Below are positions 1 through 34,349 of a stretch of 34,349 nucleotides of DNA, one piece after another (position 1 is the first letter of the stretch; every line of letters starts with the position of its first letter). The translations under genes and the position numbers were made by a program. Origin of the DNA: Saccoglossus kowalevskii (taxonomy: Eukaryota > Hemichordata > Enteropneusta > Harrimaniidae). The notes below the pieces were generated by a model. It did not search any database. It saw only the letters and a program-made list of their open reading frames with translations, and was not told where the DNA came from. The stretch covers positions 96,568 through 130,916 of the forward strand of contig NW_003144786.1 in NCBI RefSeq assembly GCF_000003605.2, in the 5' to 3' direction.

Positions 1-45
1 TCGATCAGGGGTTGCAAAGTTCTACAGAGAAATGTCATATCTTCG

Positions 46-141
46 TCAAAATGTCTCTAAAATAGCTTCCCACTCGTACTTATCGTCTTCAGATTCGCCA
101 AATTTTCCGTAAATGCCATTTTCGAAGTTCACTGACAACTC
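46..141 (-). CDS. Possible terminal coding exon with acidic tail (tentative)
   Basis: On the minus strand an open stretch reads ELSVNFENGIYGKFGESEDD, then KYEWEAILETF and a stop at 46-48. It looks like an acidic C-terminal tail, possibly cytoplasmic, of the FN3/WAP/CCP gene. A CAG precedes it at 142-144, but its phase (0) does not match the phase-1 donor at 729, so an intervening exon would be required. I found no convincing transmembrane exon between 142 and 728. It could also be chance. Confidence 0.25.
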   Translation of the reverse strand, partial: ELSVNFENGIYGKFGESEDDKYEWEAILETF

Positions 142-728
142 CTGTCGTCTATGTCACTTCCTGTCTTTATTTCTCGCGATGTATCGCGATAGTTGATTGT
201 AATATAAATAGATCTCGCGTTATTTTGTGAAATATAATGAAAATGTTGTTGCTCAGCAACGTTTACTCGGTACGATAAGAACTGATAACCTAAGCAAACG
301 TGGCACGTATTACTTCAAAAGAAAACGCCGCGTTGCGAGTCTGTTGTATTACTAGTCTGAGTTTAAACAAACCCTGATTAAAAATATGGATTTATATCTG
401 TAAAAACACACGTTCGAGTGAGTGTTTCGGACATATATCACGTAAAAACGATAAAATTGAAAGATTTGCAATCACTGAATCAGTTGCATTTTCGCGTGCA
501 CAGCGGCGGATAATTTTCTGAGATGCGAAAGATGTATTGTGCGCGTATGTGTTTATGAATAGTTCCACGCAACCACGGGATAATAGAAACGACTAATGGA
601 ATCGTTAATAGATCAATCACTGAGACTTAACCTTCTGTGGTTGTTGTTGACCAATGAGTCACGTGTCTAACTGTAGTACAATTGTATTATACATGTAAAA
701 TTAAGGACGAGTTATGAAGTCATATTAC
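142..728. other. Intron or 3' flank, no confident feature
   Basis: No clear exon was seen here. A 39-base phase-1/phase-1 segment on the minus strand near 640-675 (peptide VRHVTHWSTTTTE) has an acceptor-like CTACAG and a weak GTTAAG donor. It is too short to call. Confidence 0.3.
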
Positions 729-920
729 CTTTTGTTCTGTAGCGAACTGATTCAGAGGCTTTACTAAGACCGAATTTATTAAGAGCTCGAATCTTGAAAT
801 TGTAGGTTGTGTCTGGTTTGAGATGTGTAATAATATACGTAGTTGTATCGGACGGGATGTTGATGTTTATCCACTGTGAGTATTGAGCATCGACGTCCTC
901 TGTATAATGAACTACGTAAC
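729..920 (-). CDS. Exon 11: FN3-4, C-terminal half
   Basis: The acceptor ATTACATTGTAG and donor GTAATA flank 64 codons, phase 1 to phase 1. The peptide begins GYVVHYTEDVDAQYSQW and includes ITHLKPDTTYNFKIRALNKF followed by GLSKASE, an excellent FN3 C'-G region. The first 17 bases of this exon and its acceptor are the source of the tandem copies upstream. It ends at a donor, so at least one further exon is needed. Confidence 0.88.
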
Positions 921-3900
921 CTACAATGTAATAACAATTGTGTAAATTGATATAGATGTATGCGTGATAATAAAATACGTAACCTACAATGTAATAACAA
1001 TTGTGCAAATTGGTATAGATGTATGCGTGATAATAAACTACGTAACCTACAATGTAATAACAATTGTGCAAATTGATATAGATGTATGCGTGATAATAAA
1101 ATACGTAACCTACAATGTAATAACAATTGTGCAAATTGGTATAGATGTATGCGTGATAATGAACTACGTAACCTACAATGTAATAACAATTGTGCAAATT
1201 AGTATAGATGTATGCGTGATAATAAACTACGTAACCTACAATGTAATAACAATTGTGCGAAGTGGCATGGATGTATGCGTTGTAATGACATACGTAATTG
1301 CCTATTTACCTGTAATGTCTGGATCGAACTGAGAGGGTGCCCTCCATACTAGACTAACACTGCGTGTTTCATCGCCGTTGATAGACACGTCCTCAATAGA
1401 CAGTATATTTGGTGCCAAAGGTGGGCCATCGATTACATCTACAGTACAACACAATAAGAATAAGTTATATCTTTATTATTGGCAATAATCACGTCGTACA
1501 TTTATTTATTATATTCATTTGGTATGTTTCATGTATTTATTTCTTATAATGAAACTGTATCACCCACCTTGAACGCAGGTGATCTGTTCTCCAGACCATT
1601 GTCCATCAGATCCACATGTACGGACCATCTTAGATGCGTCCGCCTCCGAGTGAATATAACCTTCGTCACAAGAATATCGACAGGTACTTCCGACTACACC
1701 GCCATCACATACAGCCACTCCATTTGGCGGATCGGCAAACGGCGGACACGTCAACTCCTTTATGGGTGCTATGAGAACCAACCACGTTTATGGTTACGTG
1801 GAATTGCAGTTACCGGTAGTTAATTACAACCAATCAGATATAGCGCATAACGTGACCGAACATATGATATTATACATGACCAGCTCTCGTGCGATGTATA
1901 AATTACTAAGTACTTATACATTTACATTCCTTATAGATAATTACTTAAAGATCATGCAAATTTCGATAACAAAAATAAGACAAATTGGTGTGTAATATAC
2001 CTGGTAAAATTGGTTGCCCGTCGGTACAGATACGGGCGCAGCCATTATAACAGCACAACTGGCGCCCAGGACAATCGTTATGGTAACTGCACGACTCCAC
2101 GCAGAAGCGAGAGTTGGACATATCTGGACACATCCCGTACTTGATTGGTACTTCCGTGGGTACCGGTGCTGTGGTAATTGGTCAAATGGGGAAAAAGAAA
2201 AACGTCAAAAGGATGCCTTTTACGCCCGCCGTGTTTCGAAACAGAAACATTTAATATATCTACTACGTGATATGTAAATTAAATTATCATATAATTTAAG
2301 TCGCTGGTGGATCAAATAACATTTGTATAGAGGATATTACTGGATGTTAATGATTATTTCCACGCATTATCTATAAATATTTACTTATTATTCATACATT
2401 GTGAATCTAAATTCATTTAATAAATCGCATTGATTAACTATCAAAAATGTTCCATAGTTCAATAGCAGTTATATTTGTTTTTGCATAGGTCCACGCAACC
2501 AATAGTATATGTAATATTAACACTTTCTAAAAACAATCTTAATGGAATGGGAACACAACGTACAATTTACTTCTGAATCAAGGGGTGTTCAAATGGGGGA
2601 TTTGAGAGTTAACCTGAGTACACTAAAAATTAGAAAGAACATATTATAAAAAAAAAAAACAATATATAGTGTGTATCCCCTGAAAAATGTGGACTTTCCT
2701 TCTCGCCAATGACATTCGCCATCTATTCACAGAGGGAAATGCTCCGCTTATCAATGACCTTCGCCAATGATAAAGTTTCAACATATTTTAATTATACGTG
2801 GTTCCACTTTCTGTGGGTACACGTGAGCATTTTTAAACTATTGTAGTTGTCACCGCTATAATCGCCTTAAGATATATCAGTCAATTGTTTACTTATCAAC
2901 AGTACCTGGTGACGTGCTCACGCGTACCATTGACATCGGCCCAACACCGAAGTCGTTTCGTGCTTGAACTTTGATAAAATATACCGTATCAGAAAAAAGA
3001 GCAGTCAGTTCGAGAGACGTCACCGAACTAGACGCTTCCAGCATACTCCATTCTTCCACCGGAGCGTCCATCTCATTCGTCCAGTATACTTCATAGCCTT
3101 GGGAAATAAATGATTGAACTGATATCAGCAATGAATGGCGTATTCAAATTACGTGTATTAATTTATACAGTACAGTATACTAATAAATATAAAATCCTGA
3201 GTTTGAATATTTATGTGTTGAAGGTTATAAAAGTATGGCTTGGATTATGTACAGAAGAATGATAGGAAATTCCCTAGTTTGCACGAAAAGAGACTACACC
3301 CTCCCTCCCTGCCTCCGTCGCTGCCTAGCTACTCCTACAAAAGACACAGTTCGCATTTGGAATCGTCAGTAATGATGACGACATTTGAAGAAAAATATCA
3401 ATTAATATACACGTAAAGATTAACAGAGTGTTACTTTACTTAAATATGCACATATGATTATATACCAAGTATATGCATAGAACAACATTATTCACCTGTT
3501 ATTGGTAGTCCTTCTTCGGGTGATTTCCATTCTATTTTGATAGATTCTGACGTGATGAGCCGAACAACGACGTCAGTGGGCGGTGATGGTACGATATCTC
3601 CGTCTGAAGGCAAAATATAGTTATTACATTTCTCTTTTCTGAGTCCAAGTGCATTTTGAGAACCTTGTACATAATTTGCATATTCACATTTATTTTGCAC
3701 ACATTCACTGTTTGATTCACACTCAATGACTCACTCACTCACGCACGCACGCACTCACTCACTCACTCAGTCACTCACTCACTCACTCACTCACTCACTC
3801 ACCCTCTCACTCACTCACTCGCTCACTCACTCACTCACTGACTCACTCACTCACTTACTCATTCATTCATTCATTCATTCATTCATTCATTCATTCATTC

Positions 3901-6900
3901 ATTCGGATTGAAATATAAAAATTATCGTATACTTCTGACACTGCTCAAATTAACTATAATCGTAAACTTACCGCCGTTCATTGGTGTCGTGTAAGAGAAT
4001 GGTTCCGACTTTGGACTACCGCCTCTCATATTGTATGTCTGGGTAATAAATTTATATGAATGATTTGGCAACAACCCAGTTACCGGAATAATAACTTCAA
4101 CATTGATGTCTACGTCCACTCTAACAATTGGCCAAGATAGATAACTGGAATCAGGCGACGTGTCGTCGGAATAGAATACCATTAACCCTGTGAACAATTA
4201 GTAAAATACGATCTCAACAAATATTATAATAACTTTACCATTCAACAATTAACATCTGTGGGTAATGTATGGTAAGAAAAATACTATAAAGAGAAAAACA
4301 CAATAATAATACTATTAAGCAAAAATTACAATAATAATACTATTAAGGAAAAATTACAAAACAATAGTATAATGGTGAACAATCAAATGTTTTTAAACGT
4401 TACTTTTTGTATATTGTTTGTTTAAGATATTTAACTAAAGAAAACTGTTGTTATACATGTTTATAAAATTGTTTATTCTATCCTGTTTATTTATTATGTT
4501 ACAATCTATATACAACAATTTTCCTTCTTTCTTATAGGTTCACAGCCTAAAATAACGTGGATTTCATTTTCCGCTTTTTTAATTACATTTTGTACATATT
4601 CTAACTTTTCCTTCCACTTTTGGCTTCATTCTTCGTCCAAATTCAATTTCTAGATTATGGTCACCTATTCTGAATTTTTTAATTCGTAATTTATTTCCTC
4701 ACTTTTGCTTATTACTACAATTAACTACTTGATTTGATTTGTTCAGGTCTGTTTATATTCATTTGGTAGTTTACTTTCAATAATTTATGAGAACTGATTG
4801 ATGTTTTTTTTTTATCTCGTATTCATCTTTAGTTTTATTAAATTGGTTCTCCCCCAATATATGTTCAATCTTCTTTTTCCAGTTTGTATTGTTTGTAATG
4901 TTTTTTTTAATGCACAATGTAGTAAATGAATCACTGTCAGTCTGTTTGGTCTATACCAGTATTTGATTTGAGCTTTGTCTGTTTTGAATCTAATTGGGAG
5001 TCTACCAATTTCAACTTGAATGCCCCTGATTGGGGCTACCTTACTTACACCTAAAATAAAACGATAAAAGTAATTACAAATTTGCTCTAAGCTGTTATTG
5101 TCCTTTGTTATTTTGATATTGGAGATATATATTGGAGATATTAAATGATCAAACATTTTTAAACTCAGTGTTACTGAAATATTTTTTTGACTTAGGATTG
5201 TTTGTCGCATAGTTAATAATGATCATTACCTTGTTTTTGACCATTACATGGTTTAGTTTCAAATTTGCCATTTGGATTTAACTACTGTTCCCAGATAGCA
5301 AAATTATCTAACTGCTGTAACTTCTTGATTGTTAAATTTTAGGTTTACATTTTTATCAACGTGTTACTTGTGTTAAAAACCATCGCCTTTGTCTTTTTTA
5401 TATTTACAATCATGCACCATTTTTCACAATATTGATTTAATTTATTCATGCATTTTTGAAGACCTTCCATACTCTTCGCAGTCAAACGCTTTATAAAGTC
5501 TATAAAGCAACTGTATAAACGTTTTATTTTTTACTATTAATTTATTATTAACTGTTCATATCATTTTAGTACAAAAAATGCATCATTTGTGCGTCTGTCT
5601 TTTCTAAATCCAAATTGAAGATCTGTCATAGTGTTATTATACCATTAAATATTGAAAACTGTTATTACATGCCATTAAAATAGAAACATGAAATACGGTT
5701 TCAGTGGCAAAATCCTTGGCTCTTTTAATTTGAAACAAAAAGGTCAAAAGAGACATTGGTGGGGTGCAGTGATGTTTTCCGTACACAATTTACTTGAGAC
5801 GAGAACATACATAAATTCCCCCCTCCAAAAAAACCTCCAGGTCATAATTCAACAAAACGCATTACTTACATGAGCTACTTAAAAAAACATTATCAATTAT
5901 AGTGAAAATATTACTACACTTACTGGCTTGAATTGTCTACAAGGAAGCGAATTCAATTAATTTTATCCAACGTACTTTCTATTGTTAAAGTTTGGTGTGT
6001 GTTTTCATCACACTATCAATACTTTGTCTTATTTCATTACCTGTAGGTTCATATCCTCTTGCACTCGTTACTCTGACAACAACGTCCACGTTCACGATAT
6101 TGTTAACTGAATCTTTGTCACGGACGTCAACGACTACGGGGGAAACTATTGGCGCATACCCGTCTACAAATAAAAGCAAAAATAAACACACATTGTGATT
6201 TTGTAAAAGTATCCGACTCAATTTAATTGTTTAAAAATCTAATATTCATTTTTCTTCACGATCTGGGACAAAGTCATGTGGGTTGTCACCCACCACCGAC
6301 CCGACTATAGCTTGTCGTCGTCGCTAAGGGCGTAGCTCATGCGAATTTCTCAAGTTTGCTCACCGCCTTCCATCATCGTTGTTGCGTACACGGGGTCGCA
6401 CTGTAATCCAACTCCTTCATCGTTATGAGCTGCAATTTTAAACTCATAACGCGCGAACGACTGGAGCCCTTTTATGGTGACTTCTTGTTGATCGACCTCT
6501 ACGTTTGTTATTCTGAAATAAAACCAGAAGTTATTCAAGTTTAATGGTACGCGTACCATGATGGCTCTACCAAAGGTCAAGATTCAGGTACGGTGTTTGG
6601 ATATATGAAGAAAATACATCAATAAAACATATTGTTTAATGTAATAAGCATATGGTTTCTTCCAGTAAACACGATTCACTTCACATGAGTGAGTAGGCCG
6701 TAATTTCAGAATATAGCCCATCTGGCAATATGTGCTTTCTAAAAAAAACATAATATAAAACTGTAATTAGAGGGGAGGCAAAGGGGGTAGCTGGTACGGT
6801 TTTACGGGAAATAAAAAGTTTTTTTTTACAATTTACAAGGAAAAAAAGACGTTTTTACAGTTTACAGTGTTAAAAAATGGAACATTGAATGGTCCGAAGA

Positions 6901-8484
6901 GCTCTCCGACTCAAATTCTCCGCCATTACTGCACCGTGTGTAGAGACGCATGCGCATATTACCCTCGTAGTGCTCTTCATTCGGTTAGAGGGCCTTTTAC
7001 AGTTTGACATTCAATTTTGTAGTGAATTGTGTCATCTAGTCGTTTTACAGTTTTTAAAATGTAATTTCCCTGGATTATTTTTTACGATTTTTTTATTTGG
7101 ATGTCAATTCTTGTACGTACCGAGAAAAATGACACATTTTTACAGTGTACGAAAAAAAATATTTGATTGATTACGTTGTACGTCTAGCCTGTGATTACAG
7201 AATTACGGAATTTATTTTTTCTATTTACGTTGTACGAACAAAAAAATATTGCAATTACGTTGAACGAAAATAACCCTTGCCCCCCCCCTACTCGTACTAC
7301 AAACGTCACCATTATGCAAAAACGCCCTCCCACGACAGCTTTCCAAGTTAAAATGAAACATGTTTTTAGGGTGGTAGTCGTCGCGCCGCGTCCTGCTCAT
7401 AGCGACGTACACAACGCGTGTGAAATACATTGTTTGTTTACATGAGTTTCAAACACGCGCTTCGCGACGACCCCGCCCTTTAAAATGACATACATATGCT
7501 CTCACCCTGATTCCGTTGGATATAGTTGTCGATACTCCACTGTATATGTCTTTGCATGGTCAAAAGTCATAGGATCAGTCCATTTAAGTTTGACACGGCG
7601 GAGTGATAGCACGGTTGCAATTACATCAGTTGGGGCGAGCAAATCTTGTTTCAAGTTGACATCGGCGGCAAAGCCTACATAAAATTAACGACACGACATA
7701 TTATTCTGTATACATCGTGAGATTTATTATGCTGAATTGTGTCCATACTTTAAAATATGAAAAGGGAGACATTCAAGGCCAAAACATTATTTGATCAAAA
7801 GTACCTTTGTACAGATAAACAACATGAAGATAAATATCATTTTATCATGATATGTTCGTGTCAGTGACAAAGAAAATCACTATAAGAAGTATGTATAGCA
7901 AATATTGTATTTTCGACGAATGATAAATTTGTGTGTTTAATGAGAGTGTACCAAGCAACTGGAAATCATCTTGAATGTGTTTACTATTTCGGGAATGTTG
8001 TTACCCTAGTTTGAACAGTTTAGTTTGTTGTGTATTCATTTGAATTCTTCCAGGGAATATTGTGTATTCCAAAAGATAAAATGACTATGTGTATGACACG
8101 TGTAAGCCACAGGTTGAGCAGTATTCGTATTTAGGAAATCTGTGACGTCAATGGATCCTATATATCTAGTATTATCCGCATCAATACCAATCACCGAAGT
8201 CAGAGTTCGTTTACATCCATCTAGTCGCGAATCGAGGTTATCAAATAACACTCCATGTTTTCAGAATCTCTGGGATGCTATTTTATGAATATTGCCTTCT
8301 CGGCAACACAATGGCGTGTAAATTGCATTCACTCATACCAACTTTAGAGAAACATACAACCATGTTAGTCGAGTTTAATTATACTGCGGTTCAACTTTAC
8401 CTACCATAGAAACACATGTGACGAAAGGTACTCACCTAAGCCAACCATACACATTATGACAAAACAGGTCGATAAGTTCTCCAT
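729..8484 (-). CDS. Secreted or membrane FN3/WAP/CCP mosaic protein (11 exons, 3' end incomplete)
   Basis: Eleven exons join in frame into about 565 residues: signal peptide (1-17), FN3-1 (about 27-122), FN3-2 (about 124-235), FN3-3 (about 236-335), WAP four-disulfide core (about 336-391), CCP/sushi (about 392-458) and FN3-4 (about 459-565). All introns are phase 1 except the one splitting FN3-1 (phase 2), the pattern expected of exon-shuffled extracellular modules. FN3 and CCP domains usually mediate protein binding; WAP domains are often protease inhibitors or adhesion modules, as in anosmin-1. Anosmin-1 has WAP first and no CCP, so this order is not that protein, and I do not recognise a vertebrate orthologue. 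No transmembrane segment was found, so the product could be secreted or the membrane exon may lie outside the window. The last exon found ends at a donor (729), so the coding sequence continues. Architecture is well supported; function is unknown. Confidence 0.85.
921..1309 (-). repeat. 63-bp minisatellite filling an intron; each unit carries a 3' splice site
   Basis: Six near-identical units have an exact 63-bp period, with acceptor AG complements at 921, 984, 1047, 1110, 1173 and 1236. A diverged, partial seventh unit (without the AG) abuts the donor of the previous exon. On the minus strand each unit is 46 bases of intron end, finishing ATTACATTGTAG, plus 17 bases matching the start of the FN3 exon (GTTACGTAGTTCATTAT, with small changes). 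The period is 21 codons, and the five complete inter-acceptor units have no stop in the exon frame. Confidence 0.95.
1310..1438 (-). CDS. Exon 10: FN3-4, N-terminal half
   Basis: The acceptor GTACTGTAG and donor GTAAAT flank 43 codons, phase 1 to phase 1. The peptide contains GPPLAPNILSIEDVSI and SVSLVWRAPSQFDPDITG, an FN3 A-B-C region with the conserved Trp. Its donor is followed directly by the 63-bp minisatellite. Confidence 0.88.
1568..1768 (-). CDS. Exon 9: CCP/sushi domain with six cysteines
   Basis: The acceptor TTCTCATAG and donor GTGGGT flank 67 codons, phase 1 to phase 1. The peptide has the CCP landmarks CPPFADPPNG, CRYSCDEGY, the Gly-Gln-Trp-Ser segment GQWSGEQITC and a final Cys. 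There are six cysteines rather than the minimal four, as in the CCP repeats of selectins. One protein-binding module of the complement-control type is the expected role. Confidence 0.93.
2001..2168 (-). CDS. Exon 8: WAP four-disulfide core domain
   Basis: The acceptor ACCACAG and donor GTATAT flank 56 codons, phase 1 to phase 1. The eight cysteines follow the WAP pattern: C-x8-C-x3-C-x5-C-x5-CC-x3-C-x3-C, around the segments CPDMSNSRFC, CSYHNDCPG and LCCYNGC. All four expected disulfides can therefore form. WAP domains may inhibit serine proteases or act structurally; the sequence does not decide which. Confidence 0.93.
2169..2905. other. Intron, no recognisable feature
   Basis: AT-rich intron between the WAP exon and FN3-3. 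It holds a short poly-A run near 2648 and a duplicated phrase TTCGCCA(A/T) near 2705-2770. Nothing coding was recognised. Confidence 0.5.
2906..3097 (-). CDS. Exon 7: FN3-3, C-terminal half
   Basis: The acceptor TTTCCCAAG and donor GTACTG (a weaker donor) flank 64 codons, phase 1 to phase 1. The peptide runs GYEVYWTNEMDAP, then LTALFSDTVYFIKVQARNDF and GVGPMS, a textbook FN3 C to G strand region. Confidence 0.88.
3496..3603 (-). CDS. Exon 6: FN3-3, N-terminal half
   Basis: The acceptor TTGCCTTCAG and donor GTGAAT flank 36 codons, phase 1 to phase 1. The peptide PSPPTDVVVRLITSESIKIE followed by WKSPEEG is a canonical FN3 start: Pro-rich entry, A-B strands and conserved Trp. Confidence 0.88.
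3722..3905. repeat. Tetranucleotide microsatellite (TCAC)n then (TCAT/TTCA)n
   Basis: About 180 bp of near-perfect CACT tetramers with GCAC interruptions switch to CATT tetramers from about 3858. The tract lies in the intron between the FN3-2 and FN3-3 exons. It is open on the plus strand, but only because of the repeat. Confidence 0.95.
3972..4187 (-). CDS. Exon 5: FN3-2, C-terminal half
   Basis: The acceptor TTGTTCACAG and donor GTAAGT flank 72 codons, phase 1 to phase 1. The segment VTGLLPNHSYKFITQTYN followed by MRGGSPKSEPFSYTTP is a clear FN3 E-F-G region: a Leu in the E-F loop, the Tyr of the SYKF strand, and the G-strand S/T-rich end. Confidence 0.87.
4520..5650 (-). mobile_element. 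Degenerate non-LTR retrotransposon (LINE) fragment
   Basis: Read on the minus strand and across several frameshifts and stops, this intronic stretch encodes pieces typical of a LINE reverse transcriptase. They are LQFGFRKDRRTNDAFFVLK at about 5565-5630, a YKAFDC palm-like segment, EKWCMIVNIKKTKAMVFNT near 5370-5430, LKMFDHLISPIYISNIKI near 5110-5170, then FILGVSK. Near 4620-4680 a C-terminal phrase, FRIGDHNLEIEFGRRMKPK, closely resembles the plus-strand copy at 29863. It is truncated and inactive, and inserted in the FN3-2 intron. Confidence 0.75.
6041..6163 (-). CDS. Exon 4: FN3-2, N-terminal half (atypical)
   Basis: The acceptor TTTGTAG and donor GTAATG flank 41 codons, phase 1 to phase 1. 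The peptide contains IVNVDVVVRVTSARGYEPTG. Its position and strand pattern fit the A-C strands of an FN3 domain whose second half is the next exon, but the usual B-strand Trp and the Pro-rich start are missing. The FN3 call therefore rests mainly on the following exon. Confidence 0.7.
6364..6512 (-). CDS. Exon 3: FN3-1, C-terminal half
   Basis: The acceptor TTTATTTCAG and donor GTGAGC are clear; phase 2 in, phase 1 out. The peptide completes the FN3 with VTIKGLQSFARYEFKIAAHN and DEGVG. This carries the conserved E-F loop Leu, the F-strand Tyr (ARYEFKI) and the NDEGVG turn typical of the family. Confidence 0.9.
6513..7505. other. Intron with short homopolymer-rich and repeated motifs
   Basis: The intron splitting FN3-1. 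Between about 6815 and 7270 it holds repeated phrases such as TTTTTACAGT(T/G)TAC and TTACGTTGTACGA. A run of nine C lies near 7281. No coding sequence or mobile element was recognised. Confidence 0.45.
7506..7674 (-). CDS. Exon 2: FN3-1, N-terminal half
   Basis: The acceptor TATGTAG and donor GTGAGA are clear. The peptide shows the first half of an FN3 fold: LLAPTDVIATVLSLRRVKLK followed by WTDP, the typical B-strand tryptophan, then YTVEYRQ as the C strand. It enters in phase 1 and leaves in phase 2, matching the next exon. Confidence 0.88.
7675..8435. other. First intron, no recognisable feature
   Basis: The intron between the signal-peptide exon and the first FN3 exon. One open stretch on the minus strand (8036-8251) has no domain signature and is not needed to join the phase-1 ends, so it is treated as chance. 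Confidence 0.5.
8436..8484 (-). CDS. Exon 1: start codon and signal peptide
   Basis: The ATG at 8482-8484 sits in a strong context (GCCATGG). It encodes a short hydrophobic leader, MENLSTCFVIMCMVGLG, and ends in phase 1 at a GTGAG donor. The next exon continues FAADV, giving a plausible signal peptidase site after the Gly or Ala residues. Use of this start is inferred from the leader character and from phase agreement with the FN3 exon at 7506-7674. Confidence 0.8.
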
Positions 8485-10470
8485 GGCATTTGCAACGACA
8501 CTGTTTCGATCTGAGCGATGAGCAAACTTGGAAGAAGTGTAAGCTTGGAAGGGCATTCAGTAAATCCTTATTTCAAAAAGAAACATAAGATGTTCACGAG
8601 ATAGTAATTCAGTTTACTGATAAGACTTATTTGCACTATGACTTGAGGTCAAAGACCAACATTGTACAATCATATTCTTTTCTAATTAATTTTCGGAGGT
8701 CAGACATAAAAGGTACTATATTTTAGCAAGATTATTGACGTTAACAAACAATACGACGAATTTACCCGAATAATCTGACCATCACATCTGTTGTTTGAGC
8801 GGGGGTAGCTATTATTTTCAAATAAGTGTTGTTATTACATGACACTGTCGGATATTGTTTCAATGAGTCAAGAAGCGTAATGCTTGTCTTCTACAACTCA
8901 CGTAATAACACCCGTTCTTTGGATTGAATTGTAAAGAGAATCTTGCACATCTGATCCCCTGCCAAAAGATACTTAGGCTGAGAACGAAGCTAGACTACAA
9001 TAATACGGCCTGGCATCTCCACAGTGAATTTGAAAATCTTCGCCCTCACCGACAGACTCATTAGATTTAAGTACATCGGAGGGCGTACTGGCATATTTAG
9101 TAGCTTGCATTAATTAATTTGTGTAGAGTTTGCCACGAAACTTATCATATACTGTCACAGGAAACCTTTTTTAAATTTTCAATAGCCTGCTGCCATCACG
9201 TAATCAATGAAGATTCCATGCCGAAAGCCAATGAGATTCCGAGAACACTAAGGTCCATCTGTGGGCTGTCAGAAGTTGCTTATAAGATCACACTCTGGGA
9301 TACGGTTTCAATTAAGATTATTATTATTATAACCAGCTCTAGGTTTCCTTTGAACCGGAAGATGGTGACATTTTTGGGATGTAAATAAAGATGGTCCATT
9401 CCCCTGACTTCTGATTCTTTACCCAAATTAAGTGATTTGTACACAAGTTGACTGTGAAACAAAAGTCAGCCCACGTACACTTCACTGTATTCCCTGGTTG
9501 ATGCTTTCTCGACAAGTCACATTGATTACACAAGCCTCTTCTGTGGAAAAGCTTCAACTTAATTTGACCTTCGCCACAGTGTTGGTTGCTCATTTATAGT
9601 TGGCCATTTAAGGTAGAAGATGCACTTAATTGCTATGGCATAGAGAAATAAGCATGGTAATACCACATGAATCTTGAGTATAATCGGACTAAGCTTAGTT
9701 GGAAAGATTGAGTATAGACTCTGTGATGTTATTGTCCTAACTATTTGACAGTGCATCCCATGTGGAAGCTGTGTTATTGAGTGTTAAAGTGTCATGTACA
9801 ATACTCTCTCGGTGTACAGTGATGTAGCAACTAAATTGATGCTTGGTTCGGGCCAGAAATCGAAGAGCCTCCTAGCCACCCACAGGGAATGCTTCCATTC
9901 AGTACCATTGAGACAGTGACTGAAATTGTATGTCGGTGATGAAGTTGTGAATCTTGATGGTCTTAAATTTGAGAATGAGCTTCAGGTCTTCACACCAGTT
10001 CACTGTCAAAGAATTGAAAAACAGTGACTTTGCTCCCTCTCTTCCTTGCAAGGTAGGTGTCAGTCAGGTTGTTGTCGCATCTCAGAAGAAATATTTTGAT
10101 GATAGGAACACTGAAATGCTTCCTCCAATTTATGTATCTGGGAAACTGTCCAAAATTCCCTGCGTCTGTAATTGACCCATCACCTGTCAGTGAGGATTGA
10201 CACTGATGGTTGAGCTGGAGTGAAGTGTAAGAGATGGCCCACCACAATTAAGAGCCTTCCTGTACTCAGTTAGCTTGTTTCTGGTTGGCTTCTAAAAATA
10301 GGAGCCTTCTGAAAGATATCTTTGTCTCGCTAAAGCAACAGTACAAGTCTGAGCCAAAATGTTGCATATATCGGCAACCCCCTCACCAATGTAGATAAGA
10401 CCTCTGCACTCATTGCAGTGTTGCTGATGTTTGTGTGTGATACATGATAAAAAAGTACTTAAATAAAGAA
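8485..10470. other. Intergenic region with decayed coding-like fragments
   Basis: This stretch separates two minus-strand genes. Higher-GC segments at about 9100-10260 give broken minus-strand frames. One, at 9339-9593, has paired Cys/His spacing (CNQC, then C, C, C and H) that faintly recalls the C-terminal zinc motif of piggyBac-like transposases. No catalytic motif was seen. The 5' UTR and promoter of the FN3/WAP/CCP gene should lie just above 8484, but I see no diagnostic element. Confidence 0.3.
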
Positions 10471-10479
10471 AACTGACAG

Positions 10480-10925
10480 AGGTTGACATGGCCACCAGTC
10501 AGTCATTTTAAATGTGATTTGAAAAACAAAATGACAAAATCAAAACTCATTTATGTTCAATATGTACCAAGTTCTAACAAAATTTGTCCATGTACGACTG
10601 AGATCGGGTTCCTGGATTGCAGAAATGCATTGTTTTTGCATTTTCAGCATTAAAATGACCACCCTTTATTCATCTTGAAGCTGTGATATGTACCAGTATA
10701 TACAATATCCAAATATGTATGAGATATGACATTGCAACAGCATCAGTCTTAACAAAATGGCGCCATGTCGGCCATTTTGAATTTGATCTGAAAAATAAAA
10801 TGACATGTACAAAAGCCTAAATATTTTCGTTCCATGTTTGAACAAAATCCACTCATGCACGACCAAGACCTGGGTGCAGAATGGCAGAAACGCTTGATTT
10901 TCTGTAATCGACTGTATAAATAACA
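10480..10925. repeat. Dispersed copies of the GGCCATTTTGAAT repeat family
   Basis: Two diverged units contain the hallmark phrases AAAATGGCGCCATGTCGGCC, ATTTTGAATTTGATCTGAAA and AATAAAATGAC, followed by AACAAAATCCA. The same order recurs in the tandem array at 17560-18724 and in the element at 15160-15990. Confidence 0.75.
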
Positions 10926-11752
10926 CTTGTTACTTGTGTAAGCATTAGACCTCCCACAAATAACTTGGTTGGGATATTATACTGATTGATGAAAACTGCT
11001 TTATTATATTATAAGCACATGAATAGGACAATGCATCGATTATTGCATCATTTTTCAATGAACATTGGACTGCATAAAATTGGAAGGGAATGGCAACAAA
11101 TATTCAGTAAAGAAACCACATCACAGTTAACCGTAAGAATACATGCACACCACATGATGTTGTTTCCATTATATATATATTTTATTAAAGTTTCAAAATC
11201 AGATTTGTTTATACATATTTTGTTATTGAAAAAATTGACTTGTTGTACTACATAGCTATAGCTTATTTGCATGACTGCCATATTTGGAAAACAAGAAAAA
11301 GAGATCAAGTATTCTATTGTCATTCAGCAATGCTATATTGCAAACTCCTATGATTCAATTTCTTTTTTTTATGCACAATTATTTACAATTTATAAAAAAA
11401 AAAAAATTATTATATAATGTCCTATCTTTGCAAGTTCAAGACAGACCGGTAAATCAATAAATTTAATAAAATGCCGGCAAGATAGCATATATAGCTCATT
11501 TACATTTTGCAAAATTTCACATAAAATCATGATTTGAGACCATTCATATTATTTTTGAAAATAGTATTTATCCTTTATGAAGTATTCAGTAACATTTTTT
11601 CATACATACTTCTATTTCAGAAAAAAAAAATCGATGAAAAAACGTCATGCTCTGCATTTTTGGGTTAACCAAGCACTGTCAACACAGCATACAATAAAAT
11701 GTTCTACAATGTTCATGAATTGATTATAAGACTTTATAATCTCTATCTATCT
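10926..11752. other. 3' flank of the kinase gene
   Basis: AT-rich DNA downstream of the kinase stop codon. Read on the minus strand it includes an ATTAAA variant polyadenylation hexamer (plus-strand TTTAAT at 11462-11467), about 290 bases after the stop. This is a weak candidate only. Confidence 0.3.
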
Positions 11753-11779
11753 CTATAATCTCTCTATCCTTGGTAGAAT
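11753..11779 (-). CDS. IRAK4: IRAK4-like exon 9: last eight codons and stop
   Basis: The acceptor TTGATTTCTTCACAG leads in phase 0 to ILPRIERL and a TAG stop, extending the final helix as MAEILPRIERL. If the preceding donor is not used, the frame instead runs 18 codons into the intron to a stop (VCKLQISF and onward), which is less kinase-like. The stop lies inside a GATAGA-type simple repeat. Confidence 0.65.
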   Translation of the reverse strand: MLPRIERL

Positions 11780-14700
11780 CTGTGAAGAAATCAAACAAAA
11801 TATAAATAAAATATTACAAACATAATCATCAGAATTTTGAGCGAAAACTAGTTTGTATAAAACTTATTTGTAATTTGCATACCTCAGCCATGAATGGACG
11901 TTTCTTGCGTGTATGTTCAAGACATTTCAGTGCAATTAGATACAGTTCTGTTATTGACTCCTCATTCCAGTCATTCATATTTGAATCAACGATGCTAATA
12001 AAGTCTTCATCTGCATCACATTCATCTTCGACGTGCGAACATAAATCACAACTTTTTCGGCTTTCATCAAACACAGGTAACCCAGTCATTATTTCAAGAA
12101 GAACCTGAAATCAGAAACAGAGTTAAATACAGTTATAAAAATTCAAGTCAACTATTCGACAACAATCCAACAAGCATAAGTAATGTATCTTATTGAAATC
12201 AACCTTGGCATAAAAATGAGATTAGCCAAGAATTTTTTCTTATTTGCATAAATTAATATTCATGAGCAGTGAAAAAACATCTTTTGAGTCAGCTGGGGCA
12301 AAATACATTCCAAAATCCAATGATGTAGATCTAAAATGTCTGATTCTGTCAGTAAGTAGTCGAAAAAATTGTGAAATAGTGTTTTTTAAACAAGCAATGT
12401 CTCGGCTGAGATAGCTCCGCTGTTAGAAAAGCATATTTCAATTAAAGAACTGAAGATATCATTAGAAAATCTGAAAGAGGTCTATCTGAGGTACTTACAT
12501 GTATAACATCAAAGTAATCGGATTTGCGGGTTTTAACAAGAAGTCAAAAATATAACTTTTTACCAAAAATAACAGAGAATTAGAGAATTGAAGATATCAT
12601 ACTGAAATGCACAAATCTGAGAGAAGTCTGCCCAAGGTACATATATACCAAGTATCAAAACAATAACAATTGTAGTTTTCAAGAGAAGTCAAATAAGTAA
12701 AAAGTTGACACAGACGACGACAGACAATCACTCATATGATAAGCTCCGCTCAACAAAGTCGACTACGGAGCTAAAAAGGGTTTTAATCACCAGAACGAAA
12801 TGCTGATTGACTAAAAACATTTCATCCAGGTGTTAATCCCATCCATGCACAAGAGCATGTCATTCAAACCGTTTTGTGCTGAGAATACACTGTGAGCTGT
12901 GCTTGTAGTTTGAGATGGTGAGAAATAGATGTCATTTATCAGCATTAATCTTACCACTCCATAACTGTAAGTATCCTGTTTTGGCGTTATAGTACCGCTG
13001 AAGGCTTCTTTTGGCATATACGGAGAAGTGCCGAAAACTGTTGACGTTCTAGTTATGCTGTGGCCAATTTCAGGTCCAGGTCGAATTAATCCGAAGTCTC
13101 CTACCTTGGCTACAAAGTTCTCATCTAACAAAACATTTGCACTGCAATGAAAGAAAAATAATGTTAATCAAAGAAAACTTAGAAAGAACTCCCGTGTGCT
13201 TAGAGTATTGAAGACACAATACAAATTAATTCAAAATTACTTGTACCTGAGATATTGATGGAAAAGCTGAAAACTAATTAATATGTAAAATTATGAATTC
13301 TTATGATGATTAGAGAATTAATTTGAACTAATTTTAACCCAAAATTAATCAATAAAAATTAATTAATAAGCATAAATATTTACCAAAAACTAATTGGGTC
13401 TCTGCATAGTTCTAGATTCATTGAAATGTGATGATGAGTACTCTTTAAACGTTTAATTAAAATCCAATTTGTGGTTCTTTATATATCAGTGGAACATTCA
13501 TGAACAAAAATTAACTAATTATGCAAATTAGGTAATTAATATCCACAATTATTTACCCTAAAACTAATCAGGTCTCTGCATAGTCCCAGAATATCTTTGT
13601 AGCATGTTTCATTGAAATATGATGATTAGTACGTGAGATATCGAGCAAAAAGCTGAAAATTAACTAAGTATGCTAATAAGGTAATTAATATGCACAAATA
13701 TTTACCCAAAAACTAATCAGGGGTCTGCACAATCCTTAAGTAACTATGTACCAAGTTTCATTGAAATGTGATAATTACTACTTGAAATATCAAAAGCTGA
13801 AAACTAATTAATTATGCAAATTAGGTAATTAATATCTATAGATATTAACCTAAAAACTATCAGGTCTGTGCAGTGTCCTATGATATCTATGTATCAACTT
13901 TCATTGAAATGTTATGATTACTACTTGAAATATCAAAAGCTGAAAATTAATTAATTATGCAAATTAGGTAATTAAAATGTACTGATATTACCCTAAAAAC
14001 TATCAGGTTTGTGCAGTGTCCTATGACATCTATGTACCAAGTTTTATTGAAATGTGATGATTAGTACTTGAGATATCAGTGGAAAAGCCGAAAATTGATT
14101 AATCATTATGCAAATTAGGTAATTAGTATTGCACAAATTTTTACCCAAAACTAATCAAATCTACGCATTAGTATGGAGCATCTATGTGCTAAGTTTCATC
14201 AAAATCCAATGAGTGGTTTTTCAGATAACAGTGGAACAGTCATAGAACAGCTAAAAATCAGCTAATTATCATGCAAATTAGGTAATTAATATGCATGGCT
14301 TTTTACCAAAACTTAATCAAATCTGCGCATTGGCCCAGAGCATCTATGCACCAAGTTTCATCAAAAATCAATGTATGGTTCTTGAGATATCAGTGGAACA
14401 CACACACACGCACGCACGCACACACGCACACACACACATACAGACACACTAACGTCAAAGACTCCCATTGTGTGCTTTGCACAAGGGAGTCAAAAATGCG
14501 ATTTCAATTCATATACATAGACTTGTTATCATCTAAGTGTGACGTTACGCTGTGGTGATATGCATTTCATAATTTCCATATCAATTTATGTGTACATGTG
14601 ATATGGTCCTGGACTACTTTTTAAACTTACACGATCATGTTTAGCGCTACTCTAAGCAAGTTGAAAATGTTTTGAAATGTACACAACAAAAAAGATGCAT

Positions 14701-17700
14701 GTAGCAGGTACATGTAAAACAATTGTCATAGTTACATTGATGTTATGTTTTGTGTATATCTGTACGACAGGAAATTTTCCATTGGTTACCCCGGTGAACA
14801 ATTGTTTGTACAACTCTCTTGGTTTCCTTGAACAGAAATAATGAAACTTAAATTGCACACAAACCGGAGTAAAAGATGCTATATCAATTTGACATAAAAA
14901 AAGGTTATTTTGTTAAAGCTTAAAACAGTTTACATAAGAAGCTTATATTCTTGAAGCAAACAGACATGCAGTACACAGTTGTTGCTGGTGGTGTTGGTGC
15001 ATGGAAATGTGATTTGCTTGATGTATTACAATACCTTGTAAACAAGTCATGATGTGTCACAATCCCCATCATTTTTTAATAAAAAGGTATATTTAAGTGA
15101 ATGTTAACATATTTGTACATTGTACATGCATGCTATGTTTCTAAATGTATTACATTTCAATTGCTCAGGAAAATCAGTTTTTATGCAACAGATCTTAACC
15201 AAATCCATCAAATAATACCTGAAATATAGTTCCACAAGGTCTTGATATTGTATTGCATTATTAATAGAAACTTATACAACATGCATGATGCAAACTGAAT
15301 TCACACTTCTATTACAGAGAGGATACATTTTGGCTATTTTTACTCAAATCATGACACAAATGAATGTACATATGGCTTGTATGATATCTGAGTATGTTTG
15401 AAGCTTGATTGGTCCAGATGTGTCAGAAATATGAATTCAAAACTGCTTTCTTTAATACAAAATGATCACCAACTGGCCATTTTAAGTCTGATCCAAAAAA
15501 TAAAATGACAAGCATCAAGATTTCATGGTGTTCATCGTATGTAAGTTTAAATTAAATCCGTCTGGCAATCTTGAGATGGATCATGACACAAAGGCATGTG
15601 CATATGTTGGATAATGTTTAATGTTGAACTATATTGGTTTTGGCATGTCGGAAATATGAATCCAGAACTGCATTTTTGTTAGTACATTTTAAAACCTGAT
15701 TCTGATTTGAATTCTCATTGTGTACATGAATATACAAAGTTTAAACCAGAATAGAGAAAATGCGAGATTTTAATGCATTTTTGGTCTTAAAATTGCTGTA
15801 TTCAACCATCAGATCATGAAACAAATACATGGGTCTATGTTCTGATGTATGTTAAAGCTTGCACTTGATTGGTCTAAGTATTTGTGAAATATGGTTTAAT
15901 AAGGATGGACACACAGACAAATGCACACACATTCATACAGAGGTCAATCCATAAGTTCCTGTTTTGGACTGCATCCGAACAGGAACTAATAAATAAATCC
16001 GGTTGAAATGCAAAATCCTGGGGTAGCACATTTCCACATATTAATATAATAATTCTCTGTCATATATGGTTCGTCCTTAGTTACAAAACCATGAGATTCT
16101 AGACAGTGGATACATATGATATCTAGAACCATATTAAGTATAATTATCTCTCAATACTAATTACAATCTTAACTTGATTAGTGTGAATATGGTGTACTTA
16201 AAATCAAATGAAAAATCAATGTTTCAAGTTGATATTTTTGTAGCTCATTGCTACAAAGTAAACTTAATTACGTGAATTAAGTAACGTGTCAAAATAAAGN
16301 NNNNNNNNNNNNNNNNNNNNNNNNNNNNNNNNNNNNNNNNNNNNNNNNNAGTGAGACACACACAAGTTATCTGGTTGTAGGTAAACCGTGAAGTGCCACT
16401 TTTTATAGCAGAACACGTGATCAGCTCATGACAACATACATGGCGTAATGTGATCAGCTAATAAGGTCATTGTCATGACATGTGATTATGTAACCCTAAC
16501 TCAATGAATAAAAGTACAAGAAATGAATAGTAATGTCAAAGATACAACAGACATAAGAACACCAGATTTTTTAGATTAATAACAGATGCTACAATAATAT
16601 GCAACAATATTCAAAATTATCTTCTCCTGAAGTAACAAATTATCTGCACTATAAAGGAAAATTATACGTTATTATACAAAGATTTCAGCTAAGAACTAAG
16701 ACCAGATATGAGGTTAATTCCAGACCAATAATTTTTACTTGTAGCATAGTGGTTGTTGCATCAGACTCATGATCGGTAGACCAATGCTCAAATCCTACCT
16801 TAGGTTGAACATCGAAAATGATCAACCGCTACCCTGGATGAGTTTGTCATGGATTCTATGGGAAGGCCAATTCCACTGGCTGAGATTCATTCATTCGCAA
16901 AGTTTCATTTATATCAAATATTGTTCATACAAACTATGCCTTTTCAAGACTTACCTTTTAATATCTCTATGAATGAGATTTTCGGAATGGAGATATGTTA
17001 TTCCCTTGGCAACATCTTTGGATATAGAGACTCTAGTCGTCCAGCTCAGTGGAGGTGTATTGCCATTACACATTAGTCTATCTTGCAATGAACCATTACA
17101 CATGTACTCGTACACCAGACACAAATGATTACAATCACATGAATATCCAAGCAATGGAACAAGATTGACATGTTTGCACCTGAAGAAGAAAAAATAGCGA
17201 CATTCATAGAACATAATAATTACCAGTACTATTTTTTTTTTTTCATTATGTTGATAACATACAAATCAAATTAAAAGTCTGGAATGAGGTCAGTTTCAGT
17301 TACCACAATGATTTTTACATGCATTGAAGAAAGAAAAAACACATGAAACTGATAGCTTTATATTCTGACTTGAGTCTGACGCAATTACGAATGCCACGTA
17401 GGTGACCATGAGAGTCTTGTCAATAAATGAGACAAAATCAAACAAGCCATGCTTGGCACAGTCCCCGTTAGTTATCGAATTTAAGATATATAGTTTTGTT
17501 TATAGTAATATAGCTGGAATATAACCATGTCAGGAATATGATTTGTATCTGATCGTCAAACAAGTACTTGTCCATATTGAGAGATATTGCTCTGGAACAG
17601 CATTCAAAATCAGCCATTTTGAATACATGTATATATATTACATAACATGATGTATAACGAATATATAAAATTTGAATATATTCAGTCAAAGCATTTAAGA

Positions 17701-20700
17701 GATATGGCTCTAGAAGCCCAATCATTAAAACAAAATGGCTGCCAGTCAGCCAGTTTGAATCCAATCTGAAAAATAAAATGACGTGCATTAGGAACCTGTA
17801 ATGTCTAATGTATGTTATAAGTTTGAACAAAATCCATCCATAAATGCAAGAAATGCTTGATATTTGAGGATTTTTTTAGCACAAAAATGACTAACATTGG
17901 CCATTTTGAATAGGATTGTCAAACCAATATATCTGTCTATCTATGACATGATGTAAAATGAATATTTAAAATTTTAACATAATCAGTGAAAGCAAGTCAG
18001 ACATATGGCACGAGAACAACATTCATTAAAACAAAATGGCCACCAGTCGGCCATTTTGAATCTAATCTGAAAAACAAAATTATTTCCATCAATGTCCCAC
18101 AATGTCCAACGTATATACAAGGTTTGAACAAAATCCATCTGTAAACAGCCGAGAAATGCTTGATTTTGATGATTTTTTTAGCACAAAAATGGCCACCATT
18201 CGGCCATTTTTAAAAGAATCGTCAAACCAATACATCTGTATATCTATGACATGATCTATAATGAATATTTAAAATTTGAACATAATCAGTCAAAGCAAGT
18301 CAGAGATATGGCACTAGAAGCCCAATCATTAAAACAAAATGGCCACCAGTCGGCCATTTTGAATCTTATCTGAAAAACAAAATGATGTGCATCAAGGTCC
18401 TATGATGTCTAACATATATACCAATTTTGAATAAAATTCATCTGTAAACAGCCGAAAAATGCTTGATTTTGATGATTTTTAGCACAAAAATGCCCGCATT
18501 CAGCCATCTTGAACTACTTTTGACTAAAAATTACAAAAATATTCATTAAAAATAGAGAATTGAAGATACCATCACAAAATGAACAAATCCTATAGCGGCC
18601 CACCCAAGGAACTTATGTACCAAGTACAAATTAAAGCAAGAGTTAACGGTTTTCAAGAAGCAATTATTTGAAAAATTTGACGTCGGACAACAGATAATCA
18701 TTTATACGAACAGTTCTGTGGAGCAAAAAATATTATCATAAACTGGTTGACAGAGCAGCACGTGTTTGAATGTTGTAGAAATATAGAACATGTTTGAGCC
18801 ACATAGGTATATACGGCTATACATAAAAGAGACTCATATGGTACTGCATGGTCGTCATGACAACCACCACCCTTAGCAGGAATAATGAACATACCTGAAA
18901 AGTGTCTTAATTTCATTTTTAAACTGTTCAGTGATCCTTGACAAAAGAGGGGTGTCACCCTAAAGAAAACAAAACAAATAATATAAATACTGTTACGAAA
19001 ATATACTTCTATTGGACGGACTCTTGGGGAAAATATGAAGAGAAAATGTAGATTTTACCTTGTGAAAGTTTACAATAGTTTGGTGTTTAAAGGGTTTAAT
19101 TTATCAAATTGAACACATTTCTGAAAATATAACTTCAACTCTATAGAGGGTATCTGGTATACATATATTGTAATGACCATGAGGGTACTAGCCATTAAAT
19201 TCAGTTACAGATATTAAGAGTATTGTTAGTTGGTTTAACAATTACATTGAAAAGAAATGATTTTGGATTTCTTCTAAATATTAGGCGCTCAGGATTTACA
19301 AAATGTCAGTAAGCATGAGGGATCTTGGTATTACCATACTTTACCACGTTAGTGCCCGTGCTCGGCTAAGCACCCCCCCCCCCCTCAGGACATTTGTATT
19401 TTCAGGTTCACATTCGCTAAGCACCCGTTCTCTTCAAAATGCCTCTCATTTGACTGTTTAATCATAAAACTGGGTCTTTGATCAATTTTTAATTTTTCCA
19501 AATACTGGTAATCGTTTTTACATGATACAGCGTGGATATCGACCGCTGTGAATCTGTTGTTAATGCGTAGACCACAGTAATTGTGCATAAACTATGCCTC
19601 AACAATGACCTGTTAATGAATGTGAAATGCGGTAATTACTTCATGCCATATTCAGTTTACCTATCAAAAATTGCTACATGTAGTTACTAGTTTTTGAAAA
19701 AAATCATGCCGTTTATTCGTTTATTAATCAATTCCAACAGATCATACTGCAACATCGATAATTCACTTCTACATTGCATTACCAAAAAGTCTTTGGGAAT
19801 TTCCGTAGAATTGCATCAGTACAACATAGCATGCTGATTGGTTAATAACGGACATTGTTGCAGGTCAAATAGTGCAAGAAAACATCATGGTGGAAAGTGC
19901 TTTTCATCGAGAGTTTGGGTACAATCATACATATTCGACAATACAGATAATGATGAAGATTTTGACCTTGACTGTGTTCCAACAGACTCTAATATTTTTA
20001 ACCTTGTAAATTCGGGTGGTATGTAATTGATATTGTAATAAAATGTGCATATTTTTTGTGACCATTTCTTCATTGCTTCTTTATCGTAAAAATCAATGAT
20101 GACGCAACTAATTTCGTAATGTTATTTCCCCCCAAAGTCGTAATATCCCCCTCAATCTGTCACAATTGTCATTTGCACTCTTTTCTGATAGGGGTGCTCA
20201 GGTAAGCGCCCACCTCCAAAAAATCATGATTTTCTGAGTTGAGAACACTGGTCGCTAACGCTGTCAAGTATGGTATCATTGACCAGAATTATTGTAATCA
20301 TGTGAGAAGTATTGTCAGGGAGCAGAATCATTGTTATTGTTACTACTTTATTTTTTAGTTTGTACCGGTATGTGTACATGTATGTCCTAAAATGTCAACT
20401 CATCCCCAAAATCTTTCTTATTCACATACATTTTTACAGAGTAAATTGTGTAAATTGTAATACTCAAATCACACTGTCACATGATGGATGAAATCATTGT
20501 CACACACTAGTTAACATGATAGACTCCACTGGATACTAAATGCCTACTTCCATTATGGTTCAATAGAGAACACCATGTGACATGGTATTGACCAATCACG
20601 ATACAATGCGAGTGTGTGATGTGGAATAATTAATGAAATATCCTTACCACTTTCAGTTTCTTGATTGCTAACTTGTTACCATTACTTGCATTACCTAAGA

Positions 20701-23700
20701 ATACAATACCGAAAGCCCCTTCTCCGATGAAGTTACCGCCATCCTCCTGTTTACTTATGTTAAAGCCATCTGTCATATGCGATAGATCAGTATAGGAGAG
20801 TTCTTTATCTGTAGGTTTAGAATACATGTAGGTACTTAATTGACATAAATTCCTTAAACATTTTCCTGGAAAGACCAAGTAAGGATTGCTCGTCTTTCCA
20901 GGCATCTTTGGAATAATTTCACAAATGGCTTGTATTTAAACATTTTTTATGGTAGCAAAAGTAAAACATAGCAGGTCAATTTGCATACAACATATGCATA
21001 TGCATATGTTAATTTTTCATTAATACATAAAATATTTGAATTAACCATATTAATTCTTTCAACTTTTAACAAAATTTTCACGAAAAAATTAGGTTCATTT
21101 GGTGTCAACTCACCCGACAGGTTATAGAGAAATGCATAAAAATGATTTAGCTTGACTGGAAAAACAATGACACCCAAAGGATTAATAAAGTTAGATCAAT
21201 AAGTTGTATTATCCCAAGTTTCCACATTACCTACCTGGAGCAACTTCTTGTAATGTCATCCTTATTTCTGCAGTTTTACCCGAATGTTCAACAGATGTGT
21301 CCACCATTGAAACTAACGGCGCAGGGGAGTCAGTGTTACCAGATCCAAGCATCTCAGATACCTTAGAATCTGTTGTAGTAATTTTTACCTCCTTCATTTT
21401 CTCTGTGATGTCCTTCAAGTTATCAGCCCGATTACCACTGGTTGTATCACTGGGAAAATCTCTTGGTATGTCATTCTTTTGCATACTTGAAGATGGTTTA
21501 GACAATTTTGATGGATTCTCAATGACACTTTTACTTGAAGGTTTATCATTTGACAAGTTCATTGATGGTTTAGATTCATTTGTGTGAGTAATGGTTGATG
21601 ATGACAATGAAGTTGACTCTGCTGAAGATAAAGTACTTGAAGACTGTACTTGTGATTGTAAAGATTGTACTTGAGACACTGGTTGTTGGATTTTAGTAAA
21701 TGCATTATCCCAACTATCCTCGCTTGAACCACGGTCGCCACCACCATCACCATAACGTCTAGTAGCATTCGGTGCCCTTGTCTCTTGTTGTTGAGTCTTT
21801 TTTTGGTGAACATAGTCTGCAAGAGAACATAGACTACTGAAATACAAATCTTGAATATTTGTCCATGACTTTTATGTGAAGTAGAATTATCAAAAGCTAG
21901 GGCAGTGAGGTAGAGTTATCAAAAGATAGAGCAGTGAAGTAGAGTTATCAAAAGCTAGAGCAGTGAAGTAGAGTTATCAAAAGCTAGAGCAGTGAAGTAG
22001 AGTTATCAAAAGCTAGAGCAGTGAAGTAGAGTTATCAAAAGCTAGAGCAGTGAAGTAGAGTTATCAAAAGCTAGAGCAGTGAAGTAGAGTTATCAAAAGC
22101 TAGAGCAGTGAAGTAGAGTTATCAAAAGCTAGAGCAGTGAAGTAGAGTTATCAAAAGCTAGAGCAGTGAAGTAGAGTTATCAAAAGCTAGAGCAGTGAAG
22201 TAGAGTTATCAAAAGCTAGAGCAGTGAAGTAGAGTTACCAAAAAGCTAGAGAAGTGAGGCAGAGGCAGAGTTAACAAAAGATAGAGCAAAGAGCAAGTAT
22301 TTTCAAAAGCTAAGAGCAGTGAGGGAGCATAACTAATACATAACTATTACAACCTTGCCTCTTGAGAACCTAGATTTAACAAGTCATTGGGAAAATGTTA
22401 TTCATGCCAAAAATAATAAAAAGCATAGTTAGTAATTGAGATTGAATAATTGACTGTTCAAATATCAAAAGAAAGTAGATGCATTAAATTACTCTTCCGA
22501 AATCATAATATATGGTCAGAAATTAAACAGCATATGCTATTCATGCATTTTGTCTATCTAAACTGAATTCCTGTTATCCAGGCTCATGTACAGAGAAATA
22601 GTAGTATGGTCAAAAAGCAAGATTGCAGGCAGTCAGTCAACCTTTGTTCGGTTGTGAAACTAATTATCATGGACATGTATCTTAACATGTATAATTTGAA
22701 GAGAATGTCAACGATACATTTAGAAATATGAAATCAATCAGTCTAGCTGAAGATAACAATAATAATGGTATTCACTAGAATGAGAAAAATTTAGTTATCA
22801 ACACTAAATGACTTAATTAATCCAATAGAGAAAGGAATCAAATGAATCTGACAGCGATCCATCTAAGGTACTTTTCAAATAAAATATCAGAACAATTGGG
22901 TAGGCGGTTTTCAAAAAGAAGACAGAAAATACCAAAAATGAAAAAATATTCACTAAAATTAACGTTATCAAGATCAACAAATCTGAGATTTCAATCCAAA
23001 GCACCTAGATATAAAATATCAAGGCAATTGGGCAAGTTGTTTTCAATAAGAAAATAGCAGATTTTACCAAAATTAACAGAAATATTGACTAAAATTAGGG
23101 AATAGAGGGTAGATAAGGAAGGAAATATATTTAAAGTTAACTCAAGTTTTCCAAAATGGGCAGGATACAGGCAAGCTAGGAAAGAAAACTTTAAAAAAGG
23201 TTTGGATATATGTTTATAACAGCAGACCGCTCACTTTGTTTTCTGGATAATCGGCTTTGAGTGCAAACAATAAATATTGACCTAATTTGCATAAGTAGGC
23301 CCTGTCTGCCTTTGTGATCATCAATTATTATCAGAATTATTATTAGAAATGAAGAAAAGGAAGTATAAAATAGCCATGGAAACACAAGAGAAATGCATAA
23401 ATATGTTTAAAAGAACACGAATCATATGTAAAAAAAAATACAGTCTCAAATTATCACCACTCAGTGACGATGCAAAGTTTATCTACCACCAAGTGCATGT
23501 AGCCCAGACAGTGAAGATCCTGAAGAAGCTCCAAGAAGAGCATCAGAAAAAAAATTATCGTCACATGGTACTCACGGAAGTGACGATGATGAAATGGCTG
23601 ACATAGATGGATCGCTGCGACTGATCGATCTTGATATTTTAAATAGCAAACTGTTTTGGCGATCATGGTGCTCAAGCTGTAATGATAGGCATTGCACAGA

Positions 23701-26469
23701 GCAACCGGTCGATGTTAACTTCCTGTATACTAGACAGGGTTATTTTTAACAGGCCGCCTTTTGGTATGGCAAGTTACTTTTTGTTTACACACAGTAGCCA
23801 AAATGATAAATTATTTCTCACAATTAAATTGTAATATCCAGTATTAAAGGCACTGAGATATAAATACAATTGAATAATCGTTATGCCAGTCCCGAGTACC
23901 ACACGACCGAACAGCGAAGCACAGGCTCTGTCAGACCAAGCTGTTTTCTATCTTTATTTTATTTTATTTTCAAACTGACCACAGCTGGCCTACATTAAAT
24001 CTTGCAGTAGCTGAAACATTGAACTCAGTCGTGCGGTTCCCGGTTACTAAGGAAGTATTTGCATCTCTCACTTATGTTCAAGTCAATAAACAACTTTTGT
24101 ATGCGCAATATATTATGTATCTTTCGTAACTGTACAACACTATTCAGGTGAACATGTCTTGTTAGTGCTTTGTAACTTGAACCACACAATCTATAAAATA
24201 GAAGTATACCCTTCACCCGCTTGCAAAATTTTTCTCAAACGATGAAAATATTGGTCAGTTTGTTCAGTGGAAAAGTTATTTGCCGTTTCTGCCAAATGAA
24301 AACGACAGTGTTCCCTGGGTATCGCTTGAATTTTGCATAGGCTGTTCTATCAAAAGCGTGAAACAAATGTGTGAGAGCGTATTTATCATATTAATAGATG
24401 TTGCTAGTCTCACGAAATTAACGCAACTCGCTGGGCAAAAATAATGTCACATGATTGGATGGGATGCTCTATGGTTAACATTACAATGTTTGCTACTCAT
24501 CTAACTAGTTCTAGTTTCATGCAGTACTACCGGTATTTTTTTTAATATAACAACTTTTTTTATTTACTAGTCATGTGACTACCATTAAAATTGTATCCGA
24601 AATAACCCAGAATTTTAGGAAGTGTGAAATAAGCACTTTAATAAAATATATAGTTTACAATTCTTATATGAAAATATCAAGCCTAATTATAACATCTCTG
24701 TTAAGTCTACTACATCCTTGATAGATGAATGTACATTGGTGACCAAAATTAAAGATGAATACCCCGGTAGATCCCTGTTTCAGAATATAATCAGATAGCT
24801 GCAATACAATTTGTAAGAAACCTACCTGGTAATAATATTTCTGCAGCCGCTATCAGATCTAACTGCAGCAGCAACTCAACAAGCTCCTGACAAGTGGCAT
24901 TCTGAGTTCCCCAGTCTGACAAGAGCTGTAACGTGGGACTACCATTAGGTTTTGCATGCTCCAATGCAAACGTCCTTAAAAAAAAAATGCGAATATGCAT
25001 AATGTAATCCACGTGTACACAGCGTATGCCGACAAATATTAAAACCATTCGACCCAAGTAACAACTTCACTCTCAATTCAATAACAAATCATTAATACAG
25101 CATTCTCAATGGGACTGTTAAAACTGCAAACAACTAACTATTCAATAAAAAGTAAAATCATTTACATGTACTACTCTTTAATGTATATTCTAATTACTTT
25201 GTTAATCTTAGAACATAAAGACATACTTTCCCATTTTGGTCTTAAAATTTTTGTAAAAATGTTGAGTTTAGCATTTAAAGCTATAAGAATTTGCTGAATA
25301 ACACATTTTAATTAGAATATGGTTTAACGATTCACAGTCAATTCAACCTAATTCACATTTGTTCCAAAACATTCGTCCCACAAGTCGATTAGTCCCAATT
25401 CACATTTGTCCCATTTCACATTTTTTGGTCAGCATTACAATCTTGGGCAGGGTGATGTCAATTTCTATGTTTGTGTGCAAGAGGTTGACTTCGACGTGCG
25501 GTATAAGCTATGTCTTGACGGTTTGACATTGCAGGTTCGGCAAACCGTATATACCACCAGTAGTTACTGATACGCTTGCAATATACCATGAACTATGACA
25601 ACCCAGCACCACCATACTTATTTGTATATTGTAATGAAAGAGTATGTATATAGGTGCCCAGGCTAACAGCTGCCGCTAATAACGAAAATAAATTTCAATG
25701 CATCAATAATAATTATACTATGGGGTGCTGCGGTTTGATTTTTTGTAGTTAAGAGAATTTGTGATTACCGGTAACAGAATTACTTGCTCAAAAGTGATTA
25801 ACAGTAAAAGATGAAAAGTGCATACAAATTACAAAATTACATTATTTGTATGTACCGTATTAACTAATAACTCTACGTACTCTATGTTGTGTGTAAGATG
25901 GATTTGCATTTATTAACAAATACTAATTAATAACTCTACGTTGAGTGTACGTCATATTTGTATGTATTAACTAATACTAGTAACTTTAAATTGCGTGCAC
26001 GGTGTATTTGTATTTATTAATTAATAAAAATCTGACGAATCGACTTTGGGACGAATCGACTTGTGGGACGAATTGACTTTGGCATGAATCAACTTGTGGG
26101 ACGAATCGACTTGGAACGAATTGTGTTGAGGGAAGAGTCAACTTGTGGGACGAATGTGATTTGGGACGTATCGACCGTCGCCCCGGTTAAACATTTGTAA
26201 TAATACCAAAATGACATGCAAATGGTGTACATATCATTCAGATGCACTAAATTTTCCAAAGACAAGAAAAAAGATAACATTTACACTCACTGTATATCAA
26301 TCTGTCTGTATTTCATTTCACTGCTGCCGGATCGCTTGGGTATAATTGCCGCAAGACCTTCCCAATTTCGGTTCAAAGGGCTTGGAATATCCAACACCGA
26401 AGTCAAATGGCGTAGTACACCATATGGTATTTTCCTCACCAATGTTTTAGGTGAAATATTGGATGACAT
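11753..26469 (-). CDS. IRAK4: IRAK4-like Death-domain serine/threonine kinase (9 exons, complete)
   Basis: Nine exons join in frame to about 598 residues, longer than human IRAK4 (460) because of the linker. Residues 1-105 form a Death domain with MSSNISPKTLVRK at the start and LLSDWGTQNATCQELVELLL near its end, matching IRAK4. Residues 110-304 are a low-complexity linker. The kinase domain (about 320-595) has the Gly loop GEGAFG (332-337), Lys353, helix-C Glu373, Tyr402 gatekeeper in LCLVYEYM (hallmark of IRAKs), HRDIKSANVLL (Asp451) and DFG (469-471). Activation-loop T486-S487 align with human T345-S346. IRAK4 is recruited by MyD88 to Toll/IL-1 receptors through its Death domain and phosphorylates IRAK1-type kinases in the cytoplasm. 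The APE motif is altered (PKE, 497-499). Orthology to IRAK4 rather than IRAK1 rests on the Death domain and gatekeeper and should be tested by phylogeny. Confidence 0.92.
11883..12104 (-). CDS. IRAK4: IRAK4-like exon 8: kinase C-lobe
   Basis: The acceptor TGATTTCAG and donor GTATGC are clear; phase 0 in and out. VLLEIMTGLPVFDES, the acidic insert ECDADEDF and CLEHTRKKRPFMAE are C-lobe landmarks. These include the conserved Arg of the K-K-R-P motif in subdomain XI. Confidence 0.92.
12440..12773 (-). mobile_element. Hairpin-ended satellite element (family H1), in a kinase intron
   Basis: Two diverged core units (AATTGAAGATATCAT, then ACAAATCTGAGAGAAGTC and related phrases) are followed by a GACGACGACAGAC simple tract. 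The element ends in a hairpin at 12742-12772 with 7-bp arms AGCTCCG and CGGAGCT. The same element, in the opposite orientation, begins at 33842. It is non-coding. Confidence 0.8.
12955..13141 (-). CDS. IRAK4: IRAK4-like exon 7: catalytic loop end, DFG, activation loop
   Basis: The acceptor TTTCATTGCAG and donor GTAAGA are clear; phase 2 in, phase 0 out. It reads ANVLLDENFVAKVGDFGLIR, then SITRTSTVFGTSPYMPKEAF and TPKQDTYSYGV. The P+1 loop motif normally APE is PKE here. The conserved GT/SPYM and the Asp of DTYSYGV (helix F) are kept. Confidence 0.93.
13240..14495 (+). mobile_element. Hairpin-ended satellite element (family H2), in a kinase intron
   Basis: About eight tandem units of 141-163 bp share phrases TTATGCAAATTAGGTAATTA, ACTAATCAGGTCT and AAGTTTCATTGAAATGTGAT. 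They are followed by a CACACACGCACG microsatellite (14398-14450). The element closes with a hairpin at 14460-14491 with outer arms GACTCCC and GGGAGTC and inner arms TTGTG and CACAA. Core array, microsatellite and terminal hairpin follow the same layout as families H1 and H3. Confidence 0.8.
14496..15159. other. Intron, nothing recognised
   Basis: AT-rich intron sequence of the kinase gene between two satellite elements. No exon, repeat family or motif was identified. Confidence 0.4.
15160..15990 (+). mobile_element. Hairpin-ended satellite element (family H3), in a kinase intron
   Basis: Diverged units related to the GGCCATTTT family (near 15440-15560 and 15640-15900) are followed by a CA-rich tract (ACACACAGACAAATGCACAC). 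The element ends in a hairpin at 15954-15987 with perfect 10-bp arms AGTTCCTGTT and AACAGGAACT. It is non-coding. Confidence 0.75.
16300..16349. other. Assembly gap (50 N)
   Basis: Fifty N bases in the kinase intron. The round number suggests a placeholder, so the true distance is unknown. No exon appears to be missing, because the flanking exons agree in phase. Confidence 0.98.
16739..16806 (+). pseudogene. tRNA-like sequence, probably a SINE head or tRNA-Met relic
   Basis: TAGCATAGTGGTTGTTGCAT resembles a tRNA A-box region. CAGACTCATGATC looks like an anticodon arm with CAT (Met). TGCTCAAATCCTACC is a degenerate B box (GGTTCAAATCC). Stem pairing is poor, so this is probably a tRNA-derived SINE or a decayed tRNA rather than a working gene. 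Confidence 0.45.
16955..17179 (-). CDS. IRAK4: IRAK4-like exon 6: gatekeeper, hinge and HRD
   Basis: The acceptor TTCTTCAG and donor GTAAGT are clear; phase 2 in and out. CKHVNLVPLLGYS leads to LCLVYEYMCNGSLQDRL (Tyr gatekeeper, as in all active IRAKs). GITYLHSENLIHRDIK follows, with the catalytic HRD. The tRNA-like sequence at 16739-16806 lies about 150 bases beyond its donor. Confidence 0.94.
17560..18724. repeat. About 302-bp tandem array of the GGCCATTTT family, ending in an H1-like tail
   Basis: Three higher-order units start near 17731, 18032 and 18335 (spacing 301 and 303). Each is made of two related halves of about 151 bp. Each half contains an inverted pair such as ATGGCCACCAGTCGGCCAT. 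The final part, from about 18520, matches the core and tail of family H1, including a degraded terminal segment, so the array looks composite. Confidence 0.85.
18895..18959 (-). CDS. IRAK4: IRAK4-like exon 5: helix C (65 bp)
   Basis: A short exon with acceptor TTTTCTTTAG and donor GTATGT; phase 0 in, phase 2 out. It encodes GDTPLLSRITEQFKNEIKTL plus F and part of R. The Glu in FKNEIK is the helix-C glutamate that pairs with the catalytic Lys. Both ends agree in phase with the neighbours and the peptide is required to complete the N-lobe. Confidence 0.9.
18960..19331. other. Intron, nothing recognised
   Basis: Intron of the kinase gene between the helix-C exon and the TIR element. No feature was identified. 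Confidence 0.4.
19332..20277. mobile_element. DNA transposon relic with about 32-bp imperfect terminal inverted repeats
   Basis: The left end reads TACCATACTTTACCACGTTA. The reverse complement of the right end reads TACCATACTTGACAGCGTTA, and the match continues for about ten more bases. Both ends continue inward with related CTAAGCACCC and TAAGCGCCCACC phrases in opposite orientation. The interior (about 945 bp) carries only short broken frames. The CGCTTA/TAAGCGCCC style recalls pogo-like Tc1/mariner ends, but the superfamily is not proven. Confidence 0.6.
20278..20647. other. Intron, nothing recognised beyond a short palindrome
   Basis: A 13-bp palindrome, CCATGTGACATGG, lies at 20573-20585 within weaker inverted similarity (TCACACAC and GTGTGTGA). 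No other feature was seen. Confidence 0.4.
20648..20808 (-). CDS. IRAK4: IRAK4-like exon 4: kinase N-lobe, Gly loop and catalytic Lys
   Basis: The acceptor AAACCTACAG and donor GTAAGG are used; phase 1 in, phase 0 out. DKELSYTDLSHMTDGFNISK leads into the glycine loop GEGAFGIVFLG and LAIKKLKV with the ATP-anchoring Lys. This matches the F-x-Y-x-x-L entry typical of Pelle/IRAK kinases. Confidence 0.9.
20809..21234. other. Intron, nothing recognised
   Basis: AT-rich intron between the linker exon and the first kinase exon. Only a short ATATGCATATGCATATG alternating tract near 20990 stands out. Confidence 0.4.
21235..21816 (-). CDS. IRAK4: IRAK4-like exon 3: Ser/Thr/Gln-rich linker
   Basis: A single 194-codon exon with acceptor TTCTCTTGCAG and donor GTAGGT, phase 1 to phase 1. 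Composition is Ser, Thr, Gln, Lys and Asp rich, with stretches such as QVQSLQSQVQSSSTLSSAES and no fold. It is the ProST-like linker between the Death and kinase domains and is far longer than in human IRAK4. This length resembles IRAK1-type linkers. The 29-bp minisatellite begins only about 65 bases upstream of its acceptor. Confidence 0.85.
21881..22325. repeat. 29-bp minisatellite, about 15 units
   Basis: The unit GTAGAGTTATCAAAAGCTAG plus AGCAGTGAA repeats with an exact 29-bp period. It is nearly perfect from 21911 to about 22228, and both edges are diverged. It lies in the kinase intron immediately upstream of the linker exon acceptor at 21817. Confidence 0.95.
22326..23348. other. Intron with a diverged H1-type core relic
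   Basis: At about 22835-23110 there are two decayed units resembling the H1 core (CCATCTAAGGTACTTTTCAA, AATATTCACTAAAATTA and related phrases). They have the same orientation as the copy at 12440 and no terminal hairpin. The rest shows nothing recognisable. Confidence 0.5.
23349..23747 (+). pseudogene. Mutator-like transposase N-terminal remnant
   Basis: A plus-strand frame reads SPDSEDPEEAPRRASEKKLS, then GSDDDEMADIDG, SLRLIDLDILNSKLF and a CSSCN pair before a stop at 23745-23747. An acidic region followed by RxIDxxIL and a Cys-pair is the typical start of Mutator-like transposase proteins of invertebrates. An upstream frame (METQEKCINMFKR and onward) is offset by a frameshift. It lies inside a kinase intron and is broken, so it is a relic. 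The family is judged from memory of the motif, not from a search. Confidence 0.4.
23891..24043. repeat. Short element bounded by an imperfect 18-bp inverted repeat
   Basis: CCCGAGTACCACACGACCG at the left pairs imperfectly with CAGTCGTGCGGTTCCCGG at the right, at about 14 of 18 positions. It could be a small MITE or the end of the Mutator-like relic. Confidence 0.35.
24044..24825. other. Intron, nothing recognised
   Basis: Kinase intron sequence upstream of the Death-domain exon 2 donor side. No feature was identified. Confidence 0.4.
24826..24974 (-). CDS. IRAK4: IRAK4-like exon 2: Death domain, second half
   Basis: The acceptor TTTTTTTAAG and donor GTAGGT are clear; phase 2 in, phase 1 out. 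SPTLQLLSDWGTQNATCQEL followed by VELLLQLDLIAAAEILLP is the most conserved block of IRAK4 Death domains (SPT..LL.DWGT.N.T...LV.LL). Confidence 0.92.
25325..26180. mobile_element. Element bounded by inverted GGGACGAATCGACTT repeat arrays
   Basis: The right flank (26031-26178) has at least seven copies of a 17-18 bp motif, GGGACGAATCGACTT(T/G)(T)G. The left flank (about 25325-25430) has the same motif inverted (TTCGTCCCACAAGTCGATT and neighbours). The middle contains four imperfect repeats of TAACTCTACGTT...GTGTACG...TTTGTATTTATTAA. It looks like a non-autonomous element or a palindromic satellite in the first kinase intron. Confidence 0.65.
26291..26469 (-). CDS. IRAK4: IRAK4-like exon 1: start and Death domain, first half
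   Basis: The ATG at 26467-26469 is in a good context (AACATG). It aligns with the start of human IRAK4, with MSSNISPKTLVRK mirroring the known N-terminus in position. The exon includes NRNWEGLAAIIPKR, the Trp-containing Death-domain helix. It ends in phase 2 at GTGAGT. Confidence 0.88.
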
Positions 26470-27933
26470 GTTTCTTGGACTGATTGGTACATGAACACAC
26501 TATTCACAATTGGCTAGTAGTAGCACACTGGATCATACCCTATAGATTGATATAGTTGATTGAAAACCAAAAGCACAGTTAAATAATATAGCTCAAACTT
26601 GTTCTTATATTTGACCTTGACAATTTTTAATATAGTATACATGTATACATCATGTGATTAGGTAACATTGAAATTATTCATCAAAATCATACATTATCAG
26701 ATAATAATATTTATAGAATGGATCGTCCCTAGGGAACCAGTACTTAATAAAATGAGGTGGATATATACAAATTTATTTCTTGCTAATACAGGATGATTAA
26801 CAATATTTGAAACACCAGTTTTTTATAGCAGAAATAGTTTAAAAGTTGGACATATTTACAAGGTATGATTTAACGTTTGACGAGATCAGTGTAGGGTTTG
26901 ATTCACGTATCATTGATGTATGATTGACAAACAATTGATGTACGATTCATGCACAATTGAAATACCTACATTGTATAATTTACACAAATGTTTATAGATG
27001 ATGATCAACATATTTCTTTTGAAGAAAATCATGGTTATAAATAGTCCCAGATCTTGCTCACAGTCACGTGGGTTCAAACAAGTATAAAATAGCCATAGAA
27101 ACACAAGAGAAACGCATAAATATGTTTATAAAAGAACATGAATCATACGTAAAAAAAACACAGTCTCAAATTATCACCACTCAGTGCTGACAAATAAATA
27201 AAATCTTTGAAACACGGATGTTTAGGGACGATGTCAAAAGATCGATGTCGGATAAAAAACTTAATTCCTTTAGTTTTTTTCCAACCAACTGCCACCCCCA
27301 CCTCCCACTGAAACTTAATTGATAAATATTGGCCATGGCGTCAGACTACATTCACCATTAAATACAAATTGATAATCGAACAGTAGTATTGCATAGAAGT
27401 TGGTTGTCGGGTGGGTGTAAAAAGACTTTACAAATGCACCTCATTTGATGCACATATTTACATTCGAACCAAACCATTTTCTCGTCTTGGATGTCATTTT
27501 GACTGACCAGACTCTAATGGTGGGTAAATGAACGTAGTAAATTTACATGGAAAATACTAAATTGATTCCTATTTTCCTGCACAAAAATATTGTTAAATTG
27601 GCTGAAATTTCTATATATCAACATTCATGTGAATGATAGGTATTTCAATGGGAGTATCAATCATACGTATAATTGTACAGGAATCATACATTGATTGTAC
27701 ATGAATTGAACATCACGCTGTCTTCATACTCAATAAAATATGATGAAATCACAAAATTAGGAAAGAGAACTAAAAAAAAAAGATGAAAATGGCCAACATA
27801 AGAGCTTTAGCAGTGTTTGCAAAAATGGAGAACAGAACACGCGCAAAAACAACTTGAGCTGCAATTCATAAGAACAGTCGTACAAAACACGATGCATGCT
27901 CTGCTGCACGGCACGATCGAACACACAACATAC
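26470..27933. other. 5' flank of the kinase gene
   Basis: Probable upstream region of the IRAK4-like gene. It holds the duplicated segment at 27084-27187 and otherwise AT-rich DNA with repeated phrases TTGATGTA and TGATTGTAC. No promoter motif was recognised with confidence. Confidence 0.4.
27084..27187 (+). repeat. Second copy of the segment at 23360-23467
   Basis: The two share AGTATAAAATAGCCAT, AAACACAAGAGAAA, GCATAAATATGTTTA, AAAAACACAGTCTCAAATTA and TCACCACTCAGTG in order, with few changes. The first copy leads into the Mutator-like relic; this one stops where the match ends. Confidence 0.85.
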
Positions 27934-28021
27934 CACACTTTTGTGCGAACCGGGCAATGGCTCCCTCCGCTGATAGTGAACTGAGTCCTGTGTAGCATAA
28001 TCTTTCCAATGCTAACTCCAT
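27934..28021 (-). CDS. Orphan first coding exon (29 codons), gene unknown
   Basis: The ATG at 28019-28021 has a strong context (ATCATGG) and an in-frame TAA 15 bases upstream. The peptide MELALERLCYTGLSSLSAEG continues AIARFAQKC and ends in phase 1 at a GTATGT donor. It looks like a real amphipathic N-terminus, but I do not recognise the family. No partner exon was found nearby. Its phase would allow splicing to the phase-1 exons 3 or 4 of the IRAK4-like gene, which would give a form without the Death domain. It may equally belong to another gene or be a uORF. Confidence 0.35.
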
Positions 28022-28771
28022 GATACAGTCACCTTATGACTTCACAAAATGTTGAACAATAAAAGTCATGATAAAACACAGCCTTAATCATGCGTCCTGA
28101 AGAAAACACTGGTCTACTCATCAATCGTATGCTAAATAATAGTTTTTGTCAAAAAAAATCTGAATATTATTCAACTATTCTGATTAGCCTTACTAGTATC
28201 AGGTTATGAGAATTACCGTCACTGGTGAGAAACCAAGCCTTTGTAGATGTGGGCATATATCAGAGTTACAAAATATTTGTTTTTCGTGATCATCACATTA
28301 TTTCTCATTTTGGCTATTTTGGGGAAATTTTTGTCAATTTCATATTTTTTTTTTTACATTTTCTAAAAAAACAAAAAGACTTGTAAAAAAGTCGACCGTC
28401 CCATTAGCATTGTTATGTAATGTTCTGTTGTTCTTCACACACACGCAAGATGTGAATGCGGACATCTGAAATTTTCGAGAATGTGTTAAAAAAAACGTTA
28501 TTGTGACATTACATGGATGAGAGAGAGATTGTTATATCATCGTGATACATATCCTATATAAGGGAAACCGGATATGAAATAAAACAAAACATGTGCACGA
28601 CACTGATCATAGATGTTATTTAGTTTGTCATTCCATAATATCATACCTTTAAATAATTTCTTACGTTGGATTACAGTCAGATCTGAAACGTGCTCACGAA
28701 ATTCATAAAATAACTTAAGTCCATTGACATCAAGTCATCATCGGAGAGCCTACTTCGTTGAGTGGTTGTAG
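28022..28771. other. Intergenic, nothing recognised
   Basis: The stretch between the orphan exon and the promoter-like segment. It contains poly-A/T runs only. Confidence 0.4.
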
Positions 28772-28970
28772 TCACGTGATCACCGACATGACCCCAGTGA
28801 CGTCAGTGAAAAGAAAACAAACTTCGCTTTCGGAACAGTTATTAATGTTACAGTTCTTATCAATGTAGTTATGGATAATACTGATTATGATAAACTTAAC
28901 TTGACCTTATGTTTGGTGAATTAAGTGTGGATTCAACTATTTTTGTTAGATTTTTAGGATCACTTCCGGG
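28772..28970 (+). promoter_or_regulatory. Promoter-like segment upstream of the GSAP-like gene
   Basis: Three consensus sites lie in 200 bp ending 80 bp before the start codon: the E-box palindrome TCACGTGA (28772-28779), a perfect CRE TGACGTCA (28798-28805) and an ETS/GABP-type ACTTCCGGG (28962-28970). E-boxes of this form bind bHLH-Zip factors such as USF and TFEB/MITF. Location supports a TATA-less promoter; factor binding is inference. Confidence 0.55.
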
Positions 28971-29049
28971 TCATCCGCCTACATGATTTGACCTCCTCCG
29001 TATTTGTACGCGAATAGTTTGGGGATTTACGTGATGTAACTTGCTAGTT

Positions 29050-29146
29050 ATGCTTGATTTTGTTTGCTGTTTCGATGCTGAATCTGATATTAAGTCTTTT
29101 GTGAGGGCGCAGAAGGGACTGTCTCCTCTAAACACCGACAAGCAAG
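29050..29146 (+). CDS. GSAP: GSAP-like exon 1 (start)
   Basis: The ATG at 29050-29052 (G at -3) opens 32 codons, MLDFVCCFDAESDIKSFVRA and onward, to a donor GTTCGT in phase 1. The start is chosen because the peptide aligns with the vertebrate N-terminus and the phase matches the next exon. It lies 80 bp downstream of an ETS-type site. Confidence 0.7.
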
Positions 29147-32100
29147 GTTCGTAGACGAGACGAGACAACGTTACACGACAGTGCACTACAAACTCATGTT
29201 ATGTTTGTGTCCGAGTACAATAATGTACATAATGTCTTGAAATCATAGACATCATCTGGGATCAAGCCTGAATACCGTTGACCTGTTTGTTTTCTCCGTT
29301 TTCTACATTGTTTTTATTTGTAATATCGTCTTCTAAGCACGACTGATTACTACCGTTGGCGGCGTGGTTGGGCCCCCCAGAGTCACCCAGACGACATTTT
29401 ACACTTTTTTACACTTTTTTTTTTTTTTTTCAATTACACTATATTACTCAGAACTTTATATTTCACTTATTTATGCATTGTATAAAATTCGGCCCCCGCC
29501 GAATGATCAGCGGAAGAAGGCCAACCTACAGGACTGTACTCAGGGCTACTAGTATTTTGGCACACAGATGATTCATTGAGCATGATAGGCATGTCTGTAT
29601 GTGACTTGAACTAAACATTGAGATGGACGTATCAAACGGGGACTGTGTTTTGTCAAAATTTGGTAAAAAATAAACAACCATCTGCAGAGGCGAGTAATCT
29701 TGATTGTAGGGATGGTAGTTCATATTATATTATATTATATACTGTAAAAGGATTAATTATTCACTTGGTTTTAATTTAGCTTATTTCGCTGACTGGAAAA
29801 TTAAAAACTAGTGAATATATATATATATATAATATAATATAAAATATATTCCAAGTTATAATATGGAAAATTATTTGCAAAACATTTCAAATTTCAGCCT
29901 CAGGAAAATGCTTTCAAAATTCCGTCTGAGTGACCACAACTTAGAAATAGAATTAGGTAGAAGAACAAAGCCCAAAATAGAATTAGAAAATAGACACTGT
30001 AATAAATGTAACACTAAAGCATTAGGAGATGAAAAACATTTCCTGCTATTTTGTACTGGCTATATAGAACAAAGAAAAAAACTGTTTGATGAGTGTGCAA
30101 TAAATATTTACACAATGGATGTGAATTCCATATTTAAAAAGATTATGGAGAATAATATAGCCTTAGCAAAATACTTAAAGAGCACAATTTTTAAAACCAC
30201 AGAAAGTAATTAATTTATTTTTTCTTTTATTTTACTAACATTTTATTTTTATCTCGTATGTATTGTATGTTTTTTATTTCTTTGTATTTATGTTCCTTAC
30301 CATACAAAAACCCTCTGAAAGTTTTTAGTAGTGTAATAAAGTTATTATTATATAAAATTGAGCATGAAACACATTATCTAAAACCCACTGAATATGCATG
30401 AAATGGTAAATCATCAAAATTTTAACCCAGTGTAAATTGGTCATTTTACAGTAACTAAAGAGTGTATAGCTCTTATAATCATTGCAATTGATTTTTAATG
30501 TAAAAAAACAGCTGAGTGGCCATTACACAAGGCATTTGACAATGACATGTTTCTTTATATATTATCCAGCAGTATGGGACTCAAAATGTCAGTTGTTTTC
30601 TGCAATTTTCACACTCATGCTTGAAATTATCCATTATCTGACACGCTAAATGTCGAGTTCTATTATATCAGTGGTTAATAAGTTTGGCCATTCTTAGTGT
30701 ATGTTTATAATAATGCAGCAAATTTGCAGTGTTTTATTATCCAAAACCGTTTTTCGTGTTTTTCTTGAGTTAAAGTTTAGATTGAGTATGACTCATTGGG
30801 ACCTTCGTCAAATTGGGTGCGTTCAGAGTAGGACATTCAAACTCACAGTTATCGTTCAAAAGATAATGATGGTGCGAAATATGTCTGGGTTTTTTAAGAA
30901 AATGCTTTGTTACAGAATAATAGTCTGTTAAAGGTGTCAAGTATGAAATAATTTGGGGACAAAAAAAGAAACCTGTGTAGAAATCGGAAGAATAGGTCTT
31001 TTGATTACCAGAGACACATTTCATTGGACTTGATTATGAACAATGCCTTGGGCAAATTACACCCATCGTGGACTTAGTTATTTCTACATGGTTCACCATT
31101 TTTTTGGTCATGTGGTAATTATGTAAACAATGACTGTCCAGATTGTGGGAACTTATCCCTCTATACTTAAATTATACCTAAATTACAGTTCTGAATGAGA
31201 CAACAAACAGAGAATGCTTTATTCAAAAACGTCACCAAACCCTTTTGCTACCTTAAGATAGTTTGCTACCATTACCGTATTTGTCCAGTACACCATTCAT
31301 CAAAAGGCAAAAAAAGTGATGTCAGTCACAATTATTCAACTATGTGCATGACTATGCTAATTTAAAAATAATTTTAGTCTTTTGTAATTCACTCTCAATG
31401 ATTTTTATAGACTGGCTCAGCCATGTCAATTTTTCTTTTTTTTAAATCTTGGTCTGACATGAAATTACTGCAACAGGTCTATTCTGAGGCATATTCATAA
31501 TAATTGTTATTATTTATTCATGATCCTGTATATGCAGTAATGTTATGGAACCTGGGAATGAGACATTTCCAAAACAGGAAAGTATAGAATGACACTTGTA
31601 CAAAAGATTCTATGTATCGTGTTACATATGTGTTATAGTTTGTGTGGAAGAGGTCAGATCAAAAGCTACTTTTTAACTTCTACCAATTAGCATTTTTATC
31701 ATTAAACTCAAACTATTCAATAACTACTAAGAGTGCGACAGAACAGTCCAGTCGTGGAATATGTTCAGTTTGCGCTATTAGTGGAAAAACAAAAGCTTGA
31801 TGACTCGTGTCTAGGTTCCCCAAAAAACTTGTGCGCTGATCAGAAATTGACATTTGTTATCGAACGTTTGCTTGCTGGTTGGCAAAAGTGTAACAGCATT
31901 GTGGCTGTGATTTGGCTCGGAGTATAGCCACTGTATACTATTAGCGAAGTCGGAAAGTTTCATGTCAGGATTGAAATTTATTGAACTATGAAACAGGAAA
32001 CATCAATATCTGCTTGAAACAACAACAAAAATAATAATAATAATAATGGTGCGAGGTTCTCAAGTGTCACATGACACAAAACTCAAGTTGTGATAGGTTG

Positions 32101-33357
32101 GTTCTAAACGAATCACTGATTACGGTAATAACGTCATAGGTCAAATATAATATAATAGGAATACGAATAATCTAAACTAAACATCAAAGCTATTGCTGCA
32201 CAGAAATAATACAGCAAATGGAATAATAATTATAGAAAACATTTTGATGTCTAACTAGACAATTCAACTTAATTAACAAACACACCTATGATTTGCATCT
32301 CGCCCTGACAAGCGTATAGTTGATCTGAGATACCATGTACATTTATGATTTGTGGATTACCTTGCTTGATTAAATAATTTTAGTCATTATTAGTATCCTT
32401 GCAATACTCTCTCTATATTCTGCTTGTTCACAGATGCTGCAAAAGATGATCTCACGTTGTCAATCATTGGACAGGAGCGCAATGGTGAGATACTCTACAC
32501 CTGGTTGGGCACACCACCGTTTGATAAAACGGGAGATAATCAGGAGGTGACATACATTGGTCTTTATGACCAAACCACAAAGGAAAACTCAGTAAGTAAC
32601 ATGACAGTGATGATTAGTGATGTAATCACAGTAAATGATGTTCCATTTCATAGGTTTGTCTGATTTGCATTAAATTTGACATTAACACAACAATGTACTC
32701 ATTCTAGAGGCAAATTGGAGGGTATTTTTATTTTGTTTAATTTTTAACCTATTTGATACAAGACACATCGTTATTAAGAAAAATTGTCTTGTTTATGATT
32801 TTGGATCTGTCATCAAAGTGTTATGTCATGTCCAGTATATTGTAAATAACAAAGTGACTGATATAATCCTTCAGGAATAAAGGTAGTTTATAAAAGTGTT
32901 TAGTGTAAAAACATGTTCAACTCACAGTAGTACTAGTGTTTTATACAAGCATCGTATAGAGACAGGAACACTGTGTTCATCAGGCAGGTAAGAGGTTGTC
33001 CTTTTACATACAGGGTCTTCTTTCAGAGCTTGAAATTTACGGAGACATCAAAACAAATTCTTGATGTCCAATGAGTTTGCCTTGATGCCCTTTGATATTC
33101 TCCATGTTATTTCTATATGCTAATGCCATTTTATAAATTTGTGCCTTGAAAATGGATGCCCTCTCAACTGTGAAGGTCAAGCCCTGGGATATCATATGTT
33201 TAACTTTATATTATTATCTTATTTCAGGTTATATTCATTCATGAACAGAAAGTCTGTATTGTGGGATGTTCTATTAACCAAGAGAAAACACTCATTGCAT
33301 TTACATCTCTGGACAATGCAGATTTCACATCACAAGATTCTTCCAGACCATTTGCAA
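29050..33357 (+). CDS. GSAP: GSAP (pigeon homologue)-like protein, first three exons
   Basis: Three plus-strand exons join in frame (phase 1, then 0, then out in phase 1) to 128 residues. Exon 1 FDAESDIKSFVRAQKGLS resembles the vertebrate GSAP start with its R-A-Q. Exon 2 has QERNGEILYTW and YIGLYDQTTKEN. Exon 3 has GCSINQEKTLIAFTSL. These match the conserved ERNG-x-x-YT, GLYD-x-x-T-x-x-N and CS(V/I)N-x-E-x-TL-x-A blocks of GSAP in the same order. In vertebrates a C-terminal fragment of GSAP is reported to modulate gamma-secretase; the N-terminal region shown here has no settled role. The gene continues beyond the window, so the rest cannot be judged. Intron 1 (3.3 kb) holds a LINE fragment. 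Confidence 0.75.
29147..29862. other. GSAP-like intron 1, 5' part; nothing recognised
   Basis: Contains a T-homopolymer near 29408-29430 and an AT dinucleotide tract near 29815-29840. No coding signal was seen. Confidence 0.4.
29863..30355 (+). mobile_element. 5'-truncated LINE: C-terminal end of ORF2 and 3' tail
   Basis: An intact 116-codon frame encodes a LINE ORF2 C-terminus: LSKFRLSDHNLEIELGRRTK, then CNKC, DEKHFLLFC (a zinc-knuckle-like C-C-H-C), ending at 30213. About 140 bp of 3' UTR follows, ending AATAAAGTTATTATTATA, a short repeat tail typical of several non-LTR clades. The same family as the minus-strand fragment at 4520-5650, but less decayed. It lies in intron 1 of the GSAP-like gene. 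Confidence 0.8.
30356..32433. other. GSAP-like intron 1, 3' part; nothing recognised
   Basis: AT-rich with a short AAT trinucleotide run near 32027-32046. Open frames at 30701 and 31733 on the plus strand show no domain and are treated as chance. Confidence 0.4.
32434..32591 (+). CDS. GSAP: GSAP-like exon 2
   Basis: The acceptor CTTGTTCACAG and donor GTAAGT flank 158 bp; phase 1 in, phase 0 out. It encodes LTLSIIGQERNGEILYTW, a short Gly/Pro insert, then EVTYIGLYDQTTKENS. Confidence 0.8.
32592..33227. other. GSAP-like intron 2; nothing recognised
   Basis: A 636-bp intron with matching GTAAGT donor and TTTCAG acceptor. No other feature. Confidence 0.6.
33228..33357 (+). CDS. GSAP: GSAP-like exon 3
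   Basis: The acceptor CTTATTTCAG and donor GTAAGT flank 130 bp; phase 0 in, phase 1 out. It encodes VIFIHEQKVCIVGCSINQEK followed by TLIAFTSLDN. The next exon must lie beyond 33357 and was not identified. Confidence 0.8.
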
Positions 33358-33841
33358 GTAAGTTGAAATTGTAAGCAAAAAGAAATAATAATAATATTAT
33401 GAACACAATCAGAATATACCTAAGAATACATTTGATTTTTATAATTTTTGACATATTGATAACTCTGTAGAAAAATGTATTCCACAGCACCTGTTTGGCT
33501 TTTTTTTATGCTTTTGCTTAAAGTGTTAACCATGTTCATTTTTGTTTACACATTCAATCAAACATTCTCTCAGTTAATCTGAAAAAAAAAATTGTTTTGC
33601 TTCTAGTCCTAGGAAAAATTCAACAAAGATGTGATGCCATTTTAACTTGTTATTTTTTTGCTTATTTAAACATTATTCAAAACCACAACAACAAGATAAA
33701 CATGTATGTTTTTGTTTAACTTAAATAATGCTTTTGATTGCATGCATTAAAGGTTGTATCTCAGTATGTGACCCAATTTCTCAGGCAAAGGTTTCAAACT
33801 GACATAAGTGGCGCCGAGAAGCAAAACCTTTTTTTTTTTTT
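33358..33841. other. GSAP-like intron 3 (partial)
   Basis: No exon is supported. A plus-strand phrase near 33750-33800 (VSQYVTQFLRQRFQ) weakly recalls a GSAP block but does not match the required phase. Confidence 0.4.
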
Positions 33842-34349
33842 AGCTCCGCTGTCGACTTTGTCGAGCGGAGCTTATCATATGAGTGATTGTCCGTCGTCGT
33901 CGTCCGTCTCCGTCGTCCGTGTCAATGTTTTACTTGTTCGACTTCTTCTTGAAAACTACAAGCCTGAATGCTTTGATACTTGGTGTATATGTACCTTGGG
34001 TAGACCTCTCTCAGATTTGTTCATTTCATGATGATATCTTCAATTCTCTAATTTTGGTGAATATTTTTGTCATTTTTAGTAAAAAGTGATATTTTCGACT
34101 TCTTGTTGAAAATCGCAAGTGCAATTGCTTTGATATTACATATATAGGTACTACATGTGGACCTCTCTCAGATTTGTTCATTTTGTAATGATATCTTTAA
34201 TTCTCTAATTTTGGTGAATATTTTTGTCATTTTTGGTAAAAAGTGATATTTTCGACTTCTTGTTGAAAACCGCAAGTCCAATTGCTTTGATATTACATAT
34301 ATAGGTACTACATGTCGACCTCTCTCAGATTTGTTCATTTTGTAATGAT
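33842..34349 (+). mobile_element. Hairpin-ended satellite element (family H1), runs off the window
   Basis: It starts with a hairpin at 33842-33872 with perfect 9-bp arms AGCTCCGCT and AGCGGAGCT. A CGT-rich simple tract follows (CGTCGTCGTCGTCC), then tandem units with an exact 157-bp period (TTCGACTTCTT at 33937, 34094 and 34251). It is the mirror-orientation partner of the copy ending at 12772. Confidence 0.9.

Follow-up and report, generated by a model that had tools for sequence, protein, structure and literature searches.

A minisatellite that multiplies a 3' splice acceptor in an FN3-splitting intron of Saccoglossus kowalevskii

Splice-site repeats in other genes and the hemichordate locus

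The minisatellite of the human IFI6 gene (G1P3, 6-16) reportedly has a 12-nt unit that keeps the reading frame. It gives multiple splice donors (Turri et al., 1995, NAR 23:1854, as cited in PMC4526556), and the account of this repeat in PMC4526556 has downstream repeat units serving as donors, which results in three mRNA species. Another donor-side array is the VNTR in intron 18 of ABCA7, for which the relevant passage of PMC5954066 describes 25-bp units that start with the exon 18 donor, a polymorphic length, and retention of one unit in mRNA. In potato RdRp, according to the passage on this gene in PMC4974935, a tandem duplication spanning an intron's 3' end and the beginning of the exon after it copied the putative branch site, the tract, and the acceptor. 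Where alternative 3' splice sites are separated by more than 12-20 nt, each usually comes with a tract and a branch point of its own, as stated in part of PMC9225289.

We analyzed a stretch of 34,349 nt from the genome of S. kowalevskii (hereafter, the window). An intron on its minus strand contains a minisatellite whose tandem unit includes the splice site of the adjoining exon, and there are six such units. The multiplied site is a 3' acceptor, not a 5' donor as in IFI6 and ABCA7. As in the excerpted account of IFI6, minisatellite units carry a splice site, but there a donor is multiplied and its use is reported, whereas here 63-nt units multiply an acceptor plus exon start, and use of the extra copies is a prediction. 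As in the ABCA7 passage, the array lies directly at an exon border and its units carry the splice site. The ABCA7 array, however, ranges from about 12 to 427 units, compared with the present six, and lies on the donor side, where its 25-nt unit shifts the frame and leads to a premature stop; the present array lies on the acceptor side, and its 63-nt unit stays in frame. The duplication resembles that described for potato RdRp in crossing an acceptor and taking in the intron end and exon start, whereas the potato event, in that description, is a single duplication that led to a new intron with a cryptic donor, and comprises neither an array nor a group of acceptors in competition. In NAGNAG tandem acceptors, as treated in part of PMC3250501, 3' splice sites likewise compete without changing the frame, at a spacing of 3 nt versus 63 nt here.

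No acceptor-multiplying minisatellite was among the matches listed in our literature searches, most subscription papers lying outside the searched library. Bovine RTEL (PMC1831785), in the part concerned, was a false lead as a comparable system, and the matching passages of PMC2572611 and PMC2915984 merely cite the IFI6 paper. With donor-side arrays already known in IFI6 and ABCA7, the present locus is an acceptor-side variant of minisatellite-multiplied splice sites.

Anatomy of the array and its gene

TRF delimited the array at 904-1280, with a period of 63, 6.0 copies, 94% matches, and 0% indels. The intron (1309-921, minus strand) has 11 + 6 x 63 = 389 nt and consists of an 11-nt donor stub followed by six units (Table 1). 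A 25-mer over the acceptor and exon start (TTGTTATTACATTGTAG/GTTACGTA; here and below a slash marks the splice junction) occurs six times on the minus strand without mismatches and 63 nt apart, and no copy of it with up to three mismatches occurred in 100 dinucleotide shuffles. The positions of the 25-mer confirm that 1236, 1173, 1110, 1047, 984, and 921 are the last intron bases, as an earlier sequence-only reading had proposed, and the shortest intron, via acceptor 1236, is indeed 74 nt long. All six acceptors share 22 intron and 8 exon bases identically, copy 0 included, its final 22 bases being those of the other units. Every array junction reads AG/GT.

That reading had also described a 63-bp unit bearing the acceptor and the first 17 bases of the exon. 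The period and the acceptor hold for all units, but a full 17-base match is confined to unit 2, with 16 bases matching in units 1 and 4, 15 in units 3 and 5, and 13 in copy 0. Its count of five inter-acceptor units is right for the five young units and omits the diverged copy 0, which occupies the stretch before 1236. Pairwise differences number one to four among units 1-5 and 9-11 for copy 0. Elsewhere in the window, the array unit gave only 11-16-nt matches at chance level, and one search of the 572-Mb, 4,830-contig assembly gave one match, the window itself. The exact junction 22-mer had no match in IMG/VR and none in GTDB contigs, as expected for animal sequence.

A second AG lies nine bases past the acceptor (GTTACGTAG) in units 1, 2, and 4 and in the exon (1227-1228, 1164-1165, 1038-1039, and 912-913, minus strand). 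If this AG served as acceptor, three codons would be dropped in frame; G9T abolishes it in units 3 and 5.

Table 1. Features of the array-bearing intron, its flanking exons, and the comparison introns (window coordinates).
Feature	Position	Strand	Remarks
FN3 N-terminal half exon	1438-1310	minus	129 nt; ends ...DPDITG; phase 1 donor CAG/GTAAAT
Donor stub	1299-1309	minus	Sole 11 intron bases outside the array
Copy 0	1236-1298	minus	Diverged, 9/63 differences from unit 2; ends in acceptor 1236
Unit 1	1173-1235	minus	Ends in acceptor 1173; private C35T, giving TACTAAT
Unit 2	1110-1172	minus	Ends in acceptor 1110; only unit with 17/17 exon-start match
Unit 3	1047-1109	minus	Ends in acceptor 1047; G9T and C34T in common with unit 5
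Unit 4	984-1046	minus	Ends in acceptor 984
Unit 5	921-983	minus	Ends in acceptor 921; private G41A, giving TTTAC
FN3 C-terminal half exon	920-729	minus	192 nt; phase 1; donor AAG/GTAATA
Comparison intron, another FN3	3098-3495	minus	398 nt; same ITG/Y position and phase; fn3 51.1 bits
Comparison intron, third FN3-like unit	4188-6040	minus	1,853 nt; same TG/ position and phase; joined unit 18.2 bits (fn3 cut-off 25)

The two half exons, when joined, matched Pfam fn3 (PF00041) with 57.3 bits (cut-off 25) over profile positions 4-81. A PDB search found solved FN3 relatives for the joined-exon domain, Anosmin 1 among them. Anosmin 1 has WAP and FN3 domains, and the present gene, which codes for a protein of cell-surface type, also encodes WAP (40.9 bits) and Sushi (39.1 bits) domains within window positions 1568-2165 on the minus strand.

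Several features were observed in the neighborhood. Upstream of the FN3 gene, window positions 12811-13131 (minus strand) hold a fragment of a protein kinase gene, which matched PK_Tyr_Ser-Thr with 24.8 bits (cut-off 23.1) and Pkinase with 28.0 bits, below its cut-off of 31.7; a frame of kinase-like appearance at 11829-12110 gave no meaningful Pfam match. A 29-bp minisatellite at 21876-22264 on the minus strand (13.4 copies, 96% matches) looks intronic. It stops about 60 nt short of, and does not include, the likely acceptor (TCTTGCAG, 21817) that belongs to the open frame 21227-21847. Half exons of Cu/Zn superoxide dismutase lie on the minus strand in L002 (687-1131) and L003, to the left of the window (contig 78500-89130). 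The two L002 exons tested scored 53.8 and 36.2 bits, and the similar peptides of L003 were judged by eye only; the arrangement points to a multi-domain or tandem SOD gene close to the FN3 gene. Immediately to the left of the window, 7,033 consecutive bases are N (L002 1536-8568), so that downstream exons of the FN3 gene are unreadable there.

Origin of the array and choice among its acceptors

The intron position is common to other parts of the gene. Two of the three other FN3-like units are split at the same site and in the same phase, and the FN3-like exon near 7684-7502, read by eye, is seemingly not split at the TG/ site. The 63-nt unit is absent from both comparison introns (3098-3495 and 4188-6040). 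Because two of the three units share the site and phase, the intron probably predates the array, and the same fact argues against gain of the intron by tandem duplication.

We favor, with slightly better than even confidence, a history in which a duplication crossed the acceptor of this older intron, followed by leaky use of six competing acceptors and tolerated growth of the array. A tandem duplication across the 3' splice site of the older FN3-splitting intron would have included some 46 nt of intronic and some 17 nt of exonic sequence. We infer that the exon was the source of these 17 nt, the part that codes for the FN3 strand-C motif. The array would then have expanded to its six units, some of this growth probably occurring two units at a time, as suggested by units 3 and 5, which share two variants and differ by one base. 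Acceptor 921 would be the inherited one; it gives an intact FN3 domain and is expected to account for a large share of the mRNA. At least one upstream acceptor would be used at 1% or more, above all 1173, which would add 84 residues in frame. That this growth was tolerated would be explained by a unit that, by chance, has a length divisible by three and contains no stop. Most likely the array is tolerated rather than selected, and any function of it is probably incidental.

As background, we ran TRF (period 15-150, at least four copies) on 20 pieces of 10 kb sampled at regular distances along the same contig, leaving out the 116,716 of 200,000 bases that were N. Five rows were obtained, two of them overlapping, which makes four arrays; these cover 4,119 of 83,284 known bases, mostly through one 2.8-kb array. 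In this small, one-contig sample such arrays occur roughly every 20 kb, and at that density it would not be surprising for one to lie across some splice site in a genome of this size.

Locally identical acceptors could still differ in their branch sites, for which YTNAY is the motif. A YTNAY with its A 18-40 nt before the exon was found for two of the six acceptors, 1173 and 921. Before 1173 it is CTAAT within TACTAAT, with the branch-like A 27 nt before the exon; before 921 it is TTTAC, with the branch-like A at 23 nt. Both in-range motifs stem from transitions private to their units, and 3 of the 63 possible unit transitions would create one. Copies 1-5 also contain YTNAY sites farther upstream, at 51 nt from the exon. 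Among three control acceptors of the same gene, one had no YTNAY in the 18-40 nt range. A crude U2-pairing score based on duplex energy did not single out 1173 and 921 and gave its best value before 1236; in this analysis the distances for control acceptor 3098 are one too small. Candidate branch sites may thus differ between the acceptors by their motifs, an argument made post hoc.

Proximity may also guide the choice, although the data set behind the proximity rules is presumably human and the rules may not carry over to other species. According to the relevant parts of PMC9225289, when 3' splice sites are similar in strength, the upstream one is strongly preferred if the flanking introns are shorter than 250 nt and less so if they are longer; in its transcriptome-wide data, a short upstream combined with a long downstream intron acts like the short class; and exon definition favors the 3' site nearest the donor of the exon. 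At this locus the two proximity rules would pull in opposite directions, since the intron would measure 74, 137, or 200 nt with acceptor 1236, 1173, or 1110 and 389 nt with 921.

If exon definition prevailed, or if exon enhancers lay past base 17, acceptor 921 alone would be used and the array would be an inert passenger within an ordinary intron. The lengths fit this reading: the exon has 192 nt from 921 and 255-507 nt from the upstream acceptors, and the 389-nt intron is about as long as its 398-nt sister. The protein profile points the same way. With inserts of one and five units, two of the five possible lengths, the fn3 scores were 48.0 and 49.2 bits and the match shrank from profile positions 4-81 to 29-81, so that among the scanned products that of 921 is the only one with an uninterrupted match. 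The identity of the six acceptors over 22 intron and 8 exon bases argues against silent upstream sites, as do the 74- and 137-nt introns, which belong to the class favoring upstream sites. We regard exclusive use of 921 as possible but rather unlikely. Hiding of the upstream acceptors by RNA structure was also considered and rejected; the fold of the intron is not more stable than that of shuffled sequence (z 0.78; at least equal stability in 75 of 100 shuffles).

A more elaborate reading would have slippage of the array and the private branch-site mutations before 1173 and 921 act together, with six locally identical acceptors competing in one natural intron and those mutations deciding which are used, to write in-frame steps of 21 residues into the FN3 domain that differ between alleles. 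This we consider improbable.

Reading frame, protein product, and meaning

The joined exons are open with each of the six acceptors, with inserts of 0, 21, 42, 63, 84, or 105 residues, so the earlier claim that any acceptor could be used without a frameshift, adding 0-105 residues, is borne out; that any of them could be chosen follows from their identical local sequence. Of the earlier interpretation, the architecture, the period, the frame, and the competing acceptors stand, which supports it in part; upstream acceptor use, allelic differences in copy number, and protein diversity are predictions. The phrase 'always in frame' is correct as a fact; the weight placed on it is not, an open frame being common both in shuffles and in window 46-mers. 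After shuffling of the 46-nt intronic part, the exon frame was still open in 66% of 20,000 trials; when real window 46-mers took its place, 2,733 of 6,842 left the frame open; and an array of unit 2 is stop-free in four of six frames. Including one third for a length divisible by three, the chance of an open frame is about 13-22%. The open frame is unremarkable and likely to arise by chance, as 66% of shuffles and four of six array frames are open as well.

The insertion point lies at the B-C turn, or the start of strand C, in the FN3 topology from which the strand names are taken (ITG/YVVHY). The sequence-only reading had placed it in the C-C' region. The C-C' loop is an equally valid description because every unit starts with a copy of the YVVHY-type motif; in units 1-5 the opening residues are GYVVHY-like, with slight changes from unit to unit. 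In principle, either the first or the last copy of strand C might serve in the fold.

Selection might have kept the frame so that allelic and splicing variants of the FN3 domain result. In line with this, all six isoforms are open, the strand-C-like motif recurs in units 1-5, and the acceptor block is conserved even in the diverged copy 0: of the 13 columns that vary among the six copies, none lies in the last 22 positions (P = 0.0017 for such a run at this end, P = 0.033 for one at any position). When copy 0 is left out, the invariance of the block is not significant (P = 0.10 at that end, P = 0.32 anywhere). Against selection, an open frame is expected in 40-66%, and both scanned inserts interrupt the FN3 profile. 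Units 1-5 have five variable columns, and because three of these change an amino acid and two are silent, no protein-level constraint is visible among the young units. A selected diversity device is very unlikely.

We think even less of an intron gain by exonic duplication, in which exon codons duplicated in frame long ago would have become the intronic unit. Outside the 17 nt in common, the unit weakly resembles the exon in register (17/46, P = 0.035, ungapped), and the sequence around the donor, ACATTACAG/GT, is similar to that at the unit junction, ACATTGTAG/GT. The signal is weak and depends on the test, with P = 0.005-0.12 in global alignment according to scoring and P = 0.75 in local alignment; 102 of 4,887 real window 46-mers score as well. 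The intron site common to two other FN3-like units also indicates that the intron was probably there before. We rejected this candidate.

Donor sites were scored by matches to the nine positions of the donor consensus. Recursive or stepwise removal of the array, with each AG/GT acting as both acceptor and donor, would fit the uniform junctions and has a partial parallel in the potato duplication across an acceptor, described in part of PMC4974935, which made a new intron via a cryptic donor in the duplicated exon part, but it is the least likely reading of all, the junction matching as donor (TAG/GTTACG) at 5/9 positions against 7-8 for six donors of the gene, and the best donor-like site within the intron at 6/9.

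Competing-splice-site constructs are a classical test of which site the spliceosome picks. One such construct study is referred to in the discussion of PMC9225289. The present locus is a natural construct of this kind, in which six copies with equal acceptor sequence and differing branch-site candidates would make usage readable from ordinary RNA-seq. If the upstream acceptors are used, the array would be the acceptor-side counterpart of the donor arrays of IFI6 and ABCA7, and it would show one way for a repeat to insert blocks in frame into a domain of extracellular type.
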